From Thermoplasmatales archaeon SW_10_69_26 (GTDB taxonomy: Archaea > Thermoplasmatota > SW-10-69-26), in the NCBI GenBank assembly GCA_003009755.1, contig PXUB01000022.1, forward strand, positions 16,963-80,962: 64,000 bases of DNA. Reading direction: 5' to 3'. A program made the translations under genes and the position numbers. Shown in pieces: positions 1 through 64,000 of the stretch; the stretch's first letter is position 1, and every line of letters starts with the position of its first letter. The notes beneath the pieces were generated by a model that worked only from the letters and a program-made list of their open reading frames with translations, was not told where the DNA came from and searched no databases.

Positions 1-1
1 C

Positions 2-1144
2 CGCACCCACGGTGCCCACCCGCTGGCTCGGTTCCTCGACCGCCTGGCCGACCTCGTGCAGCGCCACGATGGCCAGGAGGAGCAAAAGCTGGAGCCCGAG
101 GCCCTGCTGGATCCGATCGACGAGCTGCTGGAGAAGGCCTTCCGCCTGGCCCAACCGGACCTCCACGAACTGCTCGACGAGCTGCACGACGTCGCCGAGG
201 TCGTCCGCAAGGAGGAGGCCGTTAGCGCCTGCGGCGAGGTCACCGAGTTCCTCGAGCGCTGGCCCGGCAAGCGCGACCTCGACGAGGATGCCGTCCTCCG
301 CATGTGGGAGCCCGAGGCGACCGCGTTCACGTTCAAGGTGCTCGACGCCGGCCGCCTGGCGGGCCCGATCCTCAGCCAGGTGCAAGGCGCCGTGCTCATG
401 AGCGGGACGCTGTACCCGATGGGCATGTACGCCGGCATCCTCGGCGTCCCCAACGACCGCGCCCGGCTGGAGCGCTACCAGAACCCGTTCCCCGAGGAGA
501 ACCGCAAGGTCGCCATCGATCCCGGCGTCTCTTCGAAGGCGACCGAGCGCGGGCCCCAGATGTACCGGCGGATCGCGTCCACGATCCAGGACGTGGCCAA
601 GGCCACGCCCGGCAACGTGGCCGCGTTCTTCCCCTCGTACAAGATGATGAGCAACGTCGAGACGAAGCTGGGCCGCTCGAGCCGGCGCCGCCTCGTCGAG
701 CAGCGCTCCTTCGACAAGGAGGAGCGCGAGAGCCTGGTCAACCGGCTCGAACGCGCCGACGGCAACGCGCTCATGCTCGGCGTCCAGGGCGGCTCGCTGT
801 CCGAAGGGTACGATTTCGAGGCCGACGGCGAGAACCTGCTCAAGAGCGTGCTCGTCGTCGGCGTGCCCTACGCCCCACCCACGACCGAGGTCGAGTCGCT
901 CCAGTCGTTCTTCGACGAGCGCTTCGGCGACGGCAAAGGCTGGCAGTACGGGTACCTCGCGCCGGCGATCCAGCGCACGCTGCAAGCCGCCGGTCGCGCC
1001 GTGCGCGCCGCCCACCACGAGGCGTTCGTCGGCCTGCTCGACCGCCGATTCAGCCAACGCCAGATCCAATCGTGGCTGCCGCCGGACGTGAACCCCCACG
1101 TCGAGCAGGATCTGCCCGCCGCCGCCGAGCGGTTCTTCAGCTGA
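2..1144 (+). CDS. XPD/Rad3 (DinG-like) superfamily 2 DNA helicase, C-terminal part
   Basis: The reading frame is already open at base 2, so the N-terminal part with Walker A and the expected Fe-S cluster lies outside the window. The visible part is the HELICc2 domain. It has an SGTLYP motif, a segment typical of helicase domain 2 (FFPSYKMM), motif V as GGSLSEGYDF, and motif VI as QAAGRAVRA containing the arginine fingers. Members unwind DNA 5'-3' in repair or transcription-linked roles. The call is firm at family level. Whether it is XPD proper or another Rad3-like helicase cannot be decided without the N terminus. Confidence 0.9.
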   Translation, partial: RTHGAHPLARFLDRLADLVQRHDGQEEQKLEPEALLDPIDELLEKAFRLAQPDLHELLDELHDVAEVVRKEEAVSACGEVTEFLERWPGKRDLDEDAVLRMWEPEATAFTFKVLDAGRLAGPILSQVQGAVLMSGTLYPMGMYAGILGVPNDRARLERYQNPFPEENRKVAIDPGVSSKATERGPQMYRRIASTIQDVAKATPGNVAAFFPSYKMMSNVETKLGRSSRRRLVEQRSFDKEERESLVNRLERADGNALMLGVQGGSLSEGYDFEADGENLLKSVLVVGVPYAPPTTEVESLQSFFDERFGDGKGWQYGYLAPAIQRTLQAAGRAVRAAHHEAFVGLLDRRFSQRQIQSWLPPDVNPHVEQDLPAAAERFFS

Positions 1145-1315
1145 CGATCAGCTGGGCCCACCCAGCTCGCCGGTGCCCAGTTCCTCCTCGGGCGCGTCCT
1201 CGTGCTCCGCGCTGGCCACGCCCGAAGCCCTCGGGACCCTGGACCGATCCGTGCCGGCGTCGGCGCTGCGAGGGCTCGGCCCCTGACGGGTTCCACCGGG
1301 GGGAGACATGTCGAC

Positions 1316-1347
1316 CCCCTGGAGATATGTTTAAGAGCCTCCAGGGG
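1316..1347 (+). promoter_or_regulatory. TATA-type promoter inside a perfect inverted repeat
   Basis: Arms CCCCTGGAG (1316-1324) and CTCCAGGGG (1339-1347) flank an AT-rich stretch holding TTTAAG (1330-1335). A start site about 25 bases downstream of the TATA falls at about 1358, next to the GTG at 1359, so the uptake operon is probably transcribed as a leaderless mRNA. The palindrome around the TATA looks like an operator for a dimeric repressor; this is inference. Confidence 0.5.
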
Positions 1348-1358
1348 TGGGCCGGGGC

Positions 1359-2450
1359 GTGGTGGCCGCAGCGCGCCCGCTGGCGTTCGCCCTCCTCGTC
1401 GTCCTGACCCCCGTCGCCGGATGCATGGGGGACACCGGCGAGCCCGAGGGCGTCATCGTCACCAGCCAGCCCCTGGTCGACGCCTTCCACGAGCTCGATC
1501 GGGCCGACCAGCTCGCCGGCGTCCCCGATTGGGCGATCGTCGACGAGCCGCCCGCCGCCGACCGGGTCGGACGCCCGTTCGTGATCGAGGCCGAGGAGGT
1601 CGTCCGACGGGAACCGGCCCTCGTCCTCGACCAACCCCATCCCCTCGTCACGGGGCCCTCGCGCGAGGCGATGGCGACCGGCGTCCAGCAGGCCGGCATC
1701 GGCTACGAGAAGCTTCCGAGCGAGCCCGCGCTGGGCACCGTCGAGGCCACGCTGGCGGCCGCCGGCGAGGCTACCGGCACCGATCACACCGACGCCTGGC
1801 AGCAGATCCGATCGGACCTGGCTGACCTGAACGAGACGCTGGCCGACCAGCCGCGTCCCAGCGCGCTGTTCCTGTTCCCCGCCGGCCTCGTCGCGGGCAC
1901 CGACACCGACGTCGACCTCATCCTCGAGCTGGCCGGCATGGAGAACGCCGCCCGCGAGGCCGGGCTCACCGGCTACGCGCAGATCACCGACGAGGCCGTG
2001 CAACGCACCGACGTCGACCTCGTCATCGCGACGGCAACGATGCACACCACGCCCGAGGAGATCGCCGGCCGCCCGATGTTCGCGGACACCGCGATCGAGG
2101 ACAGCCCCGAGCGCGTGCTCGTCGTCGACCCCAGCCGAACCACGCGCCTGGGCCCCCACGTGGCCGAGGCCGCCTCCCAGCTGGCCGCCTGGAGCCACGA
2201 GGAGATGCCCGGGCCGCGCGTGAGCCCGACGCTGGACCCCTACGAGGTCCACGCCTGCGAGCCGGTCGACGTCGACGTCGACGCACCGAACGCGACCGTC
2301 ACCCTCCTGGGCGAGACCCACGACCCCGGCACGGTCACCGTGCCCGACGTCGCGGAGGGCCACTACCGCCTGACGGTCGAAGCCCGCGACGACACGGGCA
2401 CGGCCACCACGACGACGATGCTCACCGTGGAGGGATCGGATTGCGCCTGA
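1359..2450 (+). CDS. Metal-chelate (cobalamin/heme/siderophore-type) ABC transporter substrate-binding lipoprotein
   Basis: Residues 1-21 form a hydrophobic signal ending in the lipobox VAGC, so the protein is probably a lipid-anchored receptor on the outer face of the membrane. The body (about 30-280) has the BtuF/HmuT-type class III binding fold, with the family's helical backbone region and an HPLVTGPS-type loop. The last 75 residues form a small beta domain resembling PKD/Ig modules, an unusual addition. GTG 1359 was chosen because it lies at the start site predicted from the TATA; GTG 1347 or 1362 are alternatives. It is first in a four-gene operon with a permease and an ATPase. The ligand (B12, heme or ferric siderophore) cannot be read from sequence. 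Confidence 0.8.
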   Translation: MVAAARPLAFALLVVLTPVAGCMGDTGEPEGVIVTSQPLVDAFHELDRADQLAGVPDWAIVDEPPAADRVGRPFVIEAEEVVRREPALVLDQPHPLVTGPSREAMATGVQQAGIGYEKLPSEPALGTVEATLAAAGEATGTDHTDAWQQIRSDLADLNETLADQPRPSALFLFPAGLVAGTDTDVDLILELAGMENAAREAGLTGYAQITDEAVQRTDVDLVIATATMHTTPEEIAGRPMFADTAIEDSPERVLVVDPSRTTRLGPHVAEAASQLAAWSHEEMPGPRVSPTLDPYEVHACEPVDVDVDAPNATVTLLGETHDPGTVTVPDVAEGHYRLTVEARDDTGTATTTTMLTVEGSDCA

Positions 2451-4078
2451 CGCCGCTCGTGCTCGCCTGCCTGCTCGTCTCCCCGCCCGCCCTCGGCCAG
2501 GCCTGGTCGCAGGAGAACGCCGACCCGGCCAACACCGGCCGCCTGGACAGGGCCGGCCCCACGAGCCTGGAGGACGCCCAGTTCACGCCCGTCGACGACC
2601 AGGTGCTCACCCAGGTCACCGAGGGCCCGGCCGGGCTCGCCCTGGCCGGCTCGCTGGGTGGGACCGTCTACGCCGTCGACGCCAGCGGCGAGGTCGTCTG
2701 GCAGGCCGACGTCGCCGACGAGATCCGCACCGCGCCTCTCTGGACCGGCGAGGTCGTCGTCGTGGTCCCCCGCGGCGACCGGGTTCACGCCTTCACCCCC
2801 GAGGGCGAGGAGGCCTGGACGGTCCCGATCGCCAACGACCGCGGCGCCACGCTCGTCCGCATGGCCAGCCCCGTCGAGCACCCCAGCGGCGACGTCATCG
2901 TGGGCACGATGGACGGGACCGTCTACCGCCTCACGCCGCAGGGCTCGACCGTCTGGACGACGACCATCGGCGAGGACGACGCCGTCGAGGCCACTCCCGC
3001 CATCACGCCCGACGGCGACGTGATCGCCGCCGCCTTCGAACCCGGGCGAGAGGGGCGAGGCTTCCTCGCTCGCCTCGACGCCGACACGGGCGAGCGCACC
3101 TGGCAGCTCGACATCGGGTCCCAGGTCGTCGGCGCCCCCGCCGTCGTGGCCGACACCGTGCTCGTGCCCCTGCGCGACGGCAACGCCGTGCAGGCTCGCA
3201 GCCTCTCCGACGGCTCGCTGATCTGGGAGACGGCCTTCGACTCCCGCGTCCCCGCCTCACCCTCACTGCACGAGGGGCTGGCGATCGTGGGCGACATCCG
3301 CGGCACGGTGCGCGCCCTGGAGGTCTCCGGCGGCAAGATCGCCTGGGAGTTCAACCCCCTCAGCGACGATCCCGACGTCGAGCTGGGCGGCAGCGGCCGC
3401 TACACGATCGCCGACAGCCTCGCCGTCGACGACGAGGGCGTCGCCTGGGTTCCCTACTGGGTGTTCGAGGCCGGCTGTTGCCCCCCCTCCGACTCGGTGC
3501 GCAGCCCCATCTACCGCCTCGACGCCGACGACGGCGAGATCCTCGACCGGCGCTCGGACGCCAAGGCCAACCACGGACCCGCCCTCCACGCCACCGGCGT
3601 CTGGACCGGCAGCGACGAGCAGGGCGTCCGCTCGTTCCCGCTGGATCCCAGCCTCCAGCTCGACGCCCGCACCGACGCGGGCCAAGCCCGGTTGATCGTC
3701 AACACCGACGCGACCGGCGACTGGCGGGTCGCGACCGGGGACCGCTCGCTGGACGAGGGCCAAGGCCGCCCGCCGACGGTCTCCGGCTACGATCTCGACC
3801 CCGGCCAACACAACCTGACCGTCACCGTCGACGACCTCGCCAGCCAGGCCACCGTCGAGATCGAGGCCGACGACGGCGACGACGATCCCGCCCGCCCCGA
3901 GGACCAAGACCCCTCGGCGCCCACGGACGATGCCGAGCCGGAGCCCGAGCCCTCAGGCGAGGACGAGGAGCCCAACACCTCCGAGGGCGGCGCCGAGGAC
4001 CCCCAACCGGCCCCGCTGGCCGCCTGGGCCGCCTGGCTCGCCATCGGGCTCGCCGCCGGGGTGCGACAACGTGCGTAG
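2441..4078 (+). CDS. Secreted PQQ-type beta-propeller protein with C-terminal membrane anchor
   Basis: The TTG start overlaps the end of the binding-protein gene by 10 bases. Residues 1-19 are a signal peptide. Repeated blades of the GTVYAVDASGEVVW and GTVYRLTPQGSTVW type show a PQQ/YncE-like propeller over about residues 45-400. It is followed by a beta domain, an Asp/Glu/Pro-rich linker (about 485-520) and a hydrophobic helix near the C terminus. It is probably tethered outside the cell. Its place between receptor and permease genes suggests a helper role in capturing or presenting the ligand. No quinoprotein dehydrogenase active site was recognised, so an enzyme function is not claimed. 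Confidence 0.8.
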   Translation: MRLTPLVLACLLVSPPALGQAWSQENADPANTGRLDRAGPTSLEDAQFTPVDDQVLTQVTEGPAGLALAGSLGGTVYAVDASGEVVWQADVADEIRTAPLWTGEVVVVVPRGDRVHAFTPEGEEAWTVPIANDRGATLVRMASPVEHPSGDVIVGTMDGTVYRLTPQGSTVWTTTIGEDDAVEATPAITPDGDVIAAAFEPGREGRGFLARLDADTGERTWQLDIGSQVVGAPAVVADTVLVPLRDGNAVQARSLSDGSLIWETAFDSRVPASPSLHEGLAIVGDIRGTVRALEVSGGKIAWEFNPLSDDPDVELGGSGRYTIADSLAVDDEGVAWVPYWVFEAGCCPPSDSVRSPIYRLDADDGEILDRRSDAKANHGPALHATGVWTGSDEQGVRSFPLDPSLQLDARTDAGQARLIVNTDATGDWRVATGDRSLDEGQGRPPTVSGYDLDPGQHNLTVTVDDLASQATVEIEADDGDDDPARPEDQDPSAPTDDAEPEPEPSGEDEEPNTSEGGAEDPQPAPLAAWAAWLAIGLAAGVRQRA

Positions 4079-4967
4079 GCGCTGGCTGGCCGGCCTCGTC
4101 GGCCTCGCCATCGTGACCGTCGGCACGCTCGTCGCCCGCGTCGTCGTCTTCCCTCGGCCCCTCTCGATCGAGGTCGCGGGCACGATCGTGAACCTACGAG
4201 CCCGCATCGCCGTCGCCGGGCTCGTGATGGGTGCCGGGTTCGGGCTCGCCGCCGTCGGCGCCCAAGCCCGCGCCCGCGAGATCCGCATCGACGCGACCCT
4301 CGCCGGTCCCGCCTGGGGCGCCCTGCCCGGCCTGTTGCTCCCCGTGCCGGTCGCCGGGCAAGCGATCGCGTGCCTGGTCGGCGCCGGCCTCGTCGCCTGG
4401 CTGACGCGCCGCTCGGCGGGCCTGTCGGCCACGCTGACCCGCGGCGTCGCCGTCGCGGGCGCCGTCGTCGGCCTCGCCGCGCTGGGCCTGTTCGTCGGGC
4501 CCGGGCTCACCCCGACGACCGCGACCGCGTTCCTGCACGCCTCCCTGGGCGGCGCCCTCACCCAAGCGACCTGGCTCCGCACCGCGATCGGGGGAGCGCT
4601 CGTGCTCGGCGCGCTCGGCCTCGCCTGGGCGCGCTGGCGCCAACTGGCGCTGGCCCGCGCCGGCCTGGACGAGGAGGCCTCCGCGGCCGCACTCGTCACC
4701 GTGCTGGCCTCCGCCGGCGCCGTGCTCGTCGCCGGCGTCGTGGCCGGGCTGGGCCTCATCGCGACCGCGATCGCCCGCCCCATCGTCGGCGAGGATCCCC
4801 GCTTGGCGGCCCCAGGCGGCCTGGCCGCCGGCGCCGGCGTGGGGTTGGCCCTCGACGGGATCGGGCAAGCCCTCGCCTGGCCGGGCGAGCTGCCCGTCGG
4901 CGTGTTGACCTTGATCGTCGCGAGCCTGCTGCTGGCTCGGGAGGTGGTGCCCGCTGATCCGCGTTGA
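4071..4967 (+). CDS. FecCD/BtuC-family ABC transporter permease
   Basis: The 298-residue protein is almost entirely hydrophobic, with about eight to nine transmembrane stretches. It includes the family's early segment VAGLVMGAGFGLAAVGAQARA and the later GLIATAIARPIVGEDPR loop, which corresponds to the cytoplasmic coupling-helix region of BtuC-type permeases. GTG 4071 overlaps the stop of the propeller gene. It would form the channel for the ligand delivered by the lipoprotein. Family assignment is secure; the substrate is unknown. Confidence 0.85.
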   Translation: MRRRWLAGLVGLAIVTVGTLVARVVVFPRPLSIEVAGTIVNLRARIAVAGLVMGAGFGLAAVGAQARAREIRIDATLAGPAWGALPGLLLPVPVAGQAIACLVGAGLVAWLTRRSAGLSATLTRGVAVAGAVVGLAALGLFVGPGLTPTTATAFLHASLGGALTQATWLRTAIGGALVLGALGLAWARWRQLALARAGLDEEASAAALVTVLASAGAVLVAGVVAGLGLIATAIARPIVGEDPRLAAPGGLAAGAGVGLALDGIGQALAWPGELPVGVLTLIVASLLLAREVVPADPR

Positions 4968-5616
4968 GGAGCTGGGCGTCCGCCGCGGCCACGAACCCGT
5001 CCTGTTCGCCAGCGAGCTGACCGTCGGCGACGAGGTCGTGGCCCTCATGGGCCCCAACGGCGCCGGCAAGACCACGCTTTTGCAGACGCTGGCCGGTCAA
5101 CTGAACCACAGCGGCACCCTCGAGCAGGGTCCGACGGCGTTCCTGGGAGCTCGCCCGCCCGAGCCCGTCGACATGCAGGCCGTCGAGCTCGTGCGCGCCC
5201 ACGGCGCCGAGGACCCGCAGGCGTGGCTGGATCGCGTCGGGTACGAGGGCCCCGAGCTCGTCTCCCGCGGCAGCGCCGGCGAGCGCGCGCTCGTGGGTCT
5301 GGCCGGCGCCCTCAGCCGCGCGCGCGACCTGCTCCTCGACGAACCCTTCGGCCCGCTGGACCCACCCCACACCGCCCGCGTGTGGCCAAGGCTGGCCGAC
5401 CACGCCGAGGACCACGCCGTCCTGCTGGCGACCCACGACCCGACCGTCGCCGCCCGCGCCGACCGCGTCGTGCTCCTCGCCGGCACGATCGTGGCCCAAG
5501 GCCCGCCCCGCGAGGTGCTGGCCGAGGAGCCCTTGTCCGACTGCTATGGCGCCCCGGTCGACGTCGCCTGGACCGATCTGGGGCCCGTCGTGCGGGGCCG
5601 AGAGCGCTCCCATTGA
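4954..5616 (+). CDS. ABC transporter ATPase of the metal-chelate uptake operon, probable CTG start
   Basis: Walker A is GPNGAGKTT, the signature region is SRGSAGERALVGLAGAL, Walker B is LLLDEP, and the H-loop is ATHD. This is a compact BtuD/FecE-type ATPase of about 220 residues. No ATG, GTG or TTG lies in frame between the upstream stop (4912) and GTG 5038. Starting at 5038 would remove the N-terminal strand and A-loop that precede Walker A in the family. CTG 4954, which overlaps the permease stop by 14 bases, restores them. The signature motif is SAGER instead of the usual LSGGE/Q form. Confidence 0.85.
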   Translation: MIRVEELGVRRGHEPVLFASELTVGDEVVALMGPNGAGKTTLLQTLAGQLNHSGTLEQGPTAFLGARPPEPVDMQAVELVRAHGAEDPQAWLDRVGYEGPELVSRGSAGERALVGLAGALSRARDLLLDEPFGPLDPPHTARVWPRLADHAEDHAVLLATHDPTVAARADRVVLLAGTIVAQGPPREVLAEEPLSDCYGAPVDVAWTDLGPVVRGRERSH

Positions 5617-5955
5617 CGAACCCGACCACAGAGGCACAGAGGCTCAGAGAACACACAGAGGATGGAAGGTAGCGGTGGGAAGGGGGAAGACGAGAGGAGG
5701 GAGGGAAAAGACAAGATCGAGGAGAGGGCATGAGGGGCCGGTGGGGTCACCGGTCACCGGGATCACCCCAGGTCGACACCACGCCCACCGCATCGAAGGA
5801 GGCGGGGAGGGATCCGCCGGTCGGCGGGCTCGGCCCCAGCCCTCCTGTTGCCTGCGCCTTCACGGCGCCGATCGTCGGTCGTCTGCTCCGAGCGGCCCGA
5901 TCGGCCCCTTCTCCTCTGCGTGTTCGCTGCCAACCGCGATCGTGCCGTCTCCGGT
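5617..5955. other. Intergenic region between converging transcripts
   Basis: No coding pattern was recognised. The left part holds the ACAGAG-rich repeat described separately, followed by a purine-rich stretch (about 5665-5740). The rest separates the plus-strand ABC operon from the minus-strand iron operon. Confidence 0.5.
5626..5662 (+). repeat. ACAGAG-rich intergenic repeat, copy 1
   Basis: Irregular tandem of CACAGAG/CAGAG-like units. Related sequence occurs at 20023-20049 on the same strand and 20296-20332 on the opposite strand. All copies are intergenic. Confidence 0.5.
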
Positions 5956-7983
5956 TCAGTCGAGGCGGGGCTCGAAGGGATCCACGTCCCACCAGACGTG
6001 CGTGGCGTGCGTGGCCGACCCCAGCGGGACCGGGCTGGCGGGCACGGCGGCGTCCCCGCCGCCGAGCTGGTCGTCCGCGACCGTGACGATCGCGGCCGCC
6101 GCCAGGCCGTCGCCCTCCAGCGGCTCGCCGGCGATCTGCCAGCTGCTCGTGAAGCCGCCCGTCGGCTCCCCGCACTGCGGCTGGAAGGCGTCCTCGATCG
6201 CGACGACGGGTCGGTCACCGGCGGCTCGGTCGATCGCATCCTGGACCACCGGGTCGGCCTGGTCGAGACCCTCGGAGAGCATCACGACGGCCGTCGGCTC
6301 GGCCACGACCCGCGTCTCGCCGGTCTGCGGGTTGGACAGCACACCGTCGGTGAGGCGCAGCGTGATGGCCAACCCGGTCGGGTCGGCGTAGCCGGCCCCG
6401 GTCGCGAGGTCGCCGATCGTGGTCCCCGACCGGAACGAGCAGCCCTCGCCCGCGGCGTGGTGGTCCCACAGGATCGGGTAGGCGCCGTGGTCCTCGATCG
6501 AGAAGACCTCCGAGCCGGGCGCCTGCTCGTAGTCGCCGTCGTCCTCGACGTCGGTGAACAGGCCCACGTGCCCGGTGACGCGCATGCTGGGGCGCGGCTG
6601 GTGGTCGGGCTCGGGCTCGGCGCCGGCAGGCGTGCCGAACCCGGCCGCGGTCCGGGTGACGTGCGCGTCGATCACGTTCACCCACGGGTCGGCCTCCTCC
6701 TCCCCGGTGGCCAGCGTCTGGCAGTCGGTCAGCGTGCGGTTCTCGGAGACCTCGTGGCTGGATTCGAGGATGCCCATCCACTCGTCGGCGTTGGGCTCGG
6801 GCTCGTGCGAGGTGACGGCGGGGCTGGCGGTCACGTTCTCGCCGGCCGGCGTGTCGGCCACGTCCGGCGCGCGTCCATCGCGCAGCGGACCCAGGCCGGG
6901 CACGTTCTCGGAGGCCTCGTCCCAGACGAAGGGCACGCCTTGGGCCGGCGTGTCGTCGCTGGGCGGCTCGTAGATGTCGAGATCGTGGGCGAGGAACGCA
7001 GTGGAGCTCGTATCGAAGCCCGGTTCGGCGGCGCCGCACTTGTCCGGCGGGCTCGGCGCGACGACGCCGTGCCAGACGGCGAAGTGGTGGGCGCTGTTCC
7101 AGGCGTCGGACAGATAGCAGGCGGCGTGCCACATCGGGCACATCGTCGTGCCGCGCCAGGCCGGCTGCGCCTGACCGCAGACGTAGGTCTCGGCCTCGCA
7201 GGGCTCGTTCTCGTCCTCGCCGGTGCCCATCCAGTCCAGCTCGACCTCGCAGCGGCCGGCGTCGGGCGCGTGCGTGCCGAGGTGGGCCTCGGGCGTGAAC
7301 GCGCACACCTTGGCGGTAGCCGTCGGGTCGAGGCCGCCGCCGTTCTTCTCGTCGGTGACGATCGTCGACAGGCGGTCCTCGTCGACCGGGTCGCCCTCGT
7401 CATTGGTGACGAAGGCGACGAAGCTCGTGTCGGTGACCGGCAGCAGCCAGCCTTGGCCGGCCGCGTCGTAGGCCTGCATCGGCGAGACCGCGTACAGGTT
7501 GCCGCCGTAGGCCTGCGTGCCGCCGTCGTCGACCTCCCCGGGAGTTGGCGTCAGGCCGACGCTGGCGCCGGCCTCGTGCACGGCGTCGTAGGTGCCCGGG
7601 CTGTTGCACCAGGGCTCGCACGCCGTCGTCCCGTACAGGCCGACGTAGGTGGCGAACTGCAGGTCGACGGTGATGGCCTCGTCGGCGCCCGCCGCCTGGT
7701 CGGGCGGACTCGTCGTATTCATCTCGGTGCCCTGGTTGTACACGAGCTCGCCGCAGAACCCGTCGGCGGTGAGCGTTCGGGCGCCCTCGGGCTCGGCGCA
7801 GCCGGTGTCCGTCCCGCGGTCCCAAAGCTCCTCGTCGGTGTCGGCCGGCGGCTCGGCCTTCGAGAGACCGGCGGTGTCCTCGGCGCCGGCGCTGAGGTGG
7901 AAGGCCACGCCGGTGGGGGCGAGCAGCGCAGCGACGATCGCAGCCAGCAGCGCGAACCGGATCGGGGATCGGTCTCGGGGCAT
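5956..7983 (-). CDS. Large secreted Cys/His-containing protein coupled to the iron permease
   Basis: The 675-residue protein starts with a positively charged N terminus and one hydrophobic signal segment (about 8-28), then continues as an acidic soluble protein. It contains about a dozen Cys residues in the first half, for example in ACEPWC, CGQAQ and MCPMWHAACY contexts, and several His residues. No known domain was recognised. Its ATG overlaps the stop of the FTR1-chelatase gene by one base (TGATG), so the two are translationally coupled and likely act together outside the cell, perhaps in iron or heme handling. That role is inference from context. Confidence 0.7.
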   Translation of the reverse strand: MPRDRSPIRFALLAAIVAALLAPTGVAFHLSAGAEDTAGLSKAEPPADTDEELWDRGTDTGCAEPEGARTLTADGFCGELVYNQGTEMNTTSPPDQAAGADEAITVDLQFATYVGLYGTTACEPWCNSPGTYDAVHEAGASVGLTPTPGEVDDGGTQAYGGNLYAVSPMQAYDAAGQGWLLPVTDTSFVAFVTNDEGDPVDEDRLSTIVTDEKNGGGLDPTATAKVCAFTPEAHLGTHAPDAGRCEVELDWMGTGEDENEPCEAETYVCGQAQPAWRGTTMCPMWHAACYLSDAWNSAHHFAVWHGVVAPSPPDKCGAAEPGFDTSSTAFLAHDLDIYEPPSDDTPAQGVPFVWDEASENVPGLGPLRDGRAPDVADTPAGENVTASPAVTSHEPEPNADEWMGILESSHEVSENRTLTDCQTLATGEEEADPWVNVIDAHVTRTAAGFGTPAGAEPEPDHQPRPSMRVTGHVGLFTDVEDDGDYEQAPGSEVFSIEDHGAYPILWDHHAAGEGCSFRSGTTIGDLATGAGYADPTGLAITLRLTDGVLSNPQTGETRVVAEPTAVVMLSEGLDQADPVVQDAIDRAAGDRPVVAIEDAFQPQCGEPTGGFTSSWQIAGEPLEGDGLAAAAIVTVADDQLGGGDAAVPASPVPLGSATHATHVWWDVDPFEPRLD

Positions 7984-10262
7984 CAGGTGTCAGTCTCCGT
8001 CTCGAAGAGGGGGTCCATGGCGTCGACGATCGTGTCGACTTGGGCCTGAGCGCGCGTCTCGTGACCGAACGCGCTCGAGGTGATCGTGATCTCCACGTTC
8101 TGCCGGGTGAGGTGGGTCTGGTAGTCGGCGTCGTAGTGGGGGGCCTGGCGGGGATCGAGGTCGTAGCTGAGCCGGTGGTTGACCAGGTTGTCGAACCCGT
8201 CGCCGGGCAGCTCGTAAGGCACGTCGAGCAACAGCTCGTGGCCCTGCTTGCTGGCGTTCTCGACCGCCTCGGTCGGCGAGTAGATGCCGTCGTCGGGGTC
8301 GTCGGCGCCGGCACCGTACACCTGGTGGATCGAGGTGTTCGGCGCCAGCGAGCGGTTGTCGAGCGCGGCCTCGACGTTGGCGAACATCGCCATCGTCTGG
8401 TTCACGTAGGGATCCTTGCGGTCCCGGCACTGGCTGTCCAGATCGGGGTCGGCACCGTGATGGGTGAGGGACAGCCAGACGTCCTCGCTCTGCGGGTAGG
8501 CGGTCAGCTTGTCGGCGATCGCGTCGGCCATGCCCTGGGCGAAGGTGTCCGTCAGGCCGCTGGGGCCGGCCTCGAGCACGCGGCCCTCGTAGCCGTGCTC
8601 GTCGAGGGCCTCGTGGAAGGCCTTCTCCTTCATGCACTCGTTCATGATGTCGCTGTGCAGGTGGCTGGTGTAGGCGTCGACGATCACGTCGACGTCGGCC
8701 TCGACCAGCTGCTCGGCGCTGGCGGAGACGCTCTCGTCCCTCGGATCGACCATCGGGCGGATGTGGTGGGCGCGCTCGACGACGAGCTCGCCGTCGAAGC
8801 GCTCGTCCAGCGTCTGCTCGATGCGGTCGAGCACCTCGGTCTTGGCCTCGTGCATCTGGCTGGCGTTCTCCATCTGCCGGTAGTCCTTCCACGCGCCCAG
8901 ACCGGCCGCCTCGAGGATGTCGGGCTCGCCCAGCCCGGGGCCGCCGGGCATCACGTACATGCCGTCCACGGCGGGCACCTGCTGACGGTCGGGGACCGGG
9001 CTGCCGACGTAGGTGGCCGGCCCGGCGTGGTGCTCGAGCCAGGCGTCCATGTAGTCCGGCATCGGGCGCGGCTCGTTCGCGTGGGGACGGTCCTCGTCGA
9101 CGAGCACCGTGCCCTGGTCGATCGCGAGCAGCTCTTCGAACCCGAGCTGGATCAGCAGGTTGCGGGTGAACTCGGCGAACTCCACGTACGTCGTCGCGTT
9201 GTACTCGAGGGGCTCGCCGTGGGAGCGAAGCATGACGCCCACGGTCGCGTCGTCGGGCAGCTCCTCGCCGGTCGGCGCCTCGTCGCCGTGGGCGGAGGGA
9301 CCGTGGTCGTGGCCGGTCGCCGCCGTGCCCAGGCCCTCGACGGGGTCCTGGGCGGCCATGCCGACCGTCGAGAAGGCGAGCACGAGCGCGAGCGCGACGG
9401 CGCCGACGCGGCCGGGCCGCAGCTGGCGGCCCTGCGTCGTCGCCGTGGTGAAGAAGCCCTGCTGGTAGAGGAAGGCGCCGCCGGCGATCGCGAGGTACCC
9501 AAGGTAGGCCAGCGCCTGGTACAGGGTGGGCGCGGCCGTGTAGCCGACGGCGGCGTGAAGGATGCGGCCGAGGACGGAGTCGGGCGCCAACAGCCACGAG
9601 GTGTCCCACAGGGCCGCCTGCGGGGCCAAGAAGCCGAGCTCGGTGAGCGCTTCGACGGCGTGCGTGAGCAGCATCGCCGCGACGACGAGCAGGAAGGCGC
9701 CCGTGACCTGGAAGAACCGCTGCAGGTTCACGTGCCGGCTGGCGCGCAGCACGAGGTACACGAGGCCGGCGCTGACGGCGAAGCCGACCGCGCCGCTCCA
9801 CAGGAGGTCGAGCATGGCGTGCTCGGTCGCCAGCGTCGCGTAGAACAGCACGGTCTCGAGGCCCTCGCGGACGACGCTCAGGAACGTGATGGCCACGATC
9901 GTGGCGACCGATCCCGCCGTCAAGGCCTCGCGGACCTGCTCTTTGGCCTCCGAGAGGACCTGGGTGGTGTGGCTCCACATCCAGAAGACCATGTAGGTCA
10001 GCGTGCCGACAGCCAACAGGATGGCCACCAGCTCGAACCAGGCGCCGTAGCCGCCCTCCTCGAAGGCCGTGAACAGGTGCTCGTAGATCAGCCAGCCCGC
10101 GCCCACGCTGGCGATCACGGCCGCGCCGAACCCGGCCCAGACGTGCTTGCGGACGTCGGGCCGACCCAGCCGTGACACCAGGCCGAGCAGGATGCCGGTG
10201 ATCAACAGCGCCTCGAGTCCCTCGCGGAGCGCGATGAGCGCGGCCTCGGTGACGAACGCCAT
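7983..10262 (-). CDS. FTR1/EfeU-type iron permease fused to a ferrochelatase-like domain
   Basis: Residues 1-270 are a polytopic FTR1 domain with both REGLE motifs (13-17 and 132-136), which bind iron in this family. Another hydrophobic segment (about 286-304) leads through a His-rich linker to a domain of about 400 residues (340-740) that reads like a class I chelatase. It starts VGVMLRSHGEP. It later has SLTHHGADP (598-606) followed by DPY (617-619), matching the family's HG-x-P...GDPY region. Near the end VPYELPGDGFD matches the P-x-F-x-x-D-H-x-E region, with Asp in place of the usual catalytic Glu. The fusion links iron transport to metal insertion into, or removal from, a tetrapyrrole. 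FTR1 is certain; the chelatase assignment rests on motif reading. Confidence 0.85.
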   Translation of the reverse strand: MAFVTEAALIALREGLEALLITGILLGLVSRLGRPDVRKHVWAGFGAAVIASVGAGWLIYEHLFTAFEEGGYGAWFELVAILLAVGTLTYMVFWMWSHTTQVLSEAKEQVREALTAGSVATIVAITFLSVVREGLETVLFYATLATEHAMLDLLWSGAVGFAVSAGLVYLVLRASRHVNLQRFFQVTGAFLLVVAAMLLTHAVEALTELGFLAPQAALWDTSWLLAPDSVLGRILHAAVGYTAAPTLYQALAYLGYLAIAGGAFLYQQGFFTTATTQGRQLRPGRVGAVALALVLAFSTVGMAAQDPVEGLGTAATGHDHGPSAHGDEAPTGEELPDDATVGVMLRSHGEPLEYNATTYVEFAEFTRNLLIQLGFEELLAIDQGTVLVDEDRPHANEPRPMPDYMDAWLEHHAGPATYVGSPVPDRQQVPAVDGMYVMPGGPGLGEPDILEAAGLGAWKDYRQMENASQMHEAKTEVLDRIEQTLDERFDGELVVERAHHIRPMVDPRDESVSASAEQLVEADVDVIVDAYTSHLHSDIMNECMKEKAFHEALDEHGYEGRVLEAGPSGLTDTFAQGMADAIADKLTAYPQSEDVWLSLTHHGADPDLDSQCRDRKDPYVNQTMAMFANVEAALDNRSLAPNTSIHQVYGAGADDPDDGIYSPTEAVENASKQGHELLLDVPYELPGDGFDNLVNHRLSYDLDPRQAPHYDADYQTHLTRQNVEITITSSAFGHETRAQAQVDTIVDAMDPLFETETDT

Positions 10263-10294
10263 GTGGGGGTCCTCCCGGGATCCATGCTCCCGGC

Positions 10295-10325
10295 TTAGGC
10301 TGACCTAAACCACGGGCCGATATAG
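10295..10325 (-). promoter_or_regulatory. Iron-box-like operator and TATA box of the iron operon
   Basis: On the minus strand a TATA element (10319-10325, GACTATAT context) is followed after about 20 bases by TTAGGTCAGCCTAA (10295-10308). This is a dyad with TTAGG/CCTAA arms like DtxR/IdeR-type iron boxes. The dyad covers the expected start site, the classic place for repression when iron is plentiful. Confidence 0.6.
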
Positions 10326-10366
10326 TCTTTGTGGACGAACGCGGTCCTATTTGGGTCGCCCTCGCT

Positions 10367-10377
10367 AGGGTGACCCT
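10367..10377. promoter_or_regulatory. Second short palindrome upstream of the iron operon
   Basis: AGGGTGACCCT is a perfect dyad around a central G, about 65 bases from the iron box. It could be a second regulator site for either divergent gene. No regulator can be named. Confidence 0.3.
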
Positions 10378-10437
10378 CACGCCCGTCGATCGCCGCCAGT
10401 GCCTCATCGCACTGCCGACGCATCCCCCCGCCTCGGC

Positions 10438-10447
10438 AAATATGTAA
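10438..10447 (+). promoter_or_regulatory. Probable TATA box for the enoyl-CoA hydratase gene
   Basis: AAATATGTAA stands in a local AT-rich patch. Transcription would start near 10468 and leave a leader of about 40 bases before ATG 10509. Confidence 0.4.
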
Positions 10448-10508
10448 CCTCTTAGCGTCGACATGTGTATCCCAGGGGTCTTGGTCGAGTGGCTCCCTGG
10501 GCATAGCG

Positions 10509-11291
10509 ATGGGCGAGACCGTCCGCACGGAGCGTCGGGGGCCGGTGCTGGAGATCGTGCTCTCACGGCCGGACAAGCGCAACGCGATCGACGGCGAGAT
10601 GGCCGCCGAGCTCTTCGAGGCCTGGGCCCGCCTCGGTGACGACGACGTCCGCGCGGGGGTGCTCGCCGCCGACGGTCCCGCCTTCTGCGCTGGCGCCGAC
10701 CTCGAGGCCCTCGAGACGCTGGGTCCCGGGGACGGCTTCCAGTTGGGGGACCCCGAGCGCGAGGCGTTCGTCTCCGGCGAGGAGGGCTATTTAGGCCCGA
10801 CCCGCCAACCGTTCCCGCCCGTCCCCGTGATCGCGGCCGTCCAGGGTCCAGCCCTGGCCGGCGGTCTCGAACTGACCTGCCTTTGCGATCTCCGCGTCGC
10901 GGGCGAGGAGGCGACCTTCGGCGCCACCAACCGCGAGTGGGGGGTCCCGCTCGTCGACGGCGGCAGTCAGCGACTCCCGCGCATCGTCGGCCTCGGTCGC
11001 GCGCTCGAGCTGGTGCTCACCGGCCGGGTGCTCCGGGCCGAACATGCCGCCCAGATCGGCCTCGTCAACGATCTCGTGCCCGAGGGCGGCGAGCGCACCC
11101 GGGCCGGCAAGATCGCCGACCGGATCACCCAGCTGCCCCAAGACGCGCTGCGAGCCGACCGCCGGTCGGTCTACGAGGGCATGGACCGTCCGATGGCCGA
11201 CGGGTTGGAGATCGAGGCACGCAACGGGCAAGAGGTCGTCGAGGCCGAGGGCTTCGAGGCCGGCCCGCGCCGGTTCGCGCTGGACGAGTAG
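10509..11291 (+). CDS. Enoyl-CoA hydratase/isomerase (crotonase) family protein
   Basis: The 260-residue length is normal for the family. The protein shows SRPDKRNAID, the oxyanion-hole segments FCAGADL and ALAGGLEL, and the GGSQRLPRIVG block. The first catalytic Glu of hydratases is present (GGLEL). The position of the second (Glu164 in the rat enzyme) seems to be Asn in FGATNREWG, as in many crotonase subfamilies that are not classical hydratases. The acyl-CoA substrate is unknown. It is transcribed away from the iron operon and convergent to crcB. Confidence 0.88.
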   Translation: MGETVRTERRGPVLEIVLSRPDKRNAIDGEMAAELFEAWARLGDDDVRAGVLAADGPAFCAGADLEALETLGPGDGFQLGDPEREAFVSGEEGYLGPTRQPFPPVPVIAAVQGPALAGGLELTCLCDLRVAGEEATFGATNREWGVPLVDGGSQRLPRIVGLGRALELVLTGRVLRAEHAAQIGLVNDLVPEGGERTRAGKIADRITQLPQDALRADRRSVYEGMDRPMADGLEIEARNGQEVVEAEGFEAGPRRFALDE

Positions 11292-11295
11292 ATCC

Positions 11296-11667
11296 TCAGA
11301 TCGACTGCGCCCCCCAGCGTCCGATCAGGGCGCCGGCGAGGCAGGCGACGAGCGTGAGCGCGAGGTACCCGATCGCCCAGCCGAGGCTCCCGTCGCTGCC
11401 GAGGGCGACCGTCTCGTAGCTGAACGTGCTCATCGTCGTGAACGAGCCCAAGAACCCCACGCCCACGGCGGCGGTAGCGGCCGGCGTCACCCACTCCGTG
11501 CCGGGCTCGGTACCCAACAGCAGGCCGAGCAGGAAGCTGCCGAGCACGTTCACCGTCAACGTCCCCCAGGGCAGATCCCCGCGGGTGAGGAGCTCGCTGA
11601 TCCACCAGCGGGCGAGACCGCCGCCCGCCGAACCGGTCGCAACCCAGGCTGCCACGTGCCAATCCAT
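11296..11667 (-). CDS. crcB: CrcB/Fluc fluoride channel
   Basis: The 123-residue protein has four hydrophobic helices. It carries the family signature GFLGSFTTMSTFSYE and the NVLGSFLLGLLLG segment with the pore Asn. Fluc channels work as antiparallel dimers that let fluoride leave the cell. ATG 11667 gives the usual length; a longer open frame upstream lacks family similarity. Its 3' end converges on the crotonase gene with only four bases between. Confidence 0.9.
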   Translation of the reverse strand: MDWHVAAWVATGSAGGGLARWWISELLTRGDLPWGTLTVNVLGSFLLGLLLGTEPGTEWVTPAATAAVGVGFLGSFTTMSTFSYETVALGSDGSLGWAIGYLALTLVACLAGALIGRWGAQSI

Positions 11668-11848
11668 CGTCGTCTGCCTCGTGCCCTGCGGGGTCGGGCC
11701 TCGGCCGGGCCGGCGGTTCCCTCGGCCCCATCGCCCGACTCGTCGAGGCCGAGCAACGGCCTCAACGTTGCGGTCTCCGACGAGCTGCCCCGGTGGGTGA
11801 CCGAGGCCGACACGCCCTGTCCCTGCTTCGTCGGAGGTGGCGGTCCGG

Positions 11849-12265
11849 TCAGCCGTCCTCGGCCAGGGCCTCGTGTTCGGCGAGCAGCGCGCGGACCCGC
11901 CCTCGGATCTCGTCGCGCGTCTCGCGGTACTCGTCCAGCGAGTCCGGGTGGTCGAGGCTCCAGTCCGCCACGTCGTAGGGCTCGAACACCGGCATGGCGG
12001 CTTGCCCGCAGCCCATCGTGGCGATCGCGTCGGCGGCCTCGAGGTCCTCCTCGTCCACGGGTGTGCTCGCGTGGTCGGAGAGGTCGAGGCCGATCTCATC
12101 CATGACGGTCAGGGCCTTCTCGCGGACCCGACCCAGCGGGTCGGTGCCGCCGCTGAGGCACTCGACGTGGTCGGCGCCCACCTCCTCGCAGAACGCCTGC
12201 GCCATCTGGCTGCGCGCGCTGTTGCCGACGCACGCGAAGTACAGGCGGACGGGTTCGGGGCTCAT
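11849..12265 (-). CDS. arsC: Arsenate reductase, low-molecular-weight phosphatase type
   Basis: The 138-residue protein opens with the phosphatase P-loop CVGNSARSQMA containing the nucleophilic Cys and Arg. It has a second Cys in VECLSGG and a third in MGCGQ, as expected for thioredoxin-coupled ArsC proteins that pass a disulfide along. It reduces arsenate to arsenite. The start overlaps the aquaporin stop by four bases, placing it last in the arsR-aquaporin-arsC operon. Confidence 0.92.
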   Translation of the reverse strand: MSPEPVRLYFACVGNSARSQMAQAFCEEVGADHVECLSGGTDPLGRVREKALTVMDEIGLDLSDHASTPVDEEDLEAADAIATMGCGQAAMPVFEPYDVADWSLDHPDSLDEYRETRDEIRGRVRALLAEHEALAEDG

Positions 12266-13002
12266 CCGGCCACCTCCGGCTCGGTGTCGGCGGCGGTCTC
12301 GCTCGGTCGGGCCCGCGGCGTCCGCACGTCCTCGTAGTCGACCGTCCGCACAAGCTCGTAGCCGAACATCGCCGCGATCGATCCCACGACGGGGGCCGCG
12401 AGGTAGATCCACACCATCGACCAAGTGCCGGAGACGACGGCCGGTCCGAGGGTGCGGGCCGGGTTCATGCTGCCACCGGTCAGCGGACCCGCGAAGAGGG
12501 CGCCGATCGTGACGGCCAAGCCGATCGCCAGCCCGCCGGCGGCCTCGGGCACGCGGTCGTCGGTGGCGACGGCCGCGATGACGAACGCCAGCAGCGCGGT
12601 TGCCAGCGTCTCGGCCAGCACGGCGCCGGTCACCGAGAGCTCGGCGGCCGGCACGGTGGCGCCCAGCTGCCCCACCGGCCCCACCATGACGAGGAGCGTG
12701 CCGGCCGCGGCGGTGGCCCCCGCGAGCTGGGCCCCGATGTAGGTGGGCACCCGCCGCCAGGGGAAGTGCCCGATGGCGGCGAACCCGAGCGTGATGGCCG
12801 GGTTGAAGTGGGCGCCGCTGACGTGACCGAGCGCGTAAACCATCACGGCGATCGTCAACCCGAAGGTCCAGGCGACGCCGACGTGGGAGACGCTCGCGCC
12901 CGCCACGAAGCCATCCGCCACGATCGCCCCGCAACCGGCGAGCACGAGCGCGAACACGCCGATCGCCTCGGCCAGCTCGGCCCGCGGGTGCCGGCCGCCC
13001 AT
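12262..13002 (-). CDS. Aquaglyceroporin of an arsenic operon (AqpS-like)
   Basis: The 246-residue MIP-family channel has six hydrophobic helices and both NPA boxes, in HFNPAITLG and SMNPARTLG. It replaces the usual Acr3/ArsB pump in an arsR-arsC operon, an arrangement known from Sinorhizobium meliloti aqpS, where arsenite leaves by diffusion after ArsC reduces arsenate. The ATG overlaps the arsR stop by one base. The channel family is certain. The arsenite role comes from operon context. Confidence 0.9.
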   Translation of the reverse strand: MGGRHPRAELAEAIGVFALVLAGCGAIVADGFVAGASVSHVGVAWTFGLTIAVMVYALGHVSGAHFNPAITLGFAAIGHFPWRRVPTYIGAQLAGATAAAGTLLVMVGPVGQLGATVPAAELSVTGAVLAETLATALLAFVIAAVATDDRVPEAAGGLAIGLAVTIGALFAGPLTGGSMNPARTLGPAVVSGTWSMVWIYLAAPVVGSIAAMFGYELVRTVDYEDVRTPRARPSETAADTEPEVAG

Positions 13003-13313
13003 CAGCAACAGCCCTCCGCGCGGCAGGCCTCGGGGTCGCTGGCTTCGATGTGGTCGACCAGCCAGGCCCCCTCCTCGAGGAGATCGGCCAGCCGAGGGTG
13101 GGCCAAGCGGTACAGCCGCCGCTTGCCCTCGCGGTCGGCGACGGCCAGCCCGCAGTCCCGCAGCTCGGCCAGGTGGTGGCTGAGGTTGCTCTGCTCCTGG
13201 TCGGTGGCGTCCGCCAGCTGGGACACCGAGGCCGGGCCCTCCCGGGCCAGGTGGTGGAGCACCGCCAGCCGGGTCCCGTCGGCGAGGCACCGATAGAATG
13301 AGGCCTCGTTCAT
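13002..13313 (-). CDS. arsR: ArsR-family transcriptional repressor
   Basis: The 103-residue winged-helix protein has the recognition region SVSQLADATDQEQSNLSHHLAELRDCGL and a basic wing, REGKRRLY. The classic metal site ELCVCDL is absent; only one Cys remains there. A C-terminal CRAEGCC gives Cys97, Cys102 and Cys103. This resembles the C-terminal As(III) site of Acidithiobacillus ferrooxidans ArsR, so arsenite sensing through this tail is likely. It is first in the operon and probably autoregulated through the inverted repeat just upstream. Confidence 0.9.
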   Translation of the reverse strand: MNEASFYRCLADGTRLAVLHHLAREGPASVSQLADATDQEQSNLSHHLAELRDCGLAVADREGKRRLYRLAHPRLADLLEEGAWLVDHIEASDPEACRAEGCC

Positions 13314-13321
13314 ATCAACGG

Positions 13322-13348
13322 GTATTCATTCGTCTGGTATGAGTGTAC
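13322..13348 (-). promoter_or_regulatory. Imperfect inverted repeat upstream of arsR
   Basis: GTATTCAT (13322-13329) and ATGAGTGTAC (13339-13348) form an imperfect dyad ending nine bases before the arsR start. Position and size suit an ArsR operator. Confidence 0.4.
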
Positions 13349-13372
13349 CGGCGGGGGATCGCTCCCCGCCGG
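13348..13372 (-). terminator. Strong GC hairpin between the arsR promoter and the TPR gene stop
   Basis: CCGGCGGGG (13348-13356) pairs perfectly with CCCCGCCGG (13364-13372) around a seven-base loop. It lies just after the TPR gene stop but has no T-run, so termination is uncertain. Confidence 0.35.
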
Positions 13373-13382
13373 ACCGGTCGGC

Positions 13383-14534
13383 CTACAGCTCGCCCAGCAG
13401 GCCCAAAAAGCGCGGGTGGTCGCGCAGGTTGGCCATCTCGTCGTCCTCGCGCAGCCGGTCGCGCAGCTCGGGGACGCGGGGGGCCAGGCGCTCGAGGGCG
13501 TCGAGGGCCTGGCTACAGCGGCCCAGGCGGGCCAGCACGCTGGCGTGGGCGTAGGCGGCCATCGGATCGTCCTCGAGCTTGCGAGCCTGGCGCAGCTTTC
13601 GCTCGGCATCGCCGAGCCGGCCCTGCTCGTCGAGGCAAAGGCCCAGGCAAAAGCGGGCCACCTGCAGGCCCGGCGCCAGCTCGATCGCGGTCTCGAACCA
13701 GCCGATCGCCGCCTCGATCTCGCCCTCGTCGAGGGCCTGCTGGCCGGCCGTGATCACGCCCACGATCCCGCCCTCGGTCGCCGCCGCGTCCATCGTCGCC
13801 CCCCGATCACCGTCGCCGGCATCGGTGCAGGTCGTCGGCTCGGGCTCCTCGAGCTCGTCGACGGGCTCGGCCGTTTCCGGCTCGGGGTCGGGGGCCTCGG
13901 GTCGTCGCCGGGTCCGGTGGGGCTGGTGGTGGACGGCCAGCGCGAGCACGCCGATCGCACCGATCAACGCCCCCGGCACGAGGCCGGTCACGGAGGTCGG
14001 CGCGGTGGCGTCGTTGGCGGTCGCCTCGTTCGCCGAGCCGCCGGAGGACGGGTCGACGTCGTCGCCCGCCAGCGGCCGGTCCACCTCGTCCTCGGGCGCC
14101 GGCTGCTGCTCGACGGTGGCCTGGACGGCCAGGCGGGCGGCCGGCTCCTCCCGGTCGTGCGTCAGGTCCTCGACGCTCTCGTCCGCGGTCCTCGTCTCCG
14201 TGGCGTCGGAACCGCCGGCGGTGTCGTCCCTCGTCCCGGAGCTAGCGACGTCCTCGGCCGTCGACGGTTCCGGTTCGCCCGTGTCGGATCCCTCGGCCGT
14301 GGCGGCCTCGCTGCTCGTGTCCGCCGCCGATTGGGTGGGATCGTCGCCGCTTTCCCCCTCCTCGGTGGCCGCCTGCGAGCTGGCGGCGTGGGCCGGGGAC
14401 CCGCGCTCGGGTCCCGGATCGGGCGGACCGTTGCCCGCCGCGTGCTCGGGCGGACCCCCCTCGGCGAGGGCGGTCGTGGCGGCGGCTCCGAACACGAGCA
14501 CGAGGGACGCGACGACGAGGCAGCTTGTCCGCAT
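13383..14534 (-). CDS. Membrane-anchored TPR protein with long disordered outer region
   Basis: Residues 1-24 form a signal peptide. A Gly/Pro/Ser/Glu-rich disordered stretch follows up to about 190, then a transmembrane helix (VTGLVPGALIGAIGVLALAV) and a basic stop-transfer segment (HRTRRRP). The C-terminal 140 residues hold two to three tetratricopeptide repeats, for example ALDEGEIEAAIGWFETAIELAP, and end with the LRDHPRFLGLLGEL motif common after TPR arrays. This predicts an outside tail and an inside TPR scaffold. The partner is unknown. Confidence 0.75.
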   Translation of the reverse strand: MRTSCLVVASLVLVFGAAATTALAEGGPPEHAAGNGPPDPGPERGSPAHAASSQAATEEGESGDDPTQSAADTSSEAATAEGSDTGEPEPSTAEDVASSGTRDDTAGGSDATETRTADESVEDLTHDREEPAARLAVQATVEQQPAPEDEVDRPLAGDDVDPSSGGSANEATANDATAPTSVTGLVPGALIGAIGVLALAVHHQPHRTRRRPEAPDPEPETAEPVDELEEPEPTTCTDAGDGDRGATMDAAATEGGIVGVITAGQQALDEGEIEAAIGWFETAIELAPGLQVARFCLGLCLDEQGRLGDAERKLRQARKLEDDPMAAYAHASVLARLGRCSQALDALERLAPRVPELRDRLREDDEMANLRDHPRFLGLLGEL

Positions 14535-14737
14535 AGCGGCGACGCAGACGGTGGGAAGCGGTGGGAGGGGCCCGGCGTTGGGGTCTCGGTCCTCTCCCGC
14601 GAGCGGCCAAGGCCCAACGTGGACCTTCCCGAAGGTTGAACCGACGGTCGGCTTCGCCGGCTGGTCCTCCCGACCCCGTCGACCGGCCGAGGCCGAGGGC
14701 TTGATGAACCCGCCAGGCGTGGTCGACCGCGCCGGGC

Positions 14738-16282
14738 ATGTCGGCCGACAGCGATCGCCCCGACCCCCGACCCGCGTCGAGGTGGGCCCAGCTGCGGGCC
14801 CGCCTGGCCGGGCTTTGGGCCGGCGTCCGCCGCCGGTTCAGCGTCGACCTGCGCGCCCTCGCCGTGATGCGCATGGTGCTGGGAGCGGTGATCGTCGGCG
14901 ATCTGATCCACCGCGCCCAGCACCTGCGGTTCTTCTACACCGACGAGGGCGTCTACCCGCTGGCGGCCTTCACCTCGACGTACGTCAAGTTCAACGACCT
15001 CTCCCTGCACGCCCTCTCCGGCGAAGCCTGGGTCCAAGCGTCCTTGTTCGTGCTCGCCGGCGCCCTCGCGGTCGCCTTCGCCCTCGGGTACCGCACCCGG
15101 TGGACCGGTCTGGCGTCCTTCGTGTTGCTGGTCTCGCTGCAGGCGCGGAACCCGCACGTGCTCAACGCCGGCGACCGCCTGCTGCGCATCCTGTTGCTCG
15201 TCGCGCTCGTCACCCCGCTGGGCGAGCGATGGTCGCTGGATGCCCTCCGCCGCGAGGACACGCGCCAGACGGTCGCGAGCCCGGCGACCGCGGCCCTGCT
15301 CGTGCAGCCGATCGTCGTCTTCACGGCCAACGCGATCCTCAAGCACCCCGGCGACCACTGGTACGCCGGCGACGGGCTGCAGATCGCGCTGGCCAACGAC
15401 GCCGTGACGCTCCCCCTCGGCAAGCTCCTCGCCCGACAAGAGCTGGTGACGACCGCGCTCACCTACGGCTGGGTCGGCCTGCTCGCCGGCTCCTCCCTGC
15501 TCCTTCTGGCCACGACCGGCCGCCTGCGCGCCGCGGCCGCCCTGGCCTACGTGGGTGCGTTCGTCGGCATGATGGCCACGATGGCGGTCGGCCTGTTCCC
15601 CCTCGTGCTCGTGGCTGCGCTGGTCCCCTTCCTCACGACGCCGGTCTGGGAGGCAGTGACCGCGAGGGTTCCCCCACGCTGGCGGGACCGGTGGCCCCCG
15701 CCGGCGCTCGTCGACCCATCGAGCAGGCCCTGGCTGAGGGACCGGCTGGCGGCTCGCCTCCCGGTGGGCGACCGAGGCCATGTACAAGGGGGCCTGGCCC
15801 GCGTCGGTCGACGCCTCTGCGCAGCCGCCGGCCTCGCCTTGTTGGCCTGGATGCTCGTGTTCAGCGGCGCCCACGTCACCGACACCGACCTGCCGGACGC
15901 GATCGACGACCCCAACCTCGACGTCCAACGATGGGGCGTGTTCGCGCCCGACCCCGCCACCGCCTACAGCTGGTACGAGACCGAAGCCCAGCTCGCCGAC
16001 GGACGCTCGGTCGACGCCCACGACGGCGGTCCCCTCGGCTTCGAGCGGCCCGCGCACGCCGGGGAGGCCTTCGAGACGTTCCGCCACCGCAAGTACATGG
16101 GCCACGTCAAGGACAGCGAGGTGCTCCCCGGCCCCTACGTGGACTGGGCCTGCCAGCACGCCCAGCAGGTCGTCGACGGCGACGTTGAGCGTGTGCGCCT
16201 GCACCGGTCCTACCAGCCCAGCCCGCTGGATGGGACCTACGAGGACCCGACTCGGAGCGTCGTCGCCGAGCGGGCGTGCTAA
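14738..16282 (+). CDS. HTTM-domain (vitamin K-dependent carboxylase-like) membrane protein
   Basis: The 514-residue protein has an N-terminal HTTM domain with at least seven transmembrane helices. Typical elements are RMVLGAVIVGDLI, the acidic FFYTDEGVYP loop, the NAGDRLLRILLLVALVTPLGERW block and FTANAILKHPGDHWY. A further helix (about 365-385) precedes a soluble C-terminal domain of about 130 residues with RWGVFAPDPATAY. HTTM proteins are related to gamma-glutamyl carboxylase, but their reaction in microbes is mostly unknown. Confidence 0.85.
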   Translation: MSADSDRPDPRPASRWAQLRARLAGLWAGVRRRFSVDLRALAVMRMVLGAVIVGDLIHRAQHLRFFYTDEGVYPLAAFTSTYVKFNDLSLHALSGEAWVQASLFVLAGALAVAFALGYRTRWTGLASFVLLVSLQARNPHVLNAGDRLLRILLLVALVTPLGERWSLDALRREDTRQTVASPATAALLVQPIVVFTANAILKHPGDHWYAGDGLQIALANDAVTLPLGKLLARQELVTTALTYGWVGLLAGSSLLLLATTGRLRAAAALAYVGAFVGMMATMAVGLFPLVLVAALVPFLTTPVWEAVTARVPPRWRDRWPPPALVDPSSRPWLRDRLAARLPVGDRGHVQGGLARVGRRLCAAAGLALLAWMLVFSGAHVTDTDLPDAIDDPNLDVQRWGVFAPDPATAYSWYETEAQLADGRSVDAHDGGPLGFERPAHAGEAFETFRHRKYMGHVKDSEVLPGPYVDWACQHAQQVVDGDVERVRLHRSYQPSPLDGTYEDPTRSVVAERAC

Positions 16283-16863
16283 GTAGGACGATATTCCTCC
16301 CAGTGTTCCTCAAACTCTGCCTTCGCCTTGCGGAGCTGTTGAACGTCCCCGACCGGTTTCGTCACTGCCGCTCCCACGAGGGCCGCCGAGAGGACAACGG
16401 CATTTTCCGGGATAGCAACCTGGGAAAAGAGGATTCCGAGGGCGAAGGAGAGGATTCCCAGCCCGAGCATCCATCTCCTCAATGAGACATTCTTTTCCCT
16501 TATTGTCTCCTCCAGAGACGTTATCTCCTCCCTCGCCTGAAACTCCTCAACGAAATCACCAAGCCTTTGCGGCTCGTGGTCAATCTCGATGAGGTTAACA
16601 ATCATCTCTTCTTGCCCGGCGTCTTCGAGGTCGGCTCCGTCCTCGATCTCGTTCGTGATCTTGTCGCCCCAGTCGTTGATGGTCTGACTGACATAATGGC
16701 CAAGCTGTTCGCTGACGTTGCTCCATCGCCAGTTACGGAGCGTTTCGCTACGATCACCTATCTCATTATGGTGGTTATCCACTCTGTTTTGAAAGTAAAG
16801 GAAGGAAGCGAAGCAGGCTGCCGTGAGGGTGAAAAAGAGCTGGCTTGGCAATTCTACAGACAA
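16279..16863 (-). CDS. Membrane protein of a low-GC two-gene island, function unknown
   Basis: The 194-residue protein has an N-terminal hydrophobic segment (about 5-24), a long charged coiled-coil-like middle, and two hydrophobic segments near 130-165. A soluble tail ends EEHWEEYRPT. The start appears to be TTG, nine bases after the stop of the partner gene, with GAGG just before it. Base composition is clearly lower in GC than all neighbours and AT-ending codons are common, which points to transfer. Four bases overlap the HTTM stop region. No family was recognised; a toxin or effector role is only suggested by its partner. Confidence 0.65.
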   Translation of the reverse strand: MSVELPSQLFFTLTAACFASFLYFQNRVDNHHNEIGDRSETLRNWRWSNVSEQLGHYVSQTINDWGDKITNEIEDGADLEDAGQEEMIVNLIEIDHEPQRLGDFVEEFQAREEITSLEETIREKNVSLRRWMLGLGILSFALGILFSQVAIPENAVVLSAALVGAAVTKPVGDVQQLRKAKAEFEEHWEEYRPT

Positions 16864-16872
16864 GGGAAGTCC

Positions 16873-17361
16873 TCAGGCGAGATAATCGTCCGCGATTTCC
16901 GAGTTAGTGGCCATTGACGGGTACTCATTATAAACAAAACTGAGTAAACTATGAAGAGATTGGGATATATGGCGATATTTCAGCCAGGTCACCATTTCCC
17001 TAACCTCGGAAGCGGTGTCTCGCCATAGCTGTCTAGCTATATCCGTGCCTCTGTTGGTAAGCTGTATTTTCTCTACGGACTGTTCGGGTTCTTCGCCTTC
17101 AACGATGACCAACAGGCCTTTCTCAGAGAGGTCTAAGACAGTCTGCCAAAGTTCATCCGCGTAAGGGCCGTATTTGTGGGGTCGGAAATCGAAGCCGGTC
17201 TCTCTTCCAAATTCTTCCTTTAGGTGCCGGTCTAGCAGGAAGACTGCCTTCATGAGTCGGGTCCGCCCGTAAATCCAAGTGTCGTGATCTCTCGAAGGGT
17301 TGTTGGGGGCGTAGATTAGGCGTAAGACCCATTTTTCTTCCTTCGAGAGGTTCTCTGGCAT
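16873..17361 (-). CDS. SocA (Panacea)/YwgA-like protein of the low-GC island
   Basis: The 162-residue protein has the pattern of this group: GRTRLMKAVFLLDRHL, then FDFRPHKYGPYADELW, then a small wing-like segment with GLLVIVEGEEP and LTNRG. Panacea-domain proteins serve as antitoxin or chaperone halves of toxin-antitoxin pairs with very varied toxins. YwgA-like proteins are winged-helix proteins of unclear role. The gene precedes a membrane protein in the same low-GC island, so a two-component addiction or defence unit is plausible. ATG 17361 has a GGTGA Shine-Dalgarno site six bases upstream. Confidence 0.65.
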   Translation of the reverse strand: MPENLSKEEKWVLRLIYAPNNPSRDHDTWIYGRTRLMKAVFLLDRHLKEEFGRETGFDFRPHKYGPYADELWQTVLDLSEKGLLVIVEGEEPEQSVEKIQLTNRGTDIARQLWRDTASEVREMVTWLKYRHISQSLHSLLSFVYNEYPSMATNSEIADDYLA

Positions 17362-17367
17362 CTCTTT

Positions 17368-17424
17368 TCACCACTTCGCAGGCGGGAATGACACAACTCT
17401 ATTTACCTGCTTGAGCATTTAAAT
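17368..17424 (-). promoter_or_regulatory. Promoter and Shine-Dalgarno site of the low-GC island
   Basis: A TATA element ATTTAAAT (17417-17424) lies about 55 bases before the start, and GGTGA (17368-17372) sits six bases before ATG 17361. The mRNA would carry a leader, unlike most host genes in the window. Confidence 0.5.
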
Positions 17425-17465
17425 TCGACGACATGGGGTGGAAGTACTGACGGCGCCATTTTAGA

Positions 17466-19112
17466 TTAGACCTCGACGACGGCCTCGCCCCGCGCCGCCT
17501 CGGCGAAGCCTTTGCCCTCGAAGAGGACGACGTCCTTCTGCACGTCGTGGAACGCGCGCGGCTTCTCGGTGTGGATCGGCACGATCCGGTCGGCCGCCAT
17601 CGAGCGGTAGAACTCGGCCAGGTCGGGGCCGGCCGCGTGCCCGCTCACGTGGGTGAGGCCCGTCAACGCGCCCGGCGGACCGCCCGGCGTCTCGGGCAGA
17701 TTGTGGTCGAGCCCGAAGCGATCCAGCCAGTTGCGCTGGCGGTCGATGTTGAGCGCCATCTCCTCGTTGAACGGCTCCGTGAGACACCGGATCCAGCGCG
17801 ACCCCGGCGGCGGATCGACATCGATCAGGTCCTGGATCGACCAGTACGACAAGTGCAAGAGGTAGTCCTGCGGGTTCTCGCGGATGTCCGTGGCGCGCAC
17901 TCCCCCCTGCAGGTGAGCCAACGGATCCCTCAGCGTCACCTGGTCGTTGGCCTTCCAGGCGGGCTTGATCGTGTCCCGATCCCACTTCGTCTTGTAGCCG
18001 GCCTCGTGCTTGCGGCGGGTGTAGTCGCTGGGGTTGTAGCGCATCGTGCCCCGGCGCAGCAGGTAGGGCTCGACGTGATCGTAGCGCTCGGGTGAGCGCG
18101 AGGGCACGTCCTGGCGGTGGTCGAGCTGCTTGAGCAGGTAGGCCAACCGCGGGTCGACGACGAGCGTGCGGTCGGTCTTGGCGGCGACCTGCTGCATCGT
18201 GTCGAAGCGCGTGGTGTCCTTCCAGCCGAACTCGACGACGCCGAGCCCGGGGCAGTTCTCCAGCAGTTCGGCCACGTCGCGCTCGACGCCGGCCTCGTCC
18301 TCGGCGGCCGCGTCCGTGATCCGCGTGCCCTCGGCGAGCAACAGGTCCGGCTCCAGGCCCTCGGCGTACTCGCGCAGGCGCTGGGTTCGGGTCGTCAAGC
18401 GTCCGTGGAACCGGAGATCGCCGGTGTAGAAGATGTCGGCGCCGCTCGGCGTGCGGACGTGGAAGGCGACGGCGCCCGGCACGCTGTGGTCGACCGGGAC
18501 GGCCGTCACGTCGAAGGGCCCGATCGTGAACGCGGTGCCGACCGGGCACGTCTCGATCGTGCGCTCGCGCCGCTGGGTCTTGACGTCGTCGTCGCCGGGG
18601 AAGTAGGCGCCCGAGCCCAGCTGTTCGATCGAGCGCTCGCGCACCTCGACGATCTCCTCGCCGATGCCGCCCGAGCCCAGGTGGTCGATCGATTCGAGCA
18701 TGCGTTGCGTCGTCGCTGTGCAGTGCACCGGGATGTCCGGGTCCAGGAACGCCATGTCGCCGAAGTGGTCCAGGTGGGCGTGCGTGAGCAACGCGCCGTG
18801 CACGAAGGGCTCGCCGGTGCGCTCCTCGTAGGCCTTGGCGCTCTCCGGCGGCTCGCTGTCGAGCTCCTCCCACGCCAGATCGACCAGATCCTGCCGGTAG
18901 AGCCCGTCGACGTCCGGCAACAGGTCGAGATCGATCAGGTCGGTGAGGATCGTCGTCGTACGCGGCTGCAGGTAGGAGTCGAAGTACGTCTTGCGCGCGC
19001 CGAAGCTCATCCCGAAGTCCAACAGGACCCGGTCGTCGCCGTCCTCGACGAGGAACTTGTTCCCGCCAATCTCGTTGAGGCCGCCGAGCAGGTGGACGCG
19101 GACGGAGGACAC
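17466..19112 (-). CDS. RNase J-like metallo-beta-lactamase-fold hydrolase
   Basis: The 548-residue protein begins [19 protein letters not shown] and carries the zinc motif [11 protein letters not shown], a further His in [19 protein letters not shown], and a late segment [21 protein letters not shown]. These are the motifs of RNase J/beta-CASP nucleases. A long acidic insertion separates the first strands from the HxHxDH motif. It likely processes or degrades RNA. The GTG 19112 start lies about 25 bases from a TATA-like CCTTAA (19137-19142), giving a leaderless mRNA. RNA activity is inferred from family. Confidence 0.85.
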
Positions 19113-19136
19113 GGTCGACCAACGCCTCGCTCGGGA

Positions 19137-19142
19137 TTAAGG
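19137..19142 (-). promoter_or_regulatory. TATA-like element for the RNase J-like gene
   Basis: On the minus strand, CCTTAA stands about 25 bases before GTG 19112, as expected for leaderless transcription. Confidence 0.45.
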
Positions 19143-19372
19143 ATGCGGGCCCCGTCCCGGGTGCGAGCCCGAGAGCCGCCCCTCGCGGCGGCAACGGCGC
19201 GCACCCGTGGCCCCTCCCAGGTACCCCACAGGCTTCCGAGGACGCCCTCGGGCGGGGCCTCCGTTCGAGGGGGCCTCGGCCCGTGCACGGACCTCCCGGC
19301 CCCCGACCGTGATCGAAGCACGCTCTCCACGCCGGTGCACGGGCCCTCCGCTGGTCTCCGTCTCCCCCTACC

Positions 19373-19380
19373 GATTATAA
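19373..19380 (+). promoter_or_regulatory. TATA box for dcd
   Basis: GATTATAA ends 23 bases before ATG 19404, so the dcd message should be leaderless. Confidence 0.6.
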
Positions 19381-19403
19381 CGAGAGGCGACGGTGCCCCG
19401 CTG

Positions 19404-19985
19404 ATGATCCTGTCCGACGGGGACATCCGCGAGCGCTTGGCGGAGGGGGACCTGGTCGTCGATCCGCTCGACGACCCGGAGCTGCAGATCCAGCCCTCGA
19501 GCATCGACCTCCGGCTGGGCCACGAGTTCGTCACGTACCAGACGACCCACGTCCCCTACATCGACCCCGAGGACGCCAACACCCAGAACGAGTACACGAA
19601 CCGCGTCGAGATCGAAGAGGGCGAACGCTTCATCCTGCACCCCGGCGAGTTCGCGCTCGCCTCCACGCTGGAACGCATCGAGCTCCCGCCCGACCTCGTC
19701 GCGTTCGTCGAGGGACGCTCGAGCCTCGGCCGTCTGGCCATCGTCGTGCACGCCACCGCCGGCCTCTGCGATCCCGGGTTCGAGGGCAAGATCACGCTCG
19801 AGCTGTCGAACCTCGGCAAGGTGCCCGTCGCCCTACACCCCCGGATGCGGATCTCGCAGATCGTCGTCCACGAGATGAAAAGCGAGGCCGAGGTCCCCTA
19901 CGGCGCCGACCGCGGCTCCAAGTACCAGGGCCAAGACCGGCCCGAGCTCACCCGCATCGACCAAGACTTCGCCGACGGGGAGTAA
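19404..19985 (+). CDS. dcd: dCTP deaminase family enzyme
   Basis: The 193-residue protein begins [12 protein letters not shown] and has the family core [10 protein letters not shown]. The catalytic region is [18 protein letters not shown], with [15 protein letters not shown] and [13 protein letters not shown] following. It makes dUTP from dCTP for thymidylate synthesis; bifunctional forms go on to dUMP, which the sequence does not settle. The start was fixed by the nearby TATA and by family length; an open frame extends far upstream but is antisense to the RNase J-like gene. Confidence 0.93.
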
Positions 19986-20022
19986 CGGTCGACGCAGGAC
20001 CGGTGGGCGCCGAGCACCCAAG

Positions 20023-20049
20023 CTACAGAGGCCCACAGGCCCAGAGGAT
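20023..20049 (+). repeat. ACAGAG-rich intergenic repeat, copy 2
   Basis: CTACAGAGGCCCACAGGCCC followed by AGAGGAT; related to copy 1 at 5626-5662. Confidence 0.45.
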
Positions 20050-20295
20050 CGACCTGGGCAGCGATACCCTCTGGAGGGGCCGGCGGACGAGGGGAAGACG
20101 ACGGACGATCTCGACCGGGCGAGCGGGCGACATGGTTCGACGATGGGTGCCTCGACACCCGACGATGAAAGGGGTCCCCACATGGGCTTCGTGGGCCGGT
20201 TCTCTCGACCCTCGCCCCCGGACGCCATAGCTACATCGTCGCCATCCTGGTCCACTCAGCGCTCTGGGCGGCCTCCGAGCCTCAGCCGGATGCCC

Positions 20296-20332
20296 GGCTC
20301 TGTGGCTCTGTGTCTCCGCGTCTCTGTGTGCC
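20296..20332 (-). repeat. ACAGAG-rich intergenic repeat, copy 3 (inverted)
   Basis: Read on the minus strand it is GGCACACAGAGACGCGGAGA then CACAGAGCCACAGAG, the closest relative of copy 1. Confidence 0.5.
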
Positions 20333-20413
20333 CAGCTCCCACCGCGCTCGCGGAGCCCCGCCGTTGGCCCGTTCCCCTCGGGATTGAAGAAGGACCCCCA
20401 CCGTGGCCTGGAC

Positions 20414-21787
20414 ATGTTCGACGGCGGGAGAGCGGCCGGGCTCGGCATCGTGCTCGTGGCTGCCGCGTTCGCGGGCTGCGCCGGCACCGGCCCCTCGGAC
20501 GCCGAGCACGCCCGGTCGATCGCCCGCGAGGCCGCCGACGGCCTCACCACGCCCGACGCCGCGAAGGCCGCCGGCTACGAACCCGATCCCTTCTGCGCCC
20601 CCGACGAAGGCGTGCACTGGATCGACCACGACCGCGTCGACGGCGAGCTCGATCCCACCGATCCCGAGGCGTTGGTCTTCCTGCCGACGACCGACGACAT
20701 CGAGAGCACCGCGCCCGGCGACCAGCGGTTCCTGGGCGTCGAGTACATCCAGGCCGTCGAGGATGCCGACGCCGAGGCGCCCAGCCTGATGGGCGTCCCG
20801 ATGAAGGGTCCGATGCCGGGCCACACGCCCGAGATGCCCCGCCACGCCGAGCTGCACGTCTACCAGGCCGACGAGGCCGACGCCTCCGACACCTTCGCAT
20901 CCAGCGTCGCCGGGATCGACTGCCCCGCCTCCACCACGCCCCCGGGCGTCCAGGACGAGGGCAACGGCGACACCCAGCGAGCGCAAACGGAGCCGGCCTC
21001 CTGCAGCGAGACGCTCGACGGCCAGCGCACCCACGACCACGCCCGCATCGAGCTGTACCTGGACAGCGAGCGCCCCTTCGACCTCTCCCCCGAACGCTAC
21101 CAGCTGGCCGACCGTAGCATCCACTTCGAGGCCGGCGACCGCGACGCCGGCGGAGCGATCGTGCACCTGCACGAGGGCGGCGCCACGATGGGCTGCATGC
21201 TCGAGGCCCTGGGCTGGAACGTCGACCACGATCGGCTGATCCTCGACGACGGCACCACGTACCAGACGACCGACGACACGCCCTTCGAGGTGTTCGTCGA
21301 CGGCTCACGCAGCCCCGACGGCTTCGACACCCGCCTCGAGCACGGACGAACCTACGTGCTCCGCTACAACAGCACCGCCGCGGTCTCACCCTGCCCGGAC
21401 GTCGGCGGGACCGCCGTGCACGAGCACGCCGAGCTCGACGTCCGGCTCAACAGCTCCGAGCCGTGGGACTTCTCCCCGTCCCGCTACCAGGACCAGTCCA
21501 GCGCGGTCCGCCTCGAGGACGGCTCGGCGGACGCCGACGGCGCCCGCATCCACGTCCACGAGGACCGCCCCTCGCTGGGCTGTTTGTTCGCCACGCTCGG
21601 CTGGGAGACCCACGAGCAGCGGATCGAGACCGACACCGGCGACATCTACGAGGCCGCCAACGGCACCGAGATCGAGGTCCTCGCCGACGGCGAGCCTCTG
21701 CAGGAGGGCTTCGATGCCCCGATCCAGCAGGCCAGGACCTACGAGATCCGCTACAACGCGACCCCGGCCAATGCCTCGGCCGAGTGA
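20414..21787 (+). CDS. Secreted lipoprotein with duplicated His-rich domain
   Basis: A short signal ends in the lipobox FAGC, so the protein is a lipid-anchored outer protein of 457 residues. The N-terminal domain (about 25-170) has FCAPDEGVHWIDHDRVDGELD. Two copies of a domain of about 120 residues follow (about 205-325 and 335-455). Each begins with HDHARIELYLDS or HEHAELDVRLNS, then LSPERYQ or FSPSRYQ, then HLHEGGATMGCMLEALGW or HVHEDRPSLGCLFATLGW. The paired His residues and single Cys suggest metal binding, perhaps copper. ATG 20414 was preferred over TTG 20384 because it directly precedes the signal peptide. Confidence 0.75.
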   Translation: MFDGGRAAGLGIVLVAAAFAGCAGTGPSDAEHARSIAREAADGLTTPDAAKAAGYEPDPFCAPDEGVHWIDHDRVDGELDPTDPEALVFLPTTDDIESTAPGDQRFLGVEYIQAVEDADAEAPSLMGVPMKGPMPGHTPEMPRHAELHVYQADEADASDTFASSVAGIDCPASTTPPGVQDEGNGDTQRAQTEPASCSETLDGQRTHDHARIELYLDSERPFDLSPERYQLADRSIHFEAGDRDAGGAIVHLHEGGATMGCMLEALGWNVDHDRLILDDGTTYQTTDDTPFEVFVDGSRSPDGFDTRLEHGRTYVLRYNSTAAVSPCPDVGGTAVHEHAELDVRLNSSEPWDFSPSRYQDQSSAVRLEDGSADADGARIHVHEDRPSLGCLFATLGWETHEQRIETDTGDIYEAANGTEIEVLADGEPLQEGFDAPIQQARTYEIRYNATPANASAE

Positions 21788-21887
21788 CGCTGGGCCCGGC
21801 CGGTCTCGAGAGTCTCTGCAGGGAGACGGAGATATCCGGGCCAGCATCTATGCCCGATCGCCGGGTCCAGTTTCCCCGGAGACCGCG

Positions 21888-22217
21888 ATGGAAGCGTTGC
21901 AGACGTGGGAGGAACGAGCCCTCTCGCAGGGCGCCCACCAAGAGGTGCGGATCCGCCCGATCCCCGAGGCCCACCTCGTCGACCTCGGCTACCGGCGCTC
22001 CCTTGGCACCCCCAAGGGCCAGCGCGCCGACTACCGCAAGCCGCTGGACGACGGCCGCGGCCTCCACGTCCGCGAGTACGAGGACCACATGCGCGTGCAC
22101 TGGGACCGGACCGCCCCCTCGGTGGACCTCGTGGGCCACCTCGTCGACGACGCGCGCGGCGTGACGCTGACCGGCGGCCTGACGCTTGTGGCCCTCCTCG
22201 TCTGGCCGCTGCTTTGA
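21888..22217 (+). CDS. Small protein with C-terminal membrane helix
   Basis: The 109-residue protein has a charged soluble domain ending DLVGHLVDDARGV, then a single hydrophobic helix (LTGGLTLVALLVWPLL) at the extreme C terminus, as in tail-anchored proteins. No family was recognised. ATG 21888 was chosen because the upstream extension is low-complexity and antisense-like. Confidence 0.6.
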   Translation: MEALQTWEERALSQGAHQEVRIRPIPEAHLVDLGYRRSLGTPKGQRADYRKPLDDGRGLHVREYEDHMRVHWDRTAPSVDLVGHLVDDARGVTLTGGLTLVALLVWPLL

Positions 22218-22291
22218 CTCGCGCGGCCGGCCGGGACCTCGGCCATTCTTGTCCCTCAACCGTGAAACCGCCACCGAGGGCTCGGCCGACC

Positions 22292-22711
22292 ATGGCTGCC
22301 CGCGAGCTCCGCCACGTCACACGGGAGACCCGCGAGGTCCTCGACCGATACCTGAGGGCGGCGATGGCCGCCGAAGACGCGCTCGACCTCTGCCTGGATG
22401 AGGATGGACCCGAGGGTGCCCAGGCCGCCGCGGTCTGCCGGGACGTCGCCGCCCTCGCCACGACGACGGCCCGACTGATGGCTCGAGGCTCGCCTCACCT
22501 CACCGGCGTGGCGGCAGCCTGCGCCGACGCGTGTTGGGTGGCCAACGACGCCCTCTCTCGGATCGACGCCGAGGAGCTGGACTGGTACGACGAGGTGTTC
22601 GGGCGGTGCGCCCACGCCTGCGAGACCCTCGCCGGGCAGGGCCCGGCCCGCGTCGACACCTCCGGAGACGTCCCCGACGAGGCCCCGCCCTGGTCGGGCG
22701 CCGGCGGCTAG
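22292..22711 (+). CDS. Four-helix Cys protein resembling DUF326/copper storage (Csp) proteins
   Basis: The 139-residue, mostly helical protein has Cys placed like DUF326/Csp bundles: CLDE, VCRDV, then AAACADACW and FGRCAHACE. The TARLMARGSPHLTG segment is also typical of that family. It has fewer Cys (about seven) than the copper-storing members, so metal storage is doubtful. It lies 74 bases after the small membrane protein. Family likeness is by pattern only. Confidence 0.65.
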   Translation: MAARELRHVTRETREVLDRYLRAAMAAEDALDLCLDEDGPEGAQAAAVCRDVAALATTTARLMARGSPHLTGVAAACADACWVANDALSRIDAEELDWYDEVFGRCAHACETLAGQGPARVDTSGDVPDEAPPWSGAGG

Positions 22712-22792
22712 GGAGACGATCGATCCCCCGCGGCGGCGGGCGAGGGAAACCCTCACGCCTTTCCCTCACCTCTCCTGTCGAGTCACGCAGCC

Positions 22793-24062
22793 GTGGACGA
22801 GAGCATCGTCGACAGCGACGAGACCCTGCGCCATCCGCTCACGGCGCTGACCCTCGTCGTGGCGTTGACGATCCCGTGGACCGTCGCCCGCCTGACGGGA
22901 GCCGCCGGCAGCCTGCCGACGGTCGCGGTGATCGCGCTCAGCGGCACCGCCGTGCTCGGCGCCGCCTTCGTGCTAACCTGGGCGGCCGAAACCGCCGAGA
23001 AGGACGTCCCGCGCGCCTTCGCGCTCGCCGTCCTCGCCGTCATCGCGGTGGCGCCCGAGTACGCCGTGGACGCGCTCTACGCCTGGGAAGCCGGCCTCGT
23101 CCCCGGCTCGCCGGCCTCGGAGGCCGCCGCCGACCTCGCCGTCGCCAACATGACCGGCGCCAACCGGATCCTGATCGGTCTCGGCTGGTCCGGCATCGCG
23201 CTGTACGCGATCTACCGCGCCATGAAGAACCCCGACCAGGCCGTCGAGCGCCGCGAGGGCCTGCTTACCGACCAGGTCCGCCTCAACGACCGGATCAGCA
23301 TCGAGCTGATCTTCCTCGCCATCGCGACGGTCTACGCCTTCTTCATCCCGTTCAACGACGGCATCGACGTCTTCGACGCCCTGTTCCTCGTCGGGCTGTA
23401 CGTCACCTACATCGCCGTCATCTTGAAGGGCGACGCCGGCGAGGAGACCCACCTGGGCGTCCCCGGCTACCTGCAAGGGTTAGCCCGGGGTCCACGCATC
23501 GCCTCCGTGCTGGCGCTGTTCGCCTTCTCCGCGTTCGTCATCCTGATCGCCGTCAAGCCCTTCGCCAAGGGCCTGGAGACGTTGGGGCCGATGATCGGGC
23601 TCTCCTCGTTCTTCATGATCCAGTGGGTCGCCCCGCTGGCCAGCGAGAGCCCCGAGTTCATCGCGACCGCCTACCTCGTCCGCAAGGCCCGCACCACCGC
23701 CTCGTTCAACACGCTGATCTCCTCGAAGCTGAACCAGTGGACGCTGCTCATCGGGACGCTGGTCATCGTCTACAGCTTCTCCCTGGGCTACTACGACTCC
23801 CTGTCCTTCAGCGCCCGCCAGGCCGGCGAGATTTGGCTGACGGCCGCCCAGAGCTTCTTCGCCGTCGTCCTCCTCGTCGACCTCACGATCAGCATCCCAC
23901 CCGTACTTCCACACCTACGAGGGCCTGCTCGTCGTCTCGGGCATCTACCTCGTCATCGGGCTGGGCCTGCTCGTGGCCCGCCTGGGCCACCTCCCGGACC
24001 TGTGGGCCAAAGCCCGAGATCACGCCAGCGAGGACCAGAGCTCGCCACCCCACGAAGGCTAA
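22793..24062 (+). CDS. Ca2+/Na+ exchanger-type membrane protein, frameshifted near the C terminus
   Basis: GTG 22793 begins a polytopic membrane protein with two inverted alpha-repeat motifs: VIAVAPEYAVDALYAWEAG with VANMTGANRILIG, and APLASESPEFIATAY with TLISSKLNQWTLLIG. These are the ion-binding repeats of the CaCA family. After DLTISIPP (about 23900) the frame runs into arginine-rich nonsense. One frame over, YFHTYEGLLVVSGIYLVIG continues a good last helix and a natural end at TAA 24062. One extra C in the CCCACCC run at 23897-23903 explains this. It may be a real mutation or a sequencing error. Confidence 0.82.
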
Positions 24063-24117
24063 CCCGGCGAGTTCGACCCCACCTTGATGCCGGCTGAGCC
24101 CCTACGTCGAGGCAACC

Positions 24118-24789
24118 ATGGCCGAACGAACGCCCACGATCCACGTCTTCTTCGACTACGTGTGCCCGTACGCCTACATCGGCAAGCACCGGGCCGATGC
24201 CCTCCAGCGCGAGTACGACGTCGAGATCAACTACCTGCCCTGGGAGATCCATCCGAACGCCATCCCCGAGGGCCGCGAGATCGATCACGAGCCGCCCGAG
24301 GCCAGCCGAGACTACCTGCAGCGGCTCGCCGACGAGGTCGACACCGACATCGAGGGGCCCGACGTCTCGATCAACGCCAACCTGGCGCTACGCGGCGCCC
24401 TGTACGCCCGGGACCAGGGCGACGACGTCTTCCAAGCCTACCACAGCGAGGCCTTCGAGGCCGTCTGGAGCCGCGGCGAGAACCTCGGCGACCGCGACGT
24501 GCTCGCCGACGTGGTCGACGAGGCCGGCCTCGAGGTGGAGACCTTCTTCGAGCAGATCGACCACCACAGCTACCAGTGGCGGCTCGACCGCATCGACGAT
24601 GTCGCCCAGAACGACGTCGGCGTCACGCGCGTACCCACGTTCGTCTTCGGCGACCAGCGCATCGTCGGCAACGACCCCTTCGAGCCCTCCCTCAAGCGCC
24701 CCCTCGAGGCCCACCTCGAGCGCCGCAAGACGCTCGGCGAGGGGACCTCGACCCTCGAGGCCGATCTCGGCATCGGCCGTCTCGGCTAA
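24118..24789 (+). CDS. DsbA-family thioredoxin-fold protein (FrnE/HCCA isomerase-like)
   Basis: The 223-residue protein starts TIHVFFDYVCPYAYIG, the strand and active-site region of DsbA/FrnE relatives, with only one Cys (CPYA instead of CxxC). The cis-Pro segment GVTRVPTFVFGDQ is present, as is the helical insertion typical of 2-hydroxychromene-2-carboxylate isomerase-like members. With a lone Cys it may be a glutathione-type transferase or isomerase rather than a disulfide oxidase. It lies alone on the plus strand. Confidence 0.85.
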   Translation: MAERTPTIHVFFDYVCPYAYIGKHRADALQREYDVEINYLPWEIHPNAIPEGREIDHEPPEASRDYLQRLADEVDTDIEGPDVSINANLALRGALYARDQGDDVFQAYHSEAFEAVWSRGENLGDRDVLADVVDEAGLEVETFFEQIDHHSYQWRLDRIDDVAQNDVGVTRVPTFVFGDQRIVGNDPFEPSLKRPLEAHLERRKTLGEGTSTLEADLGIGRLG

Positions 24790-25123
24790 GCGGCGCCGAG
24801 GTTGCCGACGGGCGGTCCGTGAGAGGTGAAGGGAACCGCGGGGCCCCACCAGGGACCCCGCGGGTGGTGGTGTCGTCGCCATCACGGGTGCCCGAGCCGA
24901 CGGCAGGCTGGCGGTCTCGCCAGCAGGCCGCTCCGCTCGAACCCCGCGCCAGCGCCGCCACCCCCGACCGTGGAGCCCGGCGCCCGCTGCGTGTGCGACG
25001 ACACCATCCCCAACTTCGTGCCCGGTCGGTATCAAGCATTGTGGTGGCGCGCGTGGAACCAGCCCCGAGCGCGCAGCTCGAGCCACGCGGAAGCCTTTAG
25101 GTCACCGTCGCCTTGCTGGACGC
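24790..25123. other. Intergenic region with promoter of purA
   Basis: No gene was recognised. CTTTAGG near 25094-25100 stands about 27 bases before GTG 25124 and could serve as the TATA of a leaderless purA message. The rest shows no clear element. Confidence 0.4.
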
Positions 25124-26392
25124 GTGACGGGGACCAGCGTCATCATCGGCGCCCAGTACGGCGACGAGGGCAAGGGCAAGATCACCGACGTCCTGGCCGC
25201 GGACGCGGACGTCGTCGCCCGGTTCCAGGGCGGCAACAACGCCGGCCACACCGTCGTCGTCGGGAACACCGAGCACAGCCTGCACCTGGTGCCCTCCGGC
25301 ATCCTCCGCGAGGACGTGACCGCCGTCCTCGGCAACGGGACCGTGATCGACCCGGTGGCGCTCGTCGAGGAGATCGAGGGCCTGCAAGCAGACGACGCGC
25401 TCAGCGGCGAGCTCGTCGTCGCCGACAACGCCCACGTCGTCTTCCCCCACCACCGCGAGCTCGACGCCGCCCACGAGGAGGGCGAGGACGCGATCGGGAC
25501 CACCAAGCGCGGCATCGGGCCCACCTACGCCTCCAAGATGTCCCGCTTCAACGCCCGCATCGGCGACCTCGTCCGCTCCGGGCCCGACGGCGGGACGATG
25601 GAGCGCGCCCTGCGCGGCCTCGAACGCCGCTGCAAGGCCGAGGGCGTCGAGGCGCCCAGTCGCGACGAGATCCGCGAGTGGTTCGACAGCTGGCGCGACA
25701 CGCTGGCGCCCCACATCGACAACGCCAGCGCCCGCCTGCTGGATGCCGCCGAGGGCGATCAGACCCTCGTCCTCGAGGGCGCCCAGGGCTCCCTGCTCGA
25801 CATCGACCACGGCACCTACCCCTTCGTCACCTCCAGCTCGACGACCGCCGGCGGCGCCGCCACCGGCACCGGGCTGCCCCCGACCGCCATCGACGAGGTC
25901 GTCGGCATCGCCAAGGCCTACGTCTCCCGCGTCGGCGACGGCCCGTTCCCGACCGAGCTCGACGACGAGGTGGCCGACCACTTGGTCGAGGTCGGCAACG
26001 AGTACGGCACCACGACCGGGCGCCGACGCCGCGTCGGCTGGCTGGACCTCGTGTCCCTGCGATGGACGGCCCGCGTCAACGGGTTCACCAGCCTCGCGTT
26101 GACGAACGTCGACGTGCTCGAGGGCCTCGACGAGGTCAAGGTCTGCACCGCCTACGAGCTCGACGGCGAACGCCGCACGCGCCCGCCGCCGTCCGCCAGC
26201 CAACTGGCCGAGGCCCAGCCCGTGCTCGAGGCGATCGAGGGCACCTTTGCCGACGCCGGCGAGGCCGACGCCTTCCGCGAGCTGCCGCCGGGCGCGCAGA
26301 ACCTCGTCGAGCGCGTCGAGGAAGCCATCGACGTGCCCGTCGACATCGTCTCCAACGGTCCCCACCGCCGGGACACGATCGACCGTACGTGA
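25124..26392 (+). CDS. purA: Adenylosuccinate synthetase
   Basis: The 422-residue protein has the GTP-binding and catalytic signatures in order: GAQYGDEGKGKITD (catalytic Asp), the GGNNAGHTVV loop with catalytic His, TTKRGIGPTYASK, EGAQGSLLDIDHGTYPFVTSS and GRRRRVGWLD. It joins IMP and aspartate using GTP, the first committed step to AMP. The GTG start matches the family N terminus. Confidence 0.96.
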   Translation: MTGTSVIIGAQYGDEGKGKITDVLAADADVVARFQGGNNAGHTVVVGNTEHSLHLVPSGILREDVTAVLGNGTVIDPVALVEEIEGLQADDALSGELVVADNAHVVFPHHRELDAAHEEGEDAIGTTKRGIGPTYASKMSRFNARIGDLVRSGPDGGTMERALRGLERRCKAEGVEAPSRDEIREWFDSWRDTLAPHIDNASARLLDAAEGDQTLVLEGAQGSLLDIDHGTYPFVTSSSTTAGGAATGTGLPPTAIDEVVGIAKAYVSRVGDGPFPTELDDEVADHLVEVGNEYGTTTGRRRRVGWLDLVSLRWTARVNGFTSLALTNVDVLEGLDEVKVCTAYELDGERRTRPPPSASQLAEAQPVLEAIEGTFADAGEADAFRELPPGAQNLVERVEEAIDVPVDIVSNGPHRRDTIDRT

Positions 26393-26786
26393 GCGAGCCG
26401 CGCGCGGGGAGCCCCCGCGCTTGGATGAGGCTGTGTCACGGTCGTGACAGGCCACCCTTGATGAGGGGCTAGATATAGCGGGGGGTCAGCGGGAGACGTC
26501 AGGCGCCGCACGTCCGCTCAGCCCCCCACCCTTTCCCCCCGCGGCACCGATCGGCTTTCCCCCGCCGAAGCCCTGGCGTCTTCCCCTTCTCCCTCTCGTC
26601 GACCAGGGTCGGTGCCGGCACCTCAGCATCTAGGAGACGCGGAGGGGTTGAGGGTCTGTCCATCCGCCGGGAAGCGTGGGATTCATGCCGACACGGGGTG
26701 AACCTTTTGTACAGCGGCAAAATGCTTAAATACAACCTGTTTCTTATGTTAAAGATACCCCGAACCGTCCCCGGGCGAGCCCTCTC
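26393..26786 (+). promoter_or_regulatory. Long upstream region of gar1-tfb with AT-rich promoter
   Basis: The last 80 bases are AT-rich against a GC-rich background. They hold two TATA candidates, GCTTAAATA (26724-26732) and GTTAAAGATA (26748-26757); the second lies about 30 bases before ATG 26787. A further TATA-like AGATATAG (about 26471-26478) stands far upstream and could serve another short transcript. No gene was recognised between. Confidence 0.45.
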
Positions 26787-27050
26787 ATGTCCACACACAC
26801 CACCCGTGACCTGCCCCCTGTCGGCACCGTGCTACGCCCTGCCCCCGACGGCGACCTGCTCGTCGAATCCGACGGCGAGCCGGTCGAACCGGGCACGCGG
26901 TGCGAGACCGACAGCGGCCGGATCGCAGGAACCGTGGAGGACGTGATCGGGCCCGTCGACCAACCCTTCCTCGTGGTCTCCCTCCCGGGAGATGCCGAGG
27001 GAGCCTCTGATCTCGAAGAGCTCGCCGGTACGCGGCTCTACCCAAGGTGA
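26787..27050 (+). CDS. gar1: H/ACA RNA-protein complex component Gar1-like protein
   Basis: The 87-residue protein shows the Gar1 beta-barrel core [19 protein letters not shown]. Gar1 binds Cbf5 in the archaeal H/ACA complex that makes pseudouridine in rRNA. The gene lies four bases before tfb, an arrangement seen in many euryarchaea, which supports the call for such a short protein. Confidence 0.82.
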
Positions 27051-27054
27051 TACC

Positions 27055-28002
27055 ATGAGCCAAGAAGAGCAACCCGCTGACATGGACGACGTCGAGGAGA
27101 TCAACGAGTGCCCGGAATGCGGATCCGAGCACCTCACCCAGGACTACGAGCGAGGTGAGCTGATCTGCGAGACGTGTGGCCTCGTCCTCGACGAGACGTA
27201 CATCGACCAAGGGCCCGAGTGGCGGGCCTTCGACGCCGAGCAGCGGGAGAAACGCGCACGCGTCGGTGCGCCGATGACGTACACGATCCACGACAAGGGC
27301 CTGTCGACCGAGATCGGCTGGCGTAACAAGGACTCCTACGGGAAGAACATCCCCACGAAGTCCCGCGCCCAGCTGTACCGGCTGCGTAAGTGGCAACGCC
27401 GCATCCGCGTCTCCAACGCCACCGAGCGCAACCTCGCCTTCGCTCTGTCCGAGCTGGACCGCATGGCCTCGCGGATGGGGCTCCCGCGCAACGTGCGCGA
27501 GACCGCCGCGATGATCTACCGCCGCGCCGTCCAGAAGAACCTGATCCGCGGCCGCTCGATCGAGGGCGTCGCCGCCGCGAGCCTGTACGCTGCCTGCCGG
27601 CAGTGCAACGTGCCGCGCACCCTCGACGAGATCGCCGAGGCCTCGCGCGTCTCGCGCAAGGAGATCGGCCGCACCTACCGGTTCATCGCCCGCGAGCTCA
27701 AGCTCAAGCTGTTGCCCACGAGCCCGACGGACTACATCCCGCGGTTCTGCAGCGAGCTCAAGCTCTCTGGCGAGATCCAGGCCAAGGCGGTCGAGATCCT
27801 CAAGCAGGCGGCCGACAAGGAGCTCACCAGCGGCCGAGGCCCCACCGGCGTCGCCGCCGCGGCCCTCTACATCGCCTCGATCCTGTGCGGTGAGCGCCGC
27901 ACGCAGCGCGAGGTCGCCGACGTCGCCGGCGTGACCGAAGTGACGATTCGGAACCGCTACAAGGAATTGGCTGAGAAGCTGGACATTGACATCATCCTGT
28001 AG
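27055..28002 (+). CDS. tfb: Transcription initiation factor IIB
   Basis: The 315-residue protein has an N-terminal zinc ribbon (CPECGSEHL...CETCG), the B-finger region PEWRAF and two cyclin repeats with [18 protein letters not shown] and [18 protein letters not shown]. The recognition helix [12 protein letters not shown] lies near the C terminus. It bridges TBP-DNA and RNA polymerase. ATG 27055 follows GGTGA at 27046-27050. The last 50 bases are duplicated downstream. Confidence 0.97.
27952..28001 (+). repeat. Direct repeat: 3' end of tfb, copy 1
   Basis: These 50 bases encode the last residues of TFB. They recur at 28118-28167 with a single synonymous-type change (ATT to ATC). Confidence 0.9.
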
Positions 28003-28043
28003 AGGGATCACAGCTTCGAAGCCTCGGCGGTAGCGGTTCCGAA

Positions 28044-28116
28044 GAGTACGGGTCCGTCAGGACCCGTACGAATCTGGAGACGACCAGGGTCAGCCGTGTC
28101 AAGGTCGTCTCCAGAG
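28044..28116 (+). repeat. Paired-hairpin unit 0 of the tfb-downstream array
   Basis: Hairpin A: GTACGGGTCC (28046-28055) with GGACCCGTAC (28060-28069), four-base loop. Then GAA. Hairpin B: 13 perfect pairs, 28073-28085 with 28103-28115, with CCGTG in its loop. Unit layout GAG-A-GAATC-B matches units 1 and 2. Confidence 0.7.
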
Positions 28117-28117
28117 T

Positions 28118-28167
28118 AACCGCTACAAGGAATTGGCTGAGAAGCTGGACATCGACATCATCCTGTA
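28118..28167 (+). repeat. Direct repeat: 3' end of tfb, copy 2
   Basis: Matches 49 of 50 bases of 27952-28001 although it no longer belongs to an intact gene. It starts 166 bases after copy 1 and is followed by TAA. Confidence 0.9.
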
Positions 28168-28195
28168 AGCGCGACGACGACCGCACGCGCTTGCA

Positions 28196-28294
28196 GGAGA
28201 GTACGAACGGCGCGACGTCCACGAGCGCGCGCCGTTCGTACGAATCGCCAGCGTCGTTAGCCCGGGAGCTACCGTGCGGGCTCGACGCTGGCGA
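28196..28294 (+). repeat. Paired-hairpin unit 1 of the tfb-downstream array
   Basis: Hairpin A: 14 perfect pairs (28201-28214 with 28228-28241). Hairpin B: 12 perfect pairs (28245-28256 with 28283-28294) enclosing an inner stem AGCCCG/CGGGCT (28259-28264, 28277-28282) and a 12-base loop ending TACCGTG. Confidence 0.75.
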
Positions 28295-28380
28295 GAGCCC
28301 GAACCGGCACCGGAGGCACGGTTCGGGCGAATCGCGGGCATCGCTAGCTCGGTCGATACCGTGCGAGATCGATGCTCGCG
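28294..28380 (+). repeat. Paired-hairpin unit 2 of the tfb-downstream array
   Basis: Hairpin A: GCCCGAACCG (28297-28306) with CGGTTCGGGC (28319-28328). Hairpin B: 28333-28343 with 28370-28380, 11 pairs with one G-U. It encloses an inner stem at 28346-28351 and 28364-28369 and a 12-base loop ending TACCGTG, as in unit 1. Confidence 0.75.
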
Positions 28381-28544
28381 CCTTGGTTCTCCTCGTCACC
28401 GGGCCCGCATCGTCGGCCAACGACGGTTCTCGCAGTGGTCGGCACCCCTGGCCTGGCGGGCAGTCCCCACCGGGCGGAGTGAGGTCGGGGCCGAGGACGC
28501 GTCATCGGTCGGCGATCGGCACCTCCACGTTCCCGGCGGAGAGA

Positions 28545-28552
28545 GCTTAACG
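28545..28552 (+). promoter_or_regulatory. TATA-like element before the small coiled-coil genes
   Basis: GCTTAACG lies about 26 bases before GTG 28576, giving a leaderless start. Confidence 0.45.
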
Positions 28553-28575
28553 GTGAGCCCGCCGGCACGGGAACC

Positions 28576-28881
28576 GTGGACATCGCCATCCTCTCGCTTC
28601 ACGTGGAGATGTGGATCGCCGTAACGGGCAGCATCACGCTGGCGGTGTTCAGTGGCATCTTCGCCGCGCTCGGTTACGGCGTCCACGAGATCCGTAAGGT
28701 CAGGAACCTCATCCACGAACGGAAGATCGAGCACGAGTCGCTGCGTCGAGAGATCGAAGGCGAGCTGGCCATCCGAGATCTGGAAGAGCCACCGGGCGAG
28801 CCGAACGTTGAAGATGGAGGAGCAACAACCGTAGGGGGAGATGGTCCCCCGCCCGAGGGGGACGACAGCGAGGGTCCCTGA
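28576..28881 (+). CDS. Small membrane-anchored coiled-coil protein
   Basis: The 101-residue protein has an N-terminal hydrophobic helix (about 12-36), then a charged helix (HEIRKVRNLIHERKIEHESL) likely to coil, and a disordered Gly/Pro/Asp tail. GTG 28576 fits the TATA position. Its stop overlaps the next start. No family was recognised. Confidence 0.6.
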   Translation: MDIAILSLHVEMWIAVTGSITLAVFSGIFAALGYGVHEIRKVRNLIHERKIEHESLRREIEGELAIRDLEEPPGEPNVEDGGATTVGGDGPPPEGDDSEGP

Positions 28882-29084
28882 TGGCGTACCGGTTGCAACG
28901 AGAGGAGTTGGACCGGGTCCGCGAGCTCCTCGACCAACTGCGTCGGCGGGAGGGTTTCGGGGAACGTGAGCGACAGGAGCTGCGGTCGCTCCTTTCCAAA
29001 CGAGATGCTCGCGTCGAGTCCATGCGTCTCCACACGCTCGTCCGCTTCGCGAAGAAGCTCCTCGATCAGCGCGAAGCAAGATAG
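28881..29084 (+). CDS. Small charged helical protein
   Basis: The 67-residue protein is almost entirely charged helix (LDRVRELLDQLRRREGFGER), likely a coiled coil. The ATG shares one base with the upstream stop (TGATG), so it is coupled to the membrane-anchored partner. Function unknown. Confidence 0.55.
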   Translation: MAYRLQREELDRVRELLDQLRRREGFGERERQELRSLLSKRDARVESMRLHTLVRFAKKLLDQREAR

Positions 29085-29094
29085 AAGCGGACCG

Positions 29095-29473
29095 TCAGCT
29101 CCATCCCAGGCCGCCAGCGGGCCACCGCCTGGCCTGCCAGCCCGCAGGCCGTCCATCCGCGTCCTGGTCATCTTCCGGTCTTGATCCCCGCCACGCCTTG
29201 ACGTCCGTGAAAGTCGGCTCCTCGGTGCAAAGCGGGTAGAGCGTGTCGACGAAGGCCTCGACGTGGTCGCTGGTGCGGGGGGCCTCCTTGGCGGCTTCGT
29301 TCTCGAACGCCATCACGTGGGTGAACCGGGTCGGCGTCTGCTGATCCTGGTAGGAGGTGTAGGTGAGGGGTCCCCGGCTCCTCCTCGACCGCGTCGACGA
29401 ACGTGCGGATGGCAGCCACCGCCTCGTCGATCGCCTCCCCCCGGACCTCGAAGCGGGCGATCTTCCGGATCAC
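29095..29473 (-). pseudogene. Antibiotic biosynthesis monooxygenase (ABM)-like gene, frameshifted
   Basis: GTG 29473 starts MIRKIARFEVRGEAIDEAVAA...VEEEPGT, the first half of an ABM/quinol monooxygenase-type ferredoxin-like fold. One frame over, the second half continues LTYTSYQDQQTPTRFTHVMAF...PRTSDHVEAF...YPLCTEEP. The shift lies in the GGACCCCTC stretch near 29370-29380. Together they give a family-sized protein with a C-terminal extension. Confidence 0.65.
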
Positions 29474-29599
29474 ACCGCCGGGGATGGCAGAGCCGGTGGG
29501 AGAAGCTTGCCCCCGACGCAGACATGCGCCTCTTCGCGAGGCCCGCGAGCGGAGAGCCGGAGACGTCGAACGCTGGCCCTTTCCCGGGGTCGATGCAAT

Positions 29600-30560
29600 G
29601 TCGGCGCGTGGACGGCCAGGCCTCCCGCTCCGTCGCCATCGTCGGCGCCAACCGTCCCCTTCGCTCGACAGAACACCGCCTACCACGACCTGTCGAACCA
29701 GGAGATGCCGACCGACACCCTGCAAGGCCTCGTCGACCGCTGCGGGCTCGAGGGCGAGCGCCTGGGGGAGGTCGCCGGCGGCACCGTGATGAAGCACGCC
29801 CGCGATTTCAACCTCGTCCGCGAGTCCGTGCTCGGGACGACCCTGGACCCGCACACCCCGGCCTACGACGTCCAGCAGGCTTGCGGGACAGGGCTCGAGA
29901 CGGCGGTCCTCGTGGCCAACAAGATCGAGCTCGGACAGATCGAGGTAGCCGTCGCCTGCGGCACGGACACGACCAGCGACATGCTGGTCAGCGTCAGCGA
30001 GGACAGCAGCGGGCCCTGATGGACCTCGCCGACGCGAAGGGTCCACGACAGCAGCTGAAGGCGCTCGCGGGCGTGTTGAACCCGGCCCACCGCCTCCCGG
30101 AGATCCCCGAGAACGCCGAGCCACGCACCGGCATGTCGATGGGCGAGCACGCCCAGCGCACCGCCGACGGCTACGGCATCACGCAAGAGGAGATGGGCGA
30201 GCTCGCCGTCGCCAGCCACCACAACCTGGCCGAGGGCTACGACGAGGGCTTCTTCGACGATCTGGTGATGCCCTACGAGGGCCCGGCACGCTCACGGCCG
30301 CCAACTCCTCGCCGCTCACCGACGGCGCCAGCTCGGTGCTGCTCGCCAGCCAGGCCTGGGCCGAGGAGCACGACCGGCCGGTGTGGGCCTGCCTCGTCGA
30401 CGCCGAGACCGGCGCCAGCGACTACGTCGACGGCGAGGGGGGCCTGCTGATGGCGCCCGCGCTCGACGCCGTGCCCCGGCTGCTCGAGCGCAACGACCTC
30501 ACGCTGGAGAGCTTCACCCTCGTCGAGGTCCACGAGGCCTTCGCCAGCGTCGTCCTCTGT
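29600..30560 (+). pseudogene. Thiolase (acetyl-CoA acyltransferase) remnant with several frameshifts
   Basis: Thiolase segments appear in order but in changing frames: SVAIVGANR (about 29628), FARQNTAYHDL through QQACGTGLETAV with the nucleophilic Cys, MDLADAKGPRQQLKALAG (from 30019), then LTANSSPLTDGASSVLLAS (about 30295) and VEVHEAFASVVL with the catalytic His. Shifts lie near 29661, 30018 and 30285. The C-terminal Cys-Gly motif and the last 80 or so residues are missing. The gene is clearly dead. Confidence 0.75.
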
Positions 30561-30665
30561 CCCCGCGATCCTCGAAGCCAAGGGCCAGGCCCGCCGCTCC
30601 GCCGCGCCCGCCGCGGCCCGCTCGCGACCCCCACATTCTTCTCCCCGACCCTCCTCGCCTCGCTG

Positions 30666-31202
30666 ATGAGCTCGGCCCGCATCGAGCTGCGCTCGGCCCG
30701 CCCCGAGGAGACCGAGGCGATCGCCTCGCTCGTCAACGACGCCTACGGCCGCACGCCGACCGAGAGCGGCTGGACCAGCGAGGACGACATCCTCGAGGGC
30801 CCGCGCGTCCAGGCGGCGGACCTCGAGGCGATGATCGACGAGGACGACGCTCGGCTGCTCGTCGCCGAGAGCGACGACGGCGAGGAGCTCGTCGGCTGCG
30901 TCCACCTGCAGCGGATCGACGGGGGCGCCGTCGAGCTGGGGCTGTTCTGCGTGCGCCCCCACCGCCAGAACGGCGGCCTCGGCCAGCAGATGCTCGCCGC
31001 CGCCGAGGAGGCGGCCATCCGCGAGTTCGGCGCCGAGCGCATCGTGCTGAAGGTCATCACCGAGCGGACCGAGCTGCTCGACTGGTACGACCGCCGCGGC
31101 TACGAGCGCACCGGCGAGACGAAGACGTTCGAGCCCGAGGCGCCCCAGCGGTCGCTGGTCGGCGAGCTGGCGTTCGAGGTGTTGGAGAAGCGCGTGGCCT
31201 GA
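30666..31202 (+). CDS. GNAT-family N-acetyltransferase
   Basis: The 178-residue protein begins IELRSARPEETEAIASLVN and has the acetyl-CoA binding region LGLFCVRPHRQNGGLGQQML, the Q/R-x-x-G-x-G/A-like motif A. The late segment is LLDWYDRRGYERTGETKTF. The acceptor is unknown. ATG 30666 matches the family N terminus; the longer open frame covers the thiolase remnant. Confidence 0.88.
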   Translation: MSSARIELRSARPEETEAIASLVNDAYGRTPTESGWTSEDDILEGPRVQAADLEAMIDEDDARLLVAESDDGEELVGCVHLQRIDGGAVELGLFCVRPHRQNGGLGQQMLAAAEEAAIREFGAERIVLKVITERTELLDWYDRRGYERTGETKTFEPEAPQRSLVGELAFEVLEKRVA

Positions 31203-31396
31203 CGACGGCAGCCGGAACGATCGCAGGGCATCGAAGAGAAGCTGAGGGAGAGCGAGATCCAGAGAGTCCGGCGCCGGGACGCCCGCCCGGGGGATAGAGC
31301 GCGGGCCCCGTGCGCCGTCGCCCCTGGTACGCGGTGGCATGGGTGGGATGGAGGAAAGGGTTGCGTTGTCACGGGCGGGAGAGGCTCGTAGCCCAC

Positions 31397-31747
31397 CTAT
31401 CCGCGGGCCAGGTCCTCCCCGAAATACCGCTCCCAGTGCTCCTCACACCCCTGGTTGAAGCTTTGCCCGCACTCTGGACACGCGTGCTCGCTCCCGACGT
31501 ATTCCTCGATGCTCATCGTCGCATGACACGCGCCGCACAGCACGGCGTGCTCGTCGACCTCGCCTGACCCCCAGGTCTCCGTGGCGTGGTCGGTCGACTC
31601 GTCGTGGCAGGCGCGGCACGGGTACCAGTCGCCGCAGCAGGCGAACTTGAACGCGACGACGTCGCGCTCGCTGGCGTAGTGCTCGCAGCGCGTCTCGTCG
31701 TCGATCGTCGCGCCCTGCACCTCGATGTCGTCGCCGCGTTCGCTCAT
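31397..31747 (-). CDS. CHY-type zinc finger protein
   Basis: The 116-residue protein has zinc ligands in the order RCEHY, ACCGDWYPCRACHDE, CGACH and ACPECGQ. This is the CHY zinc-finger pattern found alone in many prokaryotes and fused to RING domains in eukaryotes. The biochemical role in archaea is unknown. Confidence 0.85.
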   Translation of the reverse strand: MSERGDDIEVQGATIDDETRCEHYASERDVVAFKFACCGDWYPCRACHDESTDHATETWGSGEVDEHAVLCGACHATMSIEEYVGSEHACPECGQSFNQGCEEHWERYFGEDLARG

Positions 31748-31790
31748 CGTCGCTCCTGCTCGGCGCGTTTGCGGTGCCCGCTTTCCTGCG

Positions 31791-33185
31791 TTAGTCGCTC
31801 GCCGGTCGGATGTTCTGGTTGACCGAGAAGCGGTTGTCGGGGTCCCAGTTGGCCTTGACCTGGCGCAGGCGCTCGTAGGTCTGCTTGCCGTAGGCGGCCT
31901 CGATGCGGTCCTGGTCGTCGCGGGCGAGGTAGTTGACGTAGACGCCCTCGCGCACGTGCTCGGCGACGTCCTCGAACAGCTCGCGCACCCAGGCGATGTT
32001 GGCCTCGTCCTCGGCCGGGTCCTCCCAGCGGCCGTTGATCTTGAAGATGTGCTCGGCCCAGCGGCCGCTGAAGGCGCTGGCGTGCTCGTCGACCTCGGCC
32101 ATGGCTCCGCCGGCGTGCTCGAGCTTGACGTCCATGATCGTCGAGGGCATCTCGTGGACGCGCTCGACCATCGCCTCGAGCACCTCGTCCGGCAGCTCGT
32201 CGAGGTAGCAGGACTTCCAGTAGTCCCGGTAGCCGGCTTGCCAGGCGTCGTCGCTGCTGGACTGCCACTCCGTGAACGGGCGCTCTCGCACGTCCTCGTG
32301 GATCGGGTCGCCGAAGCTGGTGAGCGGCTCCAGCACCTTGCGGCCGCGGTCGGGGTCGCCGGCGTAGCAGGCGGCCAGGGCCACGACCGGCTCGCCGCGG
32401 TGCTCGGCGGGGATCTCGCTCGTTTCGGGCGCGGTCTTGACGATGGCGGCCGTGACGACCTCGGTGGGGGCCCGGGCCGTCCACTCCTCGTAGAAGTCGA
32501 GGACCTCGCCGGCGTCCCGAGCCGGGTGCAGGTTGGCGCCGGCGTAGACGGTGGGCCCGAGCTCGACCGTGTCGTACGTGAACCGGGTCACGATCCCGAA
32601 GTTGCCGCCACCCCCTTGCAGCGCCCAGAACAGGTCCGCGTTCTCGTCCTCGCTGGCGCGCACCAGCTCGCCCTCAGCCGTGACGACGTGGGCCTCGGCG
32701 AGGTGATCGCAGGTGAGCCCGTGCTCGCGCATCAGCCAGCCGACGCCGCCGCCGAGCGTGAGCCCGGCCATGCCGGTCATCGAGACGACGCCGCTGGGGA
32801 CGGCGAGGCTGAAGGCCTGGGTCTCGTGGTCGACGTCGCCCAGCGTGGCGCCGGGCCCGACGTGGACGCGCTCGGTCTCGGGGTCCAGGCGCACCTCGTC
32901 CAGCGCCCCCAGGTCGATCACGATGCCGTCGTCGGTGGTGCCGTCGCCGGCGACGCTGTGCCCGCCGCCGCGCACGGCGACCGGTCGTTGGTGCTCGCGG
33001 GCGAACTCGACCGCCGCGATCACGTCGGCGGTGCCGGTGGCCTCGACCACGAGGTCGGGGCGTTGGTCGATCATGCCGTTCCAGACGCTGCGCGCCTGGT
33101 CGTAGTCGGGGTCCGTCGGTCGGACCAGGCGGCCGCGCAGATCGTCGGCGAGCTCGTCCACGGCGGGGGCTGGGGGGTCGGCCAT
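31791..33185 (-). CDS. FAD-linked oxidase of the berberine bridge enzyme type
   Basis: The 464-residue protein has the FAD-binding PCMH domain with VAVRGGGHSVAG, whose His is the usual covalent FAD attachment site, then GGGVGWLMREHGLTCDHL and GGGGNFGIVTRF. It ends with the BBE C-terminal motif KANWDPDNRFSVNQNI. The second attachment Cys is not in its usual place after GGGVG, so single His linkage is likely. ATG 33185 was chosen over TTG 33197. Substrate unknown. Confidence 0.9.
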   Translation of the reverse strand: MADPPAPAVDELADDLRGRLVRPTDPDYDQARSVWNGMIDQRPDLVVEATGTADVIAAVEFAREHQRPVAVRGGGHSVAGDGTTDDGIVIDLGALDEVRLDPETERVHVGPGATLGDVDHETQAFSLAVPSGVVSMTGMAGLTLGGGVGWLMREHGLTCDHLAEAHVVTAEGELVRASEDENADLFWALQGGGGNFGIVTRFTYDTVELGPTVYAGANLHPARDAGEVLDFYEEWTARAPTEVVTAAIVKTAPETSEIPAEHRGEPVVALAACYAGDPDRGRKVLEPLTSFGDPIHEDVRERPFTEWQSSSDDAWQAGYRDYWKSCYLDELPDEVLEAMVERVHEMPSTIMDVKLEHAGGAMAEVDEHASAFSGRWAEHIFKINGRWEDPAEDEANIAWVRELFEDVAEHVREGVYVNYLARDDQDRIEAAYGKQTYERLRQVKANWDPDNRFSVNQNIRPASD

Positions 33186-33247
33186 CAGCCGAGCCAAGCG
33201 GGATGGGGTCCTTGGCGTTAGGGTTCAACGGATGGAAAGCGACCGCG

Positions 33248-33412
33248 GGCCGGGGGAGCTACCCCCGGCCGCGGGCTTGCCTCCCCGCAGGGCACCGCGG
33301 TGGACGCGATCTCGCGCCCGACGGCACCTGCGAGCGTCAACAGCGTCCCATAGCGACCTTGTCAGGCCGCATCCCCACCGTCCGCGAGTGTCCTTAAAAA
33401 CCTCATCGTGAG
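33248..33412 (+). repeat. Hairpin-plus-TATA repeat, copy 1
   Basis: It starts with a hairpin (GGCCGGGGG 33248-33256, CCCCCGGCC 33262-33270) and ends with a 74-base block (33339-33412) carrying CCTTAAAAA (33392-33400), a good archaeal TATA. The block matches copy 2 in 72 of 74 bases. Confidence 0.75.
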
Positions 33413-33558
33413 GGTGGCTTCGCGACCTGTGTCACGCGTGGGTGGTGAAGGCCGCTCTCGCTCGGCGTGACGGCCAAGCGAGCGCTTGCAACGCCTCCGC
33501 GTCCGGTGGACGAGGGTGGGGCGATCGAGGGTGTCGGACGGGAGAAGATGAAGGGCCA

Positions 33559-33730
33559 CCGGCCGGGGCCTCGAGCCCGGCCGGCGGCGCGTGCCTTGCC
33601 TCCTCGCCGTCAGCCGCGATGGACACCCGATGGCGTCCGACGGCACCGGCGAGACGAACAGCGTCCCATAGCGACCTTCTCAGGCCGCATCCCCACCGTC
33701 CGCGAGTGTCCTTAAAAATCTCATCGTGAG
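33559..33730 (+). repeat. Hairpin-plus-TATA repeat, copy 2
   Basis: The hairpin arms CCGGCCGGG (33559-33567) and CCCGGCCGG (33576-33584) differ in sequence from copy 1 but keep pairing. The 74-base TATA block is at 33657-33730, 318 bases after copy 1. Confidence 0.75.
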
Positions 33731-34277
33731 AGCGGCTTCACGTCGCTGTCACGGGGCGTCGTGACACGGCGCCGGGGAATCGCTCGCACCTCCACGCTGC
33801 GGGGCGAGGCCCTAACCGGCAGAGACCGCCTTAAGCGGTTCCCCTGCCGCGTTGGGGTCCGAGAGGTCGTCGGAGTGCCAGCATGTGCAGGACCTCTCCC
33901 CTCCCCGGTACGCGCTCGTCGCCGTTCCACTGTTCTCAACCCGAGGCAGCGCTCGGACTGGCACTCCGGCGGCGGCCGAGCGTTTACCCCTCCCGCGGAC
34001 GCGGATCCTGGCCGGGCCCTGGAAAGGCTCTTGGATGGGATGCCTCCGCGGGAGGATCCCCTTCACTCGATCCAGATCCCCACATCGAAAAGCAGCCCAC
34101 CGTGCCGGCGAGCCCCTGCGTGGGCGGGGGCGATGACCCGGCCTCATGTTCATCCCCTGCTGCTCCCGCGATCACTCCGCGGGACCTCCATCCATCTCCG
34201 CCCGCCGGCTTGCCTCGCAGGTACCCACCTGTCCCTCTTGAGCGAGGGTGCATCCTGCCGGCGGGCGCATCCACTCT

Positions 34278-34460
34278 ATGGGTGTACACACCTTCGTCAT
34301 CGAGACCGATAGCACGATCGCGGACACCGACGCCCTCGAAGACCTCGTCAAGCTCCTCGAGGACCACGACGACGTCGGCGCGATCAAGGACGCCGGCGAC
34401 TTCCACGACACCGTCGCCGGTCACCTGCTCGGACGCGACGGACCGCCCGAGCTCTCCTGA
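34278..34460 (+). CDS. Small acidic protein at the start of the viral region
   Basis: The 60-residue acidic protein (ETDSTIADTDALEDLVKLLE) has good codon use and starts 10 bases after the large inverted repeat. No family was recognised. A strong hairpin follows its stop. Confidence 0.5.
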   Translation: MGVHTFVIETDSTIADTDALEDLVKLLEDHDDVGAIKDAGDFHDTVAGHLLGRDGPPELS

Positions 34461-34790
34461 CGGTCCCGGTCCTAGCCCCGGCCCGACCGGGCCGGGAGCC
34501 TTCCCCTCCTGCTCACACAAGCGGGATCGCGTAGCCGTGCCCGCGGATTGGACGCCGCGGCAGGCCACGCGCAACCGGTCCCGCATCGGCCGCTTCCACC
34601 CTCGATCGTCTTACTCAGTCTACGGGAACCTCGACGGTGGTCTCTCTCAGATCGCAATCCACGGGAGCGGCCCCTCCCCCCTCTCACACGTCACGACCCG
34701 GGTGCCCCCTGACCTTCTCCAACAGCCTCCCAAGCCTCCACACTCAGGGGCGCCCGGGTCCGACCCTCACCCCTCAGAGGGAGGCTCGCC
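34461..34790. other. Intergenic stretch before the viral early genes
   Basis: Apart from the hairpin and a GGGAGG site at 34779-34784 before ATG 34791, nothing was recognised. Confidence 0.4.
34477..34496 (+). terminator. GC hairpin after the small acidic gene
   Basis: CCCGGCCC (34477-34484), loop GACC, GGGCCGGG (34489-34496). No T-run follows, so it may block or stabilise transcripts rather than end them. Confidence 0.35.
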
Positions 34791-35195
34791 ATGACGAAAC
34801 CCGGCCCCGACCCCGGGCACGGCGGACGCCCACGCCTACCCTGCGAGATTTGCCACCGCCCGAGAGACAGCGACCGCCCGGCGCGAGCCCTCCGGATGAA
34901 CCGTCACGGTCACGAGATCCGCGCCTGCGAGCGCTGCCTCGAGGCCGCTGAGACCACGCGAGACCGCCGCCGGGCCGACCCCAGCGGTCTCGGCCCTGAC
35001 TCCTCACGAGAGGAGATCATCGCCGACCTGCGAGCCAGAACCCCCATCACGATCGCCAGCGGCGACGCCGAGACGATTACCGTTCACGAGGCCGATCACG
35101 ACGCCGTCACCGAGACCGACGACGGCGTCCTCGTCGATCCCAGTCCTTCCCATCACGACAGGAACGGACAGGAGGTGAACGGCGGAGCGCCGTAA
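34791..35195 (+). CDS. Viral zinc-ribbon protein
   Basis: The 134-residue protein has CEICHRP and, 26 residues on, CERCLEA, a two-CxxC zinc ribbon. A basic linker and an acidic, probably disordered C terminus follow. A GGGAGG Shine-Dalgarno site precedes the ATG. The stop overlaps a GCGCCGTAAC motif shared with other viral gene ends. Role unknown, perhaps DNA or protein binding. Confidence 0.6.
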   Translation: MTKPGPDPGHGGRPRLPCEICHRPRDSDRPARALRMNRHGHEIRACERCLEAAETTRDRRRADPSGLGPDSSREEIIADLRARTPITIASGDAETITVHEADHDAVTETDDGVLVDPSPSHHDRNGQEVNGGAP

Positions 35196-35210
35196 CGCCC
35201 AACGAACGCG

Positions 35211-35233
35211 TCACACCCATCCGTAGGGTGTGA
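35211..35233. promoter_or_regulatory. Inverted repeat TCACACCC/GGGTGTGA
   Basis: Perfect eight-base arms (35211-35218, 35226-35233) around a seven-base centre, in the largest gap of the early module. Possible operator or hairpin. Confidence 0.4.
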
Positions 35234-35258
35234 AGAAGAACGAGGGAGGGAGCGGGCA

Positions 35259-35280
35259 CCGGTCCCCTACCCGGGACCGG
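35259..35280. other. Hairpin CCGGTCCC/GGGACCGG
   Basis: Eight-base arms with a six-base loop, between the first inverted repeat and the operator-like palindromes. Confidence 0.35.
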
Positions 35281-35360
35281 AGCAGAGAAGGCCCGCCCCA
35301 TGCCCCCTGCCATCCGGGGCGTAGATGAGCGTATGCAGCCCGAAGGTAAAGAAGTTGCGA

Positions 35361-35378
35361 TGCGCGCGCACGCGCGCA
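35361..35378. other. Alternating purine-pyrimidine tract
   Basis: TGCGCGCGCACGCGCGCA is 18 bases of strict alternation and a near-perfect dyad. It is prone to Z-form or cruciform structure. Confidence 0.4.
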
Positions 35379-35395
35379 GAAAGCGCTCGGCCCTC

Positions 35396-35419
35396 GTTAC
35401 GCGTTCGTTACGCGTAACG
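35396..35419 (+). promoter_or_regulatory. GTTACGCGT direct repeat with 14-base palindrome
   Basis: GTTACGCGT occurs at 35396-35404 and 35407-35415. The second copy belongs to the perfect palindrome CGTTACGCGTAACG (35406-35419). It lies 20 bases before ATG 35439, where an operator or a ParB-type binding site would be expected. Confidence 0.5.
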
Positions 35420-35438
35420 TGCCACAACGCCGCATACG

Positions 35439-35861
35439 ATGTTCGTCGACGATCGAGACAACACACCGAACCAGGAGACGAAAGCCGCGCGCGCCTACGA
35501 GACCGACCTCGAGAACATGGCGGAGGAGATGCCGAACATGACGACCTCTGACCGGATCCGCGCCGCCTGGCGAGCCTACCAGAAGCAGGAGGCCGACCAC
35601 CCGTACGCGGGCGCGGTGAAGAACCTCGAGGACCGGATGCGCCAGCAGGGCTACACCGAGGAGGCCGACGTGTTCGACCTCCTGTTCGCTCTCTTCCAGC
35701 AATGGGCGCGGAACCCGGGGCGGCGCGAGCACGCGGTCGGCATCGTGACGGAGGCCATCATCGACGCGATCGAGCACGAGAGCGAGACCAGCTGCGACGA
35801 CGCTGGGGAGGGTTCGTCCCTCAGCATCCGGCCGAACCCTGCGGCGGAGGTGGACTCGTGA
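35439..35861 (+). CDS. Viral early protein, unknown
   Basis: The 140-residue acidic, helical protein (YETDLENMAEEMPNM, AIIDAIEHESETS) has no recognised family. It is the first gene after the palindromic control region and overlaps the next gene by four bases (GTGA). Confidence 0.6.
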   Translation: MFVDDRDNTPNQETKAARAYETDLENMAEEMPNMTTSDRIRAAWRAYQKQEADHPYAGAVKNLEDRMRQQGYTEEADVFDLLFALFQQWARNPGRREHAVGIVTEAIIDAIEHESETSCDDAGEGSSLSIRPNPAAEVDS

Positions 35862-36082
35862 CCTCGTGCGTCGCGTGCGAGGACGGCGACGGGACCGAGG
35901 TCCCGGCCGAGCTCGGGTTCCTCGAGGTCCCGTTCCTGTGCGCGGACTGCCGGCAGGCAGCCCAAACGCCACCCATGGATGGGTCCACGTTCACGCTTCC
36001 TCGGGAACGCGAGGCGTTCCTCGAGCATCGCGAGAACGTTCTGGGCGTCCAAGACGAGACGGACGCGGAGGTGGCCGCCTGA
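35858..36082 (+). CDS. Viral small zinc-ribbon protein
   Basis: The 74-residue protein has CVACED near the N terminus and CADCRQA further on, a compact two-CxxC zinc ribbon. The GTG start overlaps the previous stop and the stop overlaps the next ATG (TGATG). Confidence 0.6.
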   Translation: MTSCVACEDGDGTEVPAELGFLEVPFLCADCRQAAQTPPMDGSTFTLPREREAFLEHRENVLGVQDETDAEVAA

Positions 36083-36360
36083 TGCCCGTCTGGCGGCGCC
36101 GCATCAGTCCCGGTGAAAGCCCAAGCCGCAAGCTGCCCGGTCCCGAGGAGAGCCTCGAGAATCAGGACATCCCGCGGCACCGGACGTGCAGCACGACCGA
36201 CTGCTACGAGATCCCCGTCATCCCGACGGAGGACGGCTACCGATACAAGCGCGAGGGCGAGACCCGGTACTGCGAGGGTTGCGAGACGGCAGCCGACCAG
36301 GCCGAACGCGACCACGATCGCGCCCAGCACCTCGAGATGACGCAGGGGGACTCATTGTGA
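36082..36360 (+). CDS. Viral small zinc-binding protein
   Basis: The 92-residue protein has CSTTDCYE and YCEGCETA, a likely zinc ribbon, then a charged helix. It overlaps both neighbours by a few bases. Confidence 0.6.
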   Translation: MPVWRRRISPGESPSRKLPGPEESLENQDIPRHRTCSTTDCYEIPVIPTEDGYRYKREGETRYCEGCETAADQAERDHDRAQHLEMTQGDSL

Positions 36361-36629
36361 GCCTGGTTCCGCCGCAGGATCAGCGCTCGCTCGCCGAGCT
36401 CCGGGAGACCTGCGGGAATAGGCTGGACAAGCAGAAGATCGCCGTGCTCGTCCTCGACGAGCATGACGATCCCGTGCCGGCCCGCGTCATCGCCGACCAG
36501 GTCCACAGGTACGGTGGCATCAGCTCCTGCGAGGCCGCGACCGCGCTCCGCACGCACCCCAGCGTCGAGCACGAGACCTGCCCAGACCGGGGCGTCCACG
36601 TCTACTGGACCACGGAGGGGGAGACGTGA
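36357..36629 (+). CDS. Viral protein, possible winged-helix
   Basis: The 90-residue protein has a helix-turn-helix-like run: KIAVLVLDEHDDPVPARVIA, then YGGISSCEAATALRTH, then a strand pair HETCPDRGVHVYWTT that could be a wing. DNA binding is inferred. The GTG overlaps the upstream stop. Confidence 0.55.
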   Translation: MSLVPPQDQRSLAELRETCGNRLDKQKIAVLVLDEHDDPVPARVIADQVHRYGGISSCEAATALRTHPSVEHETCPDRGVHVYWTTEGET

Positions 36630-37198
36630 CTCTCCTCGGCATCGACCCCAGCCTGCGGAACACCGGCGTCGTCAGCCTCGACCCGTCGATGGGCACGATC
36701 ACCCGCGTCGAGGTTATCCGCACAAGCAAGCAGGCCGACCGGAAGAACCTGCGCGTCGGCGAGGACGATCTCCGCCGAGCCCGACGCATCGCTCGCGAGC
36801 TCGAGCAGCTCGTCGACCAGGAGCAGCCCGTCGCCGTGTTCGGCGAGCTTCCCGGCGGCTCCCGATCGAACCGCGCGTCCAAGGGCTTCGGCATCGTGCT
36901 CGGCGCGATCGGCGCCGTCACCGAGCTGCGCGACCTCCCCACCGGATGGGAGACCCAGTTCGCGCTGAAGAAAGCCTGCACCGGCGACGGGCAGGCGACC
37001 AAGACCGCGGTCGCCGACCACGTCCAGGACCACTACGCCTGGGAGGACGAGCTCCCGGACGCGAAGACCCGCCGGCAGCACGTGTTCGACGCGGCCGCGG
37101 CCCTGTACGCGAACCGCGAGTGCGACCTCTACCGCATGGCCGTCCAGCAGTCCACCCCTCACGCTTCAGCCGCTCAGCAGGAAGGTGAACACACGTGA
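36626..37198 (+). CDS. RuvC-like Holliday junction resolvase
   Basis: The 190-residue RNase H-fold protein has GIDPSLRNTGVV with the first catalytic Asp, FGELPGGSRS with Glu, and QHVFDAAAALYA with the late Asp, the RuvC catalytic layout. Viruses use such enzymes to resolve branched DNA before packaging. The GTG overlaps the previous gene. Confidence 0.8.
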   Translation: MTLLGIDPSLRNTGVVSLDPSMGTITRVEVIRTSKQADRKNLRVGEDDLRRARRIARELEQLVDQEQPVAVFGELPGGSRSNRASKGFGIVLGAIGAVTELRDLPTGWETQFALKKACTGDGQATKTAVADHVQDHYAWEDELPDAKTRRQHVFDAAAALYANRECDLYRMAVQQSTPHASAAQQEGEHT

Positions 37199-39105
37199 CC
37201 GAACAGACCGACCAGCGCGGCCTCGGCGCCTACGCGCCCGAGCTCGCGCCCGACCTACCCGACGCGACCACCGTCCGGATCAGCCTCAACGAGCTGCATC
37301 CGGGCGACGAGAACCCGAGAGAACAACTCGACGACATCGAACCCCTCGCCCAAAGCATCGCGAGCGAGGGCCTCCAGAACCCCATCGCCGTCCGCCCGAA
37401 CGGCGACGGGTTCGAGATCGTTCACGGCCACCGCCGCTACGCTGCCCTCGACCAGTTAGGCGTTGAGGACGCGCCTTGTCTCGTGCGCGAGGACCTGGAC
37501 GATGAGGGCACCGCGCTGGCGCGCACGATCGAGAACCACCAGCGCGCCGACCTCACCCCCTACGAGGAAGCCCACAGCTTCCAGGTCGCGCTCGACACCG
37601 GCCTCACCCAGGCCGAGCTCGCCGAGCGCGCCGGCGTCAGCCCGGACACGATCCGCCGACGCCTCAAGCTGCTCGACGTCCCCGAGGACGTCGCCGAGAA
37701 GGTCGGCACAACGACCGGGTACTCGATGGAAATCGCCGACCTCGTCCGCGACCTGATCCTGGCGAAGGACGACGTCGACGACGGGTTCCAGGACCACGTC
37801 GACACGATGATCGAGCACACGATCGAGAAACTGCCCGCCGTCAACCACAACGGCCACACCCAACGCGTCGACAGCTGGGCGCGCAACGTCTCCCACAAAT
37901 GGGCCCAAGCCGGCCTGGTGGTCGGTCACTCCTTCAAACGCGACGTCGGGCTCAGCCACCAAGAGAAAGCGTGGTTCAACGAGACCGACCACCCGCGTGT
38001 CCAGGAGCTCCACGAGGAGCTCGACGAGCTCGAGTCCATCTCTTGGATGGACCACCAGGGCGAGGAGTACCAGGAGGTCATCGACCTCGACGGTTACGCC
38101 CGCATCATGGGGGAGGCCGCTGGCCTCTACGAGGACGCCCACGAGGACGATGACGACGACGGGAAGACTCTAAGACAGCGCCGCAACCGACTGAAGCGAA
38201 AGCAGCGAAGCGCCGTCAAGAGCGCCACGAAGCAACGCGTCCGCGACACCGTGAGCGAGAAACTCGCCGGGCGTGTAACCACGTTCGACCAAGCCCGAGA
38301 CAGCCTCGCCCGCATCCGCCTTCGCTCCGCGTCCTGGTGGAACCCGGACAAGCGCGACATCGCCACGATCGCCGAGACCGTCGACGTCGATGTCGCCCGC
38401 CTCGAAGACGTGTTCGGGGGTCGAGCTGGGAACGAGGAGGCGATGGACGAGCTCGTCGACGGCCTGCTCGAGAGCGATGATACGGGCGCCGCCTTGGCCC
38501 GGTTCTGGCTGAGCGTCGAGATTCTCCGCCAGGAGCCCGCGGACCCGACTACGCCCGAGGTCAACACCTGGTCCGAGATCGCGAAGGAGTGGCTCGGTGG
38601 AACGCCTGCCCAGCTGGCACAGTGGAGCCGTCAAAGCCTCGAGGCCAACGGCGAGCTACCGCCGTCGTCGCCGACGGTCCGCCTCGCCCGCGAGTCCACG
38701 CCGAACGAGGACGGCGAGATGGAGCACCTCGCGCAAGCCGTCTCGAAGGGGTCCCGTGCCTTGTGCGGGCACCGGTTCGAGGACGTCGAGACGGCGGACG
38801 AGACCCAGGCCGGCCAGTGCGAGGCGTGCTGGGACATGGCCGACGAGTACGACCTGACCATCCTCACCGGCGAACGCGCCACCAAGGAAGACCTCGAGGC
38901 TGTGCTCGACACGCTCGGGGAGTACGTGGACCCGGGCATCCCTCTCGATCGGACCCTGCCCGACCTCGCGCCGAGCGATCTGCGGGACCTGGCCGACGAC
39001 CTGGGCGTCCCCGACGACGTCGACGACGAGGACATCATCGTCGCCGTGAAGGAACAAATCCCCGCGGAGGCCGACATCGGGGAGGAAGGTGGCGACGATG
39101 GCTGA
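37195..39105 (+). CDS. ParB/Spo0J-like protein with long C-terminal extension
   Basis: Residues about 25-110 form a ParB nuclease-like domain with NPREQLDDIEPLAQSI, IVHGHRRYAAL and the ENHQRADLTPYEEA block. A helix-turn-helix follows (TQAELAERAGVSPDTIRRRL). The remaining 450 residues are unusual, with a basic coiled stretch (QRRNRLKRKQRSAVKSATK) and a CEACW zinc-like patch near 545. Roles could be genome partition or transcription control. GTG 37195 has an AAGGTGA site. Confidence 0.8.
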   Translation: MTEQTDQRGLGAYAPELAPDLPDATTVRISLNELHPGDENPREQLDDIEPLAQSIASEGLQNPIAVRPNGDGFEIVHGHRRYAALDQLGVEDAPCLVREDLDDEGTALARTIENHQRADLTPYEEAHSFQVALDTGLTQAELAERAGVSPDTIRRRLKLLDVPEDVAEKVGTTTGYSMEIADLVRDLILAKDDVDDGFQDHVDTMIEHTIEKLPAVNHNGHTQRVDSWARNVSHKWAQAGLVVGHSFKRDVGLSHQEKAWFNETDHPRVQELHEELDELESISWMDHQGEEYQEVIDLDGYARIMGEAAGLYEDAHEDDDDDGKTLRQRRNRLKRKQRSAVKSATKQRVRDTVSEKLAGRVTTFDQARDSLARIRLRSASWWNPDKRDIATIAETVDVDVARLEDVFGGRAGNEEAMDELVDGLLESDDTGAALARFWLSVEILRQEPADPTTPEVNTWSEIAKEWLGGTPAQLAQWSRQSLEANGELPPSSPTVRLARESTPNEDGEMEHLAQAVSKGSRALCGHRFEDVETADETQAGQCEACWDMADEYDLTILTGERATKEDLEAVLDTLGEYVDPGIPLDRTLPDLAPSDLRDLADDLGVPDDVDDEDIIVAVKEQIPAEADIGEEGGDDG

Positions 39106-39871
39106 GACGGTCAAAACGGTCAAGACGGTGCACTCTGAGCGCGAGCCGGTGGCCTCGTGCAAGATTTCGAGCGCGAACCTCCAGTACCTCCTCGACTGGG
39201 TGTCAACCATCAACGGGGAGGTGAAGCTTGAGCTCGACGGTGGCACGCTGTCGTATCGGGAGATCGGCGCGGCGCACGTCTGCATGGTCACCGGCAGTGC
39301 GCCCGTGCTTGAGCAGGAGGGCGAGGCCGAGATCGGGGTCGACGTCGACCTCGTCACGGACCTGCTCAAGCCGGTGCCGATCGCGGCGCCCGACCCGTTC
39401 CGGCTCGAGGTGTACGAGGCGGGCCCGCTCGTTCTCGAACACGCTCGCTATGAGTACGAGCTCCAGGTCCTCGACACGAGCGGCATGACGGATCCGAAGG
39501 ACCCGGACCTCGAGCTCCCCTGCCGGTTCACGATCACGGCGCGGGACTGGAGCAACTTCCTCCGCCGCGCGGACAAGGCCAGCTCCTACATCAAGCTCGC
39601 CGGGCACCCGGACGGCGTCACAGGGACTGCCGAGGGCGACCAGGTGTCCCTCACGCACAAGCTCGACTGTGACGAGCACGAGTTCGACAGCGGGCACGAG
39701 GACCAGGTCGCCAGCCTGTTCAGCCTGGACTACCTGGACAGTTTCCGAAAGGCGCAAAGCTTCCAGGGAGACGTCCGCTTCCGGCTGGGGAACGACTACC
39801 CGATCGACTGGGAAGCTCGCCCCGGCGAGTGCGTGCTGACGGGTCAACTGGCGCCGCGCATCGAGGACTAA
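39098..39871 (+). CDS. Viral PCNA-like DNA sliding clamp
   Basis: The 257-residue protein follows the archaeal PCNA layout: an N-terminal half ending before ELPCRFTITARDW, then SNFLRRADKASSYIKL, the LFSLDYLDSFRKAQ helix-strand, and the end RLGNDYPIDWE...GQLAPRIED. These match the C-terminal half of archaeal and eukaryotic PCNA, including the LAPRIE tail. A ring-shaped trimer that holds polymerase and nucleases on DNA is expected. ATG 39098 was preferred; GTG 39089 would add three residues. Confidence 0.85.
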   Translation: MAETVKTVKTVHSEREPVASCKISSANLQYLLDWVSTINGEVKLELDGGTLSYREIGAAHVCMVTGSAPVLEQEGEAEIGVDVDLVTDLLKPVPIAAPDPFRLEVYEAGPLVLEHARYEYELQVLDTSGMTDPKDPDLELPCRFTITARDWSNFLRRADKASSYIKLAGHPDGVTGTAEGDQVSLTHKLDCDEHEFDSGHEDQVASLFSLDYLDSFRKAQSFQGDVRFRLGNDYPIDWEARPGECVLTGQLAPRIED

Positions 39872-39917
39872 CCATGTCGGACGTCACCGACGAGGACGAG
39901 GACGGGGGTGAGGCGTG

Positions 39918-40406
39918 ATGGTGGGTGGCCTGTCGAATAGCTTCCAGGAGCACGTCAGCGTCGGCGAGGCCGCGTTCGGGCTATTCCAAGAGCACCTGCC
40001 CGTCGACGAGTGGGCCAAGGAGGCCGCCGACCGCCCCGCCAAGCGCGAAGCCGAGGGCGAGGACCACGAGCCGGACGAGCTGTACGAGGTCGCAGAAGAC
40101 CATCGGCACGTGTTCATCGAGGCGTGGAGCGAGGTCCGCGCACTCCTCGAGGAGGAGGGCTACGAGACGAAGGAGTTCCACGAGCAGGTGATGGGCCACT
40201 CGTCAGGTGCGACGTGCGCGTGGTGCCACCCCGACCTCGACGGCACCTGGCAGATCGTCGGCCCCGACGGCGACCCCTGGTTCGGCGAAGGCAGCCCGAA
40301 CCCGGTGTTCCAGGCGTTCTTCGACCAGGCGCGCGAGCAGCTGCCGCAGCCGGTGTTCGAGGCCGCGTTCCCGATGAGCGACTACGAGACGGACGGTGAG
40401 GCGTGA
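39918..40406 (+). CDS. Viral protein, unknown, with CxxC
   Basis: The 162-residue acidic protein contains SSGATCAWCHPDLDGTW, a CxxCH motif, and long helices. A tiny open frame (MSDVTDEDEDGGEA, from 39874) ends at its start, so it is translated with or coupled to PCNA. GGTGA precedes ATG 39918. No family was recognised. Confidence 0.6.
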   Translation: MVGGLSNSFQEHVSVGEAAFGLFQEHLPVDEWAKEAADRPAKREAEGEDHEPDELYEVAEDHRHVFIEAWSEVRALLEEEGYETKEFHEQVMGHSSGATCAWCHPDLDGTWQIVGPDGDPWFGEGSPNPVFQAFFDQAREQLPQPVFEAAFPMSDYETDGEA

Positions 40407-40762
40407 TGGCCAGCCGACCGAAGACACTTGAGGAACTCCTCGACCTCCTCCACGAGAGGGCCGGCGCGGACGGGCTCGACGTCCGCATCGAAGCATCAAC
40501 GGAACACGACGAGTTGAGCGAAGTCACGCCCGTCGAGGTCACCGTCTCCCTTCCCGCTGGTGGGAGGACTGTGGCTGAGGAGTCCAATCCCTGCCGGGAG
40601 ATGGATCTCAGCACGGCGCTCTACCGCGTCGTCCGTCGCGTCCTCAGAGAGCGCGAGCGGGGACACTACGAGGACTGGCAGCCCGACGGAGACGACGTCC
40701 AATCCGTCGAGATGGGAGCCCTGCTTGAAGAGGACGAGGACGGAGGCGAGGCGGATGGGTAG
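40406..40762 (+). CDS. Viral protein, unknown
   Basis: The 118-residue acidic protein (TLEELLDLLHERAGADGLDV) is preceded by GGTGAGGCGTG and the TGATG overlap. No family was recognised. Confidence 0.55.
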   Translation: MASRPKTLEELLDLLHERAGADGLDVRIEASTEHDELSEVTPVEVTVSLPAGGRTVAEESNPCREMDLSTALYRVVRRVLRERERGHYEDWQPDGDDVQSVEMGALLEEDEDGGEADG

Positions 40763-40877
40763 GACCATCCGCATGGCCTGCCGCTGCCCGACCGGGAGCA
40801 GCGCCATGCTCCAGGACCACATGGACCGAGAGGGCGAATGGCAGGTCCGGCTCTGCCGCTACGGAGGTGACGCCTGA
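40755..40877 (+). CDS. Viral microprotein with Cys pairs
   Basis: The 40-residue frame has CRCPTG and LCRYGG and overlaps the genes on both sides by 8 and 1 bases. A GGAGGTGA-like site ends it for the next gene. Short, so uncertain. Confidence 0.4.
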   Translation: MGRTIRMACRCPTGSSAMLQDHMDREGEWQVRLCRYGGDA

Positions 40878-41071
40878 TGGATCTTACCGGCGCCGAGACC
40901 GACGGGGACCGGCCGGGCGTCTGCGATACCGACGGTTGCGGGCGCCCGGCAGCGTTCGGGAGATGTCGACCCTGTCAGCGCGCCTGGAGACGCGGCAAGG
41001 AGTACGCGACCGACCGCATCGAGGCGCGGATCCGAGAGAAACTGCTCGGCGGGGTGGTCGACCGTGCCTGA
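40877..41071 (+). CDS. Viral small zinc-finger protein
   Basis: The 64-residue protein has CDTDGCGR and CRPCQRAWRRGK, a four-Cys zinc site and a basic helix. A GGAGGTGA ribosome site precedes the ATG, which overlaps the upstream stop. Confidence 0.6.
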   Translation: MDLTGAETDGDRPGVCDTDGCGRPAAFGRCRPCQRAWRRGKEYATDRIEARIREKLLGGVVDRA

Positions 41072-42065
41072 CGGCGAGCCGCGCCCATCTCAGGCCCCGC
41101 CGCGCGTCCAGCCGGCGCCCGAGGGCGACTACGAGACGACCGAGGACGACGCGCCCGGGAAGCACGTGTGCCCGTTCTGTCCCGAGGACAGCCAGTACAG
41201 CAGCTACGCGAAGGCGAAGATCGTGCAGCACGCGACGACGTGGTGCGAGCACGCGTCCGACGAAGTGACGCGCGCCGATGTCGAGGCGATCCTCGACCCC
41301 GACGACGAGACCACGGTCGACCAGATCCTCGCCGAGTACGACCCTGACCACGAGCCCTCGCCGGACGCCGTCGACGAGGACACTTCCCACGAAGACGACG
41401 AGCCCGCCGAAGAGTCCATCCTGGCGAAGGGTCAAAACGAGCCGCCGCACCCCGTCGACGAGGATCCCGACCAGGACGACGGCGAGGCGGACGATCTCGA
41501 CCGGGCCGACCTGCCCGCCCTCCCCAAGGACCTCGAGCAGCACGTCAAAGAGCAGTCCTACCAGGGCGACACGGTGCGCGCCATGCTGCACCTCGCAGAC
41601 CGGGGAGAGCCCGTCTCCACGAGCGATCTCGATGACGTGCTCGGCCAAGTCTGGGACCTCGACGACCCCAGCCAGCGCCGGTCCGACGCGGTCAAACTCG
41701 TGAACAAGAAGGGCTGCCTCGAGGATGAGGGCTGGGGAGAGTGGAGCCTTGCCCGGCGACACCAGCGCCGGCGGCGACGTCGACGATCCGGATCCCGGGG
41801 ACCCCCCTCCTCCGAGCCCTCCTCCCCAACCGAGGACACCAAGCCCGACCCGGAACCCGTGAGGGAGACGACCACCACCAACGAGGACTCCCCCGACAAG
41901 GACGAGCGGGCGGTCAGGCTCGAGCTCGACTCCGAGGAGGCCGAGCTCGCCGAGCAGGCGCTACGCGAGATGCTTGCCGGCATGAACCAGACGCCGTCCG
42001 GGCAGCGCACCGTCCTGAAGCTCTGGCACCGCTTAGACGAGCAGCGACAGGAGGCCGAGCCATGA
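41064..42065 (+). CDS. Viral protein with zinc finger and acidic disordered regions
   Basis: The 333-residue protein starts with a Pro-rich tail, then a CPFC...HATTWCEH pattern like a C2H2/CCHC finger. A long Asp/Glu-rich region follows. A winged-helix-like segment (DTVRAMLHLADRGEPVSTSDL) and an arginine cluster RRHQRRRRRRR come next, with a final helical domain. Possibly a DNA-binding early or packaging protein; no family assigned. Confidence 0.6.
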   Translation: MPDGEPRPSQAPPRVQPAPEGDYETTEDDAPGKHVCPFCPEDSQYSSYAKAKIVQHATTWCEHASDEVTRADVEAILDPDDETTVDQILAEYDPDHEPSPDAVDEDTSHEDDEPAEESILAKGQNEPPHPVDEDPDQDDGEADDLDRADLPALPKDLEQHVKEQSYQGDTVRAMLHLADRGEPVSTSDLDDVLGQVWDLDDPSQRRSDAVKLVNKKGCLEDEGWGEWSLARRHQRRRRRRRSGSRGPPSSEPSSPTEDTKPDPEPVRETTTTNEDSPDKDERAVRLELDSEEAELAEQALREMLAGMNQTPSGQRTVLKLWHRLDEQRQEAEP

Positions 42066-42376
42066 CCCCCGACACCGTCACCCACGAAGATCTCCTCATC
42101 GAGGACAACGCGGACTGGTCGGAACCGCGCACGGTCACTCAGGAGGACTGCGCGGCATGCGGCACCACGCACGAGATCCGATACTACCCCATCGAGGACG
42201 CTCCCGTCCCCGTCGGTGAAAAGACGATCAACGGGCGTACCGGAGAGTGCTACCTCTTGGCCGCGGGACCGTGCCCGGAGGCCGACCGGCTCGTCCACGT
42301 CTACGCGACCCGGGATGGGTGGGACTGCCCGCCCGAGTGCAGCATCGACCACGTGCAAGACGGTCCAGACCCATGA
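42062..42376 (+). CDS. Viral Cys-containing protein, unknown
   Basis: The 104-residue protein has CAACGTTH, GPCPEA and CPPEC, probably one zinc site. The ATG overlaps the previous stop (ATGA). Confidence 0.55.
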   Translation: MTPDTVTHEDLLIEDNADWSEPRTVTQEDCAACGTTHEIRYYPIEDAPVPVGEKTINGRTGECYLLAAGPCPEADRLVHVYATRDGWDCPPECSIDHVQDGPDP

Positions 42377-42389
42377 GACGGTGACACCC

Positions 42390-42845
42390 ATGAGCCAGGA
42401 CGCAGACCTCCCGCCCGACGACCGCCGCTGCACGGCCACGAACAACCGCGGCGAACGCTGCCGCAAGTACGCCATCAAGGGCGGGAACGTCTGCGAGGTC
42501 CACGGTGGTAGCGCCCCCCAGGTCAAGAAGAAGGCCGGGGAGCGGATGAGAGAGGCCGCCGCCCCCGCAATCCACGACCTCGACACCACACGGCAGGAAA
42601 TCCGCGACATCCTGGCAGACCTCCTCGACGGTCTCGACGCCGCCGACCTACTCGAGAGCGAGGACGTCGACGACGAGGACCTCCTCCACCTGGCGATGAG
42701 CCTCAGCGGCCACCACGAAGACCTCACCGCTGACATCCTCGACCGCGCCGGATACCCGAAGGCCGAACGCCGCGAGATCGCCAGCGACGAAGCCAACCCG
42801 CTCACCCTCCTGATCGACAGCCTCCGCGACGATGAACCAGCTTAA
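42390..42845 (+). CDS. Probable terminase small subunit
   Basis: The 151-residue protein opens with RCTATNNRGERCRKYAI and CEVHGGSAPQVKKKAGERM. The HGG-A-PQV-K motif is common at the start of phage small terminases and packaging-linked proteins. It directly precedes and overlaps the large terminase gene by 14 bases. It would recognise viral DNA for packaging. Confidence 0.7.
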   Translation: MSQDADLPPDDRRCTATNNRGERCRKYAIKGGNVCEVHGGSAPQVKKKAGERMREAAAPAIHDLDTTRQEIRDILADLLDGLDAADLLESEDVDDEDLLHLAMSLSGHHEDLTADILDRAGYPKAERREIASDEANPLTLLIDSLRDDEPA

Positions 42846-44286
42846 GACCGCAGCCGAGCACCTCCAACGCCTCCGACACGAGCGCGACGTTCGCGCCCTG
42901 TGCCAGCACCTCCTCGGCTTCGACCCCAGCCCCCGCCAACAGGAGATCATCGAGGCCATCGCCTACGAGGACCACGACCGCCTCGCCATCACGGCCCCGA
43001 CCCGATACGGGAAGACGCTCGCCGTCGCCGCCGGCCTGTGCCTGCTCATCCTCCTCAACGACGAGCCGATCGGGATCGGCGTCATCAGCGCCACCAAGGG
43101 CCAGGCGAAGAAGATGCGCGACTACGTAGCCGAGTTCGTCGTCGCCTGCCCGTTGCTCGAGGAGCTGCTCGAGCTCGATGTCGGCCAGAAGGACGTCGAG
43201 CGCCTCACCAAGGAGGTCAGCCGCGAGAAGCTAACCTTCCAGGACGGCAAGACCTTCGAGATCCACTCGGCGCACGGTAAGGCCAACCGCGTCATGGGCG
43301 AGGGCGAAGAGGTGCTCGTCATCGAAGAGTGCGCCCTCATCGACGACGACACCTACCGCGAGAAGGTGCGCCGCATGGCCGAGGGCGCCCTCTACGAAAT
43401 CAGCAACCCCTGGAGCAAACACTCGGAGTTTTTCAACAGCTGGCAGAGCGACCGCTACCACAACATCCAGGTCCTCCTCGAGGACGCCCTCAAGGAATAC
43501 GAGACGAACGAGGACTGGGGCGTTGACCCGGACCTCGTCGAGGAGCAACGCGAGCGCCTCGACGAGATCACGTTCACCGTCCAATACGAATCCCGATTCC
43601 CCGACGACGTTGAGGATACCCTCGTCAAGTGGAGCTGGATCGTCGACGCCGTCGAGGCCAGCCCGCCGGACCCCGACGATCACCCTGTGGACCAGGTCCA
43701 GTACGGCATGGACGTCGCCAACGAGGGCACGGACTCGACCGTCCTCATCCGCGTCGAGTGGCGCAACAGCGTCGCGACCGTGACGCACGTCTGGTCGTGG
43801 CAGCGCGCCGACACGCAGGAGAACGCTGACCGCGCGGAGAAACGGATCCGCGAAACCGACGGCCTCGAGGACTGGGACCTCGGCGTCGACGCCGTCGGCG
43901 AAGGCAAGGGAACCTACGACGAGATGGCCGACCGGTTCCCCGACCAAGTCCACGACTTCAAAGGCTCCCGGAAGCCGTCGAAGAAGGAGCGCCGGGAACG
44001 CGAGAGCCTCGACGCGGACGAGTACCGGTTCAAGAGCATCAAGCACGAGGCGCACTGGCACACGCGCGACCTGTTCGAGGACGGCGCCATCCGGATCCCC
44101 GACCACGCCGACCTGAGGCAGGACTGCTCGCGGTCACGCTACGAGATTAAGCGCGGCAAGGTCCACGTCCACTTCGAGGACGAGGACAACGACAGCCCCG
44201 ACCACTTCGACGCCCTCACAATCAGCCTGTTCCCCACCGACCGCTTCGCGAGCGGGATCCAGGTCGAGCCCGCCTGGACCGCCTGA
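42832..44286 (+). CDS. terL: Terminase large subunit
   Basis: The 484-residue protein has an N-terminal ATPase with Walker A as TAPTRYGKT (about 54-62) and Walker B as EEVLVIEECALIDDD (about 158-172). A C-terminal RNase H-fold nuclease begins YGMDVANEGTDSTVL (about 290), with further acidic residues in GVDAVGEG and SPDHFDALTIS. It pumps and cuts DNA during head filling. Confidence 0.93.
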   Translation: MNQLKTAAEHLQRLRHERDVRALCQHLLGFDPSPRQQEIIEAIAYEDHDRLAITAPTRYGKTLAVAAGLCLLILLNDEPIGIGVISATKGQAKKMRDYVAEFVVACPLLEELLELDVGQKDVERLTKEVSREKLTFQDGKTFEIHSAHGKANRVMGEGEEVLVIEECALIDDDTYREKVRRMAEGALYEISNPWSKHSEFFNSWQSDRYHNIQVLLEDALKEYETNEDWGVDPDLVEEQRERLDEITFTVQYESRFPDDVEDTLVKWSWIVDAVEASPPDPDDHPVDQVQYGMDVANEGTDSTVLIRVEWRNSVATVTHVWSWQRADTQENADRAEKRIRETDGLEDWDLGVDAVGEGKGTYDEMADRFPDQVHDFKGSRKPSKKERRERESLDADEYRFKSIKHEAHWHTRDLFEDGAIRIPDHADLRQDCSRSRYEIKRGKVHVHFEDEDNDSPDHFDALTISLFPTDRFASGIQVEPAWTA

Positions 44287-44303
44287 CTTACAACTCCCAC
44301 TCC

Positions 44304-44663
44304 ATGTCTATGAACAGCGTGCTCTACCGGGCCCGCGTCTGGCTCGCCCGCCTAGCAGCCCGTCTCCTCTTCCTTCACCCGAACGAGGTCGCGCTCACGC
44401 CCTACGAGGTCGTCCCGGACCTCGAGGACGAGCCCGACCAGGTCCACGTCTGGGTGTGCCCCGACGCCACTGACGAGCAAGAGGTGGACCTGCTCGAGGC
44501 CGTAGAGCGCGCGCACCGTGCCCACTTCGGGCGTGAGTCACGAGCGTTGAACATCGTGACGAACGAGGCCGCTGAGGTCAGCGAGCTGCGGCGGGAGGAG
44601 GTCGAAGCCTACGTGGACCCCTGGACCAAACGCACCCCTCAGCAACGGAGGAACGGACGATGA
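44304..44663 (+). CDS. Viral protein between terminase and portal, unknown
   Basis: The 119-residue protein has an N-terminal hydrophobic/basic helix (YRARVWLARLAARLLFL) then a soluble acidic domain. No family was recognised. ATG 44310 is an alternative start. Confidence 0.55.
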   Translation: MSMNSVLYRARVWLARLAARLLFLHPNEVALTPYEVVPDLEDEPDQVHVWVCPDATDEQEVDLLEAVERAHRAHFGRESRALNIVTNEAAEVSELRREEVEAYVDPWTKRTPQQRRNGR

Positions 44664-44851
44664 CGACCTCAGCATCGACATCGACGAACTCGCGCCCCAA
44701 CCCCCGCTGCCCGATGCACGGCGACGACGAAGAGCCCATCATGGGGATTCGCGTGGATGCCGACCTGACCGAGGACGAGCTCAACCAGCTCCGCGAAGAG
44801 CACCGCCAGATGAACGACGACGTCGACGTCACGCTCCAGGAGGATCGCTGA
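44660..44851 (+). CDS. Viral small protein, unknown
   Basis: The 63-residue protein, overlapping both neighbours by 1-4 bases, ends with a charged helix (EDELNQLREEHRQMNDD). Confidence 0.5.
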   Translation: MTTSASTSTNSRPNPRCPMHGDDEEPIMGIRVDADLTEDELNQLREEHRQMNDDVDVTLQEDR

Positions 44852-47460
44852 TGCCCACGACCACGCTGAAGAAGCAGGCCCAAATGGCCGCGGCGAACGC
44901 AGACCCCGAAGCCCCGAAGGCTCTCCGCAACACGCACCTCTGGGACACACAAGGATACGGCAGCCCGCGCTACCAGGACCTCGTCACCGCGCGAACGCTC
45001 GAGCAAACCCACACCTTGCAGATCCCGATCGGGACGATCAAGGAGCAGATCGCGACCACGCCCATCACGGTCCGCCCCACCGTGGACGACCCGACGGACG
45101 CGCACTGGGACGCCGCCGAGCAGGTGCTGGAGTGGCTGCAGGGCAACTTCAATCCGAACCGCGAGAGCTTCAGCCACTTCCTGAAGCAGATCACGAACGA
45201 CATCCTGAGCATCGACGCTGGCGTCATCGAGCTCATCCCCGACAGCGAGGGCCTCCTCTGGGGGATGAAGGCCCGCGACGGCGCCGCGTTCACAAAGGAC
45301 CCTGACGAGCACGGGTTCCTCCCGGAGCCCGGCAGCGACGACACCGCCTACTGGCAGTTCGGCGCCGGCATGGGCCACCTCGCTATCGACCGGGACAAGA
45401 CCTTCCGCGAGGCTCTGCTTGAGCAGCAGCAGGTGTTCAGCCAGGCCGGGATGCAGAAACCGGTCGCGTTCACGCGCGACGAGATCTGCTGGATCGAGAC
45501 GAACCCGCGCTCCTGGCACGACTACGGTCTCGGGCGCGTCCAAATCGTGCAGCGCGTCGTCGAGATCATCGCGAACCAGGACGTCGAGAACAAGCGCTTC
45601 TTCACGAGCGGTGAACTCGCCGACCTCATCATGTCGCTACCCGGCTTCAGCGACAACGACCTGGAGAACTTTAAGGAGTTCTGGACGGACGAAGTCGTCG
45701 GGCAAGAGCACGTCGCGCCCATGGTGAACCACGAGGTCGACGTGAACCGCCTGCGCCCACCCCTGCAGGACCTGCAGTTCCTCGAGAGCCAGGAGTGGTA
45801 TCACAAGCTCGTGTGGTTCGCGTTCGGCGTCCCCGTCGGCGAGGTCGGCGAAAGCGCCGAGGTCAACCGCGCCACCGCCGAGTCCCACCGAGGCACGATG
45901 TGGGAGAAGACGACGCGCCCACTCATGCACTCGATCGAGCAGGAGATCAACGACACCGTCCTCATCTTCCACCCGGCCTGGCACGAGGTCGACGGCGAGC
46001 TTGAGTTCGCGTTCGACCCCGACTTCACGCCCAAGGACGCCGAGCGCCGGCGCCGCCAGACCGAGGACCTAGCGAACGGCTTGGCCACGATCAACGAGGT
46101 CCGCCAAGAACGCGGCGAGGAAGAGGTCCCCTGGGGCGACCTCCCCGACCCCTTGCTTCAGGCCGTCGCACGGAACCATCCCGAATGGGCGCTCGAGCAC
46201 TGGGCCGACGTCGACGACCCGCCCGAGAGCGATCCCGGCATGGGGTTGCTCGGCGCCAACCCCAATGGCGGCGGCCCCCACGACCCCGACAACGATGATG
46301 GCGCCGCCGCCACCCAATCCCGGCCCCGGTCGCAAGCGCCGACCATGCAGGCGCTTGCGACGGAGCGCGACGCGCTGCGCGACACGGACGAGGGCGAGGG
46401 CGACGAGATCCCCCGCCAGGCACGGCGAGTCATCAGCCTCGCCAGCCAGCTGGGCACGATCATCGAGCGCGAGCTCACACTCGTCCTTGAGGACTTGCAG
46501 GACGAGTGGCCCAACCAGGACGAGGCCCAGCCTGACCGGAAGGCGTTCGCCCCCGACCTCGAGACGCTGGTCGGAACCATTCGGTTCGCGCCCGCTATGA
46601 AGGCCGCGGCCGTCGCCGCTGGCGAGGACGCACTCCAGGAGAGCGTCGACACGCACGCGGAGAACCTCGAGGAGGAGATCAACGACCTCGTCGAGGACGA
46701 GCCTGAGCTTGAGCTCGACCTGGACGTGGAGGACACGGCCGCACTCAAGCGCCTCGAGGAGAACGCCGGCTGGCGCATGGAGGAAGTCGAGGACACCGTC
46801 AAGGAGCGCATCAATCGGACCTTGTCGCGCGTCGCCGAGGGGGATGGCACCGTGGGCGACATGACCGAGGCGTTGCGCGAGGAGATCGACGCGATCACAA
46901 GCGAGCACGCCCGCACGGTGGCCCGGACCGAGGTCATGGACGCCAGCCGCGAAGGCTCACAGGCCTTGGCAGAGAGCACGAGCGTCGTCAATCGGAAGGA
47001 GTGGATGGCGACCAGCGACGCCCGCACGCGTCCCTGGCACGACGCCATGGACGAGGAGACCGTGCCCGTCGACGGGTCGTTCACCGTGCCGGACGGTTGG
47101 GAGGGCAAGCCCCACTACCAGCCCTCGGACTACCCGCGCGAGGCGTTCAAGGTCGGCGACGACCAGCCCTACCGGTGCCGGTGCGAGCAGCTGCCCGTCG
47201 TCGCCGAGGACCGGTTCCCCGACATGGAGAGCCTGGCCCGGTGCCCGGATGTCAAGCGGGCCCACGCTCCTGATTACGCGACGGTGGAGACGGAGAAGCA
47301 GCGCGTGGTCCTGTTCTGCCACGCGGAACCGGGCGAGGGGTTGACCGAGCTGCTCGATCGCGTGAAGAACGAGGAGCGGCTGAGCAGCCGCAAAGCGCTG
47401 GACCGTCTCGGGATCGGGAGCCTCGACACCTTGTACGGCTGGGGATGGAAGGACCTCTGA
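44851..47460 (+). CDS. Portal protein fused to MuF-like head morphogenesis domain
   Basis: The 869-residue protein has a portal region (about 30-430) with the long helices and the IWYHKLVWFAFGVPVGEVGES-like segment of SPP1/HK97-type portals. A disordered linker follows, then from about 685 a MuF-type domain: ARTVARTEVMDASREGSQAL, WMATSDARTRPWHDAMDEE, and YPREAFKVGDDQPYRCRCEQLP. The final 60 residues are an added small domain. Portals form the ring through which DNA enters; MuF proteins are carried in the head. Confidence 0.88.
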   Translation: MPTTTLKKQAQMAAANADPEAPKALRNTHLWDTQGYGSPRYQDLVTARTLEQTHTLQIPIGTIKEQIATTPITVRPTVDDPTDAHWDAAEQVLEWLQGNFNPNRESFSHFLKQITNDILSIDAGVIELIPDSEGLLWGMKARDGAAFTKDPDEHGFLPEPGSDDTAYWQFGAGMGHLAIDRDKTFREALLEQQQVFSQAGMQKPVAFTRDEICWIETNPRSWHDYGLGRVQIVQRVVEIIANQDVENKRFFTSGELADLIMSLPGFSDNDLENFKEFWTDEVVGQEHVAPMVNHEVDVNRLRPPLQDLQFLESQEWYHKLVWFAFGVPVGEVGESAEVNRATAESHRGTMWEKTTRPLMHSIEQEINDTVLIFHPAWHEVDGELEFAFDPDFTPKDAERRRRQTEDLANGLATINEVRQERGEEEVPWGDLPDPLLQAVARNHPEWALEHWADVDDPPESDPGMGLLGANPNGGGPHDPDNDDGAAATQSRPRSQAPTMQALATERDALRDTDEGEGDEIPRQARRVISLASQLGTIIERELTLVLEDLQDEWPNQDEAQPDRKAFAPDLETLVGTIRFAPAMKAAAVAAGEDALQESVDTHAENLEEEINDLVEDEPELELDLDVEDTAALKRLEENAGWRMEEVEDTVKERINRTLSRVAEGDGTVGDMTEALREEIDAITSEHARTVARTEVMDASREGSQALAESTSVVNRKEWMATSDARTRPWHDAMDEETVPVDGSFTVPDGWEGKPHYQPSDYPREAFKVGDDQPYRCRCEQLPVVAEDRFPDMESLARCPDVKRAHAPDYATVETEKQRVVLFCHAEPGEGLTELLDRVKNEERLSSRKALDRLGIGSLDTLYGWGWKDL

Positions 47461-47465
47461 GGCGC

Positions 47466-47483
47466 GGTGTAACGCGCCGTAAC
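47466..47483 (+). promoter_or_regulatory. 18-base viral motif, copy 1
   Basis: GGTGTAACGCGCCGTAAC just after the portal stop, in one of the few gaps of the head-tail module. It is identical to 55839-55856. Confidence 0.55.
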
Positions 47484-47512
47484 TACACGCCCGCGCCCCT
47501 CATTCGGGCTTG

Positions 47513-48646
47513 ATGCCGGCGCGGCCCGCGCAGAAACGCGTCAAGCGCGTCCGACCCAACTCGAAGGACGTCACGCTCGACGAGGGAGACGACGGCCAGC
47601 GCCGCCTCACCGTCCCCATCAGCAGCACGGAGGAAGACCGGGACGGCGACCTCGTCACGCTCACCGCGCTCGAGAGCATGCGGGACCAGATTGAGGCCGA
47701 CCGCGTCCCCCTGTTCCTCGACCACGGCCTCGACGACACCGGGGCCATGAGATACCGCGTCGAGGACATGATCGGCGCCTGGGAAGAGGCGCGCATCGAG
47801 ACCGACCCTGGCACCGGCGAGTCCACGCTCATCGCGACCGCCGTCCTCGAGGAAGACAACCCCGACGCGGACATGCTCTGGACCAAGCTCGAGAACGGGC
47901 TCCCCGTCGGGTTCTCGATCGGGTACTTCGTGCTCGAGAGCGAGCAGCGCGACCCGGAGGAGACGCGCGTCGAGCAGCCGTTCGACCCGCTCGTCATCGA
48001 CGACGTTGACCTCGTCGAGACGAGCCCCGTCGGCATCCCCTCGAACCCCGCAAGCGTTGCCGGCGTCGACGTCGAAGACGCCCTCCGCACGGCTGCAGCC
48101 GGAACCAGTCACTCTCCCAGAGAGCTCAAACAAGCGCTGGCGGGCGCGCTCACGACCGTGCTCACCCAGGACAACGTGGAGGACAACATGACCACCGACC
48201 CTGACGACGCCGACGAGCCCAGCGACGAGACCGAGACCGGCGACGGCCCCGACGCCGACGAGGGAGAAGGGGAACCGGCCACGGGCGACGTCGACCTGGA
48301 CGAGCTCGCCGACGCGATCGCCGAGCGGGTAGCGCCCGATCTCGTCGACGCCGTCGAGAGCGCCTTCCCCACCGACGAGGACGACGAGGACGAGGACGAC
48401 GATGAGGAGACCGAGTCCTCGGACCCGGAGGGCGAGGAGCCCGAAGAGGGCGAAGGCGAGGGTGAGCGCGATGCTCCCCGCGGTGATCCACGAGAGAAGG
48501 AGAGCCCCGGCCCTCGGGGCATGAAGACGCACCCCGACCGTGACCCCGAACAGGACGAGGGGAGCGGGGAAGGGTCTCAGACTGACAGTTCTGGGGGCAG
48601 CCCGGTGGGCGGTCCCCGCATCCCTGCCATCGACGGAGGTAGCTAG
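47513..48646 (+). CDS. HK97-type prohead protease with acidic scaffold-like tail
   Basis: The N-terminal 190 residues are a U35-type protease: RLTVPISSTEEDRDGDLV, FLDHGLDD with the catalytic His (about 71), GFSIGYFV with the catalytic Ser (about 136), and ETSPVGIPSNP. The rest (about 225-377) is disordered and extremely acidic, with a short helix DLDELADAIAERVAPDLV, as expected for a built-in scaffold cleaved during maturation. ATG 47513 was preferred over TTG 47510. Confidence 0.9.
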   Translation: MPARPAQKRVKRVRPNSKDVTLDEGDDGQRRLTVPISSTEEDRDGDLVTLTALESMRDQIEADRVPLFLDHGLDDTGAMRYRVEDMIGAWEEARIETDPGTGESTLIATAVLEEDNPDADMLWTKLENGLPVGFSIGYFVLESEQRDPEETRVEQPFDPLVIDDVDLVETSPVGIPSNPASVAGVDVEDALRTAAAGTSHSPRELKQALAGALTTVLTQDNVEDNMTTDPDDADEPSDETETGDGPDADEGEGEPATGDVDLDELADAIAERVAPDLVDAVESAFPTDEDDEDEDDDEETESSDPEGEEPEEGEGEGERDAPRGDPREKESPGPRGMKTHPDRDPEQDEGSGEGSQTDSSGGSPVGGPRIPAIDGGS

Positions 48647-48648
48647 TC

Positions 48649-49929
48649 ATGCAAGCGAAGAAGGCCCTCGGCCTCGACTCGAAGTCCGACGCGTTCCAAA
48701 GCCTCTGGCGCAACTGGGGCTTCGACACGCGAGAGCAGAAGGGCACCGGAGAAACCGTCACGCAGAGCCTGCAGTCCTGGCACCGGCAGATGGCCGAGGC
48801 TGGGCGCTTCCAGGCCAGGGTCGCCGAAGAGATCGAAGGCCCCGACGGCGAGACGCGCCGCGGACTCAAGGGCATGGCCCGTCACGTCCTCGCCCTGCAA
48901 CAGGAGGCGATGGAGAACGACGGCCAGCTGCCGGAGACCGACCAGGCCGGGGCCTGGAACCAGTCGATGCTGGACGCGCACACTCCGCTGGTGTTCGACC
49001 CGGAGATCTACCAGCTCATCACCGATGAGACGCCCATCCTCACCGAGGTCCCCACGATCGGGCAGATGGGCTTCACCGCGAAGACCAACCGGATCGACCA
49101 GCGCGATGAGCCGATCGGCTGGGTGAACGAGAGCACAGCGCTGCGCCTCGTCGACGAGACGCACAGCGACGACTCGCTCGACGACATCCAGCAGGACATG
49201 CTGATCCACGCGGACCTCGTCGAGATCAGCGACTTCGCTGCCCGCGCCACGGAGCACTACGAGGGCCTCACGCCCCTGCGCGAGACCGCGCTCGGCACGC
49301 GCCTGGTCGAGGATCGCCGCCACATGGAGCGCTCGGTGCTCTACGCCGACCCCAACGCGTCGGCGGACACGGACCACTCGGACGTGCGCGGCAGCATCTT
49401 CAGCCCGGACGCCACGCCGAGCCTCTCCACGTTCGCCGAGACTGCTGGCAACGATATCGACAAGAGCACGGTGTCGGCGGACATCGGCGAGGACATCAAG
49501 AGCGAGATCGCCGCGCTCGAGCAGTCGCAGGAGAACGTCGATCGCAGCGACATGGTGATCTCGGTCAGTGAGACCATGTTCGACGTGCTCGAGAACGAGC
49601 ACGAAGGCCAGCGCCGGTACACGAGCGAGGACAACGAGGCCGTCGTTGGCTTCGACGGGATCCGCATCGGTGGCGTGCCCGTCGTGCCCGCCGATCAAGT
49701 CCGCACGCACAGCTACGGGGCGGGCACCAACGAGATCACGCGCGGCGACCCCGGCGACGTGTTCGTCCTCAACAAGCGCGCCGTGCAGTTCCGGTCGCTC
49801 GCCCCGCTCATGACGGTCCCGCTGGGCCGCCGCGGGCTCGGCGAGGAGGTCGCCCTCGGCGAGTATGGGGCGCTCGTCGACCGGAGTAACGGTCGCCACA
49901 CGCTCTGGCTGAAGGCCTACGACATCTGA
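48649..49929 (+). CDS. Major capsid protein, HK97 fold
   Basis: The 426-residue protein follows the protease directly. Its N-terminal 110 residues look like a delta/scaffold region. Then come LITDETPILTEVPTIGQ and LVEISDFAARATEHY, the E-loop and spine region, and VGFDGIRIGGVPVVPADQV followed by PGDVFVLNKRAVQFR, typical of HK97-fold capsid proteins. GGAGGT precedes the ATG. Confidence 0.88.
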   Translation: MQAKKALGLDSKSDAFQSLWRNWGFDTREQKGTGETVTQSLQSWHRQMAEAGRFQARVAEEIEGPDGETRRGLKGMARHVLALQQEAMENDGQLPETDQAGAWNQSMLDAHTPLVFDPEIYQLITDETPILTEVPTIGQMGFTAKTNRIDQRDEPIGWVNESTALRLVDETHSDDSLDDIQQDMLIHADLVEISDFAARATEHYEGLTPLRETALGTRLVEDRRHMERSVLYADPNASADTDHSDVRGSIFSPDATPSLSTFAETAGNDIDKSTVSADIGEDIKSEIAALEQSQENVDRSDMVISVSETMFDVLENEHEGQRRYTSEDNEAVVGFDGIRIGGVPVVPADQVRTHSYGAGTNEITRGDPGDVFVLNKRAVQFRSLAPLMTVPLGRRGLGEEVALGEYGALVDRSNGRHTLWLKAYDI

Positions 49930-49944
49930 GCGAGGTGACAAGAG

Positions 49945-50301
49945 ATGCCCACGTGGGAGCACCGGGACGGCGAGGACGCACCCAGCCGCGTCACGACCGC
50001 GCGCCGCGACAACCGCCCCGTCGACGAGGAGGGCCGTTTCCACGCGCCCGCCGACCCCGAGACGCGGGAACGCCTCGAAGCGGCCGGCCACACGCTCCTC
50101 AAGGAGAGCGACCTCAAGGAGGAGCAGGAGGGGGACACCGACGACGAGGAGGGCGTGGACGACCTGGAGAAGCTGGACTACAGCGACCTGCAGGATCGCG
50201 CGCGAGGCCTCCGCGAGGAGGGCGTGCTCCCCGAGGGCTTCTCTCTCCAGCAGTCCAAGGAGGATCTCATCGCGGGGATCCGCGATGCCCAGGAGGAGTG
50301 A
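49945..50301 (+). CDS. Head-associated acidic protein, unknown
   Basis: The 118-residue protein has an ALRERLEAAGHTLL-like segment and a SAP-like C terminus (LDYSDLQDRARGLREEG, SKEDLIAGIRDAQ), similar to small proteins after capsid genes in many phages. GAGGTGA precedes the ATG. Confidence 0.6.
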   Translation: MPTWEHRDGEDAPSRVTTARRDNRPVDEEGRFHAPADPETRERLEAAGHTLLKESDLKEEQEGDTDDEEGVDDLEKLDYSDLQDRARGLREEGVLPEGFSLQQSKEDLIAGIRDAQEE

Positions 50302-50304
50302 CGC

Positions 50305-50661
50305 GTGACCGTTGAGCAGGACAAGCGAAAGTACAAGCGCCTCGTCGAACTCGCCGAGGGCCAGGCAGGAGAGGTCGCCCGGAAGCGCACACATGGCCAC
50401 TTCCACGGGAGCATCACGGCCCTGTTCGCGAACGCGGGCTCCAACGCCAGCGCAACGATCGAGGTCTACGGCTCCAACGACCCGAACCGCAGCCAAGGCG
50501 AGGGCGAGCTGCTCGAGAGCGCCACCGTCTTGGCCGCGGGCGAGACCTCCCTGTCGTGGGCGGACAAGAGCTACCGAGACGTCTACGTGGACCTCGAGAG
50601 CATCGAGGATCTCCAGCTCGACGAGCTTGCGATCCACGTCAGTGGCCAGGACAAGGGGTGA
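50305..50661 (+). CDS. Possible head decoration protein
   Basis: The 118-residue beta-rich protein (GSITALFANAGSNASATIEVYGS) has a jelly-roll-like pattern. Position after the capsid gene suggests a decoration or spike role; no family was recognised. Confidence 0.5.
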   Translation: MTVEQDKRKYKRLVELAEGQAGEVARKRTHGHFHGSITALFANAGSNASATIEVYGSNDPNRSQGEGELLESATVLAAGETSLSWADKSYRDVYVDLESIEDLQLDELAIHVSGQDKG

Positions 50662-50759
50662 CGAACGTGGGCCGACGCGTCCACATGCGGAACGGTCGTC
50701 CCTGCAACTGCGGCGACCCTGACAACTGCACGAAGGAGGACCACGATGACGGGGGATGA
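50658..50759 (+). CDS. Viral microprotein with Cys cluster
   Basis: The 33-residue frame (CNCGDPDNCTKEDH) is likely zinc-binding and overlaps neighbours by 4 and 14 bases. Short, so uncertain. Confidence 0.35.
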   Translation: MTNVGRRVHMRNGRPCNCGDPDNCTKEDHDDGG

Positions 50760-50991
50760 CGAGGAGGAGGAGGAGGAGGCGGCCCAGGAAACGAAGACCT
50801 CGATCGTGATCATGGTCGCCCTCCTGGGCATCATCGTGATCGAACTCTACGCGATCCACCATGGCCTCAACGGGGTCGGTCTGGCGACAGCGCTCATGGC
50901 GCTGGCGTTCGTCGCCGGCGCGTTCCTGGGGCGACTCCGGCAAGCCGTCAACATCATCCAGGCCTGGAAAGGCCGTCACAAGGGAGGCTGA
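50746..50991 (+). CDS. Small two-helix membrane protein of the head module
   Basis: The 81-residue protein has a Glu-rich N terminus, two hydrophobic helices (IVIMVALLGIIVIELYAI and LATALMALAFVAGAFLG) and a basic end. A pinholin-like or head-membrane role is possible but unproven. Confidence 0.55.
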   Translation: MTGDDEEEEEEAAQETKTSIVIMVALLGIIVIELYAIHHGLNGVGLATALMALAFVAGAFLGRLRQAVNIIQAWKGRHKGG

Positions 50992-50997
50992 CCCGGC

Positions 50998-51567
50998 GTG
51001 CCGATTGGCACCAAGAGCAACATCCGCACCCGCCAGGGCCTGTCCACGGAGGACACCGACCAGGCCTGGGAGGACCTCGTCGACAACCTGCTGGCCCAGG
51101 TCACAGGATTCGTCGAGACTGAGACCGGGCGTGACTTCGATCACCATCAGAACGCCGTCCTTGAACTCGATGGCAACGGGCGCAGCACGCTGCGCCTCGG
51201 CGTCTATCCTGTGATCGCGGTGCACCGCGTCGAGATCGACGGCATCACGCAGGACGAAGATGAGTACCGCGTCACCGACGCTGGGATCCTCGAGAAGCGA
51301 TCGAGCGTCTGGCCGCAGGGATGGGAGAACATCCTGGTCGAGCTCGACCACGGGTTCGAGAAACCGCCCGGCGACGTCGAGCTGATCGTCGAGAACGTCG
51401 TCATCCGTATCCTGCGGAATGCTGGCGAGGATCAGTCGGTCAAGAGCATCAGCATGGACGGGTTCAGCATCACGCGCGGGGAGTTCGAGGAGGAACTCAC
51501 CGAGCAGGACCGCAAGGCGCTCAAGAAGTGGAAGAAGCCCCGGCAGGCCACCGCCGGAGGTGCCTGA
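50998..51567 (+). CDS. Head-tail connector (gp6-like) protein
   Basis: The 189-residue protein begins with a helical segment (DTDQAWEDLVDNLLAQVTGFVETETGRDF) then beta strands with YPVIAVHRVEIDGI. This is the pattern of HK97 gp6/SPP1 gp15-type adaptor proteins that sit below the portal. Confidence 0.7.
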   Translation: MPIGTKSNIRTRQGLSTEDTDQAWEDLVDNLLAQVTGFVETETGRDFDHHQNAVLELDGNGRSTLRLGVYPVIAVHRVEIDGITQDEDEYRVTDAGILEKRSSVWPQGWENILVELDHGFEKPPGDVELIVENVVIRILRNAGEDQSVKSISMDGFSITRGEFEEELTEQDRKALKKWKKPRQATAGGA

Positions 51568-51569
51568 CG

Positions 51570-51965
51570 GTGGCGACGCCCGACCAGCTGGTCGAAAACC
51601 ACGGCCAGGAGGTCACGATCGAGCGCCTCGTCGACCCAGTCAAGGACACGGACTGGGACGACCTCCTCGACGAGGACGAGAGCGGGTACGAGCAGGAGAC
51701 CGTGGACGCGATTGTGAGCCGCCCCAGCGACGAAGAGCACACGGTGGACCTGGGCCAGGGCACCATCGCTCGCCGCCGCCTGACCGTCTCCAGCGCGACG
51801 GGCGTGAGCGAACAGCGCAACGGGCGCCCCGACCGCGTCGAGATCAACGGCGACGTGTACGAGGTCGTCGAGGTCCGCGATGACGAGCACCCGCTCGCCT
51901 CGGTACAGAAGAAAACGGTCGTGTGCGAGCTGCTGCAAAGCGTCAGCCTGAAGTCGACAGCATAA
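51570..51965 (+). CDS. Head closure protein (SPP1 gp16-like)
   Basis: The 131-residue beta-rich protein (GQEVTIERLVDP, RRRLTVSSATGV, RPDRVEINGDVYEVVEVRDD) has the layout of phage head-closure/stopper proteins and the right place. GGAGGTGCCTGACG stands upstream. Confidence 0.65.
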   Translation: MATPDQLVENHGQEVTIERLVDPVKDTDWDDLLDEDESGYEQETVDAIVSRPSDEEHTVDLGQGTIARRRLTVSSATGVSEQRNGRPDRVEINGDVYEVVEVRDDEHPLASVQKKTVVCELLQSVSLKSTA

Positions 51966-51981
51966 GGAGGCATCGAGCCGA

Positions 51982-53751
51982 ATGGGCCACGAAGAACAGC
52001 TCCGGGAATGGATTAGCGACGAAACACGCGTCAGCCGCGTCGATCCCGACGACGCTCAGGACGCGCTGGCCATCCTCGTGCAGGGCGAAGCCCAGCCCAC
52101 GGTCGCCGCCACCGTTCAGGACCTTGTGGGTCTCGGTCCCGAGCACGAGGCCGACGCGGTGGTGTACCAGGACGGGACCGAAGCCGTGGGCCTCGACGAG
52201 GATGGGGCCGAACAGTACCGGAACACCGACGTCGGAACCGTGCTCAACACGCTGATCGGGCAGTTCGGGAGCGAGGGAGGCGACGTGCTGGTCCGGAGCG
52301 GCGTTTACACGATCGACTCCACCGTGACCATCCCCGCGAACGTCGCCGTGCAGGGCACCGCCTACGGTCCCACCGTGCTCGAGGTCGGCACCGACGTCGA
52401 CCTGTTCACGATGAACGGCGACGACGGCGTGCTCCGGGACCTCACGTTCCGCGACCCAAACAACCTGCACCAGCCCAGCGGGAACGTCGCCATCCGCATC
52501 GACACGAGCGGTGGGGAACGACGAAACCTGCTCGTCGAGGACATCGTGTTCAACGGGATGGCGCGCTGCATCGATTTCACGCCGAACACGTCCCCGTTGG
52601 CGCGGTCCACGTTCAAGAACTTGAACGTGAACGAGTGCCGCGACACGGGGGTCCGGTTCGCGAACTGTTGGGACTGCATCTGGGAGAGCATCTTCGTCCG
52701 CAACCAGTTCCAGCACAACAACGGCAACCCCGGGTTCATTATCACGACCGGGTACGACGGCCCCGTCAGCGGCGGGAAAGTCATGCATTGTACGTGCCTT
52801 GGCCGCAACGGTGGTATCAGTCCGAGCAAGTCCACGATACCGGCCGAGGACAACATGCGCGGATTCGTTTTCGAAGGCATCGACAGTTTGTTCGCGGAGA
52901 GCGTGATCGCGGATGCGTGCAGCGACTACGGGTACTGGCTCAAGTCGTGGCCGGGTGTGAGCGATAGAGGTAGCGCGGACGGGGGGCATCACTTGATGAC
53001 GAACTGTTGGGTGGCGTCCACGGTCAACGACACCGTGAACGGGCACTTTGATGGGCACGGGTTTGTGTTGGAGGGGCAAGAGTTTCACAAACTCACGGGC
53101 TGCAAAGCGTTCAACAACGCCACGCACGGGTTCTACATCCGTTCCGGACCAATCGGGCGGGCCCGGAAGAACGAGTTCCAGGCGTGTCAAGCGTATGCGA
53201 ACGATCGCGACTGGCACTTCAACAATCGCAGCACGGAGGGTGCCGGGTTCTGTGACGAGGACGGGGACTCAAACGCGTTCCAGGCGTGCGTGTCGATCGG
53301 TGCGTGGAAAGCGTTCGTGACGACGGGCACGGTCGGTGACACGAACCTGCAAGGCTGCAAAGCGCTCGACTCTCGATCCGGGACGGAAGTCGATTTGGAA
53401 GTAAACACGAAAGTCGCGAACCTCGTCAAGTCGGGCGAGGGGAGAATCGTGACGGACCCTCTCCGCATCCGAGCGCAGGACGACGCGAACGAGGGGGCAG
53501 AAGTCTTCTGGGAGGGCGCGGGGCAGTACGAGGATTGGTTCCAGGACGTGTACCAGGACCGGATGCGATGGTACATTCCCGGCAAGGGAGAAGCTCTCCG
53601 CATCGAAGAAGACCCGTACAAGGCGACGTTGTTCGGGGATCTCAACATTGAGTCCCCTGACCCGCGGATGAGTTTCACGGACCAGGACAGCGGCTCTACG
53701 GCCGCTATCGTGTGGGATGAACGGTTGAACAGTTTCGTGGTGGAAAAATGA
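51982..53751 (+). CDS. Right-handed beta-helix protein, probable tailspike/adhesin
   Basis: The 589-residue protein has GGDVLVRSGVYTIDSTVTIPANVAVQG, the typical entry of pectate-lyase-like beta helices, then many short strand repeats to about 470. A C-terminal region MSFTDQDSGSTAAIVWDE resembles fibre-end segments. It sits between head closure and tail completion genes, an odd place for a receptor-binding protein. From about 52.6 kb the GC content falls below that of the flanking viral genes. Confidence 0.75.
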   Translation: MGHEEQLREWISDETRVSRVDPDDAQDALAILVQGEAQPTVAATVQDLVGLGPEHEADAVVYQDGTEAVGLDEDGAEQYRNTDVGTVLNTLIGQFGSEGGDVLVRSGVYTIDSTVTIPANVAVQGTAYGPTVLEVGTDVDLFTMNGDDGVLRDLTFRDPNNLHQPSGNVAIRIDTSGGERRNLLVEDIVFNGMARCIDFTPNTSPLARSTFKNLNVNECRDTGVRFANCWDCIWESIFVRNQFQHNNGNPGFIITTGYDGPVSGGKVMHCTCLGRNGGISPSKSTIPAEDNMRGFVFEGIDSLFAESVIADACSDYGYWLKSWPGVSDRGSADGGHHLMTNCWVASTVNDTVNGHFDGHGFVLEGQEFHKLTGCKAFNNATHGFYIRSGPIGRARKNEFQACQAYANDRDWHFNNRSTEGAGFCDEDGDSNAFQACVSIGAWKAFVTTGTVGDTNLQGCKALDSRSGTEVDLEVNTKVANLVKSGEGRIVTDPLRIRAQDDANEGAEVFWEGAGQYEDWFQDVYQDRMRWYIPGKGEALRIEEDPYKATLFGDLNIESPDPRMSFTDQDSGSTAAIVWDERLNSFVVEK

Positions 53752-55211
53752 GTACGCCTTACGAACTTGCGGACGCGCAAACGTTGCGGGAAAGTCTCGG
53801 GAAGCACGAGACCCGGTACGGGTCCGGGGATTTCGAGTACAATATCCTGTTCCAGGAGGACGGGTACACGCCTCACCAAGTGAACAATCAGGAGGCCTTG
53901 GACGATTGGGCGGACTCGACCAGCGTGGGAGAGGACACTCGGCAGGGGGATGAGATCCTGTTCATGTGTGACCCCCACACGGCCGAGGCCGCGTTCATTT
54001 ACAACCTCCGAACCGGGCAAATCGAGTGGGAGTTCGAGATTACCGGATCGGGCGGCGCGCACCCGAACCCTCACCAAGGCTTCATCCTCCCTGAAGACAT
54101 CTCGAACCTGGGGAGCAAGGGAGACGTTTGCTGCACCGACAAGGACAAGAACATTATCGTCGTGGACCGCCAAGACCAATCCGTAAAACTCTCCGAACAG
54201 GTGCAAGACTGGAACCCCGGCCTCCTCCACGCCGTGCACCTCGCCGTGGACAATAACCTCATCACGACGGATTACCAGAAAGGTCGCATAGACAAGATTG
54301 ACACAAACGACTTCACGAGCATCTGGACGAACGACGGCCCCAAGGTCCTAAGCCCGGGAAAGATAAGCACGATCAAATCTCGTAACGTTCGACACAACAC
54401 GGACTTCGGCGGCGAATACCTTATCGGTATGAACCGCGAAAAGTTTGAAGGACGCATCCTAGAAATCAGGGACTCAGACGGAACCAACACATGGAGTTCA
54501 GGCGGAAGTAACAGTTTCACCAAGCTTCAGACACATGCTTTGGTGCAGAAAACGCATCGCGCGATCCGCGTCCACCGCTCCGAGCTGAAGGGCCCCATCA
54601 CCGTCACACACAGCGAGAGCGAGGGAACCATCATGGCCATCAATTGGCGAAGTCAACCCGTGTGGCAGGTTGGCGGAAACTCTCTCCTGGACGATGGCAC
54701 CACGTCAGGACTTCGCTACCACAGTAACCCCGAAGGGTTGGGCGAAGTCACAGAAGTCTTTGAAAGTGTTCGTGGACGCATCGGGTTCTCCAGTTGGTAC
54801 GGGGAGAACAGTGCATTGGTGGGAGAGATTTTGCGCCTCCCGCAGAAACAAACACTGCACTGGGGTGACCCGACCGGTCGGCAGTCCAAGAACAGTTTCG
54901 AGCTCCTCAACCCCGTCAACGTGAGTGGTTGGGATGGGGCATCGTTCTTGATCAACAACCGTGGAGGGAACGATATGGACTGGGAACTGTTGGAATGGTT
55001 CTCACCGGTTCTTGACGTTGCTGACATGGGTATCGGGGGCAGCCTGACCGAGGACGCGAAAGTCGTGGAGGACAGCGGAACCCTCTCACCTGGAAACAAG
55101 GTGAGGGTTGAAACGACGGGCAAGAGCGTGTGGGCGGCGCTGCAGGTCAAGGCCACGACCACGGATGACTTCACGACGTTCGACGTTTTCGTGACCAAGT
55201 GGAGGGGTTAG
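53748..55211 (+). CDS. Putative beta-propeller adhesin or sulfotransferase-like protein
   Basis: The 487-residue protein shows repeating strand blocks such as DEILFMCDPHTAEAAFIYNLRTGQIEWEF-type, HAVHLAVDNNLITTDYQKGRIDKID and GTIMAINWRSQPVWQVGG. It resembles arylsulfotransferase-like propellers (His-rich GGAHPNPHQGF loop). Base composition is the lowest of the viral region. It is coupled to the beta-helix gene by a four-base overlap. A receptor-binding role is inferred. Confidence 0.6.
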   Translation: MSTPYELADAQTLRESLGKHETRYGSGDFEYNILFQEDGYTPHQVNNQEALDDWADSTSVGEDTRQGDEILFMCDPHTAEAAFIYNLRTGQIEWEFEITGSGGAHPNPHQGFILPEDISNLGSKGDVCCTDKDKNIIVVDRQDQSVKLSEQVQDWNPGLLHAVHLAVDNNLITTDYQKGRIDKIDTNDFTSIWTNDGPKVLSPGKISTIKSRNVRHNTDFGGEYLIGMNREKFEGRILEIRDSDGTNTWSSGGSNSFTKLQTHALVQKTHRAIRVHRSELKGPITVTHSESEGTIMAINWRSQPVWQVGGNSLLDDGTTSGLRYHSNPEGLGEVTEVFESVRGRIGFSSWYGENSALVGEILRLPQKQTLHWGDPTGRQSKNSFELLNPVNVSGWDGASFLINNRGGNDMDWELLEWFSPVLDVADMGIGGSLTEDAKVVEDSGTLSPGNKVRVETTGKSVWAALQVKATTTDDFTTFDVFVTKWRG

Positions 55212-55269
55212 AAGAGGTGGGACCCTCAAGAGCGTCGAGCTCACCTGAGAGGCGCAGGAGCGTGAGAGC

Positions 55270-55845
55270 GTGACGGAGCCGTTCGATGTCGACGCGGAGC
55301 CCTACGACGGCATCCCCATCGACGAGATTGGACAAGAGGAAGCCGAGCGAGCCAGCATCTCGAGCCTCCGCCGCTGGAAGGAGAACCTTGATCGAGGCGT
55401 CGGCGAGAGCGGCCGCCATCGGGGCTCCTACGTCAACACGGGCGGAGCTCGCGGCTCGATTACGCAAGAACAGGAGAGCAAGTACGCGTACCGCACCGGC
55501 AGCACGCACGTCGCCGTCGCGGTCGCCGAGCGGGGCCGGGATCCCTCGCCGGGCAACCCTCCCCCGTTCGACGACATTATGGAGTGGGCGCACGAGACGG
55601 GACTCGTCGTCTCGAAGACGTTCTGGCCCAAGGGAGCCGGCAGCTTCCTCGCGTTCCTCGGCCAGCTCGACGACGACCAAACCCGCGAGGACGTCCTGTT
55701 CGTTTGGCACACGATGTGGGACATCGCGGAGAATGGCCTCCCCGCCTTCCAACCCGGGCGCATGGCGCACATCGATACCTCGAACGAGTACGAGGAACGC
55801 GCCGACGCCCGAATCGAGGGCGCGATCGAAGACGAGCAGGTGTAA
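55270..55845 (+). CDS. Tail completion (HK97 gp10-like) protein, tentative
   Basis: The 191-residue protein has a middle segment typical of gp10-like/minor capsid-tail joining proteins (YRTGSTHVAVAVAERGRDPSPGN) and a late AFQPGRMAHIDTS. The position before the tail terminator agrees. The stop lies inside copy 2 of the 18-base motif. Confidence 0.5.
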   Translation: MTEPFDVDAEPYDGIPIDEIGQEEAERASISSLRRWKENLDRGVGESGRHRGSYVNTGGARGSITQEQESKYAYRTGSTHVAVAVAERGRDPSPGNPPPFDDIMEWAHETGLVVSKTFWPKGAGSFLAFLGQLDDDQTREDVLFVWHTMWDIAENGLPAFQPGRMAHIDTSNEYEERADARIEGAIEDEQV

Positions 55846-55856
55846 CGCGCCGTAAC
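55839..55856 (+). promoter_or_regulatory. 18-base viral motif, copy 2
   Basis: Identical to 47466-47483. It includes the stop codon of the upstream gene and precedes a gap of 90 bases before ATG 55947. Confidence 0.55.
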
Positions 55857-55946
55857 CAAGCCCCATCCCCACGCTGGGAGAGATAAGCCGCCGGCGGGCG
55901 TCCAAACGAGGACACCTGCCTCCAACGGCCGAACGAGGCCACCTGC

Positions 55947-56417
55947 ATGGCGCAAGCCGTACCCCACGACGAGCTGTCCGCCCAAATCGTCCGCGATCTG
56001 CTCAGGGATGAGCTGCGCGCAGCCGTCGCAGACGGCACGATCGACGACCCGCGCGCCGCCAGTCGCGACGACGAGATGGTGCTCACCAGCTTCCCCGACG
56101 AGTCCATCGTGTACCCCCTCGTCATCGTCGACGAGGCCAACGACGCCAGCGACGCCATCCACATGCAGCGCGTCGCCCACCAGCACGACTACGACGTGCA
56201 GATCTCAATCGCCGGCGACAACAAGACGCACGTCAAGATCCTCCGCGACCAGGTGCGCGGCTGGGTGCTCAGCAACGCCGTCGACCTCGCCGGTCAGGGG
56301 TTCATGGATCTCTCGATCGCCAGCAGCACACCCGCTGCGTTCGAGGACCGCGACCGCGCCCTGCAGTGGCAGTTCACCATCGCCAGCAATGTCATCACCG
56401 GAGAGAATCCCGCATGA
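55947..56417 (+). CDS. Probable tail terminator protein
   Basis: The 156-residue protein has an alternating pattern with YPLVIVDEANDASDA, HDYDVQISIAGDN and RVAHQ, like phage tail terminators that cap the tail tube. It precedes the tail tube gene. Confidence 0.6.
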   Translation: MAQAVPHDELSAQIVRDLLRDELRAAVADGTIDDPRAASRDDEMVLTSFPDESIVYPLVIVDEANDASDAIHMQRVAHQHDYDVQISIAGDNKTHVKILRDQVRGWVLSNAVDLAGQGFMDLSIASSTPAAFEDRDRALQWQFTIASNVITGENPA

Positions 56418-56590
56418 CGACCAAGCCTGCGGACCCGGTCACCGTCGAGCTCGCCGAAGACGTTCAGCGCCTCGTCACGCCAAGCTTCCAGCTCGTGGGC
56501 GACGAGACCATCACGATCACGCGCCGTGAGTACGAGTCCTACCAGTCCAAGCTGCGACACGCCCAGGGTGTGAACGAACCTGATGAGTGA
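56414..56590 (+). CDS. Small viral tail-module protein
   Basis: The 58-residue protein overlaps both neighbours (ATGA and TGATG types). It ends in a charged helix with YESYQSKLRHAQG. Function unknown. Confidence 0.5.
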   Translation: MTTKPADPVTVELAEDVQRLVTPSFQLVGDETITITRREYESYQSKLRHAQGVNEPDE

Positions 56591-57548
56591 CGACTACCTG
56601 CATGTCGTCGACGACCACGTCGGCGCCGCTGTCGAGACGACCAAGTACAACGAGGAGAGCCTCAACCAGGGCGACTACCTCGGCTACCTCGTTGAGGAGA
56701 TCGAGTGGCCGAATCCCAACCCGCAGGGCCCCCTCCCGCACAAGGGAACCAAGCGAGGCCCCTATGCTCACGCTCCGGAGGCCAAGTCCTACGAGTGGGA
56801 TATCGAGGTCGTTCCCATCGACTCAACGATTCCGCTCGAAATCGCGCTCGGCACCCGCACCGAGAGCACCGTCGACACGGACGGGGATAGCGCCGACGAG
56901 TACCAGGAGGTCGTCTTCACGGAAGCCGCCAAGCTCTCCACGGCCACGATCCGGCGCGTGCAAACGGATCTGAGCCTCGCACAGAGCTACATCGGGACCA
57001 AGACTGGGCTCAACATCAGCTGGGCGCTGAACGAGCCGCTCAGCATCACATTCAACTGCGTGGCCGCCCGGATGAACTACGACACCAATCCCCCCAGCCC
57101 TCCGGACTTGGACCCACCTGTCAAGGCGCCGTTCATGGGGTGGATGCTCGGGTCGGCCACGATCGACGGCCAGGAGTTCGCCACGATCGAGGGCGGCGAC
57201 GTCAGCGTCGACCACGGCCTCGAGAGCGTGCCCGGCGGTGACGGCGGACGCGAAGGCCACTACGTGAGCGAGGAGACCGGCGCCGAGCTCTTCGACGCCA
57301 GCCTCTCGATGACCGTTACTGACACCTACCTCTTCGAAAAGGTAGCCACGGACGGTGCCCTCTTCGACGTCGAGGCACCCCTGCACCGCGACCGTACGAA
57401 CGACCCCGTCCACGACGCCTTCATCCTCACGCTCGGCGACAACAAGGCCTTGGACGCGCCCGTCAGCAGCCCCGACGAAGGCCGCGTCGTCGACGACGTC
57501 GAGCTCAGCCCGAAGAGCATCCAGATCGAGATCCGCGACCCCCTGTGA
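56583..57548 (+). CDS. Major tail tube protein
   Basis: The 321-residue beta-rich protein (DIEVVPIDSTIPLEIALGT, GLNISWALNEPLSITFNCVAA, SATIDGQEFATIEGGDVSVDH) reads like a tail tube protein. It is immediately followed by the chaperone pair and the tape measure, the conserved order of long-tailed viruses. Confidence 0.75.
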   Translation: MSDDYLHVVDDHVGAAVETTKYNEESLNQGDYLGYLVEEIEWPNPNPQGPLPHKGTKRGPYAHAPEAKSYEWDIEVVPIDSTIPLEIALGTRTESTVDTDGDSADEYQEVVFTEAAKLSTATIRRVQTDLSLAQSYIGTKTGLNISWALNEPLSITFNCVAARMNYDTNPPSPPDLDPPVKAPFMGWMLGSATIDGQEFATIEGGDVSVDHGLESVPGGDGGREGHYVSEETGAELFDASLSMTVTDTYLFEKVATDGALFDVEAPLHRDRTNDPVHDAFILTLGDNKALDAPVSSPDEGRVVDDVELSPKSIQIEIRDPL

Positions 57549-57559
57549 GGTGACCCAGC

Positions 57560-58039
57560 ATGCAGGAACCCGACGAGAACGACGAGATCAACGAGGAGCC
57601 CGACGAGTGGGCCGACGTCAAGAGCCTCCCCTGGGACGAGGGGCTCCGCAAGGGCCGCGAGATGCGGGAAAGCACCAAGACCTACATCCTCAAGGTGCTC
57701 GACGAGGACGGCGACGTCGAAGGCATCATGCTGTTCGAATACGGCATGCTCAGCCCCGGCGAGCGCGACCAGGTCCAGAAGGCCAGCGTCAAGACGAACA
57801 CCAAGCGGCGCGAGTCCCAGCAGGAGGTTAACCAGGAGAAGCTCGTCACCGAGCTCCTCATCAAGGGAATCCGCCAGGGGCCGGAGGGGTTCACGCCGAC
57901 GCGGCAAAGCGTCGCAGAGTTCTACTCGACGTTCCCCGAGGCAGCTGAGGATCTCGCCAACTGCATCGACGAGTTCAGCGAGATGGAGCCCGAGGTGAGG
58001 AAGAAGTTTCGTCCGGGCCGGGCGCGGGAAGAAGGTTAG
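57560..58039 (+). CDS. Tail assembly chaperone, short form (gpG-like)
   Basis: The 159-residue helical, acidic protein has the place and pattern of gpG-type chaperones: between tail tube and tape measure, with VTELLIKGIRQGPEGFTPT and AEDLANCIDEF. GAGGTGA precedes the ATG. Its end overlaps another frame that continues the protein. Confidence 0.75.
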   Translation: MQEPDENDEINEEPDEWADVKSLPWDEGLRKGREMRESTKTYILKVLDEDGDVEGIMLFEYGMLSPGERDQVQKASVKTNTKRRESQQEVNQEKLVTELLIKGIRQGPEGFTPTRQSVAEFYSTFPEAAEDLANCIDEFSEMEPEVRKKFRPGRAREEG

Positions 58040-58250
58040 GTTCGATGAAGCCTGGCAAGAGCGGGTCCTGGCCGAGCACTCGTGGTGGACCCAGATCGGC
58101 GGCCCCTCATTCAATCCGCGCCGCATGCTCCCCGTCCGCGAGTACCAGGCCCATCTCGCCCTCCTCGAAGGCCGACAGAAGGAACAGGAACGGCAGGACA
58201 AGAAGGCCAAGAAACAGGCCAGGAAAGCACAGCGCGGAGGTCGATGCTGA
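57999..58250 (+). CDS. Tail assembly chaperone extension, reached by +1 (or -2) frameshift (gpGT-like)
   Basis: In the +1 frame, open from 57999, the sequence reads KKVRFDEAWQERVLAEHSWW then TQIGGPSFNPRRMLPVREY, a charged helix, and TGA at 58248. There is no ATG, GTG or TTG before 58121, so the FDEAW part needs a shift out of the short form between 57999 and 58038, where CCGGGCCGGGCGCGGGAAG offers slip sites. This matches the gpG/gpGT system of long-tailed phages. Confidence 0.75.
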   Translation, partial: GRSFVRAGRGKKVRFDEAWQERVLAEHSWWTQIGGPSFNPRRMLPVREYQAHLALLEGRQKEQERQDKKAKKQARKAQRGGRC

Positions 58251-59714
58251 GTGGCCGTGAGCGAGGTCGCGCTCCGCTACGCCGCGAAGGGTGCCGACAA
58301 GGCCAAGCGCAAGGACCAGCAGGTCGCTCAGCAAACCCAGAAGACTGCGCGCATGGCCAAGCGCGAGGCGCCGGCCATCCGCTCCTGGATGCGCGAGCAC
58401 CGGGCCGCGATCGCCGCGATCGGGACCGCTACCGCCGGCGCGATGGCTGCCATCATCAACGCTACGCCCTCCCTCCAGGCCAGCCTGGGTGGCATCCGTC
58501 TCGCGTTCTCGCTCGTCGCCATGCAGATCGGGAGCGAACTCACTCCCGCGTTCCTCGAGGCCGAGGAGGGCGCACTCGACCTCGCTCAAGGCTTCCTCAA
58601 GCTCGACGAGAAGCATGACGGGCTCCCGGCGAAGATGCTCGGCCTCGGTCTCGCCATCGCCACGGTCGGGGCCGCGGCCGCGCTCGCTGGCCCGAAGCTG
58701 GCGGTCGCAGGTGCCGCGCTGGCTCCGTTCGTCATCCTCGCCGGGATCGCGATCGGTGTCCTCGGCGGGCTGGAGGGCAACCTGGGCCTGGTCGCTGCAG
58801 GCTTCCTCACAACGGCCGCAGGCGTCGCGATGCTGGCCGGCCAGCTCGCTCTGGCCCTCCCCCTGGCGCTCGGGGTCGCCGCCGTAGGCTCCACGCTGCT
58901 CACCATCTGGGGGGTGATGGAGGGGAAGCTCTGGGCGGTCGTCGCCGGCGTGGGCGGCCTCATCGCGAGCGTCGCCGGCCTGCTCGCCTTCTTCGGGAAG
59001 CTCGTCGCCGTCATCAAGGTCATCGGCGCTGGGATCGCGATCCTCGCCAGCGCCCTCGGCATCAGTTTCGGCAGCGCTGTCGTCCTGGTCGTCGGCCTCA
59101 TCGTCGGCCTCATCGCCACCCTCTGGGCCCTGTTCACGAACTGGGATGCCGTCACGAGCGAGGTCGCCAGCGCCGGCGACTGGCTGGCCCGACAAGCTGG
59201 CCGGTTCTGGGGTTGGTTCACTGGCCACATCCCGAGCCGGGCTGAGATTTCGAACGCCGCCAGCGGCATGGTCTCGTGGTTCTCGTCGCTGCCAGGCCGT
59301 GCCCGGCAGTGGGGCGAGGACATGATCGACGAGTTTGTGAGCGGCATCCAGAGCGCGGGTGACCGAGTTGGGGACGCCGTCGGTGGCGTGAAGGACCGCA
59401 TCGTCGGCATGATCGGGTTCGACCTCCGTCGCAACGACCGTATGGCGGAACGCTGGGGGCGCGACTTCATCGACCACTTCACCCAGGGCATCGACAGCCG
59501 GATGTCCTCGCTGGACGCGAGCCTCGGCCACTTCGGTCAGGGGGCGCTGCCGACGCCTCGCGGCGGTGGCGGCGGTGGCGCGATCACGGTCGTGCTCGAG
59601 CAAGGTGCCGTCCAGCTTCGCGGGCAGCCTCGCCGGAGCGACCTCGACGAGCGCGACCTGGCTGAGGAGATCGGGAAAGCGTTCGCCGACCGGTTCGGAG
59701 GGCGGAGCTCGTGA
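58251..59714 (+). CDS. Tail tape measure protein
   Basis: The 487-residue protein has a basic helical start (ADKAKRKDQQVAQQTQKTARMAKREAP), a middle of long hydrophobic helices (about 125-300), amphipathic helices with WFTGHIPSRAEI, and a C-terminal GGGGGG-linked domain. It would set tail length and enter the cell membrane during infection. It is short, so a short tail is expected. GTG 58251 follows the chaperone stop directly. Confidence 0.85.
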   Translation: MAVSEVALRYAAKGADKAKRKDQQVAQQTQKTARMAKREAPAIRSWMREHRAAIAAIGTATAGAMAAIINATPSLQASLGGIRLAFSLVAMQIGSELTPAFLEAEEGALDLAQGFLKLDEKHDGLPAKMLGLGLAIATVGAAAALAGPKLAVAGAALAPFVILAGIAIGVLGGLEGNLGLVAAGFLTTAAGVAMLAGQLALALPLALGVAAVGSTLLTIWGVMEGKLWAVVAGVGGLIASVAGLLAFFGKLVAVIKVIGAGIAILASALGISFGSAVVLVVGLIVGLIATLWALFTNWDAVTSEVASAGDWLARQAGRFWGWFTGHIPSRAEISNAASGMVSWFSSLPGRARQWGEDMIDEFVSGIQSAGDRVGDAVGGVKDRIVGMIGFDLRRNDRMAERWGRDFIDHFTQGIDSRMSSLDASLGHFGQGALPTPRGGGGGGAITVVLEQGAVQLRGQPRRSDLDERDLAEEIGKAFADRFGGRSS

Positions 59715-60271
59715 GTGTCATTTACAGCGACTTCGCGCTCTACACGTTCGACGCGGCCGCCGGAGGGAAAGGAGACACGGTCGCCTACCTGCTTCCCAAC
59801 GCTGAGCTCAACCACCGGCACAAAAACCAGGTAGAGGCCCGCGTCATCAAGGACGAGCAGGGTGGTCCCCGCGCCCGCGACCAGGGCGTCATCCGGAACG
59901 AGGTGAACATCAGCGGCACGTTCCTTCCAACCAACGCCAGCGACCTCCCGGACGAGCACAAGCAGGGTTTGCGGGACCTGTTCGGCCAGGCCGAGGTCAG
60001 CGACCAGGACCAGGTCAACCGGCTCGCCTACTACCTCACGAAGGTGGGCGCCCCGTTCATCCTCGAGGACCTCGACGAAGGCATCACCTACGACGTCGGA
60101 TGGCACAACCGTGCCGAGGCGTGGGGGGCCGAGGACGAGAACGCCTACGAGAACGGCCGTTACCCCATGCTATGGATCCGCGACGTCGACACGATTGACG
60201 CCAGCCGACGCCTCGGCGAGGAGTACACGATCAAAGCCCATACCGGGTTCCAGAGCATCGAGGAGGCCTAA
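59711..60271 (+). CDS. Distal tail protein, paralogue 1
   Basis: The 186-residue beta-rich protein has GDTVAYLLPNAELNHRHK, DQVNRLAYYL and NGRYPMLWIRDVD. The next gene repeats this layout. Its place after the tape measure suggests a distal tail or baseplate ring component. The GTG overlaps the tape measure stop. Confidence 0.6.
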   Translation: MSVIYSDFALYTFDAAAGGKGDTVAYLLPNAELNHRHKNQVEARVIKDEQGGPRARDQGVIRNEVNISGTFLPTNASDLPDEHKQGLRDLFGQAEVSDQDQVNRLAYYLTKVGAPFILEDLDEGITYDVGWHNRAEAWGAEDENAYENGRYPMLWIRDVDTIDASRRLGEEYTIKAHTGFQSIEEA

Positions 60272-60272
60272 C

Positions 60273-60764
60273 GTGTCCCGGCACGAGACGACCGTCCTCA
60301 CACACCACGTGACCGGGGACACGGTCGCCTACCTCGCTCCCGGGTTCGACGTCCAGCGCACACTCAAAGTCCAGCTTGATGGTGACGAGCCTGCCAGCCT
60401 CGTCCACCCATTCATGCGGCTCTTCGAGCAGCGGAAGGTCGTGCCCGAGGTTCGTGTGCGCGGCCGGTTCCGCAGCAGCGACGACCTCCCTCCCGATCAC
60501 GCGACCGATCTTGAGCAGCTGTTCGGCAAGAGCGTCGTCACAGAGTGGGACCAGATCAACCGGCTCACGCACTACCAGTACGTCCACAGAGGCCCCTACA
60601 ATCTCGACCACCGCGAGGACACGTATCGCCACACCGAGGAGGCTGACGTCGACATCCGGAACGGTGAGTACCCCACGGTGTTCTTGAAGGATTTCCGTCC
60701 CGACGACGAGGCGGGCCACGCGATCGAGTTCGTGCTCACGTTCTTCGTCGCGAGGCCTGTGTAG
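60273..60764 (+). CDS. Distal tail protein, paralogue 2
   Basis: The 163-residue protein matches paralogue 1 in layout: GDTVAYLAPGFDVQRTLK, DQINRLTHYQ and NGEYPTVFLKDFR. It is probably a tandem duplicate that now fills a second ring position. Confidence 0.6.
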   Translation: MSRHETTVLTHHVTGDTVAYLAPGFDVQRTLKVQLDGDEPASLVHPFMRLFEQRKVVPEVRVRGRFRSSDDLPPDHATDLEQLFGKSVVTEWDQINRLTHYQYVHRGPYNLDHREDTYRHTEEADVDIRNGEYPTVFLKDFRPDDEAGHAIEFVLTFFVARPV

Positions 60765-60765
60765 C

Positions 60766-62100
60766 ATGGCGGTCCCGGGCTGGCAGCTGCGCAACGTCAC
60801 CGAGGGATTCATCGAGGACGCGCTGCTCAACGTTCACGTCAAAGACACCTTCGAACGCTTCAGTCGCGAGGCCACAGTCTGGATCGCCGACCCCGACGGC
60901 AGCAAGCGCAACAGCTACCTGGACTTCACTGAGTGCATGCTCCGCGTTGGTCCCCCTCGCAGGCACGCCCACACGCTGGCATCCGATCCCGACAACGGCG
61001 AGACCCACACATTGCTCACCGACGGCGGGCACACGCTTCTCAGCAGTCCGACAGCCGAGAACCGGTTCGGCGGGTTTGTGAGGAACCCCCATGAGGAGGC
61101 CGGCGTCCTCCGGCTGGACCTGCTCAGCCACGACACCTGGCTCCGGAAGCGCGACATCTTCTACACCGCCAACCAGCAGGGCATCGAGGACACGTTGCAG
61201 GACCTCGTCACCCGGTTCACGCCGCTCGTTTGGAACCCCAATCTCGTCGACGTGCAGAACGATCGCACCATCGACCGTTCCTGGAAGGGTGAGCGCCTGG
61301 TCACGGTCATCGAAGAGCTCGCCACGAAGAGCGACGGGGAGGAGTTCGGCGCCACCGACGACCGCGAGTTCTTCTTCCGCCCGCGGGAGGCCCAGGACAG
61401 TCCCGTCAGCTTCACGCCCGACCGCTGGGATGACTACGACATCGACGGGGACGCCGGGCGCGAGGTTACCCGCGTCACGATTTACTACGGCCAGAGCGGT
61501 GAGAACGCCGTCACCGTCCAAAACCGCGAGCGCCAGCTCGAGCTGCAGGAACGCCTGGGCGCCGACAGGCCCGTAATCCAGGAGAAAACCAAGAGCTTCC
61601 CCGAAATCGAGACCGAGGAGGCCGCCGAGGAGAAAGGGCACAGCATCCTCGACCGGCGCGACGCGATCAAGGTCCTCGAGCTCGAGACGTGGGATGCTCA
61701 CGGTGTCCGCCCGGGCGACGTCGCACCCGTCGTGATTCCTGAGAAGAACGTCGACGACGAGTTCCGCGTCGCCGAGATCGTGTACCGCTGGATCGAGGAC
61801 GACACGCTCGTCACGCTCGCCCGGAACGCGGAAGGCGTCGTCGACCTGCTCGTCGAGCTCAGCGAAGACCTCACCCGCATCGACCTCCGCGCCGGCAGCG
61901 ACGAGGCGACGATCACAGAGATGCTGGAGTTCGAGGTCTACCAGGAGAACAGCGTCAAGGTCGAGGTCCTCGAACGGTCAATCCCCGACGACCAGTTCCA
62001 GTGGGGAGAGCACAAGGGCGGCTGGGGCGATCCCGCCGGTGGCCCCGGAGGCAGGTGGGGAGACAACATGGGCGCGTGGACTCAGCACACAGAGGTGTAG
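60766..62100 (+). CDS. Baseplate hub-like protein
   Basis: The 444-residue protein begins VTEGFIEDALLNVHVKDTFERFSREATVWIAD-like and has FVRNPHEEAGVLRLDLLSHDTWL. A later domain is beta-rich with RPGDVAPVVIPEKNVDDEF and a C-terminal Gly/Trp-rich tail. The order of strands and place after distal tail proteins resemble gp44/gpD-type hub proteins. Assignment is moderate. Confidence 0.6.
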   Translation: MAVPGWQLRNVTEGFIEDALLNVHVKDTFERFSREATVWIADPDGSKRNSYLDFTECMLRVGPPRRHAHTLASDPDNGETHTLLTDGGHTLLSSPTAENRFGGFVRNPHEEAGVLRLDLLSHDTWLRKRDIFYTANQQGIEDTLQDLVTRFTPLVWNPNLVDVQNDRTIDRSWKGERLVTVIEELATKSDGEEFGATDDREFFFRPREAQDSPVSFTPDRWDDYDIDGDAGREVTRVTIYYGQSGENAVTVQNRERQLELQERLGADRPVIQEKTKSFPEIETEEAAEEKGHSILDRRDAIKVLELETWDAHGVRPGDVAPVVIPEKNVDDEFRVAEIVYRWIEDDTLVTLARNAEGVVDLLVELSEDLTRIDLRAGSDEATITEMLEFEVYQENSVKVEVLERSIPDDQFQWGEHKGGWGDPAGGPGGRWGDNMGAWTQHTEV

Positions 62101-62104
62101 AACT

Positions 62105-62464
62105 GTGGCCAGTTACCGAACCAACGACGGACTCGAAACCCTCTCCGAGGGCGACGCGAAAAGGACCGAGCAGCTCGCCATCGGTACCGGCGACGCTGAC
62201 GCCAGCGTGGACGATACCAGCCTCGAGAACGAAGTGCTCCGCAAGGCCGCGGAGAGCGAGGTGCAGGGAGACGGCGAGGTGCTGCACACGATGCGCGTCC
62301 TCAGCGGCGAGGCCAACGGGGCCACGCTTCGCGAGGCTGGCCTCATCGACAACCAGGACCGCCTGTCGACCACGCACCGGTACGCCGGACTCGAGAAGAC
62401 GACGGACAAAGAGATCGAGTTCCGGGTGACCAGCCAGCACGACCAGGCCGAGGAGGGCGTCTAA
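62105..62464 (+). CDS. Baseplate/fibre-linked small protein
   Basis: The 119-residue protein has DGLETLSEGDAKRTEQLAIG and LREAGLIDNQDRLSTTHRYAGLEKT. This recalls the EVGLFD...R segment of small fibre-proximal proteins in phages. It directly precedes the tail fibre. Confidence 0.55.
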   Translation: MASYRTNDGLETLSEGDAKRTEQLAIGTGDADASVDDTSLENEVLRKAAESEVQGDGEVLHTMRVLSGEANGATLREAGLIDNQDRLSTTHRYAGLEKTTDKEIEFRVTSQHDQAEEGV

Positions 62465-62465
62465 G

Positions 62466-63923
62466 ATGCGCACGCAAACCGACCACGACTTCTCGTGGGC
62501 GAACGAGATGAATGCCGTCGCCGATGCTGGCAAGCAACGGTTCGTCATCGAGGGCTGTCAGGCCTCGAAGGGCACGGGCGACCTCGAGGTTGACATCGCC
62601 AGCGGGCAGATCCACATCGACGGGTCCACAATCGACGTGGACGCGCAAACCGTCACTGTCTCCGGCAACCCCGACATCAAGCGCTACGACACAATCACCA
62701 TCAACGCGGACGGGACCGCGAACGTGATCGAAGGGACAGAGGAGGCAACCGCGCCTGCTCGGCCAGAGGGCGAGGTGTTCGTCGCGATCGTCGAGGTCCG
62801 GCAGGGGGCCACGCAGGTCGAGGCTGTCTACGACGGGCGGGCGTTCCTCGAGGTGTACGTCACCGAGAACCGGACACTCAAGGGTGGCGCCGGCATCCTC
62901 CCAATCGGCGACCTCAGCGAGGACCGGACCGTGGCCGCGGCTATCGGAGACGGCATCCGGGCCGACAGTGATGACGCGCTCGCCGTCAAGCCCCATACAG
63001 ACATCGCCGTCGGGAGTAGTGGCGTCGCTGTCGACCCGCCAGGAAGCGACCGTGAGATTCTATTCAACGACGCGGGCAGCCTCGGCGCAGACGCTGACCT
63101 ACGTTACGGCTATACTGGCGCCTCGCTTGACAAGGAGCTGAAGATCCAGGCTCCCGCTGGCTCGTCACCCCATCTGACGGCCAGCGGCGTCGGCGACGCC
63201 GGCGCAATCCTTGACCTCATCGTCGGCAACGACGACAACGGCAACCCCGACGGGAACGCCGTCATCAACCTCGAAGGCAAACAGGGCGAGGGGTTCACTC
63301 TGTTCGGCAATCTCAACAGGGAACCGATGGAGTACGAGTGGCTTGACGGCCTCGGCAACTTCCCGCTCCGATGGGTCCGAGACACAAGCGCGCCCCGGCT
63401 CCCAGACGTGACGAGCGAGACCGCCAGCAGCGACGTGCAGCTCAACTCGGACAACCAGTTCGTGATCCCCAGCTCGTCGAAGCGCTACAAGACCGACATC
63501 CAAGCCCCCGACGAGGCTCCGGAGGACGTGCTTGACCTTGAGCCAAAGTGGTACCGGAACGACGAGGGTGAGCTGCGGTTCGGGTTCATCGCCGAAGACG
63601 TCGCTGAGGTCCTGCCCGAGGTCGTCGGGTGGCGGCCCACGCATCGGGAGGTCAAGCGGATCAAGGACGACCACGAGTTCATCCCCGCCGAGGACTCCGA
63701 GACGGACCAACCTGAGTTCAGGACTGACCGCCGCGTCGTCCGAGAACGGGAGTTCGACGAGGAACGGCTCGGCGCCGTCGACGACGAGTACCTCGAGCAG
63801 TACGAGGAGGATGGCCAGGTCCCGGACACGGTGAACGAGAAAGAGCTTGTGCCGCGCCTGGTGGCGATTGTGAAGGAGCAGGAGGAGCGCATCCAGGCCC
63901 TGGAGGAGAGGCTGCCTTCGTGA
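62466..63923 (+). CDS. Tail fibre with C-terminal S74-type intramolecular chaperone
   Basis: The 485-residue protein has an N-terminal beta region (LEVDIASGQIHIDGSTIDVD) and a repetitive shaft. From about residue 320 the C-terminal domain reads SSSKRYKTDIQAPDEAPEDVLDLEPKW-like, FGFIAEDVAEVLPEVV, and a final coil LVAIVKEQEERIQALEERL. This is the peptidase S74/endosialidase chaperone, which trimerises the fibre and cuts itself off at a Ser in the SSKRYK region using a nearby Lys. Confidence 0.85.
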   Translation: MRTQTDHDFSWANEMNAVADAGKQRFVIEGCQASKGTGDLEVDIASGQIHIDGSTIDVDAQTVTVSGNPDIKRYDTITINADGTANVIEGTEEATAPARPEGEVFVAIVEVRQGATQVEAVYDGRAFLEVYVTENRTLKGGAGILPIGDLSEDRTVAAAIGDGIRADSDDALAVKPHTDIAVGSSGVAVDPPGSDREILFNDAGSLGADADLRYGYTGASLDKELKIQAPAGSSPHLTASGVGDAGAILDLIVGNDDNGNPDGNAVINLEGKQGEGFTLFGNLNREPMEYEWLDGLGNFPLRWVRDTSAPRLPDVTSETASSDVQLNSDNQFVIPSSSKRYKTDIQAPDEAPEDVLDLEPKWYRNDEGELRFGFIAEDVAEVLPEVVGWRPTHREVKRIKDDHEFIPAEDSETDQPEFRTDRRVVREREFDEERLGAVDDEYLEQYEEDGQVPDTVNEKELVPRLVAIVKEQEERIQALEERLPS

Positions 63924-63924
63924 T

Positions 63925-64000
63925 TTACTCGTCGATGTTCCGTTCCGGATCGGCGTAGAAGGCGTCGAACGAGAGGTCATATCCCCGCCAAAGGACGATC
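63925..64000 (-). CDS. C-terminal end of a minus-strand gene cut by the window edge
   Basis: On the minus strand the frame reads IVLWRGYDLSFDAFYADPER and ends NIDE at TAA (63925-63927), two bases from the fibre stop. The composition looks like real protein, but only 24 residues are visible. Confidence 0.4.
   Translation of the reverse strand, partial: IVLWRGYDLSFDAFYADPERNIDE

Follow-up and report, generated by a model that had tools for sequence, protein, structure and literature searches.

The locus described here raises the question of what a domain resembling ferrochelatase could do when it is attached to an archaeal iron permease. It was found in the window, a stretch of 64,000 nucleotides from Thermoplasmatales archaeon SW_10_69_26, and a preliminary description of this DNA had proposed that a single reading frame joins both parts. 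This is indeed the case, as the gene consists of one uninterrupted frame of 759 codons with zero internal stops, neither a separate stop nor a separate start is found between the domains, and GC3 is even at 0.94–0.99 over the entire frame including the junction. The encoded protein starts with a complete FTR1/EfeU domain, which is followed by an eighth transmembrane (TM) helix, a His-rich acidic linker and a C-terminal domain of 425 residues. The identical architecture was found in a second archaeal genome belonging to another order (G076, ‘Euryarchaeota archaeon’, contig JAHWKR010000022), with 38% identity between the two fusion proteins over 773 aa, i.e. over their full length, and we therefore rejected an assembly artefact as the source of the fusion. 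The gene and its parts are as follows:

7983–10262, minus strand: FTR1-chelatase fusion gene (759 aa, ATG start, stop codon at 7983–7985)
9468–10244, minus strand: FTR1/EfeU permease domain, residues 7–265 (PF03239, E 6.9e-33; seven hydrophobic helices)
10212–10226, minus strand: first REGLE motif, residues 13–17 (from the sequence)
9855–9869, minus strand: second REGLE motif, residues 132–136 (from the sequence)
9351–9407, minus strand: predicted extra (eighth) TM helix, residues 286–304 (hydropathy and K+R per loop; helix 283–303 in the full-length model)
9258–9350, minus strand: acidic His-rich linker, residues 305–335, GHDHGPSAHGDE (from the sequence; pLDDT <50 over most of it)
7986–9260, minus strand: predicted ferrochelatase-fold domain, residues 335–759 (AlphaFold pTM 0.81; Z 24.5 to CpfC; profile match to 1ak1)
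8892–9131, minus strand: family-specific insertion, about residues 378–457, with GxGxGExD at 441–448 (alignment with HemH)
9219–9221, minus strand: H348, where B. subtilis has Tyr13 and the human enzyme Met76, on the metal side of the pocket (alignment)
8457–8459, minus strand: H602, counterpart of the catalytic His (H183 in B. subtilis, H263 in human), invariant in this family (alignment)
8190–8192, minus strand: D691, at the position of the catalytic Glu264 (human Glu343) (alignment)

The permease half shows the hallmarks of FTR1, with seven TM helices plus the eighth and with both REGLE motifs at exactly the positions that had been assigned to them, and the PF03239 score of the fusion protein (114.6 bits) lies above the curated cut-off of 25.3. 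With the EfeU equivalog model NF041756 it reached 178.4 bits, which is under the cut-off of 255, and judged by these profile scores the permease half is a member of the FTR1 superfamily and not a strict EfeU. The side of the membrane that the C-terminal domain faces, named as a point to be checked in the preliminary description, can be read from the charge distribution. Counting of lysine and arginine residues per loop from the N-terminus onward gave 0-4-0-2-1-3-1-3-0, which corresponds to 4/2/3/3 in the cytoplasmic loops and to 0 in the first 40 residues past TM8, and the proteins from G076 and G002 gave the same picture. Following the positive-inside rule, this distribution would place the C-terminal domain outside the cell, with the eighth helix turning the C-terminus outward and the N-terminus also being outside, in agreement with the export signals that stand-alone relatives carry (see below). 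The His-rich linker is also present in the G076 fusion and in the unfused FTR1 of G002, and in the full-length model (pTM 0.53) a flexible tether connects two domains, the contact between them not being modelled reliably.

The C-terminal domain starts near residue 335, close to the original estimate of a domain of about 400 residues beginning around 340, and the motifs LRSHGEP, THHGADP and PYELPGDGFD, which had been taken as chelatase signatures, are all present. By itself the domain gave no match in Pfam, including PF00762, and no PDB sequence match; three of its relatives pass the PF00762 cut-off (E 1.6e-13, 2e-9 and 9.9e-12) and stay under the hemH equivalog cut-off. A profile built from six domains matched the B. 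subtilis ferrochelatase (1ak1, E 2e-4), and in this match the invariant His falls on H183. This bears out the suspected kinship. The relatives also showed weak matches to CbiX and sirohydrochlorin nickelochelatase models, and two further matches of the window protein, a weak one to the aldolase 3q94 and one to CysD, were taken as chance. In the AlphaFold model, whose pLDDT is low in part of the insertion, the domain has the ferrochelatase fold, with ferrochelatases as best Foldseek matches (3e-11 to 1doz) and a VIA-align Z score of 24.5 to CpfC (9f0g/6sv3) over 293–297 residues at an rmsd of 3.2–3.3. SirB, CbiK and FetB, the last of which we take to be the same protein as IhtB, came next with Z 16–18. 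Thus, the predicted structure, too, agrees with the initial assignment. The catalytic His is conserved in 6/6 full-length relatives. At the Glu264 position the suspected Asp was confirmed by alignment for the window protein and is also present in four other relatives, Glu being found only in L026 and His in L007; the corresponding exchange in human ferrochelatase, E343D, has a significant effect on a step after chelation (PMC9133952). The insertion of about 80 residues with its GxGxGExD motif is located N-terminal to the RYxxIGG region, and GxGxGE is kept in six relatives. As the family forms its own group apart from four HemH sequences in the phylogenetic tree (10 sequences, support 100/100), we regard it as a sister family of the ferrochelatases and not as a member of HemH.

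To follow the distribution of the C-terminal domain, 389 genomes of the same phylum were searched, in which G000 is the genome of the window; five further genomes encode full-length relatives and one more encodes a fragment. Outside G076 all of these relatives are stand-alone proteins, with signal-like N-terminal segments in G142 (‘Thermoplasmata archaeon’ AUK189) and G093 and the lipobox LAGC in G151; in the G359 copy, the start of which is uncertain, no N-terminal export signal was identified. Two candidates were rejected. L010 (E 8e-4) was considered a chance match caused by low complexity, and L017 (G353) was judged to be a canonical biosynthetic ferrochelatase, whose neighbour looks like a protoporphyrinogen oxidase by sequence. 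Of 24 FTR1-containing genomes, only G000 and G076 combine the permease and the chelatase domain in one chain. A pattern scan of contigs from 84,980 species found only two relatives, a number that is no proof of rarity as strict motifs were used, and zero relatives were found in the viral contigs and plasmids searched. The FTR1 nearest to that of the window, from G002 (L054/L071), keeps the eighth helix and the His-rich tail and then ends, showing that FTR1 can work without the chelatase domain, which in G002 was either lost or never gained. An FTR1 tree of 11 sequences puts this unfused protein in a group with the window FTR1, nested within the branch of G076 (98/95 and 88/89), and in the domain tree the G151 lipoprotein and the G076 domain form a group (87/98). 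Two fusions could explain this pattern and, with equal likelihood, so could the loss or fission of a domain. The N-terminal parts of the remaining long FTR1 proteins that were looked at are unrelated. Long N-terminal, probably extracytoplasmic and perhaps EfeO-like domains are found in the FTR1 proteins L055 (G000:C38), L048 (G038) and L052 (G027).

The neighbours of the fusion gene are a secreted orphan, an ABC importer, an enoyl-CoA hydratase and others, with no match to the EfeO or EfeB families among the adjoining genes. The following features were assigned:

10295–10308, no strand assigned: DtxR/IdeR-type operator-like palindrome TTAGGTCAGCCTAA (perfect; 32 nt 5' of the start codon)
5956–7983, minus strand: secreted orphan protein, 675 aa, 14 Cys, pI 4.1 (co-directional; its start overlaps the fusion stop by one base)
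1347–2450, plus strand: lipoprotein substrate-binding protein of an ABC importer (Peripla_BP_2)
2441–4078, plus strand: secreted PQQ-type beta-propeller protein within the importer operon (family match)
3930–4967, plus strand: FecCD permease (PF01032, E 2.9e-7; true start probably further in)
5038–5616, plus strand: ABC ATPase (its best NCBIfam score, far under the cut-off, is with the model of a heme ABC transporter ATP-binding protein)

DtxR-type proteins bind TTAGGT...CTAA sites. The palindrome TTAGGTCAGCCTAA is present as a single copy within the window with 0 expected from 100 shuffles, about one occurrence being expected by chance if the pattern is loosened to tolerate two mismatches, and similar palindromes were found ahead of the G076 fusion gene (GTTTAGGACCTCCTAAAC) and ahead of the G329 FTR1 (TTAGGCTAGCCTAA). 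No operator was found in the region upstream of the ABC importer. Iron-related genes also accompany stand-alone relatives, as the gene order in G142 is DtxR, FeoA, a second FeoA-like gene, FeoB, a small membrane protein and then the domain gene, and in G239 it is chelatase fragment, FeoA, FeoB and DtxR, with the FeoA calls in both genomes made by eye. The secreted orphan, for which no Pfam, NCBIfam or PDB sequence match was found, is a probable partner of the fusion protein. Among the components of the nearby importer, the ATPase and the binding protein, which has the heme-binding proteins 2r7a and 5khl among its weak PDB matches, resemble those of haem importers most, with low scores. The position of the beta-propeller gene between the importer binding protein and the permease is unusual.

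We propose that the protein is an external demetallase, which would remove iron from scavenged haem and feed it to FTR1, or to FeoB in the relatives, and we give this reading an even chance of being correct. The FTR1/EfeU permease would be located in the membrane, with the eighth helix and the His-rich tether holding the ferrochelatase-fold domain on the outer face, where it would clamp environmental haem or a different iron porphyrin. Protons for the ring could then come from H602 and D691, which share one face of the pocket, the iron would exit via the opposite face on the H348 side, and the tether and the REGLE motifs might relay it inward through FTR1, so that a ferrochelatase would in effect be run backwards as a demetallase or dechelatase. 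The fusion would be made under iron shortage via a DtxR-type repressor, and the secreted domain of anaerobic relatives would serve FeoB in its place. This model is supported by the fusion in two orders, the fold, the invariant His, the predicted outside topology, the export signals, the Feo/DtxR linkage, the operator-like palindromes, the importer next door that resembles haem importers and the haem genes of the hosts described below; the porphyrin substrate, the direction of the reaction, the iron transfer to FTR1 and the regulation are inferred, with haem as the substrate suggested by the context. Fe(III) is usually regarded as the cargo of FTR1, ferrochelatases work with Fe(II), and neither a reductant nor a ferroxidase for this Fe(II)/Fe(III) handling was identified. 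It is possible, although we would rate it slightly below an even chance, that the proteins represent an earlier undescribed family of archaeal extracytoplasmic class II chelatases that take the iron out of haem with the ring unbroken and pass it straight to the attached FTR1, or to FeoB in anaerobic relatives, the fusion then being a single-polypeptide machine for both steps.

The replacement of the catalytic Glu by Asp in most of the family is a counterpoint to this model, and the variation between Glu, Asp and His would also fit a binding domain. In the strongest rival reading catalysis has been lost, and the domain acts outside the cell as a receptor for iron or haem, or as an iron chaperone, and gathers metal at the mouth of FTR1, as EfeO does in EfeUOB, with no demetallation of the porphyrin. 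Such a role would also agree with the fold, which is common to binding proteins as for example FetB from P. gingivalis, and with the His-rich tether, which the G002 FTR1 keeps alone. We nevertheless consider it rather unlikely, as the catalytic His is invariant despite a family-internal identity of only 24–47% and such a strict conservation suggests chemistry.

For a domain acting on porphyrins outside the cell, the haem metabolism of the hosts becomes important. G000, a draft genome with 95% completeness, encodes a haem-copper oxidase (COX1) and gave no ALAD, PF00762 ferrochelatase or AhbD match, and the class-mates G001, G002, G014 and G038 have COX1 with ALAD not being detected; all of them look like aerobic haem auxotrophs. 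G076 possesses its own true HemH (1.9e-88) and ALAD apart from the fusion, and in G142, G093 and G239 neither COX1 nor ALAD was found, gene absences being uncertain throughout as the genomes are drafts or MAGs. A biosynthetic ferrochelatase role is therefore unlikely, as G076 has a separate HemH and no haem pathway was detected in G000, and from the host pattern the porphyrin substrate, if any, would come from outside in most hosts. The partner is FTR1 in two genomes with COX1 and FeoB in two without it, which from four cases only is suggestive of a split that follows the presence of COX1.

The same pattern could also fit a chelatase working forward outside the cell, which would insert iron into scavenged metal-free porphyrin so that the ABC importer could take in haem for the haem-copper oxidase of the auxotroph. 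G000 combines COX1 and the undetected haem pathway with an adjoining haem-importer-like ABC system, insertion is the natural direction of ferrochelatases, and P. gingivalis grows on PPIX and iron (PMC13227078). The fusion to an iron importer and the FeoB linkage in genomes without COX1 and ALAD fit iron uptake better, however, and together with the ALAD and HemH that G076 has of its own they make the forward reaction improbable. There is a similarly small chance that the substrate is a different metal tetrapyrrole, such as a cobalt or nickel corrin-type ring or siroheme, or another metal, with the iron linkage being secondary: the weak CbiX and nickelochelatase matches of the relatives point in this direction and FecCD-type importers also carry corrinoids, but structure and profiles are nearest to HemH/CpfC and the linked transporters and regulators are of the iron type. 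That an ordinary biosynthetic ferrochelatase was fused to the permease on its cytoplasmic side is largely refuted, even if the domain is the sole ferrochelatase-like protein found in G000, by the undetected ALAD and AhbD in this genome, the predicted outside topology, the clade apart from HemH and the true HemH in G076.

Returning to the external demetallase, the comparison with known systems supports other analogies than the one made at first. The preliminary description had pointed to EfeUOB and other FTR1 systems, and the likeness holds for a permease with two REGLE motifs that is fed by an external domain or partner; in contrast to these systems, the external part is here a ferrochelatase-fold domain in the same chain and EfeO/EfeB are not among the neighbours. 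The link of EfeB to the removal of iron from heme, which was part of that analogy, is disputed, as far as the title of a paper in the reference list of PMC12583661 tells. HmuS with FeoB and IhtB would be better analogies. In Bacteroidota the membrane-bound chelatase homologue HmuS removes the iron from heme and the freed iron enters via FeoB (PMC12583661, PMC6460266), and HmuS and BtuS share with the proposed model a membrane-bound chelatase homologue from which iron is passed to an importer. HmuS differs in being a protein of about 165 kDa from class I (CobN/ChlH type), stated to be unrelated to ferrochelatases in evolution and structure, and in the absence of a permease fusion, whereas the window domain has a class II fold and its partner is a fused FTR1 or, in relatives, a neighbouring FeoB. 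No CobN-type family match was found for the window protein and none is among the structures listed, which is not proof. IhtB, a surface protein of P. gingivalis, is a putative reverse ferrochelatase (PMC6173696, PMC13227078), and like the periplasmic CbiK of Desulfovibrio it offers an extracytoplasmic class II chelatase fold (Z 16.5). Both are bacterial, about 260 residues long and free of a transporter fusion, and the window domain is nearer to HemH/CpfC (Z 24.5 vs 16.5) and carries the insertion of about 80 residues. With HemH and CpfC (PF00762) it shares the fold, the catalytic His and the general layout of the pocket, but it belongs to a separate clade, has Asp in place of Glu264 and the insertion, is predicted to be outside, is not tied to haem synthesis and is fused to FTR1.

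The proposed function would resemble that of HmuS/FeoB and IhtB but with a class II chelatase fused to the permease, and no description of an FTR1-chelatase fusion or of a coupling of extraction and import was found in the literature searched, although such an absence is not proof. The release of iron from haem without oxygen-dependent opening of the ring has only recently been pinned to one enzyme class, the class I chelatase HmuS. If the proposed function is true, the fusion would be a second, unrelated solution derived from the ferrochelatase fold, one in which a single archaeal protein carries out both extraction and import. It would also offer a clean test of a natural reverse action by a ferrochelatase relative, and it points to aerobic archaea that seemingly need haem from outside. 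Beyond the fusion gene, positions 11296–13313 (minus strand) encode a CrcB-like protein, an arsenate-reductase-like phosphatase, a MIP channel and an ArsR regulator, which together resemble an arsenic-resistance set.
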